A stretch of 64,000 nt of DNA, taken from NCBI RefSeq assembly GCF_014905135.1, contig NZ_CP041406.1, positions 1,736,001-1,800,000 of the forward strand, in the 5' to 3' direction. This DNA comes from Sulfurimonas paralvinellae (lineage in GTDB: Bacteria; Campylobacterota; Campylobacteria; Campylobacterales; Sulfurimonadaceae). The notes under the pieces are model-generated. The model had not been told where the DNA came from. It worked only from the letters and a program-made list of their open reading frames with translations, and searched no databases. This document shows positions 1-64,000 of this stretch, piece by piece. Numbering within the stretch: position 1 is the first letter of the stretch; each line of letters opens with the position of its first letter. The position numbers and the translations under genes are program-made.

Positions 1-33
1 TATATTATCCTCTTTTTTCATTGCATTTTCTGC

Positions 34-960
34 TTATAATTCATCAACATACGTTAAGTAATGCTCATATTTTTTGTTTCTTCCAAAGACGATATCGAAA
101 TACGAACTTTGGATAATAGCCGTTATCTCACCGCGTGAGCCTATCCCTATCTCTCTTGCATCAACCACAGCAATAGGTGTGATCTCTGCAGCCGTTCCTG
201 TTAAGAACGCTTCATCTGCCACATAGACTTCTTCACGTGTGATACGGCGGCGTGTTACTGTGTAACCCATATCTTCTGCCATCTCAATGACCATTTTTTG
301 TGTGATTGAAGCCAATGCATTATCACTAGGCGGCGTGATGATCTCACCGTCTTTTATCATAAAGAATGCCGCACCGCTCGCTTCTGCCACATACCCCTGA
401 TCGTCAAGCAGAAGTGCTTCATCGTAACCGCAGTCAATAGCTTCATATTTTGCCATTTGCGAGTTGAGATAGTTTGCCGTTGCTTTTGCTTTCCCCATAT
501 TTGAAGTATTTGCAGGACGTGTCATAGATACAATTTTGAGTCTAATACCTTTACGCATTCCCTCTTCACCAAGGTAAGCACCCCACTCCCATGCAGCAAC
601 AGCCGTTTCAACAGGAGCATCTTTATGGTACAGACCCATTACACCGTAACCCAAAAATGAGAAAGGACGAAGATAGACATTATCGCCGGTAAATTCATTT
701 TTACGCACAAGTTCTATCTGTGCAAGATTGAGTTCCTCAACTGTGTAAGGAATGTTAATGAGTGTCATCTTTGCAGACTCTTTGAGTCTTTTTGTGTGAT
801 CGTTCAAGCGGAATATTGCATAGCCTCTGTCTGTTTTATAGGCTTTCGTACCCTCGATAACACCATTTCCATAGTGAATAGTATGCGTGAGCACATGCAC
901 TTTCGCATCGTCCCATGCTACAAATTTTCCATTCATCCAAATATATTTGGCTGCGTCCAT
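34..960 (-). CDS. ilvE: Branched-chain amino acid aminotransferase
   Basis: A 308-residue fold-type IV PLP aminotransferase that carries out the last step of leucine, isoleucine and valine synthesis in the cytoplasm. The N-terminus (YIWMNGKFVAWDDAKVHVLT) and the stretch around LRPFSFLGYGVMGL are typical of IlvE; the likely PLP lysine lies in GKAKATANYLNS, and EASGAAFF and LTGTAAEITP near the C-terminus are the usual cofactor-phosphate and substrate loops. The ATG is preceded by a TTGGAG ribosome site. It has its own upstream region and is followed on the minus strand by the window edge, so its downstream partner is unseen. Full length for the family. Confidence 0.93.
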   Translation of the reverse strand: MDAAKYIWMNGKFVAWDDAKVHVLTHTIHYGNGVIEGTKAYKTDRGYAIFRLNDHTKRLKESAKMTLINIPYTVEELNLAQIELVRKNEFTGDNVYLRPFSFLGYGVMGLYHKDAPVETAVAAWEWGAYLGEEGMRKGIRLKIVSMTRPANTSNMGKAKATANYLNSQMAKYEAIDCGYDEALLLDDQGYVAEASGAAFFMIKDGEIITPPSDNALASITQKMVIEMAEDMGYTVTRRRITREEVYVADEAFLTGTAAEITPIAVVDAREIGIGSRGEITAIIQSSYFDIVFGRNKKYEHYLTYVDEL

Positions 961-1054
961 AAATTCTCCAAGCTGTTGATATTTTATAATTGTTGCTATT
1001 TTATCTAAAATGGTATTTACATTGTATTAAGGAGTATAAGGATTAAAGGTATTT

Positions 1055-1092
1055 AATCATAAAGCCCTTTAGAGAGGGCTTTATCTGATTAA
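1055..1092. terminator. Hairpin between the porin gene and ilvE
   Basis: The arms ATAAAGCCCT and AGGGCTTTAT pair perfectly around a TTAGAG loop, and the flanks TTTAATCA and TGATTAAA extend the stem with a small bulge. It lies just past the stop codon of the minus-strand porin gene and before ilvE, so it probably ends the porin transcript. The following T-run is weak. Confidence 0.6.
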
Positions 1093-1131
1093 ACAATAAG
1101 GGGAAATGAAATTTTAAAATTTGCGTTTATG

Positions 1132-2325
1132 TTAGAATTTTACTTCTGCTGTTAGCATATAGTCTACACCATTATAACTATCGGCACCTTGCGTCGTATC
1201 AGTCAATGGAAGAATACCTTTATCATAATCTTTTACAGTTGCATTGGCTACCCATTCAACATTTCTGTTTTGTTTCCATGCTGCACCAATGATATAAGAT
1301 TTTTTATCATATTCTTTATCTCCATCATTAGCTTCAGGTGTCCAAAAATCATATCTTGCAAGTAATTTATACTCTTTTTCTTCACCCATACGAAATTCAG
1401 TATTCACAGACCAGCCTTTACCCGCTTTACTTGATGCAATACCGCCTACTTTATTAACATGAGAATCTAAATATTGCGCTGCAACTAGGAAGTTTGGTTG
1501 GTTATAAACAGTATGTAAACCGTAAAAGTTCATATCTTCTGATGATCCATTTACAGTTAAATGTTCTTGATTTAATTGACCATAAAATGATGCATCGAAA
1601 TATGTTTTACTTTCTTGCTTATCTTTTCCACTGACACCTAGTAAGTGAGCAGTAGTTCTCCATTCAAAGCTCATTCCGTTATCACGTTGATATTTATGAT
1701 ATCCTTCACCATTGAAAATACCGATATCTGCCTCAAAGTATTTTGTTCTCGTTTTTGTCATAATACCAAAATCAGCTGAATTTGAAAGATCACCCGCTCT
1801 TTTTGTCTCAACGAGAACTTTTGAAATGCTTCTGTAGTACCAAGAGTTATGCTCTTCATAATCATGCCAAGGACGGTGAGCTAAACCAATTTCAACGCCT
1901 GTTGCAGGAAGAATATTATTTAGGTAAAGATATGCATATTTTGCACGAACTTTTTCATCACCAGTAACATCTTTAGATACATCGAATGTTATACGATAGT
2001 ATGATTTTGGATCATCTAACAGGTATGCTTTTAATTGGAAATAAGCACGACGGATTTCAAATTGTGAATCACTAGATTTTTCTGTAACATCATCACCCAA
2101 CTTGTCGTAATCATTATATTTATAGCCAATGTAAGTCAAACCAGAAAATTTCAGTTTATCAGCTTTTGAAAATACTGATGTCGGAGTTTCAATAAGAGTA
2201 CGTCCTTCAGCAGGTTTCGTAAAAACTTGACCATTTTCGTCTTGGTATAATTTAGTAACGCCTGCATTTGCAGCAACTGTGCCTAGAGTTAAAGCAGCTA
2301 AAGCTGATAAAACGATTTTTTTCAT
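1132..2325 (-). CDS. Outer-membrane porin, phosphate-selective OprO/P-like
   Basis: A 397-residue outer-membrane beta-barrel that probably lets phosphate or other anions into the periplasm. A Sec signal peptide (MKKIVLSALAALTLGTVAANA) is followed by alternating aromatic/polar strands and a C-terminal ...TAEVKF ending in Phe, as in Omp85-assembled barrels. I chose the ATG at 2325 because it starts the signal peptide and has AAAGGAATT in front; an upstream in-frame ATG would add 26 residues with no membrane-export sense. The promoter carries tandem Pho boxes identical in layout to those of pstS, so induction by phosphate starvation is likely. The first 34 bp of the gene are identical to the start of the divergent porin gene at 2930. 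Confidence 0.82.
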   Translation of the reverse strand: MKKIVLSALAALTLGTVAANAGVTKLYQDENGQVFTKPAEGRTLIETPTSVFSKADKLKFSGLTYIGYKYNDYDKLGDDVTEKSSDSQFEIRRAYFQLKAYLLDDPKSYYRITFDVSKDVTGDEKVRAKYAYLYLNNILPATGVEIGLAHRPWHDYEEHNSWYYRSISKVLVETKRAGDLSNSADFGIMTKTRTKYFEADIGIFNGEGYHKYQRDNGMSFEWRTTAHLLGVSGKDKQESKTYFDASFYGQLNQEHLTVNGSSEDMNFYGLHTVYNQPNFLVAAQYLDSHVNKVGGIASSKAGKGWSVNTEFRMGEEKEYKLLARYDFWTPEANDGDKEYDKKSYIIGAAWKQNRNVEWVANATVKDYDKGILPLTDTTQGADSYNGVDYMLTAEVKF

Positions 2326-2361
2326 TTGTGAATTCCTTTTGTTTTTCGTTTGTTCGGCGAA

Positions 2362-2395
2362 AGTATAAAATAGGAAGGTTACATAATGATTACAA
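2362..2395 (-). promoter_or_regulatory. Pho-box promoter of the minus-strand porin
   Basis: Read on the minus strand, TTGTAATCATT and ATGTAACCTTC are contiguous 11-bp direct repeats, followed six bases later by a TATACT -10 box (2362-2367). The same repeats and the same distance to TATACT occur before pstS. This is the geometry expected for PhoB-type activators that bind in place of a -35 element. Confidence 0.72.
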
Positions 2396-2408
2396 GAATA
2401 CAACTGTT

Positions 2409-2442
2409 TTGTAATCTTCTTGTAATCTTCTTTTTCTATTAT
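2409..2442 (+). promoter_or_regulatory. Pho-box promoter of the small secreted protein and second porin
   Basis: Two perfect 11-bp direct repeats TTGTAATCTTC (2409-2419 and 2420-2430) are followed six bases later by TATTAT (2437-2442). The spacing is the same as at pstS and at the divergent porin. The two divergent Pho promoters are only 13 bp apart at their outer repeats. Confidence 0.68.
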
Positions 2443-2477
2443 TGCACTATCAATTTACAAAGGAGAGCTAAAAAGTT

Positions 2478-2771
2478 ATGACAAACAACAAAAATAAAAT
2501 ACTTAGTATTGCACTGATTGTTTTTTCTTTATTTCTTTTTACTGCTCCTATTGTAGATACGATTTGTTTTGATGCAGGCAGTGAAAAAGTTTTAGACTTT
2601 GACAACGAGACAGAGCCAGAATATGATGATGATAAAAAAGAGGCTACTTTTTTGAACACTTATTCATTTTATAATCTTTTTACATCTAACGAAAAACCTC
2701 TCTATCACGTATGCTTCCATAGCCATCATAACAATTCATCTTTATTAAAACCGCCCATACTCCACTCTTAA
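2478..2771 (+). CDS. Small secreted or membrane-anchored protein of unknown function, Pho-controlled
   Basis: A 97-residue protein I do not recognise. Residues about 8-28 form a hydrophobic export signal or anchor (ILSIALIVFSLFLFTAPIV). The middle is acidic (DFDNETEPEYDDDKKE) and the C-terminus is histidine-rich (HVCFHSHH), with cysteines at about residues 30 and 78, so metal binding or a disulfide is possible. AAGGAG lies before the ATG at proper spacing. It follows directly on a Pho-type promoter and precedes the second porin without an obvious terminator, so it is probably co-transcribed with it. An overlapping minus-strand frame (2468-2659) is a shadow. Confidence 0.6.
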   Translation: MTNNKNKILSIALIVFSLFLFTAPIVDTICFDAGSEKVLDFDNETEPEYDDDKKEATFLNTYSFYNLFTSNEKPLYHVCFHSHHNNSSLLKPPILHS

Positions 2772-2787
2772 TCACTCACTATTTCAT

Positions 2788-2880
2788 TATATTGTAAAGT
2801 TTGAACGCCTGAATATTGTTTTTTATCTGTTTGTTCAATATTTTCGAATTCTATCTCCAGAAGTTCAACTTTACAATATA
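2788..2880 (+). repeat. Long inverted repeat in the leader of the second porin gene
   Basis: TATATTGTAAAGTTTGAAC (2788-2806) pairs with GTTCAACTTTACAATATA (2863-2880) with a single bulged base. Inside it, AATATTG (2812-2818) pairs with CAATATT (2836-2842). The structure lies between the small Pho-controlled gene and the porin ATG at 2930. It could be an mRNA processing or stability element. Confidence 0.6.
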
Positions 2881-2929
2881 TAAATTCAATTTTATATCTA
2901 TTACAAACAAAAGAAAAAAGGACTTCACA

Positions 2930-4108
2930 ATGAAAAAAATCGTTTTATCAGCTTTAGCTGCTTGCACTATGACAACAACAATCAATGCAGAAACGACTAC
3001 AAAGGTATCCAATACAGATACAGAAAAAAAATTTCTGGATAGATTCCATTTCAAAGGTGATTTAAGATTACGATATGAAAGCAAAGAAACCGACTACAGA
3101 GACGCAACTGACACTACGAACAAATACACATATCATAATAGATATAGATTACGACTGGTAGGAGCCATAGATTTAACTGACAAATTGACATTCGATATCG
3201 GTATGCGAAGTGGTTATGGAAATCCAACTTCCGGTAATCAGACATTTTTAGACGATAAAGCCTTAAGTGACTATTTCTGGCAATCTCTGAGATTCAATAT
3301 TTTAGATATTGCTTATAAAGATGGAGACAATACAGTAAAAGTCGGAAGACATCCATATATGGTATACAGACCGATCAAGTCTCAGCTTATTTGGGATAAC
3401 GACATCTCATTCAACGGTGTAAGTTATAACTATGAAAATGATTCTCGCATCATCAACGCAGGTATCAATCAACCAACATACGCAGAAAGAGTCAACGCAA
3501 AAGATAGTGTCAATCTTTATTTTGCGCAATATGTAGAGAAAATAAAATTAGAAAACTCTCAATTGAATTTAGGCGCTTCTCTTTATTATTACGATGGTTT
3601 AAAAGGCAATACTGCTATGTATTATCCTGAAAAAGGCGGTAAAAAAATGGGCAATACTTTTGTAACAGATGCATCCGGAGTGGATGTATATAAAAATGAT
3701 TTTCATATTGTAGAAGCGTTTGGAGAGTTCAAGCTCAAAGATATCTTTGGTAAACCGCTCGCACTTGCCGCCAGTATGGCATATAATGCTGCAGCCAGTG
3801 ATAAGAACTTCGGATATGATCTTGCAGTAAAAATAGGTAAAGCAAAACATGTTCATGATTGGCAACTGAAATATTCTTATACTGACATTCAAGAAGATGC
3901 TGTCCTTGGAGATCATAGTGATTCTGACAACTTTGGCGGTGGTACTGCTGCAAGAGGACATGCGATCAGAGCAAAATACAAGTTTGGCAAAAACACCTAT
4001 CTTGCAGGAACATTCTTTTTCGATACACTTTATGGAAATAGAAATGGTTCTACTAAGCCGGCAGCGGACTATGAACGTGTCCAGTTGGATGCCATCATCA
4101 AATTTTAA
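2930..4108 (+). CDS. Outer-membrane putative porin, Pho-associated
   Basis: A 392-residue beta-barrel of the campylobacterial putative-porin type: signal peptide MKKIVLSALAACTMTTTINA, then FKGDLRLRYESKETDYRD, repeated amphipathic strands, and a terminal ...VQLDAIIKF ending in Phe. The ATG at 2930 starts the signal peptide and has AAAAGGACT before it; a longer open frame from 2816 runs through the leader hairpin and is not used. It follows the small secreted protein and precedes pstS, so it probably serves phosphate or phosphate-ester uptake, though substrate cannot be read from sequence. Its start region is repeated in inverted orientation at the porin on the other strand. Confidence 0.8.
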   Translation: MKKIVLSALAACTMTTTINAETTTKVSNTDTEKKFLDRFHFKGDLRLRYESKETDYRDATDTTNKYTYHNRYRLRLVGAIDLTDKLTFDIGMRSGYGNPTSGNQTFLDDKALSDYFWQSLRFNILDIAYKDGDNTVKVGRHPYMVYRPIKSQLIWDNDISFNGVSYNYENDSRIINAGINQPTYAERVNAKDSVNLYFAQYVEKIKLENSQLNLGASLYYYDGLKGNTAMYYPEKGGKKMGNTFVTDASGVDVYKNDFHIVEAFGEFKLKDIFGKPLALAASMAYNAAASDKNFGYDLAVKIGKAKHVHDWQLKYSYTDIQEDAVLGDHSDSDNFGGGTAARGHAIRAKYKFGKNTYLAGTFFFDTLYGNRNGSTKPAADYERVQLDAIIKF

Positions 4109-4120
4109 TATGAAAGATTA

Positions 4121-4154
4121 CTGTAATCAATCTGTAACCAAACTGTTTTATACT
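4121..4154 (+). promoter_or_regulatory. Pho-box promoter of pstS
   Basis: CTGTAATCAAT (4121-4131), CTGTAACCAAA (4132-4142) and a weaker CTGTTTTATAC (4143-4153) follow one another at exact 11-bp spacing, with TATACT (4149-4154) as -10 box overlapping the third. This is the clearest of three such sites in the window and sits before the phosphate-binding protein gene. Confidence 0.78.
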
Positions 4155-4185
4155 TTCACAACTTAAAATTTAAAAGGTGTAACAA

Positions 4186-5190
4186 ATGACAAAAGTAATC
4201 AAACTTGCTCTTGCAACTTCAGTTTTAGCCGGCAGTCTTATGGCTAACGACGTTCTGAACGGTAGTGGTGCTTCATTTCCATACAGTGTTTACAATGCAT
4301 GGACAAAGGCATACTATAAAACTACGGGGAACAAAGTAAACTATATCTCAAAAGGTTCTTCTAAAGGAATCAAAGATGCAAAAGCTCGTGCAGTTGATTT
4401 TGCAGGAACTGACAAACCTTTAAGCCCGAAAGTTTTGAAGAAAAACGGTCTTTACCAATTTCCTGGTGTTGTCGGTGCGATTACAATGGGTTACAACCTT
4501 CCGGGTGTTGACAATCTTAAACTAAGCCGTGCAGCTATCGTTGCCATCTCTGAGGGGAAAGTCGCTTATTGGGATGATGCTGTTATTACTTCAACGAATA
4601 AAGGCCTTAAACTACCACATAAACCAGTTACATTCGTTCACCGTGCAGACGGTTCAGGAACTACCTTTAACTACACATATTTTCTTTCAAAAGTATCAAA
4701 AGAGTGGAGACACACATACGGTGCAAAAAAATCACTTAACTGGCCGGGACATCAACACATCGGTGGAAACAAGAACACAGGTGTTGCAAGTCTTATCAAA
4801 CAAACACCATTCTCTGTTGGTTACATTGACTATGCTGATGCAAAACACAACGACATCGTGATGGCTTCAGTTGAAAACAAAGCTGGAAAATTTATCAAAC
4901 CCTCCCTTAAAGCATTCCAAGCAGCAGCAGCAAAAGCTGATCTTAATCCTAAAAAAGATTTCTACTCTGTAATCGCTGATCCTAAAGGTGCGGATTCTTA
5001 TCCGATCGTTGCTGCAACATTTGTTCTTGTACCGAAAGAAAAACCGGCGACAGATAAAAAAGTTACAGCTTTTTATGACTGGGCTTATAAAAATGGTCAA
5101 GATATCGCAAAAGGTTTAGGTTTTGTTCCACTACCGGACTCTTTAACTGATAAAATCAGAAAATACTGGGAAGCAAAAGGGATTAAATAA
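4186..5190 (+). CDS. pstS: Phosphate ABC transporter, periplasmic phosphate-binding protein
   Basis: A 334-residue periplasmic protein that captures phosphate for PstCAB. A Sec signal peptide (to about residue 20, SLMAND) is followed by GSGASFPYSVYNAWT and RAVDFAGTDKPLS, with HRADGSGTTFNYTYFLSK further on; these carry the Ser/Asp/Arg residues that hold phosphate in the PstS family. AAAGGTG lies before the ATG. It is the first gene after the strongest Pho box and heads pstSCAB-phoU. Slightly short but complete for the family. Confidence 0.93.
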   Translation: MTKVIKLALATSVLAGSLMANDVLNGSGASFPYSVYNAWTKAYYKTTGNKVNYISKGSSKGIKDAKARAVDFAGTDKPLSPKVLKKNGLYQFPGVVGAITMGYNLPGVDNLKLSRAAIVAISEGKVAYWDDAVITSTNKGLKLPHKPVTFVHRADGSGTTFNYTYFLSKVSKEWRHTYGAKKSLNWPGHQHIGGNKNTGVASLIKQTPFSVGYIDYADAKHNDIVMASVENKAGKFIKPSLKAFQAAAAKADLNPKKDFYSVIADPKGADSYPIVAATFVLVPKEKPATDKKVTAFYDWAYKNGQDIAKGLGFVPLPDSLTDKIRKYWEAKGIK

Positions 5191-5197
5191 TCCCTTT
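5176..5197 (+). terminator. Hairpin at the pstS stop codon
   Basis: AAAGGGATTA and TAATCCCTTT pair perfectly around AA, spanning the pstS stop codon, followed a few bases later by a T5 run. Such hairpins between a binding-protein gene and its permease genes commonly protect the upstream mRNA or attenuate read-through. A -10-like TATAAT at 5213-5218 could restart transcription for pstC. Confidence 0.5.
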
Positions 5198-5212
5198 GTA
5201 ATCTATTTTTAC

Positions 5213-5218
5213 TATAAT
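5213..5218 (+). promoter_or_regulatory. Possible internal -10 box before pstC
   Basis: TATAAT follows the hairpin at the end of pstS and lies 29 bp before the pstC ATG. No Pho boxes are seen at this site, so it might give a basal, phosphate-independent level of the membrane components. Confidence 0.35.
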
Positions 5219-5246
5219 ATCACCATTATACTGACTGGAAATTTAT

Positions 5247-6227
5247 ATGGAAAAACTCTTTCAAAAGATCTCATTTACCAGTGCCTCTTTGGTACTCGCA
5301 CTGTTACTTGGAATTTTTGTAACTCTCTTTTTACAGGCAAAACCAGCGATTGATGAATTTGGCTTCAATTTTATTGTAGATAAACGATGGAATCAGGAAG
5401 TACCTCTCACGCAGACTGGCAACCTCACGCAAGACACAACTACAGTCGTACAAACACCGGAAGCTGCAGAAGATGATGATATGATCGCTGATGAAGACGA
5501 TATGATCCTTGATGAAGATGACGAAGATGAAACAGCCACAAAAACAGTTTATGGTGGTCTGGTTCCAATTCTCGGAACGATTTTCTCAACACTCATCGCC
5601 CTTGCTTTCGCACTGCCTATCGCCATGGGAATCGCTGTCTTTTTAGCAGAGATGGCTTCGAAAAATGTTGCCAAATATGTTGGTATAGCCATTGAGCTTT
5701 TGGCCGCTATTCCGAGTATTATCTTTGGAATGTGGGGACTGTACTATTTTGCTCCTATCATCTCCGATATATTCGGTGGTTTTCAGGTATCACTTCTTAC
5801 GGCCGGTCTTGTACTTGGTGTTATGATTCTGCCGTTTATGGCAGCCATTACCCGTGACTCGATGAACACTACACCGGATGTTTTAAAAGAGTCAGCCTAT
5901 GCACTTGGAGCGACAAAGTTTGAGGTCGTCAAAGATGTCATCTTTCCATTCTCAAAAGTTGGTATCATCGGTTCCATCATTTTGGCTTTGGGTCGCGCGC
6001 TTGGTGAGACAATGGCCGTTGCATTTCTTATCGGTGCGGTTTACTCCATTCCCGAAAAGATCACCGATCCTACTATTTCCATTCCTGTCGCGATGGCACT
6101 TAACTTTGGTGAAGCAAGCGGTCTTGGTGAAAATGCACTCTTTTATCTCGGACTTATTCTCTTTATCTTGAGCTTTGCATTTATCGCTTTTGCAAAATTC
6201 TATTTCCTAAAAAGGAGCAGAGTATGA
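5247..6227 (+). CDS. pstC: Phosphate ABC transporter permease PstC with an acidic periplasmic insert
   Basis: A 326-residue inner-membrane subunit of the phosphate importer. The first membrane segment is at about residues 12-30. The permease core starts near residue 103 (GGLVPILGTIFSTLIALAFA), and the EAA loop with GATKFEVVKDVIFPFSKVGI contacts PstB. Between TM1 and the core lies an unusual insert: 16 of the 24 residues at 72-95 are Asp or Glu, arranged as a short repeat (DEDDMI). By topology the insert is periplasmic. The stop overlaps the pstA ATG by 4 bp. Function is clear; the insert's role is unknown. Confidence 0.92.
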   Translation: MEKLFQKISFTSASLVLALLLGIFVTLFLQAKPAIDEFGFNFIVDKRWNQEVPLTQTGNLTQDTTTVVQTPEAAEDDDMIADEDDMILDEDDEDETATKTVYGGLVPILGTIFSTLIALAFALPIAMGIAVFLAEMASKNVAKYVGIAIELLAAIPSIIFGMWGLYYFAPIISDIFGGFQVSLLTAGLVLGVMILPFMAAITRDSMNTTPDVLKESAYALGATKFEVVKDVIFPFSKVGIIGSIILALGRALGETMAVAFLIGAVYSIPEKITDPTISIPVAMALNFGEASGLGENALFYLGLILFILSFAFIAFAKFYFLKRSRV

Positions 6228-7027
6228 GACTTTTAATAAACAAGATATTCCTCTCTCTTTCTATCCTTTCCGCACTTATCGGTTTGGCTTTTTTAGGTTG
6301 GATTTTAGTAACGATCTTCATTCACGGCATCAGTTCTCTACACCTGAGCCTCTTTTTAAACGACCTCGTTGACGGCGGACTTCGTAACCTTATCATAGGA
6401 CAACTGGTTCTAGCAGGTTTAGCAGGTGCTATCGGTATACCGCTTGGAATGCTTGCCGGTATCTATACACGTGAGTATGGTCATGGAAAATATGCCGAAA
6501 TCATCAGAGACCTCAGTGATATCATGATGTCTGCGCCTTCCATTGTCATCGGTGCTTTTGTATACGCTTTTGCCGTTGCACCGTTTGGCGGTGCGAACGG
6601 ATTTGCCGGTGTCATTGCACTCTCCATTATGATGATCCCGATTATCATCAATACAACCGATTCTATGCTCTCCCTTGTTCCAAAAGAGCTGCGTGAGGCC
6701 GGTGTAGCACTGGGGGCATCACGTTACAGAGTCATTTTGGATATTGTCATCAAAGCTGCGAAAGTGGGAATCATGACGGGTGTTTTGCTTGCATTTGCAA
6801 GAATAGCAGGAGAGACGGCACCGCTGCTCTTTACTTCTGAGACAAGCAACTACTTCTCGCTCGATCTTACTTCAAGTTTTCCATCGTTGACAGTAAGTAT
6901 CTATAACCTTGCAAACGAACCGCAGGAATCAAGTCGTGACCTTGCATGGGCAGCGTCATTCATACTTACTATGCTTGTACTCATCATCAATCTCAGTGGT
7001 AGATATATCACAAGAAACAAAAAATAA
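6224..7027 (+). CDS. pstA: Phosphate ABC transporter permease PstA
   Basis: A 267-residue inner-membrane permease that pairs with PstC. Six hydrophobic segments are visible, with the ABC permease loop [28 protein letters not shown] around residues 155-182. It overlaps pstC by 4 bp (ATGA), so translation is probably coupled. AAGGAGCAG in the end of pstC is its ribosome site. Typical length for the family. Confidence 0.93.
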
Positions 7028-7038
7028 GGATAACTTTT

Positions 7039-7821
7039 ATGAATGTAATGAAAATAAAAAAATTCTCTTTTACCTATGCCGGTGTTGACCACCCGTCACT
7101 TAGAAATATCACTCTGCCGATAGAACAAAATAAGATCACGGCACTTATCGGTCCAAGCGGATGTGGTAAATCGACACTGCTTCGCTCTATGAACCGTATC
7201 CATGATCTCTATCCGGGTAACAAATATGACGGGAAGATCGATCTTTTAGACGAAGAGACAGGAAAATATAAGAATATCCTTAATATAAAAAAAGAGAATG
7301 AGTTTATTGAACTGCGTCAAAAAGTCGGTATGATCTTTCAAAAACCGACACCGTTTCCAATGAGCATCTTTGACAATGTCGCCTATGGTCTCAAAATTGC
7401 CGGCATCAAAAACAAAAGCGAGCTTGCAGACCGTGTTGAAGCTTCTCTCAAAGGCTCAGCACTATGGAAAGAGGTGTCAGACAGACTCGACAAGTCAGCT
7501 ATGGGACTCTCAGGTGGACAGCAGCAGCGTCTCTGCATTGCACGCGCCGTTGCCGTAAAACCGGAAGTCCTGCTCTTTGATGAACCGACATCAGCGCTTG
7601 ACCCGATCTCTACGGGAGCTATCGAAGAGTTGATAGTCGAGCTTAAAAAAGAGGTCAGTATTGCCATTGTTACGCATAATATGCAGCAGGCAAGCCGCAT
7701 CAGCGACTATACAGCTTTTATGTATCTTGGCGATTTAATAGAGTTTGATAAAACAGAAAACATCTTCTTGAATCCAAAAGAGAAACAGACAGAAGATTAT
7801 ATTACAGGGAGATTTGGATAA
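7039..7821 (+). CDS. pstB: Phosphate ABC transporter ATP-binding protein
   Basis: A 260-residue ATPase that drives the PstCA channel from the cytoplasmic side. Walker [11 protein letters not shown]-loop region [15 protein letters not shown], signature LSGGQQQR and Walker [14 protein letters not shown] are all intact; [11 protein letters not shown] is characteristic of PstB rather than other ABC ATPases. AAGGA lies 9 bp before the first ATG; a second in-frame ATG nine bases later is less well placed. The stop and the phoU start share a base (TAATG). Confidence 0.95.
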
Positions 7822-8483
7822 TGTTACCAACTTTTAAAGAAGACTTAGACAACGTACAGCAGAAGATTACAGACCTTGGCAACGGCCTTGTCAAAGCCAA
7901 TGAGCTTATACTAGAAGCTCTCAAAGACTGCGACAGCAAAAAGTTCAGCAAAGCGAGAGAGAACATCAAGAACGTAACGTCAAAAACAGATGAGATTGAC
8001 AACAAGATCATAAAGATATTGGCTCTTTACACACCTGAGGCAAGAGATCTTCGCCGTGTTGTCGGTTATCTGAAGATCACCAACGAGATTGCAAGAGCCT
8101 GTTCAAATACACGCAGTTTTATTCGTGGCTTTACAGATGTATGTAACGACCTTGATGTTGAGACTATCAATGAATATGCCCTGCCAATGCAGACATCTAC
8201 CGTTAATGCCATCAAAACAACCATTGCCATGATGGCTATTCAAGATCCCGACGAGCTGCGTGAGATGTATGACGAAGTTATCATTGATGAGAACAAAGCC
8301 GACGATCTCTATGAAATGATAGAGAGAAAACTGGTCGCAGAAGCGGAAAGTTGTAAAACTTCTTTTGAAAAGTATCATAGAATGCTCAGAGCACTCAGAA
8401 AAAGTGAGAAGATCGCTTCACGTGCCTTTGCCGTTGCCAGCCTGCTTTTATACATCAGCGTTGGTGGATCCCTCCACAACTAG
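7821..8483 (+). CDS. phoU: Phosphate transport regulator PhoU
   Basis: A 220-residue all-alpha cytoplasmic protein with two PhoU repeats. The metal-binding-type motif ENIKNVTSKTDEIDNKI (first half) and DEVIIDENKADDLYEMI (second half) match the E/DxxxD pattern of the family. It relays the state of PstB to the PhoR kinase. The start overlaps the pstB stop by one base, and the kinase gene follows after 12 bp, consistent with a sensing unit. Confidence 0.9.
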   Translation: MLPTFKEDLDNVQQKITDLGNGLVKANELILEALKDCDSKKFSKARENIKNVTSKTDEIDNKIIKILALYTPEARDLRRVVGYLKITNEIARACSNTRSFIRGFTDVCNDLDVETINEYALPMQTSTVNAIKTTIAMMAIQDPDELREMYDEVIIDENKADDLYEMIERKLVAEAESCKTSFEKYHRMLRALRKSEKIASRAFAVASLLLYISVGGSLHN

Positions 8484-8495
8484 AAGGAGTTGAGA

Positions 8496-9875
8496 GTGTT
8501 GAAATTTCATCAGATTGTCTTACGAAAGTTTTTAACACTCTTTGTTTTACTCTTTGCTATCGTAGGCGGTATTGTCTATTACTGGACCTATGAATTTTAC
8601 ATACAATCTACAAAAAATGCTTTAGTAGAAGACACCAAACTTCTCTCTCTGCAAATCAACAATACGACAGACTTCGACAAACTTGTAAAACTCGTTCGAA
8701 AAAATCTCAATCTTCGCATGACCGTTGTCCGTGATGACGGCACTATCCTTGCCGAATCAGACAAAGATAAAAAAACAATGGACAACCATAGATACCGTGA
8801 TGAGATTGTTCAAGCAAGAGAAAACGGGATCGGGTTTAAAATACGCCATTCCAACACTGTGAACAAAGATCTTCTCTATGTAGCAAGAAAAATTGTTCTC
8901 GATGATAAGATCATCTATCTTCGTCTCGCCAAAGAAGCTGAAGGTATCCAGGCAGAAATTCTGTATCTTGGTCTCAAGATATTAGCTGTCATCATTCTCT
9001 TTTTTATTGCCGTCTTTATGGCATCGTATAAATTAAATACAGAGATACAGTATGAAACCAATAAAATAGTCGATTTTTTAAAATCTCTGGTAAAACAGAA
9101 AAAATCCACCTATATCAGCTCCGAATACTCTCAGGAATTTGCCTACATTACAAAACTGCTTACAAAGATAGCACAGATCATCGTTAAAAAAGAGAAAAAG
9201 AAATCCAAATACACAGAAAAGCTCCAGCTTGCAAACAGCCAAAAAGATGATATCATCTCAGCCATCTCTCATGAGTTTAAAAACCCCATAGCAGTTGTCA
9301 ACGGCTACTCGCAGACACTTTTGGATGATGAGAACATAAACCCCAATATCCGTAAAAAGTTTCTTGAAAAAATTCACAAAAACGGAACAAAACTCTCAGC
9401 CCTTATAGATACGCTCCGCCTCTCTATCAAACTCGATTCTAAACAGCAAAAGATCACAAAAACAGAGGTTAACCTCTTTGATTTGGTAAGTGATTGTGTT
9501 GATACGATCAAACCAAATTACCATAACAGAGAAACGATCATAGAAGGCGACAAAGATCTGAGAATTGCTGTTGATGAAGGGTTGTTCGACATTGTACTGT
9601 GTAATCTTATTGAAAACGCCTATAAATATTCAGAAGATGAAGTGCATATACGAATCACTCCTGATTCTCTTGAAATCATTGACAGCGGTGTGGGAATAAA
9701 ACCCAAAGATATTGACAAAATTACAGAAAAATTCTACAGAGCCAATACAAACAAATGGAACAATTCTCTAGGACTCGGGCTCTTTTTAGCGAACAATATC
9801 ATCAAACTCCACAATTTCACCCTTGAGATAGAAAGTGAAATTAACAAAGGCTCTGTTTTTAGAGTGAAGTTTTAA
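8496..9875 (+). CDS. PhoR-like phosphate sensor histidine kinase
   Basis: A 459-residue membrane kinase. TM1 is at about residues 9-29, a periplasmic domain follows to about 150, then TM2 and a cytoplasmic HisKA domain with the phosphoacceptor His in AISHEFKNPIAVVNGY, and a HATPase with NLIENAYKYS, DSGVGIKP and SLGLGLFLANNI. I chose GTG at 8496, six bases after AAGGAG; the TTG at 8490 directly abuts that site and cannot be used with it. It follows phoU, so it most likely senses phosphate through PstB/PhoU. No response regulator gene is adjacent; the partner must be elsewhere. Confidence 0.85.
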   Translation: MLKFHQIVLRKFLTLFVLLFAIVGGIVYYWTYEFYIQSTKNALVEDTKLLSLQINNTTDFDKLVKLVRKNLNLRMTVVRDDGTILAESDKDKKTMDNHRYRDEIVQARENGIGFKIRHSNTVNKDLLYVARKIVLDDKIIYLRLAKEAEGIQAEILYLGLKILAVIILFFIAVFMASYKLNTEIQYETNKIVDFLKSLVKQKKSTYISSEYSQEFAYITKLLTKIAQIIVKKEKKKSKYTEKLQLANSQKDDIISAISHEFKNPIAVVNGYSQTLLDDENINPNIRKKFLEKIHKNGTKLSALIDTLRLSIKLDSKQQKITKTEVNLFDLVSDCVDTIKPNYHNRETIIEGDKDLRIAVDEGLFDIVLCNLIENAYKYSEDEVHIRITPDSLEIIDSGVGIKPKDIDKITEKFYRANTNKWNNSLGLGLFLANNIIKLHNFTLEIESEINKGSVFRVKF

Positions 9876-10004
9876 AGAATAGACATCTGTTACTGTAATA
9901 ATTTGAAACATATCCTCTTTGTGCATATTTTTTAATCATAATTACATCAAAGATTACAGATTATTGAGATATACTATTACCAGATAAAATTCAGGAGAAA
10001 ATTA

Positions 10005-11435
10005 ATGGGAAAATTCGTTAATAACATAGAAGAGTTCTTTACATTTTGTAATGAAAATGACGTTCAATTCGTAGATTTAAGATTTAGTGACATCAAAGGT
10101 GCATGGCATCACCTTTCATACCGCTACTCTGCAGTAAATGCAGAAATTTTGGAAAATGGTTTTCCATTTGACGGTTCTTCAGTAGAAGCTTGGCAGCCAA
10201 TCAACCAATCAGATATGATTTTAAAAGCAGACATTGGTACGGCATTTTTAGATCCGTTCACTGCTGATCCGACTGTTATTCTTATCTGTGATGTTTATGA
10301 CATCTACAAAAATGACCTTTATGAGAGATGTCCTCGTTCTATCGCTAAAAAAGCACTCAAACATGCTGAAGAGATCGGGATTGCAGATGCTGCATACTTT
10401 GGACCTGAAAATGAGTTCTTTATCTTTGATGATGTGAAATTTGTTGACAATATCAATGAAGCAGGTTACAAAGTAGATACTGAAGAGGGTGAGTGGAACT
10501 CAAATACTGAGTACCCGGATATGTACAATACCGGACACCGTCCTGGTACAAAAGGCGGTTACTTCCCGGTTGCGCCTACTGATTCAACTGTAGATATGCG
10601 TGCAGAAATGATGCAGGTACTTGAACAAGTCGGTCTTGAAGTTGTTCTTGGTCACCACGAAGTTGCTCAAGGTCAGGGTGAAATCGGAATCGTTTTCGGT
10701 GATATCATCACTGCCGGTGACAATGTTCAAAAATACAAATATGTTGTAAAAATGATCGCACACCTTAACGGAAAAACAGCTACATTCATGCCGAAACCGC
10801 TCTACGGTGACAATGGAAACGGTATGCACGTTCACCAATCACTATGGAAAAACGGTAAAAACCTTTTCTATAAAGAAGGAAACTACGGAAACTTAAGTGA
10901 AATGGCACTGAACTATGCTGGTGGTATTTTCAAACATGCTGCCGCAGTTGCTGCGTTTACTAACCCATCAACAAACTCATACAAACGTCTTCTTCCTGGT
11001 TTTGAAGCACCAAGTATTCTTACTTACTCTTCTCAAAACCGTTCAGCTGCATGTCGTATTCCATACGGTGCAGGTGAGAAAGCGACTCGTATCGAGATGC
11101 GTTTTCCAGATTCATCTTCTTGTCCATACCTTGCGTTTGCAGTTATGATGATGGCTGGACTTGATGGTATCAAAAACTCTACTATTCCTGTTGGACCAAT
11201 GGATGAAGATCTTTTTGAACTTTCTCTTGATGAAATTCGTGAGAAAAAAATTCCTCAAATGCCACATACATTACGTGAAGCGCTTGAAGGTCTTATTGCA
11301 GATAATGAATTCTTAAAACCTGTATTTACAGATGAGTTCATCAATGCATACCAACACTATAGATTTGAAAGAGATGTATGGCCTGATGAAGGTCGTCCGA
11401 CTGCTTACGAATTCAAAACTACATACCAGTGCTAG
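10005..11435 (+). CDS. glnA: Glutamine synthetase, type I, without the adenylylation tyrosine
   Basis: A 476-residue dodecameric enzyme joining ammonia to glutamate. Substrate and metal motifs are intact: [45 protein letters not shown] and the Glu flap region around [17 protein letters not shown]. The position that in enteric enzymes carries the adenylylated Tyr (NLYDLP) reads DLFELS here, with Phe404. Helicobacter pylori GlnA is known to have a similar Phe. AGGAGA precedes the ATG. It has a monocistronic look: its own upstream region and a hairpin after the stop. Confidence 0.95.
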
Positions 11436-11440
11436 TTCTT

Positions 11441-11457
11441 TCTCCCTTTTTGGGAGA
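11441..11457 (+). terminator. Hairpin after glnA
   Basis: TCTCCC and GGGAGA pair around a T5 loop a few bases after the glnA stop codon. The stem can be extended with a bulge. There is no T-run after it, so it may act as an mRNA end or stability hairpin rather than a classical terminator. Confidence 0.45.
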
Positions 11458-11537
11458 GAAAACTCACAAATAATAAAAATTATCCTTTAAAATTCCAACT
11501 AACTCCAAAAATTCTTTTTAAAAACTTCCAAATTCGC

Positions 11538-11543
11538 TATAAT
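11538..11543 (+). promoter_or_regulatory. -10 box for leuA
   Basis: GCTATAAT at 11536-11543 is a good extended -10 element 61 bp before the leuA ATG, after an AT-rich stretch typical of campylobacterial sigma-70 promoters. The short leader holds no leucine-rich peptide. Confidence 0.5.
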
Positions 11544-11604
11544 TCGCACAATGATAATCAATGTAAGAGTGCATTATCAGAAATTTCAAGTTAAAGGGTT
11601 TCTT

Positions 11605-13263
11605 ATGAAACATATACCAAACGGCAAATACAAGCCATATCCTAAAATAGACTTGCCAGATCGTACCTGGCCGGACAATACAATCACAAAAGCACCGCGC
11701 TGGTGCAGTGTCGATCTTCGTGACGGAAATCAGGCACTTATCAACCCGATGGATATGAATAAAAAACTTGAACTTTTTGCACTCTTACTCAAACTCGGTT
11801 TTAAAGAGATAGAGGTTGGATTTCCATCTGCTTCCAAAATAGAACACGATTTTTTGCGTAAACTCGTCGATGACAATCTTATTCCTGATGATGTAACCGT
11901 TCAGGTTCTCGTTCAGGCACGTGAGCATTTGATAGCAAAGACATTTAAGGCTTTGCGCGGTGTTAAAAAAGCAACTGTACACCTTTACAACTCGACTTCC
12001 ATCGCACAGAGAAAAATCGTCTTTAGTAAAACGCAAGAAGAGATTATTCAGCTTGCACTTGACGGTGTCGATTTGGTTAAAAAGTATGAAGCAGACCATG
12101 ACGGTAAAATCTTTTTGGAATACTCGCCTGAGAGTTTTACAGGAACAGAATTGGAATTTGCCGCACGTATCTCAAATGAAGTAACAGCTCGCTGGGGCAT
12201 AGCCGATGACAGACAAGTCATCATCAATCTTCCGGCAACTGTGGAGATGGCAACGCCAAATATCTATGCCGACCAGGTTGAATGGATGAGCAGACATTTA
12301 GATAATCGTAAAAATGTCATCATTTCAACCCATACACATAATGACAGAGGCACTTCGATTGCCGCGACAGAACTTGCACTTTTGGCAGGTGCCGACAGAG
12401 TGGAAGGGACACTTCTTAGTAATGGTGAGAGAACAGGAAATGTGGATATCATCACTCTGGCTCTTAATATGACTACACAAGGCATAGAAAGTGGTTTGGA
12501 TTTCTCAGATGTCAATGAAGTCGTCGAAGTAGTTGAAAAAGTGACGGAGCTTCCAACACATCCACGCCATCCTTATGTCGGAGAGTTGGTCTACACTGCA
12601 TTTTCCGGTTCACACCAGGATGCAATCAACAAAGGTCTTGCCTATCAGCAGGCAAAAGAAGACCCTTTTTGGGAAGTGCCATATCTGCCGATAGACCCTG
12701 CTGATGTAGGACGCACATATGAGTCTATCATCCGTATCAATTCCCAATCGGGAAAAGGCGGCGTAGCTTATATTTTGGAAAAAAATTACGGATACCAACT
12801 CCCAAAAGCGATGCATCCGGAGATTGGCCGTGCCGTCCAGGCTTTAAGTGATGAAAAAGGGCGAGAGCTTGAACCCGAAGAGATTTTGCAGGTTTTTAAA
12901 GATACCTATTTCAACATAAATGAGCATATCAGCTTCAAAGATGTTTCATTAACAAGTGACAACGGTACTTCAAAATGTGTTTTAACCTACAGTTACAATG
13001 GTAAGGAAGTCACTTCTGAAGGTGAAGGAAACGGCCCTATAGATGCCTGTAAAAATGCACTAATGAAAGAGTATAACCATGATTTTACAATCAAATCATA
13101 CTCAGAGCACTCATGTGGTGACAAAAGTACAGCCAAAGCAGTAGCCTATATAGAAATACAGAGCAAAGAAGTTCTTTCTTGCTTCGGTGTCGGTGCAGAT
13201 AATGACATCACCGTAGCATCGATTAAAGCGATGTTCTGTGCGCTCAACAGGGCATTTTCTTAA
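11605..13263 (+). CDS. leuA: 2-isopropylmalate synthase, long form
   Basis: A 552-residue enzyme that condenses acetyl-CoA with 2-ketoisovalerate, the first committed step to leucine. The catalytic TIM barrel begins with SVDLRDGNQALINPMD, the metal-binding HTHNDRGTS lies near residue 245, and a C-terminal regulatory domain (about 430-552) should bind leucine for feedback inhibition. The sequence is of the LeuA2 type seen in actinobacteria and yeast rather than the E. coli type. I chose ATG 11605 (MKHIPNGKYKPYP) because AAAGGG precedes it and family proteins begin here; the 18 residues before it are not conserved. Confidence 0.92.
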   Translation: MKHIPNGKYKPYPKIDLPDRTWPDNTITKAPRWCSVDLRDGNQALINPMDMNKKLELFALLLKLGFKEIEVGFPSASKIEHDFLRKLVDDNLIPDDVTVQVLVQAREHLIAKTFKALRGVKKATVHLYNSTSIAQRKIVFSKTQEEIIQLALDGVDLVKKYEADHDGKIFLEYSPESFTGTELEFAARISNEVTARWGIADDRQVIINLPATVEMATPNIYADQVEWMSRHLDNRKNVIISTHTHNDRGTSIAATELALLAGADRVEGTLLSNGERTGNVDIITLALNMTTQGIESGLDFSDVNEVVEVVEKVTELPTHPRHPYVGELVYTAFSGSHQDAINKGLAYQQAKEDPFWEVPYLPIDPADVGRTYESIIRINSQSGKGGVAYILEKNYGYQLPKAMHPEIGRAVQALSDEKGRELEPEEILQVFKDTYFNINEHISFKDVSLTSDNGTSKCVLTYSYNGKEVTSEGEGNGPIDACKNALMKEYNHDFTIKSYSEHSCGDKSTAKAVAYIEIQSKEVLSCFGVGADNDITVASIKAMFCALNRAFS

Positions 13264-13273
13264 AAGATTCTCT

Positions 13274-14206
13274 ATGGAAGAAGATAAAAGTAAAAAAATC
13301 CTTCATGAGATAGAGTTACTTTTAAAAAGTACAAAGATCGAGGCACTCCATGAGAGTGCCTGTGATCAAATCCCCCAAAAGATAAATGAACTCGTTGCAT
13401 CTTACGAAGAGCAAAAAAGACGCGATGCTAAAACCATAAAAAATCAGGCATATTTCATAAAGCAGATAGATAAACGAACTATCAATATCAATGCTACGAG
13501 CCAAAGAAAAGATGCCTTGCTCGCACAGCAGTCAAAGATGGCAGCAATGGGCGAAATGATGGACGCCGTAGCACATCAATGGAAACAGCCTCTCAATTCT
13601 CTGAGTATGATGAACGATATGCTTATGGACGACTTTAAAAATGATCTTGTCGATGAAGCGTACATTCAGGATGTTACAGAAATGACGCATATGCAGATAG
13701 AGCATATGATAAACACACTCAATGAGTTTAGAACATTTTTCAGACCATCAAAAGATGCGCAGGACTTTTCCGTTTCAGAGTGTCTTGAGAGTGTACAGGT
13801 ACTTATGAAAGATGAACTCCTAAAAAACACTATCTCTGTCAATGTCGATATACAAGAAGATATCACTCTTCATGGACAGGTCAATGAATTTAAACACCTC
13901 TTTTTAAATCTTATCAGCAACGCCATTGATGCATTTAACGAAAAAGCGATACAAAACCGCACTATTGAGATCAAAACATTTCAAAACGATCATCACGGAA
14001 TTATTGAATTTGAAGATAACGCAGGCGGTATTCCACAGCATGTCATCAACTCTATTTTCAAGCCAAACGTCACCACAAAAGCTGATGGCAAAGGAACAGG
14101 AATCGGCCTTTATATGAGTTCACAGATCGTGCAAAAGCACAATGGCTCCATCTCTGTCGAAAATGCCAATGACGGCGCACTCTTTCGAATCTCCATTAAA
14201 TCCTAA
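13274..14206 (+). CDS. Soluble histidine kinase
   Basis: A 310-residue cytoplasmic sensor kinase with no membrane segment. Residues about 1-85 are predicted helical or coiled coil, followed by the phosphoacceptor motif AVAHQWKQPLN, and the ATPase motifs NLISNAIDAF, DNAGGIP and GTGIGLYMS. This HAHQWKQPLN-like type is frequent in Campylobacterota. ATG 13274 is chosen although its ribosome site is weak; an in-frame GTG at 13238 lies within leuA. No response regulator is near. The 3' end overlaps the convergent outer-membrane gene by 4 bp. Confidence 0.82.
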   Translation: MEEDKSKKILHEIELLLKSTKIEALHESACDQIPQKINELVASYEEQKRRDAKTIKNQAYFIKQIDKRTININATSQRKDALLAQQSKMAAMGEMMDAVAHQWKQPLNSLSMMNDMLMDDFKNDLVDEAYIQDVTEMTHMQIEHMINTLNEFRTFFRPSKDAQDFSVSECLESVQVLMKDELLKNTISVNVDIQEDITLHGQVNEFKHLFLNLISNAIDAFNEKAIQNRTIEIKTFQNDHHGIIEFEDNAGGIPQHVINSIFKPNVTTKADGKGTGIGLYMSSQIVQKHNGSISVENANDGALFRISIKS

Positions 14207-14682
14207 AAAGAGAGTCCGACAACAACTTCAGGATAACTATTTGAGCATTCACCCAATCTGTTGCAGTCACTGTAGTACTCTATAATATACCCAAGTCCGA
14301 CATAAGAGTTTTTACTCGTTGTTATTGCCAAGCCTGCTCTTGCCCCGTATGACTGGTAATCTTTATAACTGCTGACAAATGTATTGCGCCCAAAAACACC
14401 TATATAAGGATGAAACTTTCTATTTAAAGGCAGATAGTATGTTCCTTCTAGCTGCAACTCCTGCATGGAGGGTGTACCTCCCATCCATGCTCTGTAACCA
14501 ACTCCAACAGAAAGATTATCTGCTATAAAATAGTTTCCGTATACCCCCGCTACTGTATAGTTTTGGTTATATGCCCTGCCTGCACCTATAGAAGCACCAA
14601 TGTTTTTGTTCCCTCGTAAAAAAATATCAGCATTGGCTAATGAAATCAGTGCGACACACAGTATAAAAATTTTCTTCATCAA
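14203..14682 (-). CDS. Small outer-membrane beta-barrel protein
   Basis: A 159-residue protein with a signal peptide (MMKKIFILCVALISLANA) and alternating strands with many Gly/Tyr (GAGRAYNQNYTVAGVYGNYF), ending in VVVGLSF with C-terminal Phe. This looks like an eight-stranded barrel. Specific function is not recognised. Its start overlaps the stop of the penicillin-binding protein gene by 4 bp, so it is co-translated with cell-wall synthesis. Confidence 0.65.
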   Translation of the reverse strand: MMKKIFILCVALISLANADIFLRGNKNIGASIGAGRAYNQNYTVAGVYGNYFIADNLSVGVGYRAWMGGTPSMQELQLEGTYYLPLNRKFHPYIGVFGRNTFVSSYKDYQSYGARAGLAITTSKNSYVGLGYIIEYYSDCNRLGECSNSYPEVVVGLSF

Positions 14683-16685
14683 AATAATAACTCCTCTTCC
14701 GGATTATTTACCTGTTCAGATCGCGGCGGTTTTGAAATGTCACTGAAATACTCTTTTTTACCGTTCACATTCACTTCAATAATGCCTTCAGGAACATCGA
14801 ACTTTCTTTTTATCTGAGGATATAGCTTGAGCACATCTCTAAAATAATTTGCAAACGCAGGTCCCGCGACACGTCCGCCCGTCTCTTTATGATACATCGG
14901 TGTATTGTCATCGTTTCCAAACCAGACAACCGTCTCTATGGTCGGTGAATAGCCTGCAAACCAGGCATCGATATTGTTGTTTGTCGTTCCTGTCTTACCG
15001 GCGAGTTCTATACCTTTGACACCCGCGCGTCGTCCTGTACCCCGTTTAACCACATCACGCAGGATCGTCGTCATAATGAAAGACTGTGTCGGCTTTGTAA
15101 TAGGGTATGAGACCTCTTGTTTCTCATAGATAATCTCATTTCTCTTCTCTATTGAGTTGATAAGATGCGGTACTACCTGAACACCGTAATTTGAAAAAGA
15201 TGTATAGTACTGTGCCAGCTCCAGCGGTGACATAGACATCGTTCCAAGGGAAATAGAAAGATCGTTTGGAATATTTTTGATATGAAACTTTTTCAGCTCT
15301 TTTAGGAGTTGATTGAGTCCTATATCATTAACCAGATTGATCGTAGCGAGATTACGAGAGTGAATTAATGCCTCACGCAAGGTAATGAGCCCTTTATAGT
15401 TCTTCTCGTAGTTTTTCGGACGCCATTTCATATCTTCACCATTCTTTTCATACTCATATGTTTTTGCAATGTCAACCAACTGTGTTGCCCCACTGTAGCC
15501 AAGATCAATAGCCACTTGATAGATAAAGGGTTTAAAAGCGGAACCAGGCTGTCGTTTCCCCTGTGTCGCTCTGTTGTATGAACTCTCTTTATAATCCACC
15601 GAACCGACAAGTGCAAGTATATCTCCCGTTTTTGAATCAAGTGATACAAGCGCACCGTTGAGCTGAGACACATTGACATCTTGCAGTGTAAACTCAGTGT
15701 CACCTGTACTTTGTGCTTTTTGGAGATCTTTCTGATCTTTTATCTTATACTTCTCAATACGCTCCAAGGCCTTGTTGTAAGCAAATTTTAATGATTCCCG
15801 TCCGGCTTGCTGCAGTCCCAGATCAATTGTTGTATAAATTTCATAACCACCTGTTTTAAGATCATCATATCCCATCTTTTTAAAGCGACGTGCCACCTCA
15901 TCTACAATAAAAGGTGCCTTATTCTGTGTGAGCGTATCATTGTAGACTGTCGGTCTCTCCATCAGTGCTCTTTCAAAAGTTGCATCATCGATCCAGCCGA
16001 GTGTATGCATGCGCGTAACAACACGATTCGCGCGTCCCATAGATATCTCATAGTTCTTTGTCGGGGCATAGGTACTTGGTGCCTTTGGAAGTCCTACAAG
16101 TATAGCGATCTCTTTAAGCGTCAGATCAGAAAGTTTTTTATGAAAATATCCGTCTGCTGCTGTTTTAATACCATAGTACCCATGTCCAAAATAGATCTCG
16201 TTGAGATAACGCTCGAGTATCTGCTCTTTACTCAAAGCATGTTCAATTTTAAAAGAGTAGATAAGCTCTTTGATCTTACGAGAGAGTTTTTTCTCACGCG
16301 TAAGCAGTTTATTTTTAACAAGCTGCTGGGTAATTGTACTGGCTCCCTCAACCATCTTTCTCGCTTTGACATCTTTAATGACAGCGCGAAAGATCGCATC
16401 GAAATTGACACCGGAGTGCTCAAAGAATGTCGTGTCTTCGATTGCTACAAGCGCTTCAACGACACGAGGCGGTATCTCTTCAAAAGGTGCATAGTAACGA
16501 TGCTTTTTTCCAAAGATATTGGCTATCTTCTCTCCATTTTTATCATAGATACGGCTTGTCTGTGCCGGTTTATAGTCAGTCAGGGAAGAGATATCATAAT
16601 TATAAGCGAAGTAGTAGTACGCTACCAGTGCAAACGGTGATAAAAACCCTAAAAGTAAAAGTGTTAAAAATATCTTTTTTATCAT
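14679..16685 (-). CDS. Class A penicillin-binding protein (PBP1A type)
   Basis: A 668-residue bifunctional peptidoglycan synthase. One N-terminal membrane anchor (about 5-25) is followed by a GT51 glycosyltransferase with EDTTFFEHSGVN and EGASTITQQLVKN, then a transpeptidase with the Ser-x-x-Lys in QPGSAFKPF, SRNLAT, and KTGTTNNNIDAWF. All catalytic motifs are present. It acts in the periplasm on lipid II. It is overlapped by 4 bp on both sides, with the ABC ATPase gene upstream and the small barrel gene downstream. Length is a little under E. coli PBP1a, as usual for Campylobacterota. Confidence 0.93.
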   Translation of the reverse strand: MIKKIFLTLLLLGFLSPFALVAYYYFAYNYDISSLTDYKPAQTSRIYDKNGEKIANIFGKKHRYYAPFEEIPPRVVEALVAIEDTTFFEHSGVNFDAIFRAVIKDVKARKMVEGASTITQQLVKNKLLTREKKLSRKIKELIYSFKIEHALSKEQILERYLNEIYFGHGYYGIKTAADGYFHKKLSDLTLKEIAILVGLPKAPSTYAPTKNYEISMGRANRVVTRMHTLGWIDDATFERALMERPTVYNDTLTQNKAPFIVDEVARRFKKMGYDDLKTGGYEIYTTIDLGLQQAGRESLKFAYNKALERIEKYKIKDQKDLQKAQSTGDTEFTLQDVNVSQLNGALVSLDSKTGDILALVGSVDYKESSYNRATQGKRQPGSAFKPFIYQVAIDLGYSGATQLVDIAKTYEYEKNGEDMKWRPKNYEKNYKGLITLREALIHSRNLATINLVNDIGLNQLLKELKKFHIKNIPNDLSISLGTMSMSPLELAQYYTSFSNYGVQVVPHLINSIEKRNEIIYEKQEVSYPITKPTQSFIMTTILRDVVKRGTGRRAGVKGIELAGKTGTTNNNIDAWFAGYSPTIETVVWFGNDDNTPMYHKETGGRVAGPAFANYFRDVLKLYPQIKRKFDVPEGIIEVNVNGKKEYFSDISKPPRSEQVNNPEEELLF

Positions 16686-17374
16686 TGTCTAAAATTCCTG
16701 TTTGAAAAATTCGCCTCGATGAGTATTTTCGTATATGTCTCTTTCGGCGAAGAAATAACTTCCTGCATTGTACCATTTTCTACGATAACACCGTTTTTAA
16801 TGACACAAATATCTTCACATATTTCTTTTGCCGAGAGTATATCATGCGTAACAAAAAGCATCAAAAATCCCTCTCTCTTTTGCAGCTTTTTGAGCAGTGT
16901 GAGTATGACCTCTTTCGTATTTGGATCAAGTGCCGTTGTCGGTTCATCCAAAAGCAGAAGTTTTGGATGTTTTTCCAAAGCCATTGCAATAACGACACGC
17001 TGCAGTTGTCCGCCTGAAAGTTCAGGAGGAAAACGTTCCAAAAGATCAAGTGAGAGTCCTACTTCTTCAAAAAGCTCTTTGATTCTCGACTCATCGACAA
17101 AGAACTGTTTTTTTATTTTTGTCAGCGGTGAGAGTGCTGTAAACGGATTCTGCGGTACAAAACCGATGCTCTCTCCCGGTATCAGCTCAAATTCACTCTC
17201 ATAATCCAGCGTAAATTTCATATTTTTAGGCAGCATATCCAGCAGTGCTTTGAGTGTCAGACTCTTTCCGCTGCCGCTTTGGCCGATAAGTGCAAGTGAG
17301 CTTTTAATGCTAAATGCAATATCAACAAGTGTTTTGTCATCTAATGAGATGCGCAGCTCTTTTATATCTATCAT
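16682..17374 (-). CDS. Lone ABC transporter ATP-binding protein (oligopeptide/nickel type)
   Basis: A 230-residue ATPase with Walker A GQSGSGKS, Q-loop FVPQNPFTALSPL, signature LSGGQLQR and Walker B LLLLDEPTTALDP. The NPFTALSPL stretch is like the DppD/OppD/NikD group. No permease, binding protein or second ATPase is nearby. I chose the ATG at 17374 because it overlaps the bioF stop as ATGA; the longer frame adds eight residues inside bioF. Transported substrate cannot be named. Confidence 0.8.
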   Translation of the reverse strand: MIDIKELRISLDDKTLVDIAFSIKSSLALIGQSGSGKSLTLKALLDMLPKNMKFTLDYESEFELIPGESIGFVPQNPFTALSPLTKIKKQFFVDESRIKELFEEVGLSLDLLERFPPELSGGQLQRVVIAMALEKHPKLLLLDEPTTALDPNTKEVILTLLKKLQKREGFLMLFVTHDILSAKEICEDICVIKNGVIVENGTMQEVISSPKETYTKILIEANFSNRNFRQ

Positions 17375-18462
17375 AACAGACCTACCAGCTCTTGGCATAC
17401 ATTTTGCAATTCAGCCCTGCTCTCACCAAGTCGCGCGATCAGCCTGACAATAGCACTCGGCACTGTCGGCTGACGAATACCGCCTATCGCATAACCTTTT
17501 TCTAAAAGTGCATCTTTGATGGTAATGACTTTTCTATTGTCTCCCACAGGAACAGCTGCTATAAGTCCATCCATTTGTATACCTAACTCTTGCTTAACGA
17601 TGCTTTTTCTCTGCTCTATCTCCTCACGCAGCATATCTGCGTGAGCGAGAATAAATGCAAGTGAATTATGGGCTAAGAGTGTATCATATAAAGAGAGTGA
17701 GGTCGCGTAGATGATTGGTTTTGCCCGATTAAGAAGATATGACACAATATGTTCACTAGCCAAAATGAAAGCACCGAAGCTTCCGTATGCTTTGCCGAGT
17801 GTTCCCATTTTTATGTGATTTGGTGCTATATCTATACCATAGTGTTCATAAACACCCATAAGTGTTTCACCGACAACACCACTGCTATGCGCCTCATCTA
17901 CAATCAAAATCGCTTCATTTTCATTACAGACAGCAAAGACCTCACGTGAGCAGAGATCACCATCCATAGAGTAGATGCCTTCAACGGCGACGATATTTCG
18001 CTTTGCCTGAGAAGTTTTCAGCATCTCTCGCAGCACGTTCATATCATTATGCGGAAAGAACATAACATCAATGCCGTGAAGCTGTGATGCAAGCACGCCT
18101 GAAGCATGGTACAGTTCATCCATAAAGAGCTTGTCACCTTTACGTACGAGTGACTCTATCAGTGCTATATTTGCATTGAAACCACTGCCAAGAACAATGC
18201 CTGCTTCAAAACCGTTCGCTTTACATAAAGCATCTTCAAACTCTTTGTGTATCTGATGATAGCCATTGACAAGCATCGATGCCTTGCTTGCGTGAATCTC
18301 CGTCTCACCAAGTTGGTCACATGTCTTTTGATGCAGGGTTTTGTTATGTGCCAGACCAAGATAATCATTGGAAGCAAAATCATGTAACTCATTTGAAACA
18401 ATTTCTCGTGTTCTGTATCGTCCTGCGCGCTTTAGTGCTTCTAGCTCTTTTTTGTAAAACAT
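17371..18462 (-). CDS. bioF: 8-amino-7-oxononanoate synthase-like enzyme
   Basis: A 363-residue alpha-oxoamine synthase using PLP. FASNDYLGLAHNKTLH at the N-terminus, IVDEAHSSGVVGE in the cofactor pocket and the PLP lysine in KMGTLGKAYGSFGAF are typical. BioF makes the KAPA intermediate of biotin from pimeloyl-ACP and alanine. Other biotin genes are not in the window, so a glycine C-acetyltransferase-like activity cannot be fully excluded. It overlaps the GGDEF gene upstream by one base and the ABC gene downstream by four. Confidence 0.82.
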   Translation of the reverse strand: MFYKKELEALKRAGRYRTREIVSNELHDFASNDYLGLAHNKTLHQKTCDQLGETEIHASKASMLVNGYHQIHKEFEDALCKANGFEAGIVLGSGFNANIALIESLVRKGDKLFMDELYHASGVLASQLHGIDVMFFPHNDMNVLREMLKTSQAKRNIVAVEGIYSMDGDLCSREVFAVCNENEAILIVDEAHSSGVVGETLMGVYEHYGIDIAPNHIKMGTLGKAYGSFGAFILASEHIVSYLLNRAKPIIYATSLSLYDTLLAHNSLAFILAHADMLREEIEQRKSIVKQELGIQMDGLIAAVPVGDNRKVITIKDALLEKGYAIGGIRQPTVPSAIVRLIARLGESRAELQNVCQELVGLL

Positions 18463-20279
18463 TATCGAACAACTACTCGATTTCTTCCGCTGTTTTTTGC
18501 TTCATAGAGTGCTTCATCAGCTCTTTTATAAAGAAAATCTTCTGATTCTCCCTTAATATACTCCGTTACACCAAAACTCATTGTTATCGGAAGAATTTTT
18601 TTGCTTTTTTCTACTAATACTCTTAACTTTTCTGCAATTTTTACGGCATCGTCTTTTGTTGTATACGGCAAAATAATAACAAATTCTTCACCCCCTACTC
18701 TACACACCTTGTCAGCCTCACGCAATGACTCTTTGACGAGATTTGCATAATAGATAAGCACTTCATCACCGACACTGTGTCCGTGTTCATCATTTACTTT
18801 TTTAAAGAAATCAATGTCAAGCATTATAACACTTAATGCATGCTCGTAACGTTTGGCATTATATATTTCTTCATCTATTTGTGTCTCATAAAACCTTCGG
18901 TTATAGAGACCTGTCAAAGAATCCCTTATTGTTATATCTTCAAGTTCTTCTTTATATCTCTCTTCTTTTGTAATGTCGGCAAAGATAACACTGTAATGAT
19001 TTTGTTCCCTGTCTATCACAGCAGCATTGACTAGGAAATAATAGATCTTCTCTTCTATAATCATCTTGACTTTATAATGCTCATCAGGATGATCTATAAC
19101 TTTTTCAAGCCAGTTGTATGCAACCGTTCCCTTGGAGAGGTATCCCTCTTCATCGACAAAGAAGTTACACACGCAGGTGTTTTCATCCCTAAATTCATCC
19201 AAGGATTTATATTTGCTGAAATATTTGAAAAAAACTTTATTGGTATCAATAATATTTTTTTTATTATTAATGATGATCATATTACTGGAAGAATCAATTA
19301 TATTTTTATAATATTTTTTTTGTTTTCGCATATTATAGTACATAACAATATTTACGACACCTGCAATAGCCATAAAAAAGAGCAAAGTAAAAACAATCCA
19401 TCTAAACTGAAAAAATTGTAGATCTTTACTCTCTATATTACTTAACTTTTTAAAAGCCAAATAATGACCGATAGTCTTTTCATTTGTATCCTTTAAAGGG
19501 TATGCAACAATAAGGTAACCATCTACAATCCTATATTCTTTATTAAAAAAAGTCTCAATTTTATTATCAGAGAGCAACTTTACCAACGATTTCTTTGCAT
19601 CTAAATTCGCAATATAATAACCATCTACAAACATTTTCGTAAAAGGATGTGTCAAATGCTTCGCATATTTTTTATCAGCCAAAACAACAGAGTCGATCTC
19701 TTCTTTTTCAAAGGTTTTTGCAATTGAGTTAAAATGCGAAATGATCTCTATAAATCCGATAAACCTCTCATGATCAAAAAGAGGAACCATCGCTTTAATA
19801 CTCATGTCATAACTGCCTACGCTTATAGCAACACTTGCTTTATGCTGTTTTTCCATCTTAGAAATTTCTGCTCTGCTTCCAGAGAGATCGTCTCCCTTTG
19901 CCTTAGTCCAGCTTCTATAAAGAGAAATCCCATCTCTATCTATTATCTGTATCCAAATGTTTTGATAGAGTGTATTTGCTTTATATTGATGGATGAGATC
20001 AGCATAATACCCTTGTGGTATTTTCTTCTTTAAAATAAATGATCTTATTTTTTCATCAGTTGCCAAAGAGAGCGCGATAGCGAGTGTCGATTTTTCTTTG
20101 ATCTCTAGAAAATGTGCAATATCACTGCGTATCTCTTTTGTTGTGGCTTTGTATTTTTCAGTTAGTATCTCATCTTGTTTCACTTTTATGTAATCATTGT
20201 AAACAAACACGAAGCTTATGAAAAACAAAAAAACAAAGACTGCTGAAATAATGACCCAATTTCCTTTAGAAACTTTCAC
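18462..20279 (-). CDS. Membrane-bound diguanylate cyclase with periplasmic sensor and PAS domain
   Basis: A 605-residue signalling protein. TM1 at about 9-30, a large periplasmic Cache-like region to about 285, TM2 about 290-312, a PAS-like domain to about 435, then a GGDEF domain. The active site VGGEEF is intact, and an inhibitory I-site RxxD (READ) lies five residues before it, so it should make c-di-GMP with product inhibition. NRRFYETQIDEEIYNAKRY marks the start of the cyclase domain. Ligand unknown. It overlaps its neighbours by one base on each side (a TAATG-like junction), between the Maf-like gene and bioF. Confidence 0.88.
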   Translation of the reverse strand: MKVSKGNWVIISAVFVFLFFISFVFVYNDYIKVKQDEILTEKYKATTKEIRSDIAHFLEIKEKSTLAIALSLATDEKIRSFILKKKIPQGYYADLIHQYKANTLYQNIWIQIIDRDGISLYRSWTKAKGDDLSGSRAEISKMEKQHKASVAISVGSYDMSIKAMVPLFDHERFIGFIEIISHFNSIAKTFEKEEIDSVVLADKKYAKHLTHPFTKMFVDGYYIANLDAKKSLVKLLSDNKIETFFNKEYRIVDGYLIVAYPLKDTNEKTIGHYLAFKKLSNIESKDLQFFQFRWIVFTLLFFMAIAGVVNIVMYYNMRKQKKYYKNIIDSSSNMIIINNKKNIIDTNKVFFKYFSKYKSLDEFRDENTCVCNFFVDEEGYLSKGTVAYNWLEKVIDHPDEHYKVKMIIEEKIYYFLVNAAVIDREQNHYSVIFADITKEERYKEELEDITIRDSLTGLYNRRFYETQIDEEIYNAKRYEHALSVIMLDIDFFKKVNDEHGHSVGDEVLIYYANLVKESLREADKVCRVGGEEFVIILPYTTKDDAVKIAEKLRVLVEKSKKILPITMSFGVTEYIKGESEDFLYKRADEALYEAKNSGRNRVVVR

Positions 20280-20833
20280 TATAGTTCTCCAAATGTCTGC
20301 AGTACTTCAACAGATAGACCCATGGCAGTACTCTCATATCCACGGACTTCTTTTATATAGGTTTTACAAAAACCTTCCACCATACATGCACCGGCTTTAC
20401 CGCGCCACTCTCCACTCTTGAGATAGGCATCGAGATCATCTTGGTCGAATTCATCAAAAAGATAATCAGTTTTAGATATATCGACGATCTTTCTATCTTT
20501 TGCATGGTAGATCATACAGGTGATAATACTAGTAATATTTCCACTTTGTGTCATTAAAATATTACGAGCATCGTCCTCACAGCGTGCTTTTCTAAGAATG
20601 TGATTTTGTGAAGTAACGACCGTGTCGGCAACCAAGAGCGGGTACTCTTCAATGCCAAAAGCCTTAAAATTGGCTTCATACTTTCCCATGGTCGCCTGAT
20701 AGACAAAGTTTTTGGGGCTTGTTGCAACTATGTTCTCTTCATCGAAATCAACACTCTCTTGAATAAAATCAATGCCGGCCTCACGCAAAAGTATTGCCCG
20801 AGTCTCTGAAGAGGAGCAGAGTCTAATACGCAT
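20279..20833 (-). CDS. Maf-like nucleotide pyrophosphatase
   Basis: A 184-residue cytoplasmic protein of the Maf/YhdE/YceF family, which hydrolyses non-canonical or canonical nucleoside triphosphates. The N-terminal CSSSETRAILLREAGIDF is the family's substrate loop, and LLVADTVVTSQNHILRK carries the catalytic Asp. I chose the ATG at 20833 (MRIRLCSSSETR), which is where family proteins begin; the longer frame reads back through the upstream gene. It overlaps the membrane-protein gene by 11 bp. Confidence 0.82.
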   Translation of the reverse strand: MRIRLCSSSETRAILLREAGIDFIQESVDFDEENIVATSPKNFVYQATMGKYEANFKAFGIEEYPLLVADTVVTSQNHILRKARCEDDARNILMTQSGNITSIITCMIYHAKDRKIVDISKTDYLFDEFDQDDLDAYLKSGEWRGKAGACMVEGFCKTYIKEVRGYESTAMGLSVEVLQTFGEL

Positions 20834-21359
20834 TACGAAGCGTAACTCCCAAATAAATCGCGATGATACCAAGAATAATATTGACAGGAACCATATATTT
20901 TCCAATAAGCTCAAGCGCTTTTTTCGCACCTGCCATATCACCTTTGTCAAGAAGCTTTTGCGCTTTGTTTCGGCGCACTATCATAGCAAAGAGATTTGCA
21001 GACATAATCATCCAAATTACCTCTTTCGTATGCACAAGATTATAAATATGCATTGCATAATCATCGATGACATTTCCGTTCGCATCGACTGCCGCCGCAC
21101 GAAAACCAAGCCCAACTGCCATAATGACAGCTGTAGCAATAAGAATAAGCACAAAAGGAGTCACAATAGTAAAAAGACGTTTGAGTGCATGTGAAATGCG
21201 TGTCAGTCTATGTACCGGTGATTCTATCTCTACAAAGGACTGATGAGCTGCAAAACGCATAGCAATCATACCCCCTACCCAGACCACGGCTGAGATAACG
21301 TGAAGAAAAACAATCTGTGTTCTATAGTCTGCAAACAGTTCAACCATAAACTCTTTCAT
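20823..21359 (-). CDS. Four-helix integral membrane protein, CopD/HemJ-like
   Basis: A 178-residue inner-membrane protein with about four hydrophobic helices. VFLHVISAVVWVGGM with a His in the first helix and the Trp-Gly turn resemble the CopD and HemJ groups, which bind heme or copper, but identity is not certain. Its start overlaps the alaS stop by one base, and it overlaps the Maf-like gene by 11 bp. Confidence 0.6.
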   Translation of the reverse strand: MKEFMVELFADYRTQIVFLHVISAVVWVGGMIAMRFAAHQSFVEIESPVHRLTRISHALKRLFTIVTPFVLILIATAVIMAVGLGFRAAAVDANGNVIDDYAMHIYNLVHTKEVIWMIMSANLFAMIVRRNKAQKLLDKGDMAGAKKALELIGKYMVPVNIILGIIAIYLGVTLRNAY

Positions 21360-23911
21360 TACGCCAACGCCTCTTTGATGAAGTTCATTGCTTCCACTTT
21401 TGCTTCAGGAAGTTTTGTTTTATCTTTTCCACCCGCTTGAGCAAAGTCCGGACGACCTCCTCCGCCACCACCAAGTATTGGAGCGATTTTTTTGATCCAG
21501 TCACCCGCTTTTGCATCACACCCTTTTACACCGGCAGCAATGAGAACTTTATCGCCTTTAACTTGGAAAAGCATTGCACAGAGTTTCTCATTTTGGTTTT
21601 TCAGCTCATCTATCTTCTCTTTTATATCACCATTTGGCAGTTCATTGACTACCACGGCAACACCATTGATATCTTCAGCTTTGATCTCGACTTTTGCAGC
21701 TGACTGCGCCTCTTTGAGTTCAGATTTTAGCTCATTGATGTTTGATTTGAGTCTATGGATACCGGCGATAAGATCGAGGTTTTTCACTTCTGACTGCGCC
21801 TCTTTTAAAAGAGCGCGCTGCTCATTGAAATATCTGTAGGCTGCATTACCGCAGACCGCTTCGATTCTTCGCACACCCGCACTGACACCGCTCTCTTTTG
21901 TGATAATGAAATTACCAATATTTGCCGTGTTTTCAACATGCACACCACCGCAGAACTCAACCGAAGTATCTGCAAAACTGACAACACGAACTTCGTCACC
22001 GTACTTCTCACCAAACTGTGCTTTTGCACCTGATTTTTTTGCTTCTTCTATGTTCATCACTTCTGTTTTTGCAGGAATAGCACGCATGATCTCCACATTG
22101 ACACGCTCTTCTATCTCAGAGAGTTCCGCTTCGCTCACAGCCTTTGGATGAGAGAAATCAAAACGAAGTCTATCTGCTTCAACGAGAGAACCCGCTTGAG
22201 AGATATGATCACCAAGTACATCAAAAAGCACCGCATGAAGCAGGTGTGTAGCCGAGTGATGTTTTGTAATCTCATTGCGTGAGATATCGACGATTGCATC
22301 GACGTTAATACCGATTTTAATGCTTGAAGTGACTTCGATCTTTGAGAGATTTATATCGAAGAATTTCTTTGTATCGAGTACTTTTGCACGGCATTGAAGC
22401 TCACCTCTGTCACCGCACTGTCCACCGCTCTCTGCGTAAAAAGGTGTCACATCCAACATAACCCAGCCGGTTTGACCGATGTCTAAAGCATCTATACGCT
22501 TAAAGTTCTCGTCTAAAAGAGCAAGCACTTTTGAAGCATGGTGTGTTGTTTCATAACCGACAAATTCATTTGTACCGAACGCTTCGAGTAACTCTTTAAA
22601 GTCACCATGAACCGCATCATCACCGCTGCCTTTCCATGCTGCTTTTGCACGGCTTTTTTGCTCCTGCATCAATACTTCAAATTTCGCACTGTCGAGTTTC
22701 AAACTCTTCTCACGCAGCATATCTTCTGTAAGATCGAGTGGAAAACCGTAAGTGTCGTAAAGTTTAAAAGCCACTTCACCCGAAAAAACATCCTTCGTAT
22801 TTTGCAGTTCCATGTTAAACAGTGCTATTCCCGATTCGATAGTTTTGAAAAAGCGTGCCTCTTCAAGCTCTATCTGTTCCTTGACAGCCGGTGCTTTTTT
22901 ACCGAGATAATCATACTCATCTCCCATGATATCCACGAGCGTATCGACAAGCTTGTGCATAAACGGCTCACGGAATCCTAAAAGATAACCATGACGTACG
23001 GCACGGCGAAGAATTCTTCTCAGAACATATCCACGCCCTTCATTTGAAAAGTTCACTCCCTGTGCCAAAAGGAAAACAGCCGTTCTGATATGGTCGGCAA
23101 TAACACGGTATGACGCGCCGCTTGCATAAACATACTCTTTGCCTATCATATCTTCGACTTTACGGATTATCGGCATGAAAAGAGAAGAACCGTAGTTTGA
23201 AAGTGCCCCTTCTTTAATGGCAACGACACGCTCAAGTCCCATACCTGTGTCTATCGAAGGTTTCTCCAGTGGTATTCTCTCGCCACCCGGCTCTTTAACC
23301 TCATACTGCATGAAAACAAGGTTCCAGATCTCTAAAAATCTGTCGCCTTCACCACCCATATAGTCTTCAGGTCCGTCAAAATGCTCTGCACCCTGATCGT
23401 AAAATATCTCTGAACACGGCCCGCATGGTCCTGTGTCACCCATAGCCCAGAAGTTATCTTTGTCTCCCAAACGCATGATTCTATCCGCTGCAATATGCCT
23501 TTTCCAAAGCTCTTCAGCCTCATCATCGCTCTCGTGAACCGTCACCCAAAGCTTATCTTTGTCCAGGTGCAGCACTTGCGTGATGAACTCCCACGCATAA
23601 GCAATAGCATCTTCTTTGAAGTAATCGCCGAAACTGAAATTACCCAGCATCTCAAAGAACGTATGGTGACGAGCCGTATGGCCGACATTTTCAAGGTCAT
23701 TATGCTTCCCGCCGGCACGAATACATGTCTGACACGATGTTGCACGCGGATTTTTGGGACGTGGCACTTCACCGGTAAAGATTGACTTGAAAGGGACCAT
23801 TCCCGCATTGTTAAAAAGCAGCGTCGCATCATCTGGGACAAGCGGTGCTGAAGCTACTCTTGTGTGATTTTTTGATTCAAAAAATTTTAAAAATTCTTCT
23901 CTGACATTCAT
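21359..23911 (-). CDS. alaS: Alanyl-tRNA synthetase
   Basis: An 850-residue class II synthetase. The aminoacylation core includes [10 protein letters not shown] and [19 protein letters not shown]; the editing domain has the zinc-type HHSATHLLH and [13 protein letters not shown]; the C-Ala domain ends with [17 protein letters not shown]. All expected domains are present at usual length. A TATAAT (minus strand, 23941-23946) lies 29 bp before the ATG. It is the first gene of the minus-strand run down to 14203. Confidence 0.96.
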
Positions 23912-23940
23912 TATGTTTTTCTCTTTTATAAAATTACGCG

Positions 23941-23946
23941 ATTATA
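23941..23946 (-). promoter_or_regulatory. -10 box for the alaS run
   Basis: GGTTATAAT on the minus strand is a good extended -10 element at short distance from the alaS ATG. It is the only clear promoter upstream of the tightly packed minus-strand genes that follow. Confidence 0.5.
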
Positions 23947-24028
23947 ACCAAAATGAGCTAAATTTTTGGATTTTTTCTCTATTTTTTTCGAAATCTCAAA
24001 AATAATTCACCTGTTAACTATAATTAAT

Positions 24029-24034
24029 TATAAT
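24029..24034 (+). promoter_or_regulatory. -10 box for the periplasmic protein gene
   Basis: Two TATAAT hexamers occur at 24019-24024 and 24029-24034; the second is 28 bp before the ATG at 24062, with CGGAGAG as ribosome site. Confidence 0.45.
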
Positions 24035-24061
24035 AGTCTATTTTAAAATATCGGAGAGAAA

Positions 24062-24889
24062 ATGAAAAAAATCCTACTTAGCGGCCTCTTGGCTACACTG
24101 CTTGGTTCAACACTCATGGCAGAAAATATCAGCAGTTATGAATATGCCCAATATAAAGAAAAAAACGATGTCAAAAGTATTTTGCGTGACAACAATTTAA
24201 AAATCGTCGGTGAATATGATGCAATGCAAAACCCAAACTATCATGTAATCGCTTACACAAATGACACACTCATGGCAGATGCTTCAAAAGATGACGATGA
24301 TGCTTTTGCGGCTGTACAAAAAGTGATGATCAATAAAGCTGACAAACAACTCGTATTTACAAACCCGGAGTACTTTTTACATGCATTTTTAGAAGATGAC
24401 TATAAAGCCGATGATGCTAAAAGTCTCAATGCGACCCTTGCAAAAGCATTTGGAAAATTGACACCATCAAAAGATGGGCTCGATGCAGATGATATTGAAG
24501 GATATCACTTTATGATGGGAATGCCTTACTATGAAGATATGATAGAAGTAGCAAAAGGAAAAGATCTCGCGCAAAAACTGCAAACAAATGCAGGAGAAAA
24601 TATTGTCTTTAAAATCGACATGCCTGAAGCTACACTTTACGGTGTTGCAATGCCGAGCGAAAAAGGTGAAAAATATTATGTTTCTGAAATTAAAGGACAA
24701 AAAAATGCAGCCTTTTTACCGTATATGGTTCTTATAGAAAAAGATAGCGACGGGGAACAAGAGGCAAAAATCCTTCATCCGAAATATTACCTTGCCATCT
24801 CTTATCCAAACCTCAGCATGGGTGAATTTATGGGAATCTCAGGAACACCTGGAGATATTGAAGAGTACTTCACTGCACTTTTCAAATAA
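24062..24889 (+). CDS. Periplasmic protein of unknown function
   Basis: A 275-residue protein with a clear signal peptide (MKKILLSGLLATLLGSTLMA). I do not recognise the family. No cysteine-based heme or metal motif is present; the body is mixed alpha/beta with acidic patches (ASKDDDDAF, LDADDIEGYHFMM). It has its own promoter and a following hairpin terminator, so it appears to be a single-gene unit between alaS and the NifU-like gene. Confidence 0.65.
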   Translation: MKKILLSGLLATLLGSTLMAENISSYEYAQYKEKNDVKSILRDNNLKIVGEYDAMQNPNYHVIAYTNDTLMADASKDDDDAFAAVQKVMINKADKQLVFTNPEYFLHAFLEDDYKADDAKSLNATLAKAFGKLTPSKDGLDADDIEGYHFMMGMPYYEDMIEVAKGKDLAQKLQTNAGENIVFKIDMPEATLYGVAMPSEKGEKYYVSEIKGQKNAAFLPYMVLIEKDSDGEQEAKILHPKYYLAISYPNLSMGEFMGISGTPGDIEEYFTALFK

Positions 24890-24899
24890 CCTCACGCAT

Positions 24900-24920
24900 A
24901 AGCAGAAAATTTTTCTGCTT
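24900..24920 (+). terminator. Terminator hairpin after the periplasmic protein gene
   Basis: AAGCAGAAAA and TTTTCTGCTT form a perfect inverted repeat just after the stop codon, followed by an AT-rich stretch with short T-runs. It probably ends the transcript of the gene at 24062. Confidence 0.6.
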
Positions 24921-25040
24921 GTGTATAAATTTTCTTTTAAATAACCACAAAACTGCACCATTTACACAAAAGACAAATAACACCATAGCTAAATTTTTTT
25001 ACTATGTTAATTTGAAAAGATTATTTTAATTATAAGTTAC

Positions 25041-25046
25041 TATAAT
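25041..25046 (+). promoter_or_regulatory. -10 box for the NifU-like gene
   Basis: TATAAT 32 bp before the ATG at 25079, with AAGGG as ribosome site, in a strongly AT-rich intergenic region of about 190 bp. Confidence 0.45.
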
Positions 25047-25078
25047 TAACTTAATAATAATATTTTAAGGGATAAAAA

Positions 25079-25450
25079 ATGACATTTTTAGATGAAGATA
25101 TTTATTCTGCTGTACAAAACTATCTGCCTAAAGTCAGTGAATATGTCCAATCCCATGGAGGGGACATCAAACTTCTTGGTGTAAAAGATGGAACAGTCTA
25201 TATTGCACTGACAGGTGCATGCGGAGGGTGTTCCATGAGTTTGATGACAACAAAAATGGTTGTGCAGAAAAAACTGCGTGAACTGATTCACCCGGAGCTT
25301 AGTGTAGTCAATGTTGATGGAACACCTGAAAATGTTATGCCTGAAGATGCCTATACAGGTGAAGATGAAAGCAGTGATACACAGACTGAACAGTTTTCAC
25401 AAGAGAAACAAGGTATGGTTGATAAATTAAAACATATCGTAGGACTTTAA
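25079..25450 (+). CDS. NifU C-terminal domain (NfuA-type) iron-sulfur scaffold
   Basis: A 123-residue cytoplasmic protein whose residues about 5-85 form a Nfu domain: VQSHGGDIKLLGVKDGTVYIALTG followed by the cluster-binding C-x-x-C in GACGGCSMS. Such proteins carry a 4Fe-4S cluster at a dimer interface and pass it to target enzymes. The last 35 residues are acidic and probably disordered. The flavin reductase gene follows after one base, suggesting co-expression. Confidence 0.85.
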   Translation: MTFLDEDIYSAVQNYLPKVSEYVQSHGGDIKLLGVKDGTVYIALTGACGGCSMSLMTTKMVVQKKLRELIHPELSVVNVDGTPENVMPEDAYTGEDESSDTQTEQFSQEKQGMVDKLKHIVGL

Positions 25451-25451
25451 T

Positions 25452-26048
25452 ATGATCGTAGATTATGCAGACAAAGCCCTCACGCAGCGTTACCAGCTTA
25501 TGGCACAGACTATCATACCAAGACCTATTGCCTGGATTGTCACTGAAAATGAGAAAGGGATTATTAATATTGCACCTTTTAGTTATTTCATGGGGCTTAG
25601 TTCTAAGCCTGCTACCATGATAGTAAGCATCGGACATAAAAGTGACGGCAGTGAAAAAGATACACTGAAAAACATCAAAGAGAGTAAAAAATGCACTATT
25701 TGCATGGTAGATGAAGAACACCTTGAATCCATGCATTTTAGTTCAAAAGAGCTGCGTAAGGATGAAAGTGAAGCTAATGCATTTGACATCAAAACAACAA
25801 AAATTTTTGAAGATTTTCCGCCTATGGTGGAGGATGTTCCAAGTGCATTTTTTTGTGAATTCTACCAGGAAATAGAACTCAAAGGATCAAAAACAATTCC
25901 TCTTGTAGTAGAGATCAAACAACAATTCATAGATGATGAAATCATCACAAACAGAGAAAAAATCACACTCGAATACGCACCAGTTGCAAGAGTTGGCAAA
26001 AGTTATGCACTTTTAGGCGAACAGATAACTCCGCCAAAAATACCGTAG
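25452..26048 (+). CDS. Flavin reductase-like FMN-binding protein
   Basis: A 198-residue protein with the flavin-reductase-like split beta-barrel: RPIAWIVTENEKGIINIAPFSYF and KPATMIVSIGHK are the FMN phosphate and isoalloxazine contacts. It may reduce flavins with NAD(P)H or act as an FMN oxidoreductase; substrate is open. It follows the NifU-like gene with one base between and shares a bidirectional terminator with the convergent cytochrome gene. Confidence 0.8.
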   Translation: MIVDYADKALTQRYQLMAQTIIPRPIAWIVTENEKGIINIAPFSYFMGLSSKPATMIVSIGHKSDGSEKDTLKNIKESKKCTICMVDEEHLESMHFSSKELRKDESEANAFDIKTTKIFEDFPPMVEDVPSAFFCEFYQEIELKGSKTIPLVVEIKQQFIDDEIITNREKITLEYAPVARVGKSYALLGEQITPPKIP

Positions 26049-26074
26049 TTACTACATAACTGCGGTACTATTTT
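26041..26074. terminator. Bidirectional terminator
   Basis: TACCGTAGTT and AACTGCGGTA form a 10-bp stem with one G-T wobble around a 7-base loop. T-rich tracts follow on both strands (CTATTTTTT on plus, TATTTTT on minus). It lies between the convergent flavin reductase and cytochrome genes and overlaps the stop codon of the former. Confidence 0.75.
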
Positions 26075-26772
26075 TTAAATGATAAAATCCACTCAACAAT
26101 AATTTTCAGATCATCATCACTTAAACTCTTGAATGCAGGCATTATGGCGCCATTGGAACTTGCATACTTCCCTTTGCTTCCATTGTGAATGCTCTGTATT
26201 AAACTTTTTTCACTATTACCTTTTGTATTTGCAATGGTTTTAAAAGAGGGACCTACTATTTTCTTATCTACCTTATGACAGGAGAGACAATTGTTTTGTA
26301 AAGCTAAACGCTCACCTTTTGGCATAGCATTGAGTTTATTCTGTAATGCTTGGGCATCATTGAGATTTTTCAAAGTAAAATGCTCAAACATATACTCTGC
26401 GATAGCTTCAAGCTCATCTTCACTGACCTTTCCTTTTTGAGAAGGCATCACGCCATAACTCTCCAAACTGTGCTTATCACAAAATGATTTGCTTACACTT
26501 GGCTTGATTACATAATCTTTGACAAAAGATATTGCCCTTGGAACCTTTTCACTCTCATTGGGTGCTTTGATGAAGTCTCTAATATGAAAAGCAACAGCCA
26601 TCATAGGTGGTGCTTTCTCATCTTCAAATGTTTTTGGAGGCAGATCCAGATTATGACACTGTGAACATTTTTTCTCTATAAGTTTTTTGCCGTCTAGTCG
26701 AGGTTTATGTTGAGTATTGCATCCTATAAACAGAAGAGCTGATAGTATTGATAAAATTATTTTTTTTCTCAT
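26068..26772 (-). CDS. Di-heme c-type cytochrome lipoprotein
   Basis: A 234-residue exported protein with a lipobox (LLFIGC) so it is probably anchored to a membrane on the periplasmic face. Two heme sites are visible: CSQCH near residue 36 and CLSCH near residue 160, the second in a typical class I cytochrome c fold with distal MPAF Met. It may pass electrons in respiration. It is the last gene of a minus-strand redox cluster that starts with oleate hydratase. Confidence 0.85.
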   Translation of the reverse strand: MRKKIILSILSALLFIGCNTQHKPRLDGKKLIEKKCSQCHNLDLPPKTFEDEKAPPMMAVAFHIRDFIKAPNESEKVPRAISFVKDYVIKPSVSKSFCDKHSLESYGVMPSQKGKVSEDELEAIAEYMFEHFTLKNLNDAQALQNKLNAMPKGERLALQNNCLSCHKVDKKIVGPSFKTIANTKGNSEKSLIQSIHNGSKGKYASSNGAIMPAFKSLSDDDLKIIVEWILSFKK

Positions 26773-26847
26773 TTTAAATCCTTATTTTGTAGTTTGAAAC
26801 TTACTATTAACCCACAGTCAAGGAGAATCTGCATACTTACACTATGA

Positions 26848-27354
26848 CTATTTTTGCACATAAGTGACAAATTTGTCTTTTGCTACTTCTTGAGAAAAAA
26901 CCTGATGTCCATTTTTTTCAAACTCTTCTATTAAAGGCTCAGGTTTAAAATCTGATGTTATCTGTAATATCTCACCATTTTGCATTTTACGTAAAATATT
27001 ATACGATTTTGCTAAAGGATTTTCTTCTTTATCAAGCAGTTCATTGGCATCTATAGACTCTTTTGGCTCATTAGCTATCCATTCAGGTGCTTTTTCTGCT
27101 TCTGTTTTTTCTACCGCTTTAACTTCTACAGGAGTTTGTCCTACAGCTACGCGAAGCTGATTAAGCAGATCCATAGGATCCATGCCGCCGACAACTGCAG
27201 CCTGACGTACTCCTGCTATTTTTGCAAGTGTTCGTCGCAGTACAGGATTATTAAGTTTTTTAAATTTTGGATTTATCTTAATGAGGATATCTTTCATCCC
27301 TTCATAATCATTCAGTAAATCTGCAATTTTTGTCTCTAATGTTATCTCTTTCAT
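26848..27354 (-). CDS. DUF1858 plus DUF2249 domain protein
   Basis: A 168-residue cytoplasmic protein. Residues 1-70 resemble DUF1858 (ITLETKIADLLNDYEGMKDILIKINPKF in spirit, split here by family-specific residues), and residues about 105-165 resemble DUF2249 (NILRKMQNGEILQITSDFKP). These domains occur together in proteins linked to nitrogen-oxide or redox metabolism, but biochemical function is not established. It sits between two heme proteins. CAAGGAGAG precedes its ATG. Confidence 0.65.
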   Translation of the reverse strand: MKEITLETKIADLLNDYEGMKDILIKINPKFKKLNNPVLRRTLAKIAGVRQAAVVGGMDPMDLLNQLRVAVGQTPVEVKAVEKTEAEKAPEWIANEPKESIDANELLDKEENPLAKSYNILRKMQNGEILQITSDFKPEPLIEEFEKNGHQVFSQEVAKDKFVTYVQK

Positions 27355-27459
27355 CTCTTACTCTCCTTGAAAAGGCCTTCTAAAAGCCTTTTAATAGATC
27401 TCTCATCTGATCTTACTGTAGCGATCTGTCTGAAATCCACCTGCATCTTCCACTCCCTT

Positions 27460-28023
27460 TTATTTTACGATTGTAACAACAAAGGCACCTCTAAAGTCAC
27501 CTTTTTTATAACCGACTGCTTTGTCATTTGGATATTTCGCTTTGATGAGTTTATATGCTTCGGGATCTCTTGCCTGTGCATCTCCATGACAAGTAAGACA
27601 GACACCTTTTTGGATAAAAAGAGGTTTATAAACTTTATAACTGTTTTTAGCAATCTCTTTGACGATCATCTTCGGTACTTTTTTACCGGCTTTCACATCT
27701 GCTTGAATCTGCTCTAGTACTTTTACCTCATCTGCTGTTGGTTTATCTGCAGAGTTTCTATATTTAAGTGAAATTCTTCTTGCACTTACACCCTCTTTAT
27801 AGCTTTTATTTACCTCTGCAACAAGTTTAGAAGCTTCCTCTGAACAAAATTTAGCCGCCTGCACCACTCCACCTACTTTCATATTTTGTTTCATATGATT
27901 TTTGAGTGTTTTACCCATTTTCATCATGGCAGCTTTTGCCTCTTGTTTGATTTCCTTGTTTGTTGCAGCACTTAAAAGTGTTGCACTTGCTACTAACATC
28001 ATTGATAATGCAATTTTTTTCAT
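27460..28023 (-). CDS. Tll0287-like (DUF3365) periplasmic mono-heme protein
   Basis: A 187-residue exported protein: signal peptide MKKIALSMMLVASATLLSA, a helical Tll0287-like domain (ISLKYRNSADKPTADE), and a single heme site CLTCH near residue 143. Proteins of this family sense redox state or nitric oxide in signal proteins, or act as stand-alone heme proteins. Here it is stand-alone. Its start overlaps the DUF134 stop by 4 bp. Confidence 0.78.
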   Translation of the reverse strand: MKKIALSMMLVASATLLSAATNKEIKQEAKAAMMKMGKTLKNHMKQNMKVGGVVQAAKFCSEEASKLVAEVNKSYKEGVSARRISLKYRNSADKPTADEVKVLEQIQADVKAGKKVPKMIVKEIAKNSYKVYKPLFIQKGVCLTCHGDAQARDPEAYKLIKAKYPNDKAVGYKKGDFRGAFVVTIVK

Positions 28024-28235
28024 TTTTCTTCCTTATTTTGAGTTTGCGTTTTAATATTTAACGCTTTTGTATCTAAAAGTGCGTCGGCTATCTTTTTTCT
28101 GGCACCTTCGATGAGACGTGAAAAGGTCGTGCGTGAGATACCCATTTTATCGGCACACTCCTGCTGATAAAGGCCTTCATAATCCACAAGACGAATTGCT
28201 TCCATCTCATCCTCACGCAACACTACCCACTCCAA
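28020..28235 (-). CDS. DUF134 family DNA-binding protein, start unclear
   Basis: A 71-residue product from a TTG codon contains the C-terminal helix-turn-helix part of the DUF134 (UPF0251) family: EDEMEAIRLVDYEGLYQQECADKMGISRTTFSRL-type sequence. In this family the N-terminus normally carries a YFKPAGVP-like motif. The same frame continues upstream with VCFKPCGVRKTDLE, clearly homologous, but has no ATG, GTG or TTG there. An ATG at 28335 in another frame would join this frame if the T7 run (28309-28315, minus strand) had six Ts. The gene is thus either frameshifted, misassembled, or starts unusually. Such regulators often control redox or iron-sulfur genes; the following heme genes fit that. 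Confidence 0.6.
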   Translation of the reverse strand: MEWVVLREDEMEAIRLVDYEGLYQQECADKMGISRTTFSRLIEGARKKIADALLDTKALNIKTQTQNKEEK

Positions 28236-28318
28236 ATCCGTTTTTCTTACGCCACATGGTTTAAAACAGACACCGCTGTGATCAGCATCTATAATGCGCT
28301 CTTCAAAGAAAAAAACCT

Positions 28319-30031
28319 CTAAAGCAGCTTCTCATAAATTGTATTTTCGAGTTTTTTCTTTATGACACTCTCTACTAATCGCATTAGCAGACCTTCATGC
28401 TCACTTTTTATTGTTTTCACCGCTGCTGCTAAAGCTCTGATATCATACTGACTCGGGTAGCTTTCAGGAACTTTTTTATCAAGACCTAGCAGTGTATAAA
28501 CCGCTGTGATAGCTGAACGGACAGAATACTCAACAGTAAAGACACAATCACCCTCTATTTCACAAAACTGCCCTAAAAAGGCTAGATTTACGCTGTCTTT
28601 TGGTACGACCTGCGGTCTGTCCCCTGCAACTCTCGGCATAAACTGGCTTGTGATGTATGGCATCATAGCAGGAATGACTATACACTCATCAACATACACC
28701 TGCATATCCTGCTCTTCAATGCCAAAATGATACAGTAACTCTTTGAGCAGCTCTTCTCCTGAGCAATCACTCATCTTTTTATCTATAAAGTCCCCTGTGT
28801 TATCAGGAAAAAGTGCATACGCCCAAGCCACGGTATAATCAAAAGGCTGATTTTTAAACTGCGGTTGTCTGTTAACCGTGACGCTCATAAGCCAGCTCGA
28901 ATCTTTGATGGTAATAATTCCACCCGTTGCCGTTCTGTGAAGCAAAAATTTTCGCTCAGCAAAGCTTTCTAAAAGTTGGCGCAGTTTCGGGCCTTTTGCA
29001 GTTATAGTAAATGACTCCCATTTTGTTTTGTCTATGTCACCGCAAAAAACTTCCGGTCTTCCAAACGCAGCATCTTTTTGTGCTATCTTTTTCCACAGCG
29101 CCCAGCACGCGCCCTCGCTGCGATTTAAGACGGGAGCCGTGTTCATATCGCCAAGCGTAGAGTTTTCCACCATAGAACCGTTGGTAAAAAAGACAAGATC
29201 ATCTTCACTTGTTTGTATAACCTCTTCCTTGCCCTCTTTAAGAAGATGTATGGCGGTTACTGTTTTTCTATTTGGCTGGATGTCTATGTCCAAATCTGTT
29301 ACAGTAGTGTTAAAAACAAAGTTGACACCTTTTTCCTCAAGGAGCGTTTTTAAAGGCAGTGTCAATGATTCATATTGATTGTACTTAGTAAATACCAATC
29401 CCCGCATCGTACTCATACCCGGTAAAAGATGGATAAACCGGTGCATATAACGCTTCATTTCAACAACACTGTGCCATGGTTCAAAAGCGAACATACTTCG
29501 CCAGTAAAGCCACATATCTGTCTCAAAATAAGAAGACTCAAAATACTCTTCAACACTTAGAGCGCCCAAATCTTCCTCTTTTGTCAAAAGTAGTTTTGTC
29601 AGCTCTTTTATATGTTTTTCTTCTAAACCTAAGCCCGTTGAATGCTGCTTTTCACCTCTGTTATAAATCACCCGTACTTTTGAAAAATTCGGATCAATGT
29701 CATTGAGTGCCTTAAACTCCTCTAATACAGTTCTGCCCTCTTCCTCAAGTGAAGGCACCGCACCGTAAAGGTCCCATAAACACTCATAATGCTCTTCCAT
29801 CTCACGCCCGCCACGTGCCACAAAACCATCCTGCGGGTTGCCGGTACCGTCAAGTGCTCCACCCACTAAACCACTCTCTTCAAATATCGTTATCTGAGAG
29901 CCTTTCATGTAGCCATCACGCATCAAGTATTCTGCCGCAGCCAAAGAGGCTATACCCGATCCGATTAAAAAAGCTCGTTTATTTTCAATGTCTGCAGGTT
30001 TATGTGGATGGACTCTTTGATAATTATTCAT
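28319..30031 (-). CDS. ohyA: Oleate hydratase (myosin-cross-reactive antigen family)
   Basis: A 570-residue FAD enzyme that adds water to the cis-9 double bond of unsaturated fatty acids to give 10-hydroxy acids. The Rossmann motif GSGIASLAAAEYLMRDG, the family motif GGREMEEHYECLWDLYG with the catalytic Glu, and MRGLVFTKYNQYESL are clear. Length matches the family. It is first in a cluster with a DUF134 regulator and heme proteins, an unusual setting. It could detoxify free fatty acids. A ribosome site is weak (AAGGATACC). Confidence 0.9.
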   Translation of the reverse strand: MNNYQRVHPHKPADIENKRAFLIGSGIASLAAAEYLMRDGYMKGSQITIFEESGLVGGALDGTGNPQDGFVARGGREMEEHYECLWDLYGAVPSLEEEGRTVLEEFKALNDIDPNFSKVRVIYNRGEKQHSTGLGLEEKHIKELTKLLLTKEEDLGALSVEEYFESSYFETDMWLYWRSMFAFEPWHSVVEMKRYMHRFIHLLPGMSTMRGLVFTKYNQYESLTLPLKTLLEEKGVNFVFNTTVTDLDIDIQPNRKTVTAIHLLKEGKEEVIQTSEDDLVFFTNGSMVENSTLGDMNTAPVLNRSEGACWALWKKIAQKDAAFGRPEVFCGDIDKTKWESFTITAKGPKLRQLLESFAERKFLLHRTATGGIITIKDSSWLMSVTVNRQPQFKNQPFDYTVAWAYALFPDNTGDFIDKKMSDCSGEELLKELLYHFGIEEQDMQVYVDECIVIPAMMPYITSQFMPRVAGDRPQVVPKDSVNLAFLGQFCEIEGDCVFTVEYSVRSAITAVYTLLGLDKKVPESYPSQYDIRALAAAVKTIKSEHEGLLMRLVESVIKKKLENTIYEKLL

Positions 30032-30097
30032 GATTGGGTATCCTTTTCATAAAATTTTTACTATTAACCATTATATAACAAAACAGAGGAAGAAAAA

Positions 30098-31048
30098 TTG
30101 AAACTGACTTTTTTAGGTACAAGTGCGGGCAAGCCGACAAAAGAGAGAAATGTCACAGCCCTTGCTCTTGAGTTTGACCAGGATAATAAGTGGTATCTTT
30201 TTGACTGCGGGGAAGCTACGCAACATCAAATACTCAAAACTTCACTCTCCATCGGAAAACTCTCTGCAATCTTCATCACACATCTCCACGGTGACCATTA
30301 CTACGGACTTCCCGGACTACTCTCATCAAAAACACTCGACAAAGCCTTTGCTCCGCTGAGCATTTATGGACCAAAAGGCTTAAAGCAATTTATAGAGTGT
30401 GTTATGGACATTTCAGAGGAGCATCTGGGTTATAAACTCGAAATAATAGAAATAAAAGCAAATACTGTATTGAGTTTTGACAAGTTTTCACTCAAAGTTC
30501 TTCCACTTGTACATTCTGTAGAGAGCTTTGCCTTTTGTTTGCAAGAACATAACATCACAAACAAACTTGATGAAGCCAAGCTGCGGCAGGAAGGTTTGGA
30601 GCCCTCGCCTTTCTATGGGGAACTTAAACGCGGAAACGACATAATACATGAAGGAAAAGAGTTTGTCTCAAGTGAATATATGCTCGCACCCGTACAAGGA
30701 CGAAAATGTATCATAGCCGGAGATAACAGTGAGCCTGATGTTATGGGAGAATATCTTGACAACCTTGACCTGCTTGTTCATGAAAGCACCTATACGCAAG
30801 AAGTTTATGATGCCCTGCCGACAAAATTTCTACACACCACGGCAAAAAAGTTAGGTGAAGTTGCACAAAAACATCATATAAAAAATCTTATAGCAACACA
30901 CATCAGTGCAAGATATTCACAAGGCAGTTCTTATGACGCACAGATGATTTGTGATGAAATAAAAGTTTCTTACACAGATAAATGTTTTGTGGCGAATGAT
31001 TTTGATATTTTTTATCTTTCAAGAGAAGGAATGCTTGAAAAATTATAA
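30098..31048 (+). CDS. rnz: Ribonuclease Z
   Basis: A 316-residue metallo-beta-lactamase-fold nuclease that trims tRNA 3' ends. FLGTSAGKPTKERNV is the family N-terminus, THLHGDHYYGLPG binds zinc, and GDNSEPDV, HESTY and ATHIS complete the site. The start is a TTG with GAGGAAG in front; no ATG fits the conserved N-terminus. Family length is normal. Confidence 0.93.
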   Translation: MKLTFLGTSAGKPTKERNVTALALEFDQDNKWYLFDCGEATQHQILKTSLSIGKLSAIFITHLHGDHYYGLPGLLSSKTLDKAFAPLSIYGPKGLKQFIECVMDISEEHLGYKLEIIEIKANTVLSFDKFSLKVLPLVHSVESFAFCLQEHNITNKLDEAKLRQEGLEPSPFYGELKRGNDIIHEGKEFVSSEYMLAPVQGRKCIIAGDNSEPDVMGEYLDNLDLLVHESTYTQEVYDALPTKFLHTTAKKLGEVAQKHHIKNLIATHISARYSQGSSYDAQMICDEIKVSYTDKCFVANDFDIFYLSREGMLEKL

Positions 31049-31117
31049 ATCATCTCTTTATTACATTATGTGCACTATCATTACATAAAAAGATTTCAAA
31101 AGATATAAAGTGCTGCA

Positions 31118-31561
31118 TTAAAGAAGCTCATCTTTTATGGTAACATCTTTATACTTTTCTTCCAGTATCGTTGCCGCTATGCCATTACCATAACGCAAAA
31201 TATTTTTTTCACTGTCTAAAATCGGTGTTGTTCCATAACCGCATGAAGGTGATTTTGACTTGAGTACTATGGCATCTGCCTGAGGATGCATTTTACAAAA
31301 GCTCTCTATCTCCTCACGCAGCAGCTCGGTCACATCTCTATTTGTCTCATCAGTAATAATACGTTCTTTACCATCCACGTCAACAACGTTGATGCGCTCA
31401 CGCGGCGTTCCAAAAAGAGGAGCCTCAGGGCAGAAAGGAATAATTTCATAATCTTTATAGGCTTCTACTACATCATGAATCTTTTTCGTTTTCCCATCAT
31501 AACGGCAATACTCTCCTAAGATGCAAGCAGAGATAATGGCCTTTTTCTTAGCAGATGACAA
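31118..31561 (-). CDS. DUF523 family protein
   Basis: A 147-residue cytoplasmic protein with the family's conserved cysteines: SACILGEYCRYDG near the N-terminus, PFCPE and KSPSCGYG. The Cys pattern suggests metal or cluster binding, but function is unknown. It overlaps the end of the aldehyde dehydrogenase gene by 14 bp and probably is translated from the same mRNA. Confidence 0.8.
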   Translation of the reverse strand: MSSAKKKAIISACILGEYCRYDGKTKKIHDVVEAYKDYEIIPFCPEAPLFGTPRERINVVDVDGKERIITDETNRDVTELLREEIESFCKMHPQADAIVLKSKSPSCGYGTTPILDSEKNILRYGNGIAATILEEKYKDVTIKDELL

Positions 31562-32963
31562 CTGATTTTATCTCCGTCATCTCTTCAATGGCAAACTTCG
31601 GTCCCTCACGCCCGACACCCGAGAGTTTCACGCCTCCATAAGGCTGAATGTCAAAACGTAGCGTCGGCATATCGTTGATGACAATGCCACCGGCATCAAG
31701 TTCATCAATGGCACGGTTTGCCAGATTCAGATCATTTGTAAAAACAGAAAACTGCAGTCCGTATGGAGAGTCGTTCATTCGCTCAATGGCATCATCGAAG
31801 CTCTCAACTTTCACAAGTGAGACAATCGGTGCAAAGACCTCTTCACAGACTATTGCCATATCATCACGCACATTTGCCATCACGCACGGATGGAACACTC
31901 TTCCCTCTACATGCGGCACAAGCAGAGGAATAGCCCCTTCTTCTATGGCAGACTCAACCCATCCCATGGCACGTGCGCAGGCTTCATCATCTATAAGCGG
32001 CCCCATAAAGGTTTCATCATCATAGGGATTGCCGACTTTGAGTCGCTTTGTTGCTGCTGCCATCAATTCGGCAAACTCATCATAGATATCTGCTTCAACA
32101 TAAATACGCTGCAGCGAGATGCAAACCTGTCCTGAATTGACAAAAGCGCCAAGAACACACTTCGTTGCCGCCTCTGCCAGATCAGCCGATTTTTCTATGA
32201 AAGTAGCTGCATTCCCGCCGAGTTCCAAACCTACTTTTTTAATGCCTGCATTTTTTGTGATGATATTCCCAACTGGAACACTGCCCGTAAATGAGATAAC
32301 GCGAGGAATATCAGAAGTAATCAAAGCACTACCAACCTCTGCATCACCATAAACGACACTCAGTGCATCCGGCACGGCATAATCATTTTCAATAAAGAGC
32401 TTGGCAAATTTATAAGCCGTCAGCGGTGCTTCCGGAGTTGGTTTGAGAACAACGGCATTTCCCGCAACAAGGGCAGGTCCGAGTTTATGAGCAACAAGAT
32501 TCAATGGAAAGTTAAAAGGGGTAATGGCAACAACAACACCTACCGGTTCACGACGGAAAAAAGCCATCGTTTTCTTACCAGAAGGCATCGCGTCCGTATT
32601 GATCGTCTCGCCATGCATCGTACGCATCGTCTCAGCAGAGAGCGTCAATGTCTCGATGCAGCGCTCGACCTCAATACGTGCAAAAGTGATAGGCTTACCA
32701 ACCTCATCGGTAATGGTCTTAGCCATCTCTTCTTTGTTCTCACGCAGCTTCTGTGCTACATCTAGTATCCATGCACAACGTTGTGCAAGTGTTGATTTTT
32801 TGGCGAATTTTGCCGCGTCCTTTGCAATGTCAAGTGCTTTTTTCGCATCTTCTTCGCTGCATACTGGAGCACGAGAGACTACTTCACCGTTAAATGGCGA
32901 CCTTCTCTCGCTCAGTTCCTCTTTTGTTACCGGATCTGAACCAAAAAATATTTTTGCATCCAT
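31548..32963 (-). CDS. NAD(P)-dependent aldehyde dehydrogenase
   Basis: A 471-residue cytoplasmic enzyme. The nucleophilic Cys is in NSGQVCISLQR, the general-base Glu in LELGGNAATF, and the cofactor loop is TPFNFPLNLVAHKLGPALVAG. It resembles the lactaldehyde/non-phosphorylating glyceraldehyde-3-phosphate group; substrate is not readable. I chose ATG 32963 with AAGGA seven bases before; the TTG at 32978 lies within that ribosome site. Confidence 0.87.
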   Translation of the reverse strand: MDAKIFFGSDPVTKEELSERRSPFNGEVVSRAPVCSEEDAKKALDIAKDAAKFAKKSTLAQRCAWILDVAQKLRENKEEMAKTITDEVGKPITFARIEVERCIETLTLSAETMRTMHGETINTDAMPSGKKTMAFFRREPVGVVVAITPFNFPLNLVAHKLGPALVAGNAVVLKPTPEAPLTAYKFAKLFIENDYAVPDALSVVYGDAEVGSALITSDIPRVISFTGSVPVGNIITKNAGIKKVGLELGGNAATFIEKSADLAEAATKCVLGAFVNSGQVCISLQRIYVEADIYDEFAELMAAATKRLKVGNPYDDETFMGPLIDDEACARAMGWVESAIEEGAIPLLVPHVEGRVFHPCVMANVRDDMAIVCEEVFAPIVSLVKVESFDDAIERMNDSPYGLQFSVFTNDLNLANRAIDELDAGGIVINDMPTLRFDIQPYGGVKLSGVGREGPKFAIEEMTEIKSVVIC

Positions 32964-32997
32964 AATAAATTCCTTCAAATATATTGAAGAGATTATA

Positions 32998-33678
32998 TCA
33001 TTTAATTAGTTCAATTTCTTCTGAAGAATTGGCATCTGGTCTCTCATCAGCGTCCAATAGTGAAAGATCCGCTTCATCGAGCAGTTCCATATGTGGAATT
33101 TTAATCGCTATAACGATAAGCGCCACTCCAAAAATCAAAACAAAATAGGGAGCAAAAGCACCACTCACGTTGGCTAAAGACTCTTTACCGAAATTTGTAC
33201 CCATCAATGGTTTAAAGATAGTATCATAATATTTTGTAAAGACATATCCGCCAAAAATTCCGCCAATTGCACCGACAAGAACATCAATTCTTCCTTCGGC
33301 TATAGAGACAGGACCCGTTCCAGGACATTTTCCAAGTATTGCCATAGATATCCCAAAAAGAATACCTCCGACAATCAGACCAGAGAGGATCATCGGCTTA
33401 ATATGATACGCAGCATAACCCATCTTTATCTCAAAAAAGAGCCCTATACTGGTGATACCTATCGCTAAAAAGAGCATTTTTGGAATGGTCGTGTCTTTGA
33501 GCATTGCAAAGCCGGCAATTTTTTCAAACTTATCTACACGCGTGTACTGAATAATACCACCAAAGATAATTCCTATGATAAAAACAATAGCAAAGGAACC
33601 GTGCCCCTCATTTTGTACAATATTGTACATCGCTTCTGTACGTGTCAACACAAAATCAAAATATTCACCTATACTCAT
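32998..33678 (-). CDS. YeeE/YedE-family sulfur transporter subunit, larger
   Basis: A 226-residue inner-membrane protein with several helices and the family's conserved Gly/Cys motif GKCPGTGPVSIAEG. YeeE-type proteins import thiosulfate or related sulfur species through conserved cysteines. It overlaps its upstream partner by 4 bp; the two probably form one transporter. The C-terminal 35 residues are acidic and cytoplasmic. Confidence 0.83.
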   Translation of the reverse strand: MSIGEYFDFVLTRTEAMYNIVQNEGHGSFAIVFIIGIIFGGIIQYTRVDKFEKIAGFAMLKDTTIPKMLFLAIGITSIGLFFEIKMGYAAYHIKPMILSGLIVGGILFGISMAILGKCPGTGPVSIAEGRIDVLVGAIGGIFGGYVFTKYYDTIFKPLMGTNFGKESLANVSGAFAPYFVLIFGVALIVIAIKIPHMELLDEADLSLLDADERPDANSSEEIELIK

Positions 33679-34184
33679 TTTGAATCTCCTGATTTGTAAA
33701 ACAGTTTTCCTGTAATAATTAAAGAGACAAGAACGACACCGCCAAAAATCATGCTGCTAAATGCTGTCTGACTCATACCTGATAAAAAATGTCCCGATGT
33801 ACAGCCGCCGGCAAGTCTCGCACCTATGATAAGAAAAAAACCTGCTACAAAACTCCAGATAAGACGAGAGATGACAGAACTGTTTTTATATACTTTCCAA
33901 CCCGTAGGCATGATACTGAAACGAAATGATTTCGTAATGAACACAGAAGTGATAAAACCGCCCACAAGTGAACCTAAAAGCATCACACCTTCCCATGCAC
34001 CGGGCTTTTCAATCTCTTGAAGGTACGTATAATGCTCTGGATTCATAGCAAAAAGAATCCCCGCATAATACGGTACATATGTCGATGCTCCAAGGGGTCT
34101 GCCTGCACCAAAACTTGCAAACGTGTAGAGGAGTAAAAGCGACATTAAAATACCGCCCATCCACCAGGATAATCTTCTTCTCAT
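33675..34184 (-). CDS. YeeE/YedE-family sulfur transporter subunit, smaller
   Basis: A 169-residue inner-membrane protein with four to five helices and the conserved GARLAGGCTSGHFLSG motif, whose Cys is expected in the sulfur-relay path. AAGGAAAA precedes the ATG. Together with the 226-residue protein it resembles split YeeE/YedE pairs in sulfur oxidisers. Confidence 0.83.
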   Translation of the reverse strand: MRRRLSWWMGGILMSLLLLYTFASFGAGRPLGASTYVPYYAGILFAMNPEHYTYLQEIEKPGAWEGVMLLGSLVGGFITSVFITKSFRFSIMPTGWKVYKNSSVISRLIWSFVAGFFLIIGARLAGGCTSGHFLSGMSQTAFSSMIFGGVVLVSLIITGKLFYKSGDSK

Positions 34185-34259
34185 TAGTTTTCCTTATGAT
34201 AGATATAAATAATTGCAAAATTATACTCCTATCTCAATTAACAAACGGTAACTTTAGGT

Positions 34260-34265
34260 TATAAT
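34260..34265 (+). promoter_or_regulatory. -10 box very close to the thioredoxin-like gene
   Basis: TATAAT ends six bases before the ATG at 34272 with no ribosome site between. If used, the message would be leaderless or nearly so. A divergent -10 box (TATAAT, minus strand, about 34220-34225) serves the YeeE/YedE pair. Confidence 0.4.
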
Positions 34266-34271
34266 TTCACT

Positions 34272-34670
34272 ATGAAAAAACTATTATTGATACTTATTTT
34301 AATAACGACACTTTTCGGATATGAAACGGATAATTGGATTCATGACTATTCAAAAGGCCTCAAGCTCGCACAAAAAGAGCAGAAGAACATCTACCTTTTC
34401 ATTGGTGCCGATGCCTGTAAATTTTGTAAGATCTTTAAAGAGAAGACACTTTCACAAAAGAGTGTTATGGAAAGACTCCACAAAGACTATATCCTCATCT
34501 ATCTCTCACGCGACCGTCATTTCATCCCGGATAAATTTCAAAGATATGGCGCACCAAGGCACTACTTTTTAGATCAAAACGGAAAAATTCTCTTTGAAAC
34601 TTTTGGAGTACTCGAGCCGGCAGGTTTTTTCACAATTCTCGATGAAGCGGATCTAAACAGCGAAAATTAG
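34272..34670 (+). CDS. Periplasmic thioredoxin-like protein
   Basis: A 132-residue exported protein with a signal peptide (MKKLLLILILITTLFG) and a thioredoxin fold. The active site is CKFC in IGADACKFCKIF, and APRHYFLDQNGKIL contains the cis-Pro region. It may keep cysteines of periplasmic sulfur or cytochrome proteins reduced. The end overlaps the convergent gene by 4 bp. Confidence 0.8.
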   Translation: MKKLLLILILITTLFGYETDNWIHDYSKGLKLAQKEQKNIYLFIGADACKFCKIFKEKTLSQKSVMERLHKDYILIYLSRDRHFIPDKFQRYGAPRHYFLDQNGKILFETFGVLEPAGFFTILDEADLNSEN

Positions 34671-35650
34671 TAATCAAAAATATGTTCTAATTTAACAATC
34701 CCTTTTGGCGGTAAAAAAGTATCTATGACTGCCAATCTTTTATTATTAAGAACGTTTGCAAGTTCTGAAATTTTTACATCGTTGATGCATCTTGCATACT
34801 TCTTGTTTGAAAGTATAGGTGTCTGTATCATACACGGCATCGTATCTATAATCTTTTTCTCTCCTACTAAAGAGTACAAAATAGAACTGCTAGCATCATT
34901 CCCTGCAATACTTTTAAAAGAATAGCCTTTTCTTGCGTACTTCAAACTTTCATTTTTGAACTTGTCATATCTCGGAAAATCCATATCTAAGAGTACATTA
35001 TCTTTACTCAGCTCTACTCTTGTAGTCGGCAGAGCTTCCTCATAGCCGACTTCCGTGAAGAAGCCAATAATTTTTGCATAAAGAAACTTTACCGTATACT
35101 CCTGTGTCAAAGCAGACTTACGCTCGCATTTACGTAAAAAATCTTTACCAAAGAAACTATTTAGTGTATAAATGCCTCTTATTTTGGAGACAAAATCAAA
35201 CTCATACCAGAGCCGATTCTTTATAAAATCAACATATTCCTGTGCCACTTTCTGACCATACTCCTGCTCGCTTACTCTCTGAGATGATTGCGTGAGAGCA
35301 AAAAATTCTGCGACTGAATGCCCATAGATATATTTAATGAGATACTCAACGCTTGTACTGACACCTATGGTCATGATCATGACGTGATAGCCTGTGTTAA
35401 ATTCAAAATGTTTCTCTTTTGTCTTGGCATACATTTTTTCATAGCTTCCCCAGAACTGTCCAAGGTGTCCGAGGTAATTAAAATCGTACGAGGGATGATC
35501 TTTTAAATAATACGCATACTCCTCAGGACTAAAAACCAAAAACCATTCCGGATAGGTCAAGTAAGTCTGGTCTGCACCTCTTTTATAGCTTGCATCTTGT
35601 GAGAAGAGAAGTGTAGCCAAAAGTAATATGGAAAGAAAAAATCTATGCAT
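34667..35650 (-). CDS. Exported protein of unknown function
   Basis: A 327-residue protein with a signal peptide (MHRFFLSILLLATLLFS). I do not recognise a family. The mature part begins YLTYPEWFLVFSPEEYAYY and is rich in aromatic residues. A moderately hydrophobic stretch (VMIMTIGVSTSVEYLIKYIYG) may be a buried helix. The start shares one base with the stop of the FAD-oxidase fusion gene, so the two form an operon and probably act together. Confidence 0.6.
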   Translation of the reverse strand: MHRFFLSILLLATLLFSQDASYKRGADQTYLTYPEWFLVFSPEEYAYYLKDHPSYDFNYLGHLGQFWGSYEKMYAKTKEKHFEFNTGYHVMIMTIGVSTSVEYLIKYIYGHSVAEFFALTQSSQRVSEQEYGQKVAQEYVDFIKNRLWYEFDFVSKIRGIYTLNSFFGKDFLRKCERKSALTQEYTVKFLYAKIIGFFTEVGYEEALPTTRVELSKDNVLLDMDFPRYDKFKNESLKYARKGYSFKSIAGNDASSSILYSLVGEKKIIDTMPCMIQTPILSNKKYARCINDVKISELANVLNNKRLAVIDTFLPPKGIVKLEHIFDY

Positions 35651-37818
35651 CAGCTGCTCTTTTTTTCAAAAGCAAGCAAAATATTTTCACTTGGATCACC
35701 ATACTGTTTCAATCTTTTACCGCTATCTTTAAAACCTGCCATCTCAATATCATCAACTATGGTCTCAATCGATTCGAACTCTCGCACTTCAGACCTTTCA
35801 TTCTTCAGACTTTCCCCTGTAACTGCATTGAAAACTGCATGAATCAATGAAACGAACTTAAACATGTCATCATCACAAACATCATGCTCTCTTAATATAA
35901 ATACACCGTTGTTTCTCAGTCGTTTATAAATCAGTTTATGTATTTGCAAACGTTTTTCTTTTTCAATATGATGCAGTCCGCCATACACAGTAATCAAATC
36001 CAAACTATTCTCATCAATACCCTGCAACAGTTCAATTAGACTTTCACCTTCTTTAATATAAAACTCTTTTGTAGCTTTTACAGGAAAATTTCCGAGTAAT
36101 TTGTCTATATCTAACGGAATAGTTTTACTATAAAATTTGCTTGGTTTTTTTATATCTGTCGGTTCAATGAACAGCGCATCATATATATCATGACCCAACA
36201 ATTCTTTTGTCTGCTCTTTTATCATTTTATTCTGGATCAAAAGTTGTTTTATTATATTTACAGTCGAAGATGGACTTAACAATATTTTTGCCGAAAGTTG
36301 ACACTCTTTTTGAATATAGTTATATATTTCATCACTATCTTCATATTTTTCAAGCCCTTGCAGCGTTGAATGAAAGACTCTCTTTTCATCACTTCTAAAT
36401 ACATAGAGCAAGAAGTCATACAACTTATCTTTATATTCGTCTTTGTGTAAAATATCATAGAAGTTTTTAGGGTCATATGTATTCTCTTGATAAATATACT
36501 TCTCAAACAGAGAATTTCTAAATTTGTATTCAGGATCAAATTCTTTTTTCTTTTTAGCAAAAACTTCAAAATTAGGATATGCCTGAAGCAATTGCTCCTT
36601 TGTAGCATGTGGTTGATATGGAAGATAATAAGTTCCTCCTTCACTTATAGCCGCATCAATGGCTTTTCGTGTCCACACAGCCACTGCATCTTTTTCTTTT
36701 TGAGATGTTCCTTGTTTATAATAGACGACAAAAGCCAATACCTCACTCCTGCTCCAACTCAGTAATGAATCCGTATTGGCAATTGAATGACGAATGGAAA
36801 TATTTAAAATATTAGCATTATATGCAACAAATACTTTTGCGATTTTTTGTATAAATGATTCTGCATTCTCTTTTGGAATAAAATATTCTTGCAACACATA
36901 CGTAGAGTTTTTTCTACTTAATGGTTCCAACTCGGCCACATCATAGCTTGCTTCATAATTTCGCTTATATACCCTCGGCTTTGCAAAAATAACTTTGTCA
37001 TATAAGTACTCTCTTCTGAGTGGCCCGAATGGAGTTGATGATATTGCCCACAGAGCATACATTTCCAATGGATAGAATTTTCTCACATCCTGAATGCGTT
37101 TTTTTTGCGTTACAGCATCTTCAGTTTTAACCCATGTAACAGAATTCACTTTATTATAATGCGGTGGGTAAATATCTGCATTATGAAAAACAGACTTCTC
37201 ATCTTTTGTTATGAAATCTAAATTTTGCAAATACTCGCTGACTCGCATTTTCTTATTTATTTGCTTGACATTGACATTTTCTGCCAAACAAAGTGTTATA
37301 TCAGTTACAATACCGATGCTTCCATAACCTCCGACTAACATTTCAAAGTATTCTCTGTTTTTCTCTCTGCTGGCTTTCTGTTCTTCAGCATTCACATCTA
37401 TGAATCTAAACTCTTTGATAGAAAGTGCCAATGGACCTGCTCCAATATAACGTCCATGAACATTGACACTTAAACTGCCGCCCACTGTAAAGTTGGAATA
37501 CGTTTGCATTATTGATATAGAGAGATCATATTTGTCTATCTCTTTTTGTATCTCTTTCCATGTTATTCCAGCATTGACTGTTATCTCTTTTTTTTCCGTA
37601 TCAAGATGAAGAATTTTATTATATTCTCGCATATCAACATGAACAGAATTTTTGCATGCTGTCTGCCCACCCATGCTGTAATGGCCGCCGCCTACAGATA
37701 TACTTTTGTAATTTTTTACAATATCTTGAATTTCTTCAATACTTTGAGGGTATAAAACACCTGCCACTTTTACAGGGTTAAGAGTTGTAACATCATTGAT
37801 GCAATTTTTTTTCAACAT
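35650..37818 (-). CDS. FAD-linked oxidase fused to a methyltransferase-like domain
   Basis: A 722-residue protein with two parts. Residues about 10-470 form a VAO-type oxidase: the FAD motif SVGGGHYSMGGQ (His46, possible covalent FAD site), FTVGGSLSVNVHGRYIG and YGSIGIVTDITL, and a C-terminal substrate-domain motif FDPEYKFRNSLFEKYI as in aldonolactone/alditol oxidases. Residues about 590-720 resemble the second half of a class I SAM methyltransferase: LDLITVYGGLHHIEKE, then LRNNGVFILREHD. The N-terminal GxGxG loop of a methyltransferase is not clear, so that part may be altered. The reading frame is continuous. The downstream exported protein is coupled by a one-base overlap. More AT-rich than its surroundings. 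Confidence 0.72.
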   Translation of the reverse strand: MLKKNCINDVTTLNPVKVAGVLYPQSIEEIQDIVKNYKSISVGGGHYSMGGQTACKNSVHVDMREYNKILHLDTEKKEITVNAGITWKEIQKEIDKYDLSISIMQTYSNFTVGGSLSVNVHGRYIGAGPLALSIKEFRFIDVNAEEQKASREKNREYFEMLVGGYGSIGIVTDITLCLAENVNVKQINKKMRVSEYLQNLDFITKDEKSVFHNADIYPPHYNKVNSVTWVKTEDAVTQKKRIQDVRKFYPLEMYALWAISSTPFGPLRREYLYDKVIFAKPRVYKRNYEASYDVAELEPLSRKNSTYVLQEYFIPKENAESFIQKIAKVFVAYNANILNISIRHSIANTDSLLSWSRSEVLAFVVYYKQGTSQKEKDAVAVWTRKAIDAAISEGGTYYLPYQPHATKEQLLQAYPNFEVFAKKKKEFDPEYKFRNSLFEKYIYQENTYDPKNFYDILHKDEYKDKLYDFLLYVFRSDEKRVFHSTLQGLEKYEDSDEIYNYIQKECQLSAKILLSPSSTVNIIKQLLIQNKMIKEQTKELLGHDIYDALFIEPTDIKKPSKFYSKTIPLDIDKLLGNFPVKATKEFYIKEGESLIELLQGIDENSLDLITVYGGLHHIEKEKRLQIHKLIYKRLRNNGVFILREHDVCDDDMFKFVSLIHAVFNAVTGESLKNERSEVREFESIETIVDDIEMAGFKDSGKRLKQYGDPSENILLAFEKKSS

Positions 37819-37891
37819 GATAAACAGCCTAATAATAACTTTTTCTTATTCTATCTAAAAAAAGTGATATTTACCTATATATAACGATATA

Positions 37892-38221
37892 CTAAAATGT
37901 AATATTCTCTACTATTTCGATATTATTCGGTGTAACAATAAGTCCATCAAGCATGAAATCAATATCTAAAGCATTTTTTTTCATATATACATGCGCTGTT
38001 TTAATAATGCGTGCAAGTTTTGTGGGTGTAATGTTTTGAATAGCGAGCTCATAATCTTCACCGCTTTTTACCTCGATGAAATGAACAACTGCATCTTTTT
38101 TTGCAATGATATCCACCTCACCAAAGTGGGAATAAAAATTTCTCTCTATGATGCTGTAGCCATGTTCTAACAGATATTGTACCGCCGTATCTTCTGCTTT
38201 GTTACCTTTTGCTCTGCTCAT
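37892..38221 (-). CDS. YraN family endonuclease-like protein (UPF0102)
   Basis: A 109-residue protein of the Holliday-junction-resolvase-like fold: GNKAEDTAVQYLLEHGY, then the PD-(D/E)xK elements GEVDIIAKKDAVVHFIEVK. I chose ATG 38221 (MSRAKGNKAED), the family start; a TTG further upstream would add 12 residues. Cellular role unproven. Confidence 0.85.
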   Translation of the reverse strand: MSRAKGNKAEDTAVQYLLEHGYSIIERNFYSHFGEVDIIAKKDAVVHFIEVKSGEDYELAIQNITPTKLARIIKTAHVYMKKNALDIDFMLDGLIVTPNNIEIVENITF

Positions 38222-38310
38222 TCTATGTACTTTATTTTTTTTAACTGTATCATACAATAAAAAGTAGTATACTTATAACAAATCAGACTTTTTACAAAAG
38301 GATCTCATCT

Positions 38311-38691
38311 ATGAATATGCACAAAATAGTTTCCGGATTTTTCTTTATCCTTGCCATGACCATAAACTTCGGCTTTTTTTATGGAAATCCGGAAGTATTG
38401 ATTGACCACAGTGCCTATGAGCTTTTTGCAGCGATCGTCGTCAACCTGATTGCAACCGTTTTAAAACTCGGCGACAAGACACAGCTCGGTGCTGTACTGC
38501 TTGCAACGAGTCTTGTGGCAGATATCCAGCTTATCGCTTCTGCAACGGTTTGGACGATTGCCTACTATGTTTATCACGACATGGGTCCCGAAGCAACAAC
38601 GGCCATTGTCTCACTCTCAGGTGGTGCCCTTTTAGCAAACATTGTCTCGGTTATTCTCTTTATCAGCGATACAGTAAAATCTAAAAGATAA
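38311..38691 (+). CDS. DUF6394 family membrane protein
   Basis: A 126-residue inner-membrane protein with four hydrophobic helices, a type I recall from Campylobacterota next to potassium-channel genes. AAAGGATCT precedes the ATG. The channel gene follows after nine bases, so it may be an accessory subunit. Confidence 0.65.
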   Translation: MNMHKIVSGFFFILAMTINFGFFYGNPEVLIDHSAYELFAAIVVNLIATVLKLGDKTQLGAVLLATSLVADIQLIASATVWTIAYYVYHDMGPEATTAIVSLSGGALLANIVSVILFISDTVKSKR

Positions 38692-38700
38692 TACAGCGAT

Positions 38701-40371
38701 ATGAATGATCAAATTTTCTGGATTGTTCTTAAACGATTAAGAATACCTTTTCTTGTCATCATTGTCACCTTTGCCATATCTATCTTGGGACTCACGCTTA
38801 TAGACGGCGTTGATGACCAGGGACATGTTTACCACATGACCTTTTTCGATGCTTTTTATTTTGTCAGCTATATGGCCAGTACCATCGGTTTCGGTGAAGC
38901 ACCCTACACCTTCACCTACTCTCAACGTATCTGGGTCAGCGGCATCATTTACCTTACGGTTATCGGCTGGTTCTATGCCATCGGTTCTATTGTTGCACTT
39001 ATTCAGGATGAAGCACTCAGAAAAGCGGTGCAAAGAAATCGTTTCAACAAACAGGTTCGCAGTCTGACCGAACCTTTTTACATCATGCTCGGTTACAACA
39101 GTGTCATCAAAAACATCATCAACCGAATCCATGCCAACGATTACCGTTTTGTCGTTTTAGACAAAGACAAAGCAAAGATCGATGCACTAATGTTAGAGAA
39201 TTTCTACCCTCATGTGCCGGCGATAGACGGCGATGTAACAAATCAGCAAATGCTCAAACTTGCCGGAATCCATAGAAAAAACTGTGTCGGCATTATCTCT
39301 CTCTTTCGAGATGATACAAAGAACACACAGATAGCAACGGTCTGTAAACTGCTCAACAAAAAGATTGACATCATTGTAAAAGGGAGTTCACCACAGCACC
39401 TTGAACACTTCAAATCGATGAATCTCAAACATATTCAAGACCCCTTCAATACTATCTCAAAGAGAATTTACTACAGTATTACCGCCCCGCATATCTGGCT
39501 TTTGGAGATGTGGGCATACGGGCACAGTCTCAATCTTCGAAAACGCGACCTCTTTCCAAAAGGAAAATATATCATTTGCGGTTACGGACGAATGGGACAG
39601 GCACTTGAGATCGGTCTGAAAAAAGCAAATATAGAATATGTCACCTATAAAATAGATTCAAAAACATACCAAAAAGAAAAAGGAACGACACTCTTTGGTG
39701 ATGAAGAAGATACACAAAAACTTCTCGACCTTGGCATCAGCGATGCGGCCTGCATCATCGCTGCAACAAAAGATGACCTGCTCAATCTCACCATCTTGAA
39801 CAAAGCGAAAAAACTCAATCCTGAGATCTTCACCGTAGCACGTGAAAATGCCATTGAAGAGCTTACAATGTTCCAGGCAGCTAAGATAAATAAGATCTAT
39901 GTTCTTGAGAAGATTTTGGCCGATACAACCTATACTCTGCTTTCAAAGCCGCTTCTTGATGCCTTTGTACATGAAGTTCGTAAGAGGGATGAAGCATGGG
40001 GCGAGATCATCGTAAATATGCTCAACAATATCATAGGCGGTACTCCGGACTATTTTGAGATTGCAGTAAATAAAGAAGAAACGTATGCGCTCGCACTCGA
40101 ACTGGAAAAAGGAAAAAAAATAACACTGGCAAATCTTCGACGTTCACGTGAGAATAGAGAAGAGCTGCTGCCTATTGTCTTTTTACTTTTAAAACGAAAA
40201 GGTGAAATCTTTTTAATTCCCGATTCACAAATGAACATAGAACTTGACGATCAGCTACTCATCGTTGCCGATAATGAAAACAGAGAAGACTTTGAGTACA
40301 TCATCAACAACATTTATGAACTTGACTATATTTTAGAGATTGAAAGGCCCAAACTTTTTGGGCTCTTTTAG
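38701..40371 (+). CDS. Potassium channel protein with two RCK domains
   Basis: A 556-residue protein. Two membrane helices (about 12-35 and 75-100) flank a pore loop with the filter STIGFGEAPY, a variant of TVGYGD. Two TrkA-N/RCK domains follow: ITEP-like FYIMLGYNSVIKNII at about 127 and KYIICGYGRMGQALEIG at about 296, then TrkA-C regions. It should be a ligand-gated cation channel controlled by nucleotides or ions. It ends 4 bp into the convergent formate dehydrogenase gene. Confidence 0.88.
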   Translation: MNDQIFWIVLKRLRIPFLVIIVTFAISILGLTLIDGVDDQGHVYHMTFFDAFYFVSYMASTIGFGEAPYTFTYSQRIWVSGIIYLTVIGWFYAIGSIVALIQDEALRKAVQRNRFNKQVRSLTEPFYIMLGYNSVIKNIINRIHANDYRFVVLDKDKAKIDALMLENFYPHVPAIDGDVTNQQMLKLAGIHRKNCVGIISLFRDDTKNTQIATVCKLLNKKIDIIVKGSSPQHLEHFKSMNLKHIQDPFNTISKRIYYSITAPHIWLLEMWAYGHSLNLRKRDLFPKGKYIICGYGRMGQALEIGLKKANIEYVTYKIDSKTYQKEKGTTLFGDEEDTQKLLDLGISDAACIIAATKDDLLNLTILNKAKKLNPEIFTVARENAIEELTMFQAAKINKIYVLEKILADTTYTLLSKPLLDAFVHEVRKRDEAWGEIIVNMLNNIIGGTPDYFEIAVNKEETYALALELEKGKKITLANLRRSRENREELLPIVFLLLKRKGEIFLIPDSQMNIELDDQLLIVADNENREDFEYIINNIYELDYILEIERPKLFGLF

Positions 40372-42437
40372 CAGTTTATAACTTCTACTTTTATCGTTTT
40401 AAACGCAGCCGTTAAAATAAGCTCATCTCTAGCATCCCCAAAGAGAGCATTAATTCTACTTTTTGCATGATGGAAAGTTGCAAAGAGCGTCTTTGGCTGC
40501 ACCTTATCAGTGATTTTTACTGTAAGGGGATTTGTCTCTCCGTAGGCTGATTTGAGTATGACTTTTTCACTCGTAAAATCAGCTGCATCATCTTCACATA
40601 CAAGTAAAATATCTTCATCATATCTGTCATTGAGCTTTTGGGAGCGTTTTGTTTGTGCAGCATTATTATAATGTGCAAGTGTGCGTCCCGTTGTCAAGTG
40701 ATAACCTTTGAGATTTTTCTCTATAATCTCTTTTATCATACCGCGCAGTTCATACTGTTTGTATTTAAAGTACCCGTAACCATCTTCCGTTCTAAAATCC
40801 AACTGATGTAAAATCGGTGTATCTTCGGTATGAACAGGCCACTGCAGTCCACGTTTTCTATGTTTTTCAAGCCGATGATAATCTGCACCGCTGAAACGTC
40901 TGTATGCGACGCGCTGCACTTCACTCCAGACATCTTTGCTCGATTTATAATCAGCACTCCCGCCCATTTTATTATCTAGTATCTGCAGCACTTCCCAGTC
41001 ATCCGGCAGGTCTGATTTGACAAGCGGTTGAGAAAGGTGCAGACGACGCATTGCATTGACATAGACACCCGTCTTTTCATAAGCGGACTTAACGCCCACA
41101 ACAATATCCGCACGGCTCGCTACATCGGTCATAAACAGCTCCTGTACAAACAGCAGCTCCAACTCCTCAAAAGCACGGTCTATTTTATTGAGATTCGGAT
41201 GAATATGCGTGAGGTCCTCACCAATATTAAGTACTGCTTTAAGGCGTCCTTCAAGCATTTCATCGACAAGTTCAGGAGTCATAAGTCCCACCTCTTTTGG
41301 CTCTTGATAATCAGGATCGTAATACGGAAGCATTCCCATGTCACAAGTTCCCTGAACATTGTTCTGTCCACGAAGCGGCATCAGTCCAGCACCCTCTTTT
41401 CCAATATTTCCAGTCATCAGTGCCAAGTGTGTAATGGCCATAACGGCATATGAGCCGTCAAGATGTTCCGTAATGCCAAGTCCCCAAAAGATCATCGATT
41501 TTTTAAGTGCATACTCACGTGCAACCTTGCGCACCATTTTTGAAAGATATTCATACCCCTCTATTTCGTTAAAATAGTCAGGATTTGCATACGGGTCGTT
41601 CAGTATCTTCTCTTTAAATTCAGCAAAACCTTTTGTTCTGTCTTCGATAAAACTCTCATCATATAACTCTTCGTCAATAATAACGTAAGCGAGCATATTC
41701 AAGATAAGAAGATTTGCCTCATGCGGCATGATCGCTTTGTATTTTGCAAAACGATGCAGTTTTATCTCACGCACATCAAAAACAGCCAGGTTGTCTTTTT
41801 CCCGAGCAACATCCAAGATACGGTTTGCGATGATAGGGTGCGCTTCGGTAGTATTTGAACCGATAACGATCATAAAATCAACATTATAGATATCATTGTA
41901 CGGATTCGTTGCCGCCCCTTCACCAATAGTTGCGCGCATCCCTTTGAGTGAAGGTGAGTGGCAAACACGCGCACAGTTATCTACGTGAGGAGAGTTAAGA
42001 GTATGACGGGTAAATTTTTGAAACAAATAAGAAGACTCACAAGAGGTACGCGCACCTCCGATGGAAGCGACAGATTTACGACCATACTCTTTTTGAATCT
42101 CTCCCAGTTTCATCGCACATGCAGTCGTAGCCGCATCGAGATCACACTCGTACCAGGTATCATCAAAATCAACAAGAGCCGAAGCGACCGCTTCTTTTAT
42201 ATCAGGATTTTTTTCTAAGAAACTTTTACGAATACGAGGCACTCGAAGTCTATCCTCAGCATCAACGAAATCATAGCCGTATTTCCCTTTTATACAAAGT
42301 TTTCCCTGACTTACCACACCGTCAGGATGCGCAAATACTTTTTTTATCTTATTCTCTTTTGTATCGATATGTGCCGCTATATCACATCCCACTCCACAGT
42401 AGGTACATACGCTGTCTATCGTTTCTATATTTTCCAT
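40368..42437 (-). CDS. Formate dehydrogenase-type molybdopterin oxidoreductase (Cys form)
   Basis: A 689-residue enzyme of the DMSO-reductase superfamily. An N-terminal 4Fe-4S site is C-x2-C-x3-C...C (CTYCGVGC, KLCIKGKYG). The active-site ligand position, NCARVCHSPS, has Cys where E. coli FdhF has selenocysteine, with the adjoining His. NNVQGTCDMGMLP and TTGRTLAHYNN are cofactor-binding regions. No twin-arginine signal, so it is cytoplasmic, and no partner subunits are adjacent. Nearest by motif to FdhH-like formate dehydrogenases; assimilatory nitrate reductase is less likely. A conserved hairpin element lies 38 bp before its ATG. Confidence 0.8.
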   Translation of the reverse strand: MENIETIDSVCTYCGVGCDIAAHIDTKENKIKKVFAHPDGVVSQGKLCIKGKYGYDFVDAEDRLRVPRIRKSFLEKNPDIKEAVASALVDFDDTWYECDLDAATTACAMKLGEIQKEYGRKSVASIGGARTSCESSYLFQKFTRHTLNSPHVDNCARVCHSPSLKGMRATIGEGAATNPYNDIYNVDFMIVIGSNTTEAHPIIANRILDVAREKDNLAVFDVREIKLHRFAKYKAIMPHEANLLILNMLAYVIIDEELYDESFIEDRTKGFAEFKEKILNDPYANPDYFNEIEGYEYLSKMVRKVAREYALKKSMIFWGLGITEHLDGSYAVMAITHLALMTGNIGKEGAGLMPLRGQNNVQGTCDMGMLPYYDPDYQEPKEVGLMTPELVDEMLEGRLKAVLNIGEDLTHIHPNLNKIDRAFEELELLFVQELFMTDVASRADIVVGVKSAYEKTGVYVNAMRRLHLSQPLVKSDLPDDWEVLQILDNKMGGSADYKSSKDVWSEVQRVAYRRFSGADYHRLEKHRKRGLQWPVHTEDTPILHQLDFRTEDGYGYFKYKQYELRGMIKEIIEKNLKGYHLTTGRTLAHYNNAAQTKRSQKLNDRYDEDILLVCEDDAADFTSEKVILKSAYGETNPLTVKITDKVQPKTLFATFHHAKSRINALFGDARDELILTAAFKTIKVEVINC

Positions 42438-42474
42438 TTTTCCACCCTTCTCTACTCTTGAGGCTATTTTGCAA

Positions 42475-42547
42475 GATTTTTAAACAATGTTTTTTGAGGC
42501 TCAGACCAAAGGGAGGATTTGTCCTTAAAAAATATTGTTTAAAAATC
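42475..42547. ncRNA. Conserved hairpin element, copy A
   Basis: A 25-bp stem (42475-42499 with 42523-42547) that pairs completely when two G-U pairs are allowed on the plus-strand RNA. It carries a 23-base loop domain: CTCAGACC, three variable bases, then GGGAGGATTTGT. The loop is almost identical to that of the element at 52339-52416 while the stems differ in sequence. It lies between the SDR gene and the formate dehydrogenase gene, 38 bp before the latter's ATG. It may be a cis-acting leader of the minus-strand gene or a plus-strand small RNA; the wobble pattern mildly favours plus. Confidence 0.6.
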
Positions 42548-42561
42548 GGCTTTATGCAATA

Positions 42562-43296
42562 TTAGTTTGAAAGATAGTTTACAATCCTTTGACTTAAAGC
42601 TGACGGAAGTAAGTTCATGAACCTGATGATTAAATAAAATCTAAGCGGAAAAGCATAGAACTCTTTTCCTTTGTCAATAGCATTTTTCATTCTTAAAACT
42701 CCCTCACTTGTTTCAAGTAAAAAAGGCATTGAAAAATCATTCTTATCAGTCAACTCACTCTTAATAAATCCGGGTAAAAGGGTAATGATCTTTATCCCAT
42801 ACGAAGAATATTTATAACGAAGGCCTTCTGCATAGGCATTAAGTGCACGTTTGGAAGAAGAGTATACCTTTGAAGATGGCATTGAAAAAAGGGATGCCAA
42901 AGAGGAGATAAAAACAACTTTGCCGCTTCCATGCTCACGCAGCTTTGGCATCAAAACTTCCAAAATAGCATGATTTGAAAGCACGTTGACATCATAGAGA
43001 TTTTTAAATGCTGCTATCGTCGGTATATCCTCACTGTGACCCAAAGAAACACCTGCATTGAGAATGAGCATATCAACACTACCGATACTCTCTATCTTCT
43101 CTTGCAGTAGAGCAAAGTCTGTCACATCAACAACAATAATTTTAACAGATTTACAGTGTGGAGAGATTTCTTTTTGAAGTTGTTGCAGTTTTGCCTCACG
43201 ACGAGCCAGTAAAATAAGCTCATTATCTTTTGAAGCATACTGACGGGCAAACTCGGCACCAAGGCCACTACTTGCACCGGTAATGAGGATTTTCAT
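42562..43296 (-). CDS. Short-chain dehydrogenase/reductase
   Basis: A 244-residue Rossmann enzyme. TGASSGLGAEFARQYA is the NAD(P) loop, NAGVSLGH the family NAG, and Ser...YSSSKRAL the catalytic Tyr-x-x-x-Lys. NADPH is likely from the RREAK basic residues. Substrate unknown. It lies 8 bp after hom. Confidence 0.85.
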   Translation of the reverse strand: MKILITGASSGLGAEFARQYASKDNELILLARREAKLQQLQKEISPHCKSVKIIVVDVTDFALLQEKIESIGSVDMLILNAGVSLGHSEDIPTIAAFKNLYDVNVLSNHAILEVLMPKLREHGSGKVVFISSLASLFSMPSSKVYSSSKRALNAYAEGLRYKYSSYGIKIITLLPGFIKSELTDKNDFSMPFLLETSEGVLRMKNAIDKGKEFYAFPLRFYLIIRFMNLLPSALSQRIVNYLSN

Positions 43297-43304
43297 TTCA
43301 GAAG

Positions 43305-44567
43305 TTACACTATCCTGATCATCACAGGTTTTGCATGAACGAAATCAAGAGCTTCAAGTTCTTTCATCATCGCCTGAATATCTTTTTCAACAGCCAGATG
43401 TGTAGAGATAAGAAGATTGGCTCTCGCATCTTCACTTGGACGCTGCAGCATTGTTTCTATAGAGATACTGTGTGTTTCAAAGATTTTTGTCAATTTTGCA
43501 AGTACGCCCGCTCTATCTGAAACATTGATACGCAGGTAGTATTTTGACTCTATCATATCTGCAGATTTGAGTGTGAGTGTATTGCCTTCCATTGGACGGT
43601 TAAATCCCAACATAGGCGTTGATTTTCCACTTCTTGCAATGTCAATGATATTGGCAACTACAGCCGAAGCCGTTGCATCACCGCCCGCTCCAGGACCATA
43701 GTAGAGTGTTTCACCCACTTTGTCACCCACAACAGATATACCGTTCATCACACCATCTATTTTTGCGATCATCTCTTCTTGCTTTATCAGACAGGCATGC
43801 ACACGCAGTTCAACTTCATTGCCGTCTTTTTTGGCGATTCCAAGCAGTTTGACGGCATAACCAAACTCTTTTGCAAAGGCGATATCATCCTGTGTCACTT
43901 TGTCAATACCCTCAATAAGAATATCTTCGGGTTTGGCGTCAATGCCGTATGCAATACTTGCCAAAATAAGCAGTTTATGCGCTGCATCAAAACCACCGAC
44001 ATCAAAGGTAGGATCCGCTTCGGCATAGCCTAGTTCTTGCGACTCTTTTAATATAGCGTCATACGCCACACCCTCATTGGTCATCTTCGTCATCATGTAA
44101 TTACAGGTACCGTTCATGATACCCATAATAGACTCTATATGGTTTGCAGAAAGTCCGTCACGCAAAGCATTGATGATAGGAATACCGCCGGCAACACTCG
44201 CTTCAAACTCAAAGGGAATATTTCCTGCGAGGTCCTGCAGCTCATATCTGTGATATGCCAAAAGTGCTTTGTTCGCAGTGACAACTGCTTTACCGCTTTC
44301 AAGAGCGCACTTGACAACTTCAAACGCTTCATCGACACCACCCATGAGTTCTACAACGATATCTATCTCATTATCGTTTAGAATATCATCGACATTGTCC
44401 GTGAGTGTGATGTCAAGTCCTCTCTCTTTTGCAAGATTTTTAACAACACCGCTTTTAACAACAATGTCACGTCCCGCACGTGCAGAGATGACATCTGCAT
44501 TCTCTTTTAAAATGTTTGCGACACTTGTCCCAACTGTTCCGACACCAATAATTCCGACTTTTATCAT
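43305..44567 (-). CDS. hom: Homoserine dehydrogenase
   Basis: A 420-residue enzyme that reduces aspartate semialdehyde to homoserine for threonine and methionine. GIIGVGTVGTSVANIL binds NAD(P), GGIPIINALRDGLSAN and GYAEADPTFDVGGFDAAHK form the active site, and a C-terminal ACT domain (LRINVSDRAGVLAKLTKIF) suggests threonine feedback. It follows the aminotransferase gene by two bases, so both are one unit of aspartate-family synthesis. Confidence 0.95.
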   Translation of the reverse strand: MIKVGIIGVGTVGTSVANILKENADVISARAGRDIVVKSGVVKNLAKERGLDITLTDNVDDILNDNEIDIVVELMGGVDEAFEVVKCALESGKAVVTANKALLAYHRYELQDLAGNIPFEFEASVAGGIPIINALRDGLSANHIESIMGIMNGTCNYMMTKMTNEGVAYDAILKESQELGYAEADPTFDVGGFDAAHKLLILASIAYGIDAKPEDILIEGIDKVTQDDIAFAKEFGYAVKLLGIAKKDGNEVELRVHACLIKQEEMIAKIDGVMNGISVVGDKVGETLYYGPGAGGDATASAVVANIIDIARSGKSTPMLGFNRPMEGNTLTLKSADMIESKYYLRINVSDRAGVLAKLTKIFETHSISIETMLQRPSEDARANLLISTHLAVEKDIQAMMKELEALDFVHAKPVMIRIV

Positions 44568-44569
44568 AG

Positions 44570-45799
44570 TTACTTACTCTCTTGATTACAGCCGTCAAAC
44601 TGTTTTAAAAATTCTTTGATATTTCTTGCCGCCTGACGAATGCGATTGTCATTTTCAATCAAAGCGATACGAACATATCCTTCTCCATACTCACCAAAAC
44701 CGATTCCAGGTGCTACAGCGACTCCCGCTTCTGTGAGCAGACGTTTTGAAAACTCCAACGAACCTAAATGCGCTACACAATCAGGAATCTTCGCCCAGCT
44801 GAACATTGTCGCTTCATTTTTTTCAATATGCCATCCCGCACGCCCAAATGCTTCAATAAGAACTTCCTGACGATGGTTGTACTTCTCTGTAATATCCCAA
44901 ACACACTGCTGGTCTCCATTAAGTGCGACTGTAGCTGCCACCTGAATCGGTGTGAACATTCCATAATCTAGCCACGACTTTATCTTTTGCAGTGCACCGA
45001 TAAGTTTCGGATTACCAACAAAGAAACCGACACGCCAACCTGCCATATTGTATGATTTTGAAAGTGTAAATGATTCAACGGCAACATCTTTTGCACCCTT
45101 TACCTGCATAATTGACGGTGTTTTATAGCCGTCAAAGGTAATATCTCCATAGGCAATGTCAGAGATAATATAAAAACGTTTCTCTTTGGCCATAGCAACA
45201 AGACGCTCATAGAACTCCGGTGTAACTGTAGCCGTTGTCGGATTATGCGGGAAATTGACAAGAACATACTTTGGTTTTGGAGAGCTCTCTTTAAAAACCT
45301 TTTCCAAGTTTTCAAAAAACTTGTCTTCATCAAGTCTATAGTGTTCATCGAATTCGATGCCGAATTTAATGACATTTCCCCCTGCCAAAATGAAAGAGTA
45401 TTCATGAATAGGGTATGTAGGATCAGGAACGACAGCAACATCTCCAGGGTTCGTAATAGCATACGTGAGGTGTGCGTACCCCTCTTTTGAACCCATTGTA
45501 GCGACACACTCAGTTTCAGGGTCAAGATGACAGTCATAACGACGCTCATACCAGTCTGCAATTGCTTTTAAGAGTTTAGGGATACCTTTTGATGTAGAGT
45601 ACCCGTGTGTTTTCGTTTTCTGGGCAGATTCAACAAGTTTGTTTCTTATGTGTTCAGGAGTAGGTCCATCAGGATTTCCCATAGAAAAGTCTATAACATC
45701 TTTTCCTGCACGGCGTTCAGCCATTTTAATATCATTAACTTCCGCAAAAACGTACTTTGGAAGTCTCTCAACTCTGTTAAATTTAAACTCATCAAACAT
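44570..45799 (-). CDS. Class I aminotransferase, aspartate/diaminopimelate/alanine type
   Basis: A 409-residue PLP enzyme: FSMGNPDGPTPEHI near the N-terminus, NFPHNPTTATV, ISDIAYGDITFDG and the PLP lysine in TLSKSYNMAGWRVGF. It is nearest to the AlaC / LL-diaminopimelate aminotransferase-like group. Directly upstream of hom, which favours an aspartate-family role. Substrate not fixed by sequence. Confidence 0.85.
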   Translation of the reverse strand: MFDEFKFNRVERLPKYVFAEVNDIKMAERRAGKDVIDFSMGNPDGPTPEHIRNKLVESAQKTKTHGYSTSKGIPKLLKAIADWYERRYDCHLDPETECVATMGSKEGYAHLTYAITNPGDVAVVPDPTYPIHEYSFILAGGNVIKFGIEFDEHYRLDEDKFFENLEKVFKESSPKPKYVLVNFPHNPTTATVTPEFYERLVAMAKEKRFYIISDIAYGDITFDGYKTPSIMQVKGAKDVAVESFTLSKSYNMAGWRVGFFVGNPKLIGALQKIKSWLDYGMFTPIQVAATVALNGDQQCVWDITEKYNHRQEVLIEAFGRAGWHIEKNEATMFSWAKIPDCVAHLGSLEFSKRLLTEAGVAVAPGIGFGEYGEGYVRIALIENDNRIRQAARNIKEFLKQFDGCNQESK

Positions 45800-45870
45800 A
45801 ATTAACCCTAGTAAAAATATAGATGCTATTTTAGCGAAAAATATTTAGAATAAGATAACACAGTCGTAAA

Positions 45871-46728
45871 CTAACGTCTTCCTTTTGGCAGAAGAATGAG
45901 TTCATCACGAACATTTTTCAAGGTATAAAGATCAGATATTTTGATATACGTTGCATTTTTTGGAATATTTAGCAGAATCTCTTTGTAAATCTTATCTCTT
46001 TTGAGAATTTTTACAAGATGCAAAGAGCTGTCATAGTAAGCGATATAAGGGTACCAACTATTACGTCTAGAGCTTTTTATCTTGAGGCTTCTGATCTTGG
46101 AAACATCAAGCCAATGCGCATAGAGCGAACGTTTTAGCTTTACCTCTTGTGAGGCTTGTAGCATTTGCACATTTAGTTTTGCTTTGGTAATATCGATCAC
46201 ATAGGTCCACTCTTTTGGTCCGTTTTTCTCTATGTCGATAATATTACAGGAGCTTTTTTGCAGTTGCGTTTGCAACACCAACGGATCCGTTGCATATTCC
46301 GATGTAAGATTGATACTCCAGGTAAACTCTGAAGAGTCCAAATTTGAAGCAGTTGTCACATAACGATAGTAACCTATACTTCGCAGTGTATCACCCATCA
46401 GCTTGACAAAAAAGAGCGGAGAACCATTTGTCTTGAAATTGAGGCGAAACTCCTGAGGCTTTTTAAAAAAAAGTTTTAAAAGACCGTTCTCTTTGAGTGT
46501 TTGTACAACTTTAACGGCATCAACTCTGTCATTTTGATAGAACGATGATTTTGGATCAAAGATAACGTTGATAAAACCTTTGTTCTCTTCGTATGTTTTA
46601 TCATTCAAAAAACTTTTTATTTTCGTTGTCAAATTGTCATCTTGACTGCTTACCTCTTCTAAAACAACTTCATCTTCTGCAAAAGCAAATGTACATAGCA
46701 GCAGGAGTGAAAGTAAAAATTTTACCAT
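45871..46728 (-). CDS. Exported protein of unknown function, partner of the RodZ-like protein
   Basis: A 285-residue protein with a signal peptide (MVKFLLSLLLLCTFAFA). No family recognised. The N-terminal mature part is acidic; the rest is beta-rich (LKIKSSRRNSWYPYIAYYDSS). It overlaps the RodZ-like gene by 7 bp, so both are co-translated and probably act at the same periplasmic site. Confidence 0.6.
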   Translation of the reverse strand: MVKFLLSLLLLCTFAFAEDEVVLEEVSSQDDNLTTKIKSFLNDKTYEENKGFINVIFDPKSSFYQNDRVDAVKVVQTLKENGLLKLFFKKPQEFRLNFKTNGSPLFFVKLMGDTLRSIGYYRYVTTASNLDSSEFTWSINLTSEYATDPLVLQTQLQKSSCNIIDIEKNGPKEWTYVIDITKAKLNVQMLQASQEVKLKRSLYAHWLDVSKIRSLKIKSSRRNSWYPYIAYYDSSLHLVKILKRDKIYKEILLNIPKNATYIKISDLYTLKNVRDELILLPKGRR

Positions 46729-47525
46729 GCACTACCTCTGTTCAATTTTTTAAACTCGTTAAGTGATATCTTTGAAATCCTGCCTTCTTGATAATGGAGT
46801 CTCAAAGTGTCTTTTGAACTAAATACCTCTTTTTTACCATCAACAATGACATCTATGTAGCCATGGCCGAAATAGAGCAGCCACTCTTTTGAAGGATCAA
46901 GTTCAAATTCACCTTCAAAAGTCTTTTGGTACTTTTTATCGGTAGCGACATCGATATAGCCCATCCATACTTTCGTTCGTGCATTGATCTTCAAGCTGTG
47001 CACAACAGCTTTTGGCTCCGGAATTTTTACAGCTGTTACATTGGCATCAACACTTACTGCAGTTGTATTTTCATCACTTGCATTCTCTTCACTGCTATTT
47101 GTTTCAACAACGATATTTTTCTTGACATCTTGGATGATTTGATGCTCATTAAGAGCATTTTGCATGCTCTCATCTGCCGATTTGGTTGTATAAAAAATAG
47201 CGACAATAAAAAGAATAATGGCAATCACAATATAAATAATGGTCAGATTCTTTTTCTTTGATGAGGGCTTGAAAATAGTCTCATCAGTTATCAAGGCATC
47301 TGAATTATTTTTTTCATCAAAATAGCCTATTCCGCGTGAGCGTGTACTGCTTAAATCTTCGTCATATTCTCTCTCAAGTATAGATACGAAACCAACAAAC
47401 TGTACTTTGCTCAGTCCATCAAAACTTTCATACAGAATTGCCTGTACATGTTCGACCGGAATATGCGTATCTTCATAAATCTTCTGCGCGCCAATATCTT
47501 TCAATCTCTCTAAAGCATCACTCAT
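46722..47525 (-). CDS. RodZ-like single-pass membrane protein
   Basis: A 267-residue protein with the layout of RodZ: a short helical N-terminal domain (ALERLKDIGAQKIYEDTHIP), a linker, one membrane helix at about 93-112 (LTIIYIVIAIILFIVAIFY), and a periplasmic beta-rich C-terminal domain (WLLYFGHGYIDVIVDGKKE). RodZ links cytoplasmic MreB to cell-wall synthesis. The homology is by arrangement, not by clear motif. It overlaps the TrmH gene by 8 bp. Confidence 0.5.
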   Translation of the reverse strand: MSDALERLKDIGAQKIYEDTHIPVEHVQAILYESFDGLSKVQFVGFVSILEREYDEDLSSTRSRGIGYFDEKNNSDALITDETIFKPSSKKKNLTIIYIVIAIILFIVAIFYTTKSADESMQNALNEHQIIQDVKKNIVVETNSSEENASDENTTAVSVDANVTAVKIPEPKAVVHSLKINARTKVWMGYIDVATDKKYQKTFEGEFELDPSKEWLLYFGHGYIDVIVDGKKEVFSSKDTLRLHYQEGRISKISLNEFKKLNRGSAW

Positions 47526-48201
47526 ATCTCATCCTATCCATCAAAATTGCACCTGCCACACTAACATTGAGTGAATCAAAGTCATGTGTCATTTTTATGC
47601 TTACTATCTTGTCGAGCTTTGCACTCACGCGTGAGGTCAGACCTTCTCCCTCGTTGCCAAGAACGAGAACCCTTTTTTTGACAATTTCCGCTTTGCGTAT
47701 ATCTTCACCGCCCATATCCGCGCCATAACTGATGAAACCTGACATTTTCAGATCATTGAGAACATTATGGATATTGTGCTCGACGGCAAAGGGCATATCA
47801 AAAAGTGCTCCGGTACTCGTTCGAAGCAATGGCTCGATATTTAACTTTTTTATACCGCAGGCGATAATGGCATCCACACCCAAAGCATATGCACTTCTAA
47901 CAATAGCACCGATATTGCCGACATCGGTAAGTCCTGCCAAAACAAGTACGAAATCTTTATCAAAAAAATCTTTATAGTTCTGCGGCAGATAATCTTTCAC
48001 CTCAGCCAAAAAGCCTTGATGATTGGCATTTTTGCTCATCTTTACCGCTGCTTCATTTGGTATTCGTTTGATTTCAAAGCCCATTTTCATGAGTCTTGAA
48101 TACTCTTTTTTATCAAGTTCACGCGCCAAATACAGCGTTTTTATTTTCTGCGGGTAGTGATTGATGAGATAGTAAATTGGTTGCTTTGCATAAATTAACA
48201 T
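47518..48201 (-). CDS. SpoU/TrmH-family 2'-O-ribose RNA methyltransferase
   Basis: A 227-residue SPOUT enzyme with the three family motifs: LTDVGNIGAIVRSAYALG, VLVLGNEGEGL and SLNVSVAGAILM. The short N-terminal substrate domain suggests an RlmB-like 23S rRNA methylase. The start MLIYAKQPIYYL fits that subgroup. It is followed downstream by the RodZ-like gene with 8 bp overlap. Confidence 0.87.
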   Translation of the reverse strand: MLIYAKQPIYYLINHYPQKIKTLYLARELDKKEYSRLMKMGFEIKRIPNEAAVKMSKNANHQGFLAEVKDYLPQNYKDFFDKDFVLVLAGLTDVGNIGAIVRSAYALGVDAIIACGIKKLNIEPLLRTSTGALFDMPFAVEHNIHNVLNDLKMSGFISYGADMGGEDIRKAEIVKKRVLVLGNEGEGLTSRVSAKLDKIVSIKMTHDFDSLNVSVAGAILMDRMRYE

Positions 48202-48238
48202 GTAAGTATTTTATCTAAAAAACTGTTACAATGAAAAT

Positions 48239-49054
48239 TTAAATTTCAAGTAAGCGTTGATAGCAGGATTTTGTATTTTCTCCTGTTATTTTTGATATCA
48301 ATTTTGCCTGTACTTTTTTCGGAAGATCAAGAGCCAAAATATCTTTTTCACTCACAGCAGAACTTGCATGGGTATCTCCTGCCTGTATGACAACGACCCA
48401 TTCACCTTTAAAGTTACCGTTGAGCTTTGTTAAGATATCTGCCGCTTCGCCGTGCAGATATGTTTGGTATTTTTTTGTAAGCTCTTTAGCGACAAAAAGT
48501 TCTCTTTGGTCATCAACCTTGTCTATCTCACGCAGCAGTTTTTCTATTCTATGCGGCGATTCATACAAAACGGTCGTATAACCGTTATACATCGCCTCTT
48601 GAAGTTGCTGCTCACGTGAGCTGCCTTTATGATCCAAAAAACCAAAAAAGAGCATCTTTGTCTCTATGAACCCACTTGCGACAAAAGCGGTAAGTACGGC
48701 ATTTGCTCCAGGAAGGACATCATACTCCACATCATTTTCTATACAGTAGCGTATCAATGTCTGTCCGGGATCACTCACACCGGGCATACCGGCATCACTT
48801 GCATAGACAATATTTTGTTCAAAAAAAGATGGTTCTAGTTTTTCAACAAAATCTTGTTCATTGTGAGAGTGAAGTGAAATAAATTCCTGGTTTTCTTTAA
48901 AAGAGGTGTTATAACGTTCTTTGAGGATATTGATGAGTTTCTTTGTGACACGGGTATCTTCACAAAGTAAAATGTCAGCCTCACGCAGAGCTTCAATAGC
49001 TCTAAGCGAGATGTCGCCTATATTTCCAATTGGGGTTGGAACAAGACTAAGCAC
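48239..49054 (-). CDS. rsmI: 16S rRNA (cytidine1402-2'-O)-methyltransferase
   Basis: A 271-residue enzyme of the tetrapyrrole-methylase fold that methylates C1402 near the ribosomal P site. LVPTPIGNIGDISLRAIEAL at the start, SDAGMPGVSDPGQ and YESPHRIEKLL are diagnostic. It follows rpmE by 11 bp. Confidence 0.95.
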   Translation of the reverse strand: MLSLVPTPIGNIGDISLRAIEALREADILLCEDTRVTKKLINILKERYNTSFKENQEFISLHSHNEQDFVEKLEPSFFEQNIVYASDAGMPGVSDPGQTLIRYCIENDVEYDVLPGANAVLTAFVASGFIETKMLFFGFLDHKGSSREQQLQEAMYNGYTTVLYESPHRIEKLLREIDKVDDQRELFVAKELTKKYQTYLHGEAADILTKLNGNFKGEWVVVIQAGDTHASSAVSEKDILALDLPKKVQAKLISKITGENTKSCYQRLLEI

Positions 49055-49065
49055 AAGTTAAAAAA

Positions 49066-49266
49066 TTACTTTTTAGCGTAACGTGCTTTAAATTTCTCGA
49101 TACGTCCGGCAGTATCAACCATACGCTCTTCACCTGTGAAGAATGGGTGACATTCGTTACAGATATCGATTCTCATCTCTGGTTTTTGACTTTTTGTTAC
49201 AAAAGTGTTTCCGCATGCACATGTTACTGTACAATCAACTAATTCTGGGTGAATACCTTTTTTCAT
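49066..49266 (-). CDS. rpmE: 50S ribosomal protein L31
   Basis: A 66-residue ribosomal protein. It keeps the zinc-binding cysteines (CTVTCACG and CNECHPFF), so it is the zinc form used when zinc is plentiful. AAAGGTAAAAGC precedes the ATG. It is transcribed with rsmI from a promoter upstream and has a structured leader. Confidence 0.96.
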
Positions 49267-49316
49267 GCTTTTACCTTTTGCTACACGTCTTGTGTACGTA
49301 TAACTATATATTTTTT

Positions 49317-49338
49317 AATTCCGTATGGGAGCGGAATT
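49317..49338 (-). promoter_or_regulatory. Hairpin in the rpmE leader
   Basis: AATTCCG and CGGAATT pair around an 8-base loop, just after a TATAAT -10 box (minus strand, 49350-49355). The hairpin would start the rpmE mRNA, about 50 bases before its ATG. Several bacterial groups have L31 leader RNAs that autoregulate; whether this is one is open. Confidence 0.4.
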
Positions 49339-49372
49339 TTATGAGGCGGATTATATCCAAGTTTTGCTTAAA

Positions 49373-50044
49373 TTACAAAAGTATTTTTGATGCAACTGCC
49401 AATACAGCTGATTCTGAACGCAATATCATCGGGGTATCGAGTCGAAAGACTTCCTGATCTTCTAAGAACTCTTTCTCATTTTTCGAAAAACCACCTTCAC
49501 AGCCTATGAGCACTGTTTTAAAATCACTCTCGCAGCCGAGTGTTTTTTCTGTAAAGTCAAATACTTTCATATCGGGATTTTGTGACACGAATTCCTGAAG
49601 GGTTTTGCATGTATCAAACTCCATAAGCTCTGTGCGTCCGCACTGTTGATTGGAAGCTTCGATTATTCGCTCAAAACGCTTAAAGTCAGGTTTGAAATTT
49701 TTCTGTGAACGTTCACAGTAGATAAAAGTAATCTTTTTCACCCCTGCTTCGTTTAGTGATGCAAGGACTTTCTCTACCGATTTGTTATCAATGACACACC
49801 AGCCGATGTGCAGCTCTTTTTTTGCTTTTATCTCAACTATCTCGGAGTTGATCAGCTCAAAATCTACACTTCTTGGCTCTATGCTGTTCAGTCTATAACG
49901 ATGCAGTGTCTTTATATCTTCTTTATTGCGAAAGCCAAGTTCATCACCGACAGTATGACGGCGAACTTTAATGAGATACTTGAAATCTTCTCCCTTTATT
50001 ACGAGCCTCTGACTGCCTGCTTTTTCATTGAAGAGATAGATCAT
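49373..50044 (-). CDS. rsmE: 16S rRNA (uracil1498-N3)-methyltransferase
   Basis: A 223-residue SPOUT methyltransferase that modifies U1498. ERSQKNFKPDFKRFERIIEASNQQCGR and IGCEGGFSKNEKEFL with LGSxILR-like LRSESAVLAVASK are the family motifs. The gene starts one base after the stop of the small membrane-protein gene. Confidence 0.92.
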   Translation of the reverse strand: MIYLFNEKAGSQRLVIKGEDFKYLIKVRRHTVGDELGFRNKEDIKTLHRYRLNSIEPRSVDFELINSEIVEIKAKKELHIGWCVIDNKSVEKVLASLNEAGVKKITFIYCERSQKNFKPDFKRFERIIEASNQQCGRTELMEFDTCKTLQEFVSQNPDMKVFDFTEKTLGCESDFKTVLIGCEGGFSKNEKEFLEDQEVFRLDTPMILRSESAVLAVASKILL

Positions 50045-50045
50045 T

Positions 50046-50459
50046 TTAAACGAACCACATCCAGAGTGACATCAAAAGCACCAAAATGAACTCTGCTTGT
50101 AAAATTGTACGTCCAAAAGGTTTATAGACATTAAAAGCATTCTCTTTTTTCGTACTGAGATACTTTAAAGCTTTCAAACGTTTTGCTTCCAATACGATCA
50201 AAACAATTCCAAGAATTATCATCGCGATATTTTCTACACTGAATTCAAGATGCTTCGCCGCCATCATTACAACCCCTGTAAAGAGCAGTGAACCAAGCAC
50301 TGTTATCTCCAAAGGCACCCAATAAAGTGAGTTTGCTCTTTTATATTTCGCCAGATCCTCTGAAGAGATCAAAATAAATAAATTGATAAAAATCATTACC
50401 AAAACCGCAATCGCACTCCAACTATGTAGGGCTAAACCCATATTATACATTTCATTCAT
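50046..50459 (-). CDS. Four-helix membrane protein of unknown function
   Basis: A 137-residue inner-membrane protein with about four helices (AIAVLVMIFINLFILI, EITVLGSLLFTGVVMMAA, NIAMIILGIVLIVLEA, LQAEFILVLLMSLWMW). Not recognised. The -10 box ends six bases before the first ATG, so the mRNA may be leaderless from 50459; Met4 and Met7 are alternatives. Confidence 0.65.
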   Translation of the reverse strand: MNEMYNMGLALHSWSAIAVLVMIFINLFILISSEDLAKYKRANSLYWVPLEITVLGSLLFTGVVMMAAKHLEFSVENIAMIILGIVLIVLEAKRLKALKYLSTKKENAFNVYKPFGRTILQAEFILVLLMSLWMWFV

Positions 50460-50465
50460 AACGAA

Positions 50466-50478
50466 ATTATATTATAAT
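50466..50478. promoter_or_regulatory. Overlapping divergent -10 boxes
   Basis: ATTATA at 50466-50471 (TATAAT on minus) and TATAAT at 50473-50478 (plus) lie side by side. They serve the small membrane-protein gene and moeA in opposite directions, so the two genes probably compete for polymerase. Confidence 0.45.
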
Positions 50479-50506
50479 ATGCTAACGAAAGAAAGGGTTG
50501 CACAAA

Positions 50507-51724
50507 ATGGCAGTTACAATTGAAAAAGCACTTGAATTAATCTATACAAATACAAAACCAAAATCTTTAAAAATCATACCCATCGAAGAGGCTCTTGGCT
50601 ACATTCTTGCCGAGGATATCACAGCGGTACACAATCTACCGCCTTATGACAACTCTGCAATGGACGGTTACGCCGTTAAAATAGAAGACAGCGGTAAATG
50701 TGTTACAGTGCACTGCACAATTTTTGCAGGCGATGACTTTAAAGGCGAGCTATCTTGCGGTGAAGCAATAAAGATTATGACAGGAGCGCGTATTCCGCTG
50801 GGAACACAGTGCATCGTTCCCATAGAAGATACTCAAATTTGCGATGGCGGCGTAAAACTGCCTGAGAACCTGACAATAAGCAAACATATCCGTTTTGCAG
50901 GTGAAGATATTAAAAAAGGGCAGAAACTCTTAAGCAGAGGAGATAAAATTGACGCTCACCAGATCACACTCTTAGCTTCACAGGGGATCAGCCATATAAA
51001 AGTCTATAAAAAACCACGTATAGCACTCTTTGCATCAGGAAATGAGCTGAAGATGCACTTTGAGCAGGTAGAAGAGTATCAACTCTACAACACTAACACG
51101 CCGACACTGCTCGCACGTGCCAAAGAGTTGAGATGTGAAGTTGAGTTCATCGGCACTGCTGTTGACACACTTGATGATATACATACCCACATAAAAAGTG
51201 CACTTGATTGTGACATTATCATTACAAGCGGCGGTGTGAGTGTCGGCGATGCCGATTTTACAAAAGAGGCCTTTGGAAACTTCGGCTATGAGATACTCTT
51301 TGACAAAGTAGAGATAAAACCGGGAAAACCAACTACCGTTGGTAAAATAGGCGATAAAATGATACTCAATCTTCCTGGAAATCCACTTGCAGCAGCACTG
51401 AATTTTGAGCTTTTTGGACGCAGTATCATCTATGCTATGAGTGGAGCAAAAGCAAAGTTCATCAATCCAATAAGAGCAAAAATGAAAAATGACTTTCAGC
51501 TGCGTCCCGGCAGACGATCTGTCATTCCGGGATATTTTGACGGAGAATTTTTCACTGTTTGTGAGCAATATGCACCAGGGATGATCTCACCTCTTGCTCA
51601 GGCAAACAGTTTTATCATCGCAAGCCAGACATGTGATTTTATCAAAGAAGGAAGCAGTGTGAAAATCATTTCAACAAAATTCAGTTTTACTGCTAAGGAG
51701 TTTCAAGAACTTGTCACTCCTTAA
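50507..51724 (+). CDS. moeA: Molybdopterin molybdenumtransferase MoeA
   Basis: A 405-residue enzyme that inserts molybdate into adenylylated molybdopterin. NSAMDGYAVK, ITSGGVSVGDADF and LPGNPLAAALNF are the family's active-site motifs. I chose ATG 50507 with GAAAGGG nine bases before; the TTG at 50498 abuts that site. It is convergent with queD, 10 bp apart, near moaA and the molybdoenzyme genes. Confidence 0.94.
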   Translation: MAVTIEKALELIYTNTKPKSLKIIPIEEALGYILAEDITAVHNLPPYDNSAMDGYAVKIEDSGKCVTVHCTIFAGDDFKGELSCGEAIKIMTGARIPLGTQCIVPIEDTQICDGGVKLPENLTISKHIRFAGEDIKKGQKLLSRGDKIDAHQITLLASQGISHIKVYKKPRIALFASGNELKMHFEQVEEYQLYNTNTPTLLARAKELRCEVEFIGTAVDTLDDIHTHIKSALDCDIIITSGGVSVGDADFTKEAFGNFGYEILFDKVEIKPGKPTTVGKIGDKMILNLPGNPLAAALNFELFGRSIIYAMSGAKAKFINPIRAKMKNDFQLRPGRRSVIPGYFDGEFFTVCEQYAPGMISPLAQANSFIIASQTCDFIKEGSSVKIISTKFSFTAKEFQELVTP

Positions 51725-51733
51725 AAGAAATTT

Positions 51734-52315
51734 TTAAACAGAATCAGGATTGACAAAAGTCTCCTCATTTAAAATCTTTTCCCACAATCTTCTATCTTTA
51801 AAATCCTCTTTGACCTGTGGAGAAAAATCTATCTCACAAAGATTGATGTCACCCATCTCTTTGGAGTAGGCATCAGCTTCAAAACACTGTGCATAGCCTG
51901 TATCTGTTTCATGGACAATGACAGAGTGCAGTTTCACCTCTTTTTCTCCATTTATTTTAGAGGTAAGACCAAGCAGTTTGTCTATCATAACAAAAATAAC
52001 ACGTGAGAACTGTTCTGCAGAAGGAGAAACCGGAAGTTCAACCCAACGTGCAGAGTGTTTTTTCATATCACGCAGATACTCTGCATCATCCTCACGCCAC
52101 AATGCAATCGCATGATCAAAACTCTCAACAAGATCTTTCATGTTCTGTTTCATCAGACCAAAATCATAAACCATCTGACCATTGTCCAAAAAATTTGATT
52201 CAAAAAGGATCTCAACTTTATAGGAGTGCCCATGGACAGAACTTCTGCATTTTACTGTCGAGCATCTACGAACTACGTGAGCGTTTTCAAATTTGAATAA
52301 TTTTCTGATTATCAT
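51734..52315 (-). CDS. queD: 6-carboxy-5,6,7,8-tetrahydropterin synthase-like protein
   Basis: A 193-residue enzyme of the PTPS/QueD family, which makes the pterin precursor of queuosine. Catalytic and zinc residues are in CRSSVHGHSYKVEI, FESFDHAIAL-like DHAIALW and the C-terminal HETDTGYAQC. It is longer than E. coli QueD by about 70 residues, mainly at the C-terminus. It follows queE after a 113-bp gap that holds the conserved hairpin element. GGAGAGAAGT precedes the ATG. Confidence 0.88.
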   Translation of the reverse strand: MIIRKLFKFENAHVVRRCSTVKCRSSVHGHSYKVEILFESNFLDNGQMVYDFGLMKQNMKDLVESFDHAIALWREDDAEYLRDMKKHSARWVELPVSPSAEQFSRVIFVMIDKLLGLTSKINGEKEVKLHSVIVHETDTGYAQCFEADAYSKEMGDINLCEIDFSPQVKEDFKDRRLWEKILNEETFVNPDSV

Positions 52316-52338
52316 ACTTCTCTCCTTAAGAGTTTTCC

Positions 52339-52416
52339 CATTGTTTTGTAAGATTATTTATAAGGCTCAGACCAGCGGGGAGGATTTGTCCTTGTAAATA
52401 AGCTTACAAAACGATG
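52339..52416. ncRNA. Conserved hairpin element, copy B
   Basis: A 27-bp stem (52339-52365 with 52390-52416) with one A-G mismatch and two G-U pairs on the plus-strand RNA. Its loop is CTCAGACC, AGC, then GGGGAGGATTTGT, almost the same as in copy A at 42475-42547. It lies between queE and queD, 23 bp before the queD ATG. The stems of the two copies differ in sequence, so pairing and the loop seem to be what is kept. Confidence 0.6.
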
Positions 52417-52428
52417 TCAGCAAGAACT

Positions 52429-53187
52429 CTACACTCCTTTATTCGCATCCCAGATACGTATATGCAGTCTGTCGCTAAAATTGTAGCCTTTTGCCTTGCA
52501 AAACTCTATAAGCGGCTCAGTATTGGCTTCAACTTCTGCTTTTGTACCGCCAACAGGCATGCAGTAGACCTTTGTTTTTGGTGAATGGATCCGGATGCTT
52601 TCTATCTCATCTTCGAGTGCCAGATCGATAGAGTCTCTATCTATGGAAAACTTAAAAAAAGCATCTTTTGCATTTGAGGCAATATTGTAAATGACATCTC
52701 CGCGAATACGTTTGGAAAGAGGCTCTTTTGAATTGGCAAGTTTTACCGACAAAGCGAATACACACTCTTTATAGACCGGATAGTGCTCAAAATCAATATT
52801 TAGCGAACCGTTCGTCTCAAATGTCACCTGATGCCCTCTGGCAATCAAAAGCTCAAGGAAAGTCACAAAGACTTCATCATTGGCATATATCAAAGGCTCG
52901 CCACCGGTCAGGACAATATCTACAGCACATGGCAGATCATAAAGTTCCAAAACACTTAAGAGTTCCTGCGGCTTTGTGATTGGTATCCAAGTATGGGAAA
53001 AATGTTCTTTATTGACAGCATAGACAGTATCGCAACCAAGGACCTCAACGCCGTCATCCGCTTTTTCAATACAGCCAAAACCCTCACAACGCATATTACA
53101 TCCGCCAAAACGAAAAAAAAGTGAAGGAGTACCTACATATTTTCCTTCGCCCTGAATGGAGTAAAAATGTTCAACGAGATAGACCAT
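52429..53187 (-). CDS. queE: 7-carboxy-7-deazaguanine synthase with an unusual cluster motif
   Basis: A 252-residue radical SAM enzyme that makes the deazaguanine core of queuosine. YSIQGEGKYVGTPS and GGEPLIY are typical of QueE. The cluster region is unusual: Cys30, Cys34, then an insert with Cys39, and Cys52 in CDTVYAV, whereas common QueE proteins read C-x3-C-x2-C-D-T. The third ligand is therefore displaced by an insertion of about 15 residues. It lies between moaA and queD. Confidence 0.88.
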   Translation of the reverse strand: MVYLVEHFYSIQGEGKYVGTPSLFFRFGGCNMRCEGFGCIEKADDGVEVLGCDTVYAVNKEHFSHTWIPITKPQELLSVLELYDLPCAVDIVLTGGEPLIYANDEVFVTFLELLIARGHQVTFETNGSLNIDFEHYPVYKECVFALSVKLANSKEPLSKRIRGDVIYNIASNAKDAFFKFSIDRDSIDLALEDEIESIRIHSPKTKVYCMPVGGTKAEVEANTEPLIEFCKAKGYNFSDRLHIRIWDANKGV

Positions 53188-53196
53188 TATGCTGTA

Positions 53197-54162
53197 TCAT
53201 CCACCGGTTTCATAAAATGCACGGGTAGATACTTCATCATCTTCTCCGCCCCAGCGGTTTTTCTCTGGTTTTGTACGGACGACTTCTTTGAGTACAGCTG
53301 CCGCTCCTTTAATATCACCCCGCTTGACAGACTCTGCAATGCTCATCGCTTCATCAAAATAGAGGCATGGAATAAGCTGTCCTTCCGCTGTCAATCTAAT
53401 ACGGTTACACTGCTTGCAAAAGTCATCTCCATAGGGCTCGATAATCCCGAATCTGTATCCATCATCCATTTTATAATACTTCGCCGGAGAAGCTCCATCA
53501 TAGCCCTCAGAGACAAAACTGTACTTTTTGGAAAGTTCATCTAAAGCTTCTTGTCCGCTTAGTTTCGAAATGCCCGCCTTTGCGTAAGCATTTTCCATAT
53601 ACTCTATAAAACGTACCGTAATATCACGAGCTTTGCAATATTCCAAAACATCTGAAATCTCATCAGCATTCATACCCTTCATAGGCACCATATTCGCTTT
53701 TACTTTCAGTCCTACTTTGAGTGCTTCATCGACACCTTCGAGTACATTTTTCAAGACATCTTTACCCGCAATTGCCTGTGCGACTTCCGGCTTCAAAGTA
53801 TCTATACTTACGTTTATTCGCTTAAGTCCGGCATCTTTTAGCTTCTGTGCCGTTCCTTTGAGTAAAAATGCATTGGTTGTCATTGCCAGATCAACATCGG
53901 GTGCATAGTCATAGATCATTTTAATGAACTTATCAAGGTCCTCACGCAGAAGCGGTTCTCCACCTGTTATACGAATCTTCTTGACACCTTCATCAATGGC
54001 TACTTTCATAAATTCAAAAAGTTCTTCAAATGAGAGCAGATTCTCTTTTGGCACCCATGAAAAAGGTTTTTCCGGCATACAGTACTGGCATCTGAAGTTA
54101 CATCTCTCTGTCACCGAAACACGAATATAATCGACGACTCTGTCATAGCTGTCTATGAGCAT
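53197..54162 (-). CDS. moaA: GTP 3',8-cyclase
   Basis: A 321-residue radical SAM enzyme, the first step of molybdenum cofactor synthesis. The N-terminal cluster is [17 protein letters not shown] binds SAM, and a second cluster is [18 protein letters not shown]. The usual C-terminal Gly-Gly is present as ETGG. It is followed by queE after 9 bp, so pterin and molybdenum-cofactor genes are clustered with moeA. Confidence 0.95.
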
Positions 54163-54216
54163 ATATTTTCCTATTGTTTATTATTTGTATTATATCCGCT
54201 CTAGTTGAAATTTGCT

Positions 54217-54735
54217 TTACTCACCTTCAAGCGGATCATAGTAAAAGGTTGTTTCACCCTCTTTATTTTGAGGTTCAGATTTTTTTTCTACTTTTTGTGT
54301 TGCTCCTGGTTTTTCATCTTTCTCATCTACATACAAAGGAGTATTTTTTACATTATCACCGATTGACTCTTGGATTATATGGATGATTTCCATTTTGCCA
54401 TGGCTGTCTTTTTGAACACGCAGATAGTAATTCTTCGAAGATTTCAGCTGCATCGTAACCGCTGCTTTTTCATTACCGTGGTGTATCTCTATTGTTGTAG
54501 TTCCCGGCTTTATTCCAAATCGTGTTTTATATCCCGGCATTAAAGATATCTCTGTATCTTCTCCATTGATATAGACCTCATACTTTTCATTAGAATCCAT
54601 ATCTTTATCGAGATAGATATAGACTACTCCACCCTGGTAAAAGATGCTCTCTTCTTCAAATCCAACTTCCACATTCGAACATGAAACAAAAAATAGCGAC
54701 ATCATTGCTGCAATCAACAAATATATTTTTTTCAT
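54217..54735 (-). CDS. Lipoprotein of unknown function
   Basis: A 172-residue protein with a lipobox (FFVSC). The body has beta-rich segments (YIYLDKDMDSNEKYEVYING, KTRFGIKPGTTTIEI) like PEGA/DUF2846-type lipoproteins, then an acidic and Lys-rich tail that is likely disordered. It probably sits in a membrane facing the periplasm. Confidence 0.65.
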   Translation of the reverse strand: MKKIYLLIAAMMSLFFVSCSNVEVGFEEESIFYQGGVVYIYLDKDMDSNEKYEVYINGEDTEISLMPGYKTRFGIKPGTTTIEIHHGNEKAAVTMQLKSSKNYYLRVQKDSHGKMEIIHIIQESIGDNVKNTPLYVDEKDEKPGATQKVEKKSEPQNKEGETTFYYDPLEGE

Positions 54736-54781
54736 ATTAACCCCTTTATATAAAAGCCATTATACTCAAAGATGGAAAATA

Positions 54782-55267
54782 TTAAACGCTTAACGGTTTA
54801 TCGACACTTATTTCTATTGTAGAGCAGATGATATCATGCAGTGCTTTTTTATCTTTGCGATAAAAAGGAGTTAAAAGTCCAAGCAAAATTGTTGCCGAAA
54901 ACAAAAAAGCTATAAAACGGACAAATGCGCGAATGAAGCTGATATTTTCATGTGTTGTATCATCCACGACTTTAATATCATAGGCTTTTTTACCCGGAGT
55001 TTGCCCAAATTTGGAAATTAAAAGTGCATAGATGAGGGCATAGAGTGTCACACCCAAAAACGGTGCCCACTGAGAAGATTGAAACGCCTCTTTACTGCCC
55101 ATGACTACATAGGTGATAAAATAGAGTATAGGGGCATATATCATAAACATATCAGTAATGAGCGCCTTGATACGATCGGGATACGAGGCATAACGTATCT
55201 GTGTTTTATTTTTTTCTTGAAGTTGTTGTTTGCGTTTTTTATTTTTTTTAATATCTCTGAATCTCAT
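54782..55267 (-). CDS. RDD family membrane protein
   Basis: A 161-residue inner-membrane protein with the RDD signature near the first helix (SYPDRIKALITDMFMIY) and GQTPGKKAYDIKVVD between helices. Some RDD proteins are sodium or proton antiporters, but function here is not shown. I chose the ATG at 55267 (MRFRDIKKNKKRKQQ) because upstream sequence overlaps the petC terminator hairpin and end. Confidence 0.75.
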   Translation of the reverse strand: MRFRDIKKNKKRKQQLQEKNKTQIRYASYPDRIKALITDMFMIYAPILYFITYVVMGSKEAFQSSQWAPFLGVTLYALIYALLISKFGQTPGKKAYDIKVVDDTTHENISFIRAFVRFIAFLFSATILLGLLTPFYRKDKKALHDIICSTIEISVDKPLSV

Positions 55268-55315
55268 AAAAAAGATTGTAACGAAGTTTTTCTTTAAGGG
55301 GAGTAATGTAGAGGA

Positions 55316-55339
55316 GCAAAAGGGAAAATTCCCTTTTGC
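55316..55339 (-). terminator. Hairpin after petC
   Basis: GCAAAAGGGAA and TTCCCTTTTGC form a perfect 11-bp inverted repeat with a two-base centre, 9 bp after the petC stop codon on the minus strand. No long T-run follows. It probably ends or protects the petABC message. Confidence 0.6.
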
Positions 55340-55347
55340 GTGAGTTG

Positions 55348-56316
55348 TTAGTGAAGATCTCTCCAGACCTCTTTTTTCCAAAGAATAGCGAAGATTGCAA
55401 AGATAAACATAAATATCATTACATTTCTACCGACTTCTTCTCTTTTAAATCTTTTTGAATCACCGACATCTTCAAGGTGTTCAATAACTTTCTCAGCAGC
55501 AACAGCATTTACACCAACACGTGGCATTGCAGTTCCTTTGAGGTAGTTTTGAGGATTTTCAACAAAAGTTTTAATGTAGTGCTCACCGCGTGAACGGATA
55601 TACATACTTAAATCCGGTGGTAAAGTTCCCATATATTTTTTCAATGCATCTTGATAATCAAGTACATTTTTCTCAAACATCAACTCATCTTGTTTATGTT
55701 TAAATGCAGGTTTTTCACCGATTTGTGTCCATGCAGGATGTAATTCACCCTCTTTGTTGTATTCATAATGAATAGCGTGACATCTACCACAAGCAGTTTC
55801 GAACGCTTGATTTGGTGTCAATTCCTCAGGTTTTGGAGCGATAGACTGTAGGTAAGCAACCATGTCAGCAACTTCCTGATCTAAATCTCCACCTGCACCA
55901 TAGAATTGTGTCATTGGGTGCATTTGTCCTTTTGCAGGGTCAAATTTGTGCTCTACCATTAAAGCGTGAGCTGGGTTTTTAATGAGCGCTGCTAAGAATT
56001 TAGGATCAAATACAGCACCTGCATTTGAAAGATCCGGTGGATTAACACCATAACTTTGTGCTGCAGTAACAGGATCCATAGGAGCCGGCATACCAGCTGC
56101 TTTGATACCATGACAACCAGTACATGCACCGGCACCCATAACTAGATCTTTACCACGAGCTGCGTCACCTTTTTTAGTGAGTGCAGGAAGATCTTTGTAA
56201 GCAAAACCTTCACTCTCATAATGTTTGTGCATTTGTGAATGTGCAAAAGGCTCAACTAACCAATATGTTAAAAGAGTAAAAACAGTTACAACCACTAATA
56301 TAAATAATTCTTTCAC
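55348..56316 (-). CDS. petC: Di-heme cytochrome c1 of the bc1 complex
   Basis: A 322-residue subunit with one N-terminal membrane helix, two heme sites (CTGCHG near residue 62 and CGRCHA near 175) and a C-terminal membrane helix (NVMIFMFIFAIFAILW). Campylobacterota are known for di-heme c4-like cytochromes in place of mono-heme c1. It passes electrons from the Rieske protein to soluble cytochrome c. Confidence 0.92.
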   Translation of the reverse strand: MKELFILVVVTVFTLLTYWLVEPFAHSQMHKHYESEGFAYKDLPALTKKGDAARGKDLVMGAGACTGCHGIKAAGMPAPMDPVTAAQSYGVNPPDLSNAGAVFDPKFLAALIKNPAHALMVEHKFDPAKGQMHPMTQFYGAGGDLDQEVADMVAYLQSIAPKPEELTPNQAFETACGRCHAIHYEYNKEGELHPAWTQIGEKPAFKHKQDELMFEKNVLDYQDALKKYMGTLPPDLSMYIRSRGEHYIKTFVENPQNYLKGTAMPRVGVNAVAAEKVIEHLEDVGDSKRFKREEVGRNVMIFMFIFAIFAILWKKEVWRDLH

Positions 56317-56326
56317 TTTTTACTCC

Positions 56327-57541
56327 TTAAACTTTTTTTTCAAATTTAGTGATGAATGGAAGTGCTATCCATAGACCAATAAATGTTAGTGCTGCATAAA
56401 GTCCAATTGTACTAAACAGACCTTCAGGTGGAACTTTACCCATTGCAGTCAGTATGATCATATCAATAAGCATTGCCCAGAACCAATATTTAAACAGACC
56501 ACGACGTGATGCAGGAACTGCATTTGGACTTCTGTCTAAGAACGGCAGCATAAAGAAAATAACCTGTGCAAAAGCAAACGCAATTAGACCAACATTCGTT
56601 GAGAATGGACGCAAGATCTCATAAGACCATAGGAAGTACCACTCAGGATAGATGTGCGTAGGAGTTTTGAGTCCATTTGCAGGGTCAAAGTTCACCGGAT
56701 CCATTGCGAAATCATAATGATAGAAGACTAAATAGAAGAAGAAAATCAAATAGATTCCAACAACCATCATATCTTTAGACATAAAGTCATTTGCAAATCT
56801 GATTACTTTAGAACCTGCTTTATCACCAGACAAATATTTTTTCGCTTCTGCATCAAAATCGATTTCTTCACCATCTTGATTATTTACGTGAGGAATACGG
56901 AGTGCACCGAAGTGAAGACCGATAAGTCCTAAAATAACCAAAGGAATAAGAAGAACGTGAAGCATAAAGAAACGGTTCAAGAATGCCTGTGCAGGAACAT
57001 AATCCCCACGAATCCACTCAACTAAACCATCTGCATGCAGTGAACCACCAGAGAAAAGGTTAGTAATAACCATACCTGCCCAGTAAGACATTTGCCCCCA
57101 TGGAAGCATGTAACCAGAAAACGCTTCTGCTGAGAATGCAACAAAAAGAAGCATACCAGAAAGCCAGATAATCTCACGGCCGTTCTTGTATGAACCGTAA
57201 TAGATCCCAGTAAACATGTGAATATAGATCACAAGGAAGACTACTGATGCAGCCACACCATGAACGTGTCTCCATAGCCAGCCATACCCGACTTCTTGCA
57301 TGATCGTGTAGTTAACACTGTCAAATGCCAAATTAACATTTGGTTGGTAATACATCAATAAGAAGATTCCAGAAATTAACAATAGACCAAAAGTGATAGC
57401 TAAAACCATCCCCATTGCCCATAAGAAGTTAATGTTCTTCGGAATCCAATACTCAGTTGCTAAAACACGACGAAGCGTATCAATTGCTAAGCGTTGATTG
57501 AGCCAGTCATGCAGGCTTGTTGCTTTTGTAAAATGTGCCAT
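56327..57541 (-). CDS. petB: Cytochrome b of the bc1 complex
   Basis: A 404-residue inner-membrane protein with eight helices. Heme ligands lie in HVHGVAASVVFLVIYIH and FFMLHVLLIPLVILGLIGLH, and the quinol-site motif PEWYFLWSYEILR is intact. It oxidises menaquinol at Qo. Typical fused full-length form. Confidence 0.95.
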   Translation of the reverse strand: MAHFTKATSLHDWLNQRLAIDTLRRVLATEYWIPKNINFLWAMGMVLAITFGLLLISGIFLLMYYQPNVNLAFDSVNYTIMQEVGYGWLWRHVHGVAASVVFLVIYIHMFTGIYYGSYKNGREIIWLSGMLLFVAFSAEAFSGYMLPWGQMSYWAGMVITNLFSGGSLHADGLVEWIRGDYVPAQAFLNRFFMLHVLLIPLVILGLIGLHFGALRIPHVNNQDGEEIDFDAEAKKYLSGDKAGSKVIRFANDFMSKDMMVVGIYLIFFFYLVFYHYDFAMDPVNFDPANGLKTPTHIYPEWYFLWSYEILRPFSTNVGLIAFAFAQVIFFMLPFLDRSPNAVPASRRGLFKYWFWAMLIDMIILTAMGKVPPEGLFSTIGLYAALTFIGLWIALPFITKFEKKV

Positions 57542-57556
57542 TTATTTTCCTTTCAC

Positions 57557-58093
57557 CTATACTTTAAGAGTAACGCCAGTTTCTAGCATTTTCTTATATT
57601 CAGGTCCTTCTTCACCAAGAACTATCTTCATACCATCAATTTTAAACGGAGGAATATCAAGTCCACGTGGTGGTGGAGCTTTTGTCACTTCTGCAGTAAA
57701 ATCATACATACCACCATGACAAGCACAAAGGAAACTCTGTTCATCAGGGTTATATCCAGGGATACAACCAAGGTGTGTACAAAGACCTACACATACCATA
57801 AAATAGTCATTTCCTATTTTAATAAGTCTTTCCATATCTTTCGGATTTGCTTGCGCTTTTTTAACCATTTCTGCATTTTGCTTGAGAACAAAGATAGGTT
57901 TCCCTCTCCATTTCTCAGTAACAAGTTCATTCTCTTTATATGCTGACATATCAAGAGTCGTAAATCCCGCTGCTTTTACGCTTGGTAAGGGATCCCACGT
58001 TCTTTTCATAGCATATAAAGAAGCTACTGCGCCAACGCCGGCAACAGCACCAAATGCTTTACCCATAAAACCTCTACGGCTACTATTTTTCAT
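57557..58093 (-). CDS. petA: Rieske iron-sulfur protein of the bc1 complex
   Basis: A 178-residue subunit with a twin-arginine signal/anchor (SSRRGFMGKAFG) and the 2Fe-2S motifs CTHLGC and CACHGGMYD. It is the first gene of petABC. AAGAAGTGAG precedes the ATG; a TATAAT -10 box lies upstream. Confidence 0.94.
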   Translation of the reverse strand: MKNSSRRGFMGKAFGAVAGVGAVASLYAMKRTWDPLPSVKAAGFTTLDMSAYKENELVTEKWRGKPIFVLKQNAEMVKKAQANPKDMERLIKIGNDYFMVCVGLCTHLGCIPGYNPDEQSFLCACHGGMYDFTAEVTKAPPPRGLDIPPFKIDGMKIVLGEEGPEYKKMLETGVTLKV

Positions 58094-58132
58094 GTTCGCT
58101 CACTTCTTGTGAAATTTTTATTCTAAAGTCTT

Positions 58133-58138
58133 ATTATA
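58133..58138 (-). promoter_or_regulatory. -10 box for petABC
   Basis: TATAAT on the minus strand, about 40 bp before the petA ATG, in a short AT-rich gap after the unknown GT-B-like gene. Confidence 0.5.
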
Positions 58139-58159
58139 TACCAAATAAGTTTTAATTAT

Positions 58160-59035
58160 TTATAAATTTAAGCTATCTTTTATAAAATTAGCAATTTTGT
58201 TACTATTTCTTTCAATTTTTTCATATTTTCTATTTTTTATTGTTTCAATTATCTCAAATAGGTGATTTTTATCATAATTATTTACAATCGGAACACCTAA
58301 GTTCTCAAACAACGGCACAAAATCTTTTGTATAGTCCTCTCTTTGAAAATAGACAGGCTTGCCTCCACCGGCCAGCGAATCAAATACCGCTTGCGGGGAA
58401 GCCGTGATGAGTGTTTTTGTAGATTTAATCATCGCCTCATACTCTTCAAATTCAAAATGATTTACAAATTTTTCTTTCAATATATCTTCATAATCTAAAA
58501 AATAATAAAATCCCAGTTGAAGATTTGGATTTAACTCCTCAATAAAGTCAAAATGCTTTTCAAGATCTTTTTCATAATCATCATCACCGAAGAAATAGGT
58601 CAACTCCACACTCTTCTCAAAATTGCCGAAATATCTCTCATCAACAGGAATACAAGTGCAGATACCTTCTCCCTGCAAATAGGGAGATACTAAAAACTCT
58701 TTTGCTGCCTTTACATCATTTTTATCATCACTGATACGAACAAATCCCGAAAAATAATCCCGCATATCTTCAAGCATTAGAGGATTTGCTTCCTCTGAAT
58801 CAAAGATTAAATTATCACCATTATGTGATATCTGAGGAATATTACGAACGACATCAATGCCCACACTCTTTTGGATGCCAAAATCACGGGCAATCTGTGC
58901 AATTCTATAATCACTTGTCAAGAGTGTAATATCTTCATCCTCTAAAGTATTTAAGATAGCAGCAGCCCTGCGAAATCTGTCCAATCCTATACGGTGACCT
59001 GTATGTACATAGTAATAAGTCTTTTTATCAAACAT
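58160..59035 (-). CDS. GT-B-like protein of unknown function
   Basis: A 291-residue cytoplasmic protein. The start YYYVHTGHRIGLDRFRRAAAIL has a Gly-His loop as in GT-B glycosyltransferases and PseG-like enzymes, and the second half has TLITASPQAVFDSLAGGGKPVYF, like the nucleotide-sugar-binding end of that fold. No specific family can be named. Confidence 0.5.
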   Translation of the reverse strand: MFDKKTYYYVHTGHRIGLDRFRRAAAILNTLEDEDITLLTSDYRIAQIARDFGIQKSVGIDVVRNIPQISHNGDNLIFDSEEANPLMLEDMRDYFSGFVRISDDKNDVKAAKEFLVSPYLQGEGICTCIPVDERYFGNFEKSVELTYFFGDDDYEKDLEKHFDFIEELNPNLQLGFYYFLDYEDILKEKFVNHFEFEEYEAMIKSTKTLITASPQAVFDSLAGGGKPVYFQREDYTKDFVPLFENLGVPIVNNYDKNHLFEIIETIKNRKYEKIERNSNKIANFIKDSLNL

Positions 59036-59227
59036 TTTTTTTCTCTTTTTTTTACAAGATTATACAATAACTAAAGTCTACTCTTTATCTTTTTGAATGA
59101 TTTTTGCATATAAAATATAACTCTTTTAAGTATAAACACTAAGAGCAATCTAAAAAAAATAATTTAAGTTAATTTTTGAGTGGAAGGGAGTACAATTAAG
59201 AAAATAGCTTGATGATGGAGACTTACT

Positions 59228-59341
59228 ATGCAATTAGTCACATATATCTATAAAGACAATAAATGGAATGATATATTTGACACTTCATTAAACTCTAAAA
59301 ATACTCTTATTTTAATCTTTGCCTCGAAGGAGCAAAAATGA
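59228..59341 (+). CDS. 37-residue ORF, FIST-like N-terminal remnant or leader peptide
   Basis: The product, MQLVTYIYKDNKWNDIFDT and so on to LILIFASKEQK, resembles the very N-terminus of FIST-domain proteins (aromatic start, W, then LDS-x-NTL-x-L-x-F). It ends at a TGA that overlaps the ATG of the binding-protein gene (ATGA). TGGAG precedes its ATG. It may be a truncated FIST gene whose start now drives the operon, or a translated coupling leader. The gap 59036-59227 upstream holds only AT-rich sequence and no gene. Confidence 0.4.
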   Translation: MQLVTYIYKDNKWNDIFDTSLNSKNTLILIFASKEQK

Positions 59342-60159
59342 AAATTTTACATTTTTTAGTAGCAATACTCTTAATATTTTCTTCTGTCAAGGCAGATAGC
59401 AGTAAGGCTTTTTATTGGACTGATGACGAAGATTATCCACCACTCATCTACCGTGGTGCTGATGGAAAACCTACCGGTATCCTATACGATATTATGAAAG
59501 AAGCGTTTCATCGTCTTGATACTCCTTTGAAAGTTGACGTCTATCCATGGAACAGATCACAAAAAATGGTAAAAAATGGAACTTCCGATGGGATGGTCTC
59601 CCTTGTAACTAAAGAGAGAAGTTTGTTTACAAAAGCATCCGATCCAATTTTGCTAAGTAGTGAATATATATTTGTCAACAAAAACAATCCTCATCTACAT
59701 GAAATAATGTCCGTACGCTCATTAAAAGATTTAAAACCTTTTAAAATCGTCGAAGCACTTGGTGCGGGATGGACACAGGCAAATTTAAAAGGATTCAAGA
59801 TAGAGTGGGTTCCAAATATAGGGAACGCATTTGAGATGCTGATTAAAGAGAGAGCTGATATATATATTGCCAACGGTTACACAGCTACAGACTTTATTGA
59901 GAAAAAAGTACGTATCGGAAATACGCTTTCGCAAGGGTACAAAAAGATTATCATGAATCCATACCCAATAAAAACAGTAGCATTCAGACTACTTATCAAT
60001 AAAAATTCGACATATGTCGATATACTGGATAAATTTAATAAAGTCATCAATCAGATGAAAATGGATGGCACCATTGACGCTATTATCGCAAAGCGAAGAT
60101 CGTATAGTGTGAACAAAACAAGTATCATTGAAAAAGAGAATAGTATTGAATACAATTGA
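59338..60159 (+). CDS. Family 3 periplasmic substrate-binding protein
   Basis: A 273-residue exported protein (signal MKILHFLVAILLIFSSVKA) of the PBPb fold: YPPLIYRGADGKPTGILYDIMKEAF, DGMVSLVTKERSLF and a C-terminal INQMKMDGTIDAIIAK. Such proteins bind amino acids, polyamines or other small molecules. No ABC genes follow; instead a membrane GGDEF/EAL protein overlaps its 3' end, so it is likely a ligand sensor. AAGGAGC precedes the ATG. Confidence 0.83.
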   Translation: MKILHFLVAILLIFSSVKADSSKAFYWTDDEDYPPLIYRGADGKPTGILYDIMKEAFHRLDTPLKVDVYPWNRSQKMVKNGTSDGMVSLVTKERSLFTKASDPILLSSEYIFVNKNNPHLHEIMSVRSLKDLKPFKIVEALGAGWTQANLKGFKIEWVPNIGNAFEMLIKERADIYIANGYTATDFIEKKVRIGNTLSQGYKKIIMNPYPIKTVAFRLLINKNSTYVDILDKFNKVINQMKMDGTIDAIIAKRRSYSVNKTSIIEKENSIEYN

Positions 60160-62161
60160 TAAAAAAAGTAGACTTTCAAGTCGTTTTATACTCCATGTTA
60201 CAAGTATCATAATCATATCAACCCTACTCTTTTCTCTCATGCTTGCCTATGAGCAGTATCAAACAAAAATTTCTGAAATAACAAATAGTGTTGAAAACAC
60301 ACTCACTAGCAATAAATCAATCATATCGCAAGCTCTTTGGAGAATTGATACCCAAGCACTTAAAATTAAAGCACAGGAATTTTTACTTGATAGCTCGATA
60401 ACATTTGTACAAATAAGTGATGAAAACGGCAAAAATATCATCAAGCTTGGAAATAGTGAAGATGTAAATATAAAAAAATCAGTTGATTTGTACCATAATG
60501 ATAATGGAAAAAAGATTTTTCTCGGAAAACTTACACTTGCAGGTTCAACGAAGTCGATATTAAAAGATATTGAATCATCTGTTCTCATTCTCGTACTGCA
60601 GAGTATATTGCTTATTGTGATAATCATATTTTATATTACCTATATATTTAAACGATTGATCTCTGATCATCTCGTAACAATCCAACACTATGTCAACAAA
60701 ATCGACATAGAAAAAAAACAGTCCCCATTGGCATTGCAAAGATCAAAAAACAAGTTTGCCGATGAACTTGACGATACAGTAAAAGCCATTAATTATATGC
60801 GCCAAGAGGCTCATACGCATTACCAAAAAGTTGAGTATCAAACACTTCATGATTCACTGACGAATCTCTACAATCGAAAAGCAATTGAAAAACAGATAAA
60901 AGAGATAGTGCAGCATAAGTATCTAAAACAGCAGTATCATGCACTGTTTCTTATCAGTATAGATCACTTCAAGTTCATCAATGACTCTTTGGGACACCAA
61001 ATGGGTGATTTTGTTTTACAAGAGGTTGCACAACGACTTCTTTTGCTTAATATCAACGAAAAAGATGTCGGTCGTCTCGGAGGTGATATTTTTATGTTTG
61101 TTATTGAGGATATGGGCACCAATATTGAGCAAGCGAAAAAAACAGCACTCGATTATGGACAACATATCCTAGAAGTTATACAAGAGCCTCTCAAAATAAA
61201 GCAACTGGAATATCACATTAGTGCTAGTATTGGCATCAAACTATTTGGTAAAGAGAGTAACGTTGATACAATAATCAAAAATGCGGACAATGCACTCCAC
61301 CGCGCCAAGCTAAAAGGTGTAAATCAAATAGAACTATTTTATCCCAAAATGCAAGTTAGTATCGACAGACGTCTTAGAATTGAAGAGGTACTTAGAGAAG
61401 AGATTAAGAACAACCGTTTGATTGTCAATTTTCAACCAAAATGTTATTTAAATGGAGTGATTTATTCTGCAGAGTCATTGGTTCGGATGCAATCAGTTGA
61501 TGGCGAGTTCTTCTCTCCTGCTGAGTTTATTCCTATTGCTGAAGATATAGGTTTGATTATTGAAATTGGAAAACAGGTGATGATGAAAGTTTTTGATTTC
61601 ATTCATCAGAATCGAGCACTTATAGAGCAATCGAGCATACAAAGCATCGCCATCAATATATCGCCTACACACTTTGCCATTGATGGATTTTGTGATCAAC
61701 TTACCGCATTATCAAGACAATACAACCTGCCTGAGAATTTTATTACTATTGAGATAACGGAAGAAGCAACCGTTACAAATATACAACACCTCATTGATAT
61801 CATGAATTGCCTCAAAAAGAGCGGATTCAATCTCTCCATCGATGACTTTGGTACAGGGTACTCCTCTTTACAGTATCTGCAAAAATTTCCTCTTGATGAA
61901 CTTAAGATCGATAAATCTTTCATCGATGAGATTGTCACAAAGCCTCAATCCCAGGCAATCGTTAAAACGATTATCACTATGGCGCACAATCTGGATTTTC
62001 ATGTTGTTGCAGAAGGGGTGGAGGACGCAGAACAGTTGGCATTGCTAAGAGAGTATGGATGTGACCTTATCCAAGGATACCTCTTTTCCAAGCCATTGGA
62101 TGAGAAAGCTTTTATAAATAAACTCATGAAGAGTTATCATGAAGCTGTTGCAAATTCATAA
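60146..62161 (+). CDS. Membrane GGDEF/EAL c-di-GMP signalling protein
   Basis: A 671-residue protein. TM1 at about 15-35, a periplasmic domain to about 145, TM2 about 150-172, then GGDEF and EAL domains. The cyclase motif is degenerate (LGGDIF in place of GGDEF), so synthesis is unlikely. The EAL domain reads ESLVRM for EAL but keeps its Glu, and has NISPTHF, ITEEATV, DDFGTGYSSLQYLQ, KIDKSFI, VAEGVED and QGYLFSKP, so c-di-GMP hydrolysis is likely. No ATG is available; TTG 60146 with AAGAGA before it is my choice. It overlaps both neighbours. Confidence 0.85.
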   Translation: MNTIDKKSRLSSRFILHVTSIIIISTLLFSLMLAYEQYQTKISEITNSVENTLTSNKSIISQALWRIDTQALKIKAQEFLLDSSITFVQISDENGKNIIKLGNSEDVNIKKSVDLYHNDNGKKIFLGKLTLAGSTKSILKDIESSVLILVLQSILLIVIIIFYITYIFKRLISDHLVTIQHYVNKIDIEKKQSPLALQRSKNKFADELDDTVKAINYMRQEAHTHYQKVEYQTLHDSLTNLYNRKAIEKQIKEIVQHKYLKQQYHALFLISIDHFKFINDSLGHQMGDFVLQEVAQRLLLLNINEKDVGRLGGDIFMFVIEDMGTNIEQAKKTALDYGQHILEVIQEPLKIKQLEYHISASIGIKLFGKESNVDTIIKNADNALHRAKLKGVNQIELFYPKMQVSIDRRLRIEEVLREEIKNNRLIVNFQPKCYLNGVIYSAESLVRMQSVDGEFFSPAEFIPIAEDIGLIIEIGKQVMMKVFDFIHQNRALIEQSSIQSIAINISPTHFAIDGFCDQLTALSRQYNLPENFITIEITEEATVTNIQHLIDIMNCLKKSGFNLSIDDFGTGYSSLQYLQKFPLDELKIDKSFIDEIVTKPQSQAIVKTIITMAHNLDFHVVAEGVEDAEQLALLREYGCDLIQGYLFSKPLDEKAFINKLMKSYHEAVANS

Positions 62162-63374
62162 AAAGAGCTATCTTGTCACATATTGTTTTTTACTCCTGGC
62201 ACTTAGTAATAGTGCCATAGCCTCTACAAATCAATCAGATTCCATCTACCAATCGCTTCACAATGGAAAAATCTCTTTTGACACAAAACTTTTCTATATG
62301 GTTCGAACCTTTGAGAAAACACCGGATCCAAGCACAAAAGCACTCACTTTTGGTGGTATTATGAAGTATGAGAGCCTGTCCTATCGGGGTTTAAAGATTG
62401 GCATCGGCTACTATGGGAACTTCAACACCGGTCTCTATTCCGACTACACCGCTGCAAATCCAAAAGGTGGTACAAGTCTTTTGGAGAGAAAAACAGGGGA
62501 TGATATCAACTTTTTAGGTGAAGCTTATCTACAATATAAGTACCAAAACACCGAAGTGAAAATAGGCCGTCAACAATTAGAAACTCCCATTATAGATATA
62601 CTACAGCTTAGAACACTTCCTGCTGTTTATGAAGCTTGTGTTGTAAAAAATAGAGATATAGCAAATACGATGATAGAGCTATCTTATGTCAGAGCCTACA
62701 GCGGTTTTGCTTCCAAAGACAACGGGTTTTTACGCCATGATGACGAATGGGGTAAAGATGGTCTTGGCTCTCTCTATATTACAAATAAAAGTATCCAAAA
62801 CCTTTATATAAGTGCTCAGTATGTTCTACCACTCTCAAAAAAGAGTAATAGCGGCAGCCATATTGCTATAGAAGATTACAGCTATCTTGATGCAAAATAC
62901 AGCTTGCCTTATGGAGACGTGAGTTACATAAAATTTCAAGCCGGCGGTAACAGATACGACAAAAAATCTGACTCTAAAATGATAGGTGCAAGAGTAGGCG
63001 GCATGTTCAACAAAAAGATTGGAGCTGAACTCTCTTACAACCAGATCTTTTCCAACAGTTTTGCAACAATTCTGTCTGCGCCTATGTATACCGATTGGCA
63101 GCAGGGCTATAGCAATTATGAACCAAGTATGGCATATGGTGCAAGGTTCATACTCTATCCTCTGAAAAATTTGAAAATAAAAGCAGGCTCTGTCAATGTC
63201 AATGCCGCATCAGGTTATAATAGAGATAACTACATAGAGTCCATCTTTTACGGTGCCTATACTTTGAATAAAGCATCAAAATTTGAACTGCTTTACTCAT
63301 TCAAAGACCAAAAAGCTGGTTCATCCCGTGAGAGTAGACAGGATTTTAGAATGGTTTATAATTTTAATTTTTAG
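62139..63374 (+). CDS. Outer-membrane porin-like protein
   Basis: A 411-residue beta-barrel with a signal peptide (about 1-30) and repeated strands; the end DFRMVYNFNF finishes with Phe. It resembles the OprD-like porins of Campylobacterota (KIGRQQLETPIIDILQLRTLP). It overlaps the GGDEF/EAL gene by 23 bp, so it is part of the same operon and may supply the ligand sensed by the binding protein. Confidence 0.78.
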   Translation: MKLLQIHKKSYLVTYCFLLLALSNSAIASTNQSDSIYQSLHNGKISFDTKLFYMVRTFEKTPDPSTKALTFGGIMKYESLSYRGLKIGIGYYGNFNTGLYSDYTAANPKGGTSLLERKTGDDINFLGEAYLQYKYQNTEVKIGRQQLETPIIDILQLRTLPAVYEACVVKNRDIANTMIELSYVRAYSGFASKDNGFLRHDDEWGKDGLGSLYITNKSIQNLYISAQYVLPLSKKSNSGSHIAIEDYSYLDAKYSLPYGDVSYIKFQAGGNRYDKKSDSKMIGARVGGMFNKKIGAELSYNQIFSNSFATILSAPMYTDWQQGYSNYEPSMAYGARFILYPLKNLKIKAGSVNVNAASGYNRDNYIESIFYGAYTLNKASKFELLYSFKDQKAGSSRESRQDFRMVYNFNF

Positions 63375-63393
63375 AGCTGCCCTTATCTTAGAT

Positions 63394-63580
63394 ATATTCT
63401 CATACTTTATTGGATCTTGCAGCCATTGATAGATTCAAAAAAGTATGAGAATATTCATTTTGCATGTTTAAAGCCTTGTTTTTAAGTATTATACAGTTAT
63501 CTAAATTAATTTTTTCCTTATCTTTCTTAATTATAAGCATCATTAAAGATTGATATTATATCAATAAAGTATGATAATAG
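63394..63580 (+). repeat. Three copies of a 15-bp repeat before the tnsA-like gene
   Basis: AAAGTATGAGAATAT occurs at 63440-63454 and inverted at 63394-63408; a near copy AAAGTATGATAATAG is at 63566-63580. Flanking bases are also similar (CAATAAAG in two). The inverted pair can form a hairpin that may end the porin transcript. Multiple short repeats at a transposon end are typical of TnsB binding sites, but this is only a possibility here. Confidence 0.5.
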
Positions 63581-63600
63581 ATATGTTTACTTTCGTATAG

Positions 63601-63606
63601 TATAAT
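63601..63606 (+). promoter_or_regulatory. -10 box of the tnsA-like gene
   Basis: TATAAT lies 11 bp before the ATG with no ribosome site, so the message would be nearly leaderless. It follows 20 bp after the third 15-bp repeat, so a protein bound to that repeat could repress it. Confidence 0.45.
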
Positions 63607-63617
63607 TTAAACACTAT

Positions 63618-64000
63618 GATTACTTTTCCTCAACGCAAAATTAAGAAGAACTATCGCTCTGTCACAGGTCATTTTCCCAGTATAAAAAATGGTAAGTCGG
63701 TTGCTTATGAATCCAAGCTGGAGAAAACTTTCTTTTTAACACTGGAATTTGATGACAATGTTATTTCATATCAGGAACAACCTCAAATCTCTATAGATTT
63801 CCAAAAGAGAATAAAAACATACAGTGCAGACTGTTATGTCCGGTATGATAAAGCAGCGAATATAGATGATTCGCTAGTCGAAGTAAAATATACGCAGGAA
63901 CTCGAAAAAAAGAAAGAATACTTTGAGGAAAAATTTGCATCTATTCGCCAAGCATGTGATGATCTTAACTTAGACTTTCAAATTTTTACAGAGCAAAACT
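63618..64000 (+). CDS. TnsA-like endonuclease, 5' part only
   Basis: The frame is open from ATG 63618 to the window end (127 full codons). The sequence SVAYESKLEKTFFLTLEFDDNV, QEQPQISI, YSADCYV and LVEVKYT matches the TnsA nuclease domain; Glu36, Asp72 and Glu89-x-Lys91 line up with the acidic and Lys catalytic residues of the restriction-enzyme-like fold. TnsA cuts the 5' ends of Tn7-like transposons together with TnsB. Downstream tnsB/tnsC would confirm an element; stand-alone TnsA-like genes also exist. Confidence 0.72.

Follow-up and report, generated by a model that had tools for sequence, protein, structure and literature searches.

What kind of sequence keeps its loop almost unchanged when its stem differs from one copy to the next and yet still pairs? 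The question is raised by two hairpins in the window, a 64-kb stretch of a Sulfurimonas-like genome of 2.08 Mb (G000:C1:1736001-1800000). The original prediction saw in them a leader RNA regulating the minus-strand gene that follows each copy, and held that stems diverged but still paired excluded a mobile repeat. As a description it was accurate, since both hairpins were recovered by eye and with a covariance model (Table 1), their loops are nearly identical, their stems are divergent but paired, and the distance to the ATG of a minus-strand gene is 36 nt for copy A and 24 nt for copy B. The gene behind each copy has its stop codon 13 nt away from the hairpin, and both flanking genes are on the minus strand. 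The conserved core measures 22 nt in copy A and 23 nt in copy B, each outer stem has 26 bp, and the RNA fold of copy A has a z-score of -7.7 on the plus strand and -5.8 on the minus strand. No third copy was found in the window by covariance-model search.

Table 1. Parts of the two hairpins and the genes on either side, in window coordinates.
Feature	Position	Strand	Basis or remark
Copy A, whole hairpin	42474-42548	+ (core)	Covariance-model match, 82.5 bits
Copy A, 5' arm, 26-bp outer stem	42474-42499	+	Covariance-model match and fold
Copy A, conserved core CTCAGACC-AAA-GGGAGGATTTG	42500-42521	+	Core columns (nearly) invariant across 73 copies
Copy A, apical mini-hairpin CC-AAA-GG	42506-42512	+	2-bp helix covaries in other copies
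Copy A, 3' arm of outer stem, 3' foot C-GG	42523-42548	+	Fold and covariance-model match
Copy B, whole hairpin	52340-52415	+ (core)	Covariance-model match, 71.8 bits
Copy B, 5' arm of outer stem	52340-52365	+	Covariance-model match and DNA fold
Copy B, conserved core CTCAGACC-AGC-GGGGAGGATTTG, one G more	52366-52388	+	Exact-core pattern search and covariance-model match
Copy B, 3' arm of outer stem	52390-52415	+	Covariance-model match
Molybdopterin oxidoreductase, formate dehydrogenase-like, downstream of copy A	40368-42437	-	Pfam PF00384, PF04879, PF01568; neighbour, outside element
Short-chain dehydrogenase, behind copy A	42562-43296	-	Pfam PF00106
6-Pyruvoyl-tetrahydropterin synthase family, QueD-like, downstream of copy B	51734-52315	-	Pfam PF01242
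4Fe-4S protein, behind copy B	52429-53187	-	Pfam PF13353

Copies A and B belong to a much larger set. Their own genome contains eight exact long cores, against none for a reversed-pattern control, and 15 copies according to a covariance model derived from 73 copies aligned without gaps; the pattern there is far beyond chance. Among at least 120 matches listed in a genome scan, nearly all were in Campylobacterota (Sulfurimonas, Sulfurospirillum, Sulfurovum and other Campylobacterales), and the few from elsewhere had no stems. The exact core occurs in 10 of 397 genomes sampled across the phylum, and a core with at most two mismatches in 35 of 120 sampled across the genus. Positive genomes (Sulfurimonas, Sulfurospirillum-like and other Campylobacterota) carry from 1 to about 49 copies and many relatives carry none. 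In G492, a genome from another family, about 49 places are listed with at most one mismatch (tally of 23 forward and 18 reverse); its relatives have 1-10 copies each, and G060 has none at the same threshold. Presence is all-or-nothing rather than a gradient of decay, since the model finds no good copies in most core-negative Sulfurimonas genomes. Collecting copies through core patterns under-counts decayed cores, of which the model search showed almost none. The search of related genomes suggested in the original prediction has thus yielded many further copies, with stems that still pair. The element had not been recognised at the outset, and this has not changed: Rfam gave no match in the window at gathering score and, for five loci, only sub-threshold hairpin-like microRNA models, and no paper with the core sequence or a matching description was found in the literature searched. 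As for a phage origin, the viral contigs searched contained no element. The dispersed hairpin family, which is spread through Campylobacterota of vents and their relatives, is genuine and apparently undescribed.

The element is about 75 nt long, with a palindromic stem of modally 25-27 bp, longer in some copies, and an apical domain of consensus CTCAGA-NN-RNN-NN-GAGGATTTG. Across the 73 aligned copies the outer stem columns are variable and the core columns (nearly) invariant. In this alignment 95.9% of cells pair, against 60.5% after shuffling and 46-57% in slid controls, an absolute level inflated by the copies having been picked for pairing; the covariation score is 0.854, against 0.175 after shuffling and at most 0.241 in slid controls. 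An unselected, apex-anchored control showed the same trend (median score 40 versus 8). The 2-bp apical helix covaries as well (CC/GG, GC/GC, CT/AG, AC/GT), and the putative CTC/GAG pairs are invariant. In 213 of 219 copies the triloop, read on the core strand, begins with a purine and is GNA, ANC or ANA. RTAG is found at the 5' foot in 56 of 223 copies and CGG at the 3' foot in 43; both are present, once each, in 31, and in all 31 they are equidistant from the core, i.e. the arms are of equal length. The element does not behave as an intrinsic terminator, there being no conserved T run past the 3' foot and the copies being located at gene starts.

Which strand is under selection can be read from the mismatches. 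In 220 stems, chosen on Watson-Crick pairs only, isolated mismatches on the core strand number 153 G.T versus 19 A.C, an excess found both when the core is antisense to the nearest gene (113 versus 12) and when it is sense (30 versus 6). An argument for the plus strand initially made from four G-U sites therefore holds on a far larger sample, and the plus strand, which carries the core in copies A and B, is indeed the one favoured. Pairing on the core strand is kept irrespective of the direction of the adjacent gene, and this strand bias is better evidence than covariation for selection on structure. Unpaired intermediates in the 2-bp apical helix lean the opposite way from the stem wobbles (about seven C.A versus three G.T in a by-eye count). 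The mRNA of antisense genes, including those at copies A and B, carries the non-core strand, so the selected hairpin is absent from the downstream message; because the G.T bias persists in antisense copies, what is preserved would be either core-strand DNA or a separate core-strand RNA. A cis-acting leader RNA controlling the downstream gene, already disfavoured, is for this reason very improbable. It would account for a foot some 20-30 nt before the ATG and for orthologous sites conserved with compensated stems, but not for a preserved strand that is antisense to the mRNA in most Sulfurimonas copies, for the occurrence of both orientations and of three loop inversions (see below), or for the absence of a functional theme.

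The second of these molecules, a small structured RNA transcribed from the core strand by its own or a distant promoter and spreading in a SINE-like manner, is distinctly unlikely. Strand-specific tolerance of G.T and covariation combined with a strong RNA fold would be in accord with it, but the core strand in Sulfurimonas shows no enrichment of -10-like signals at a suitable distance, antisense copies are found inside operons, no Rfam family matches, and reverse transcriptase (PF00078) is absent from nine positive genomes, most of those inspected (G000, G325, G403, G281, G036, G492, G330, G233 and G046).

Almost every site falls between genes and next to a start codon, with 71 sites tandem antisense, 22 tandem sense, 39 divergent and 6 convergent; convergent sites make up 6 of 164. 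Core and start codon are about 45-65 nt apart whatever the orientation, and the preferred place is immediately before the ribosome-binding site. Hexamers resembling a -10 box are enriched in G492 directly outside the feet, which puts many copies between the promoter and the ribosome-binding site. Of the divergent sites in six complete Sulfurimonas genomes, all nine have their core on the template of the leading strand; replication direction was rejected as the cause of orientation since, despite the correlation, the three sites at lagging-strand genes follow gene direction. Copies also lie close together as inverted pairs, often with the two 5' feet adjacent, at several places (L141, L123, L148, L091, L204, L047 and G403:C1:971394-971540).

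The neighbouring genes are diverse housekeeping genes (recA, dnaE, dnaA, rpsJ, glmM/rpsT, murE, leuC, hemN, thiG, tkt and many others). The idea that linked genes share pterin/molybdenum chemistry turns out to be local to the window, where MoeA-like and MoaA-like genes flank the QueD/QueE-like pair (50498-54162); the 4Fe-4S gene behind copy B is probably the QueE-like member, judging from its position and a reading of its C-terminus. A regulon theme of Fe-S, cofactor and pterin genes was considered and found incoherent, with neighbours judged by eye from their N-termini, and a search for a gene common to element neighbourhoods turned up only ordinary conserved or paralogous genes.

Constancy of place could reflect a DNA-level regulatory site that is not mobile. 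Supercoiling would extrude a hairpin or cruciform immediately before the ribosome-binding site, and a global regulator or specialised polymerase would bind its core strand, which in Sulfurimonas is the template strand of the gene. C-GNA-G triloops form very stable DNA mini-hairpins, and the virion RNA polymerase of phage N4 reads hairpins on the template strand. Sulfurimonas copies do have a fixed place and orientation (52 antisense versus 12 sense by nearest start, and 33 of 36 tandem sites antisense in the six complete genomes), and core and site are kept across species. This reading is nevertheless unlikely, since orientation in G492 is evenly split (19 sense, 19 antisense), the gene set is incoherent, presence among close relatives is patchy and near-identical copies occur at unrelated loci.

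The last point, together with empty sites in relatives, indicates past mobility. Near-identical copies that approach a single consensus (TAGACTTCTTTTAAAACTATTTCGTGAGG-core-CCCTCTAAGAAATAGTTTTAAAAGAAGTCTA) are found at unrelated loci in G492, and its relatives have clean empty sites (L297, L317, L314 and L303), presence and absence being seen in comparisons between species only. In Sulfurimonas there are 23 groups of orthologous sites, with 2 to 12 species each. The site of copy A is occupied in at least 10 further species, six of which have the compensated apical pair GC/GC, and is empty in others, such as G397, where 24 nt separate the genes. Non-pairing core positions are unchanged at flank identities of 65-90%, which argues that many old copies are under selection; that orthologous sites have kept their cores intact for so long implies that many copies have stayed under selection since insertion. 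It is very doubtful that the copies are neutral leftovers of an old mobile palindrome without present function, with arms homogenised by template switching and a core whose conservation is a search artefact. There are signs of template switching and the copies were ascertained by their core, as such a scenario would have it, but one-mismatch cores are much rarer than perfect ones even though orthologous copies predate 20-35% flank divergence, and neither the compensated changes in apical pairs nor the strand-biased wobble would be expected.

How can stems be rewritten without losing their pairing? In G492, 10-13 of 24 pairs may differ between arms of different copies with none unpaired, and about 270 cells are re-paired versus about 56 unpaired or wobble. 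At orthologous sites there are 864 double changes versus 491 others, counted over pairs of copies that are not independent events. In three cases the loop is inverted at the same orthologous site with its flanks intact (L002/L083, L022/L090 and L125/L127). Template switching is known to yield both arm homogenisation and spacer inversion, as described in two reports (PMC8604942, PMC8794818). Matched arm lengths and loop inversions agree with a switch of template from one arm to the other. Covariation by itself is thus no proof of RNA, and the initial exclusion of a mobile repeat was unsafe, since template switching can alter the two arms in concert. Insertion with inverted copying of the target (X-core-X'-Y) was suggested by L052 and L053:7223 and is not retained: the arm of L033 resembles the family stem, recent copies show insertion of the whole element, and later stem extension explains the remainder.

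A mobilising protein or trans factor was not found among the candidates examined, namely Y1 transposases and reverse transcriptases. The Y1/RAYT transposase domain (PF01797) is absent from the positive genomes G000, G046, G281 and G325, and 30 loci around Y1 genes contained no good match to the covariance model; a Y1/RAYT gene may have been lost after the element spread.

Variant loops and other repeats were also encountered. Longer-loop versions (L423 in G036:C23, L324 in G492:C227 and the minus strand of L010) have, after GGGAGGATTTC and ahead of the closing of the stem, about 35-40 nt with GAAAGTTTRCTNNCGCAAYCGC...GCTRCTTTT, in the same position in three families. The block TTTCNAGGAAAGTTTGCTTCGCAACCGCTATTCGCTACTTTTG, the same as in these loops, is also a separate dispersed repeat (L431, L433-L437 and L438), present in further Sulfurimonas genomes as well as one viral contig. 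GTAG occurs in its reverse complement, and the block may thus be a REP-type repeat that enters the loop. A third loop form, CTCGTGAGCCA(A)GGGAGGATTTG, sits on ordinary stems in L422 (G401) and in L364 (G000:C1:1907021-1907094), the latter in the window's own genome and adjoining a normal copy. Another multi-copy repeat (GTAGCTTTGGCTACGCTAAAAGCAAACTGCCTCGCATATGATGC...) directly precedes two G492 copies (L067 and L296), and a further repeat near L314 has many matches in G491.

Among known systems, the element works most like REP sequences of the GTAG/CGTC superfamilies and their RAYT proteins (PMC3733652), which are likewise short extragenic palindromes, dispersed, patchy between species and arranged in inverted close doublets, which the opposite-orientation pairs described above resemble. 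REPs carry a GTAG or CGTC tag at one end, to which the RTAG at the 5' foot of a subset of copies may correspond. The element is nevertheless not classed with them, because REP stems are 5-13 bp long (PMC3733652) as opposed to 25-27 bp or more, and because a RAYT-type gene is absent from several positive genomes and no element lies near the Y1 genes examined. A further difference is that it is here the loop that is conserved and not the stem sequence. Template-switched quasipalindromes (PMC8604942, PMC8794818, PMC7202029) also have arms that change together and a loop that inverts at a fixed site, but their spacer is ordinary sequence whereas here it is a near-invariant domain common to hundreds of copies. 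Regulons of the iron-responsive-element type share a constant loop, variable stems and proximity to many genes; they differ in that the selected strand of the element is not the mRNA strand and that its orientation is unfixed outside Sulfurimonas. Integron attC sites resemble the element in being recognised as a folded single strand with low sequence conservation. Unlike them, the element is conserved at its apex rather than in stem R/L boxes (73 copies), and no cassette arrays were seen at the element sites read. Promoters of the phage N4 virion polymerase (PMC4496689) are rather similar, each being a hairpin of template-strand DNA whose loop has three bases. The element has a much longer stem than these hairpin promoters, a complex internal loop and both orientations.

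The explanation that we prefer, tentatively and with a little less than even confidence, is that this is a dispersed, non-coding, REP-like mobile hairpin DNA repeat of Campylobacterota that is recognised as folded core-strand DNA. The molecule under selection would be single-stranded DNA, namely the folded core strand, or, with lower probability, a separate RNA, and a putative protein would bind the apical domain and would have moved, or still move, the element. Template switching between arms during replication would keep them complementary, at least in part, and also flip the loop, which could explain why stems are wholly different between copies yet paired. Against this explanation, the search for a transposase or other trans factor found none, and the fixed orientation in Sulfurimonas and the conservation of sites with an intact core across species exceed what is expected of neutral insertion. 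A bolder reading, which we consider rather unlikely, is that the DNA hairpin is itself the functional unit: a single-stranded core strand at gene starts, read by a putative protein, with stems that template switching rewrites without loss of function and an identity defined by loop and pairing alone. If true, this would represent a structure-defined rather than sequence-defined class of DNA, mobile or regulatory. The family is a natural data set in which stems have been rewritten hundreds of times around a fixed loop, and it makes testable both whether bacterial palindromes are kept perfect by selection or by template switching and which factor recognises DNA hairpins where genes start. The family is also a warning that covariation, the usual proof of structured RNA, can arise at the level of DNA.
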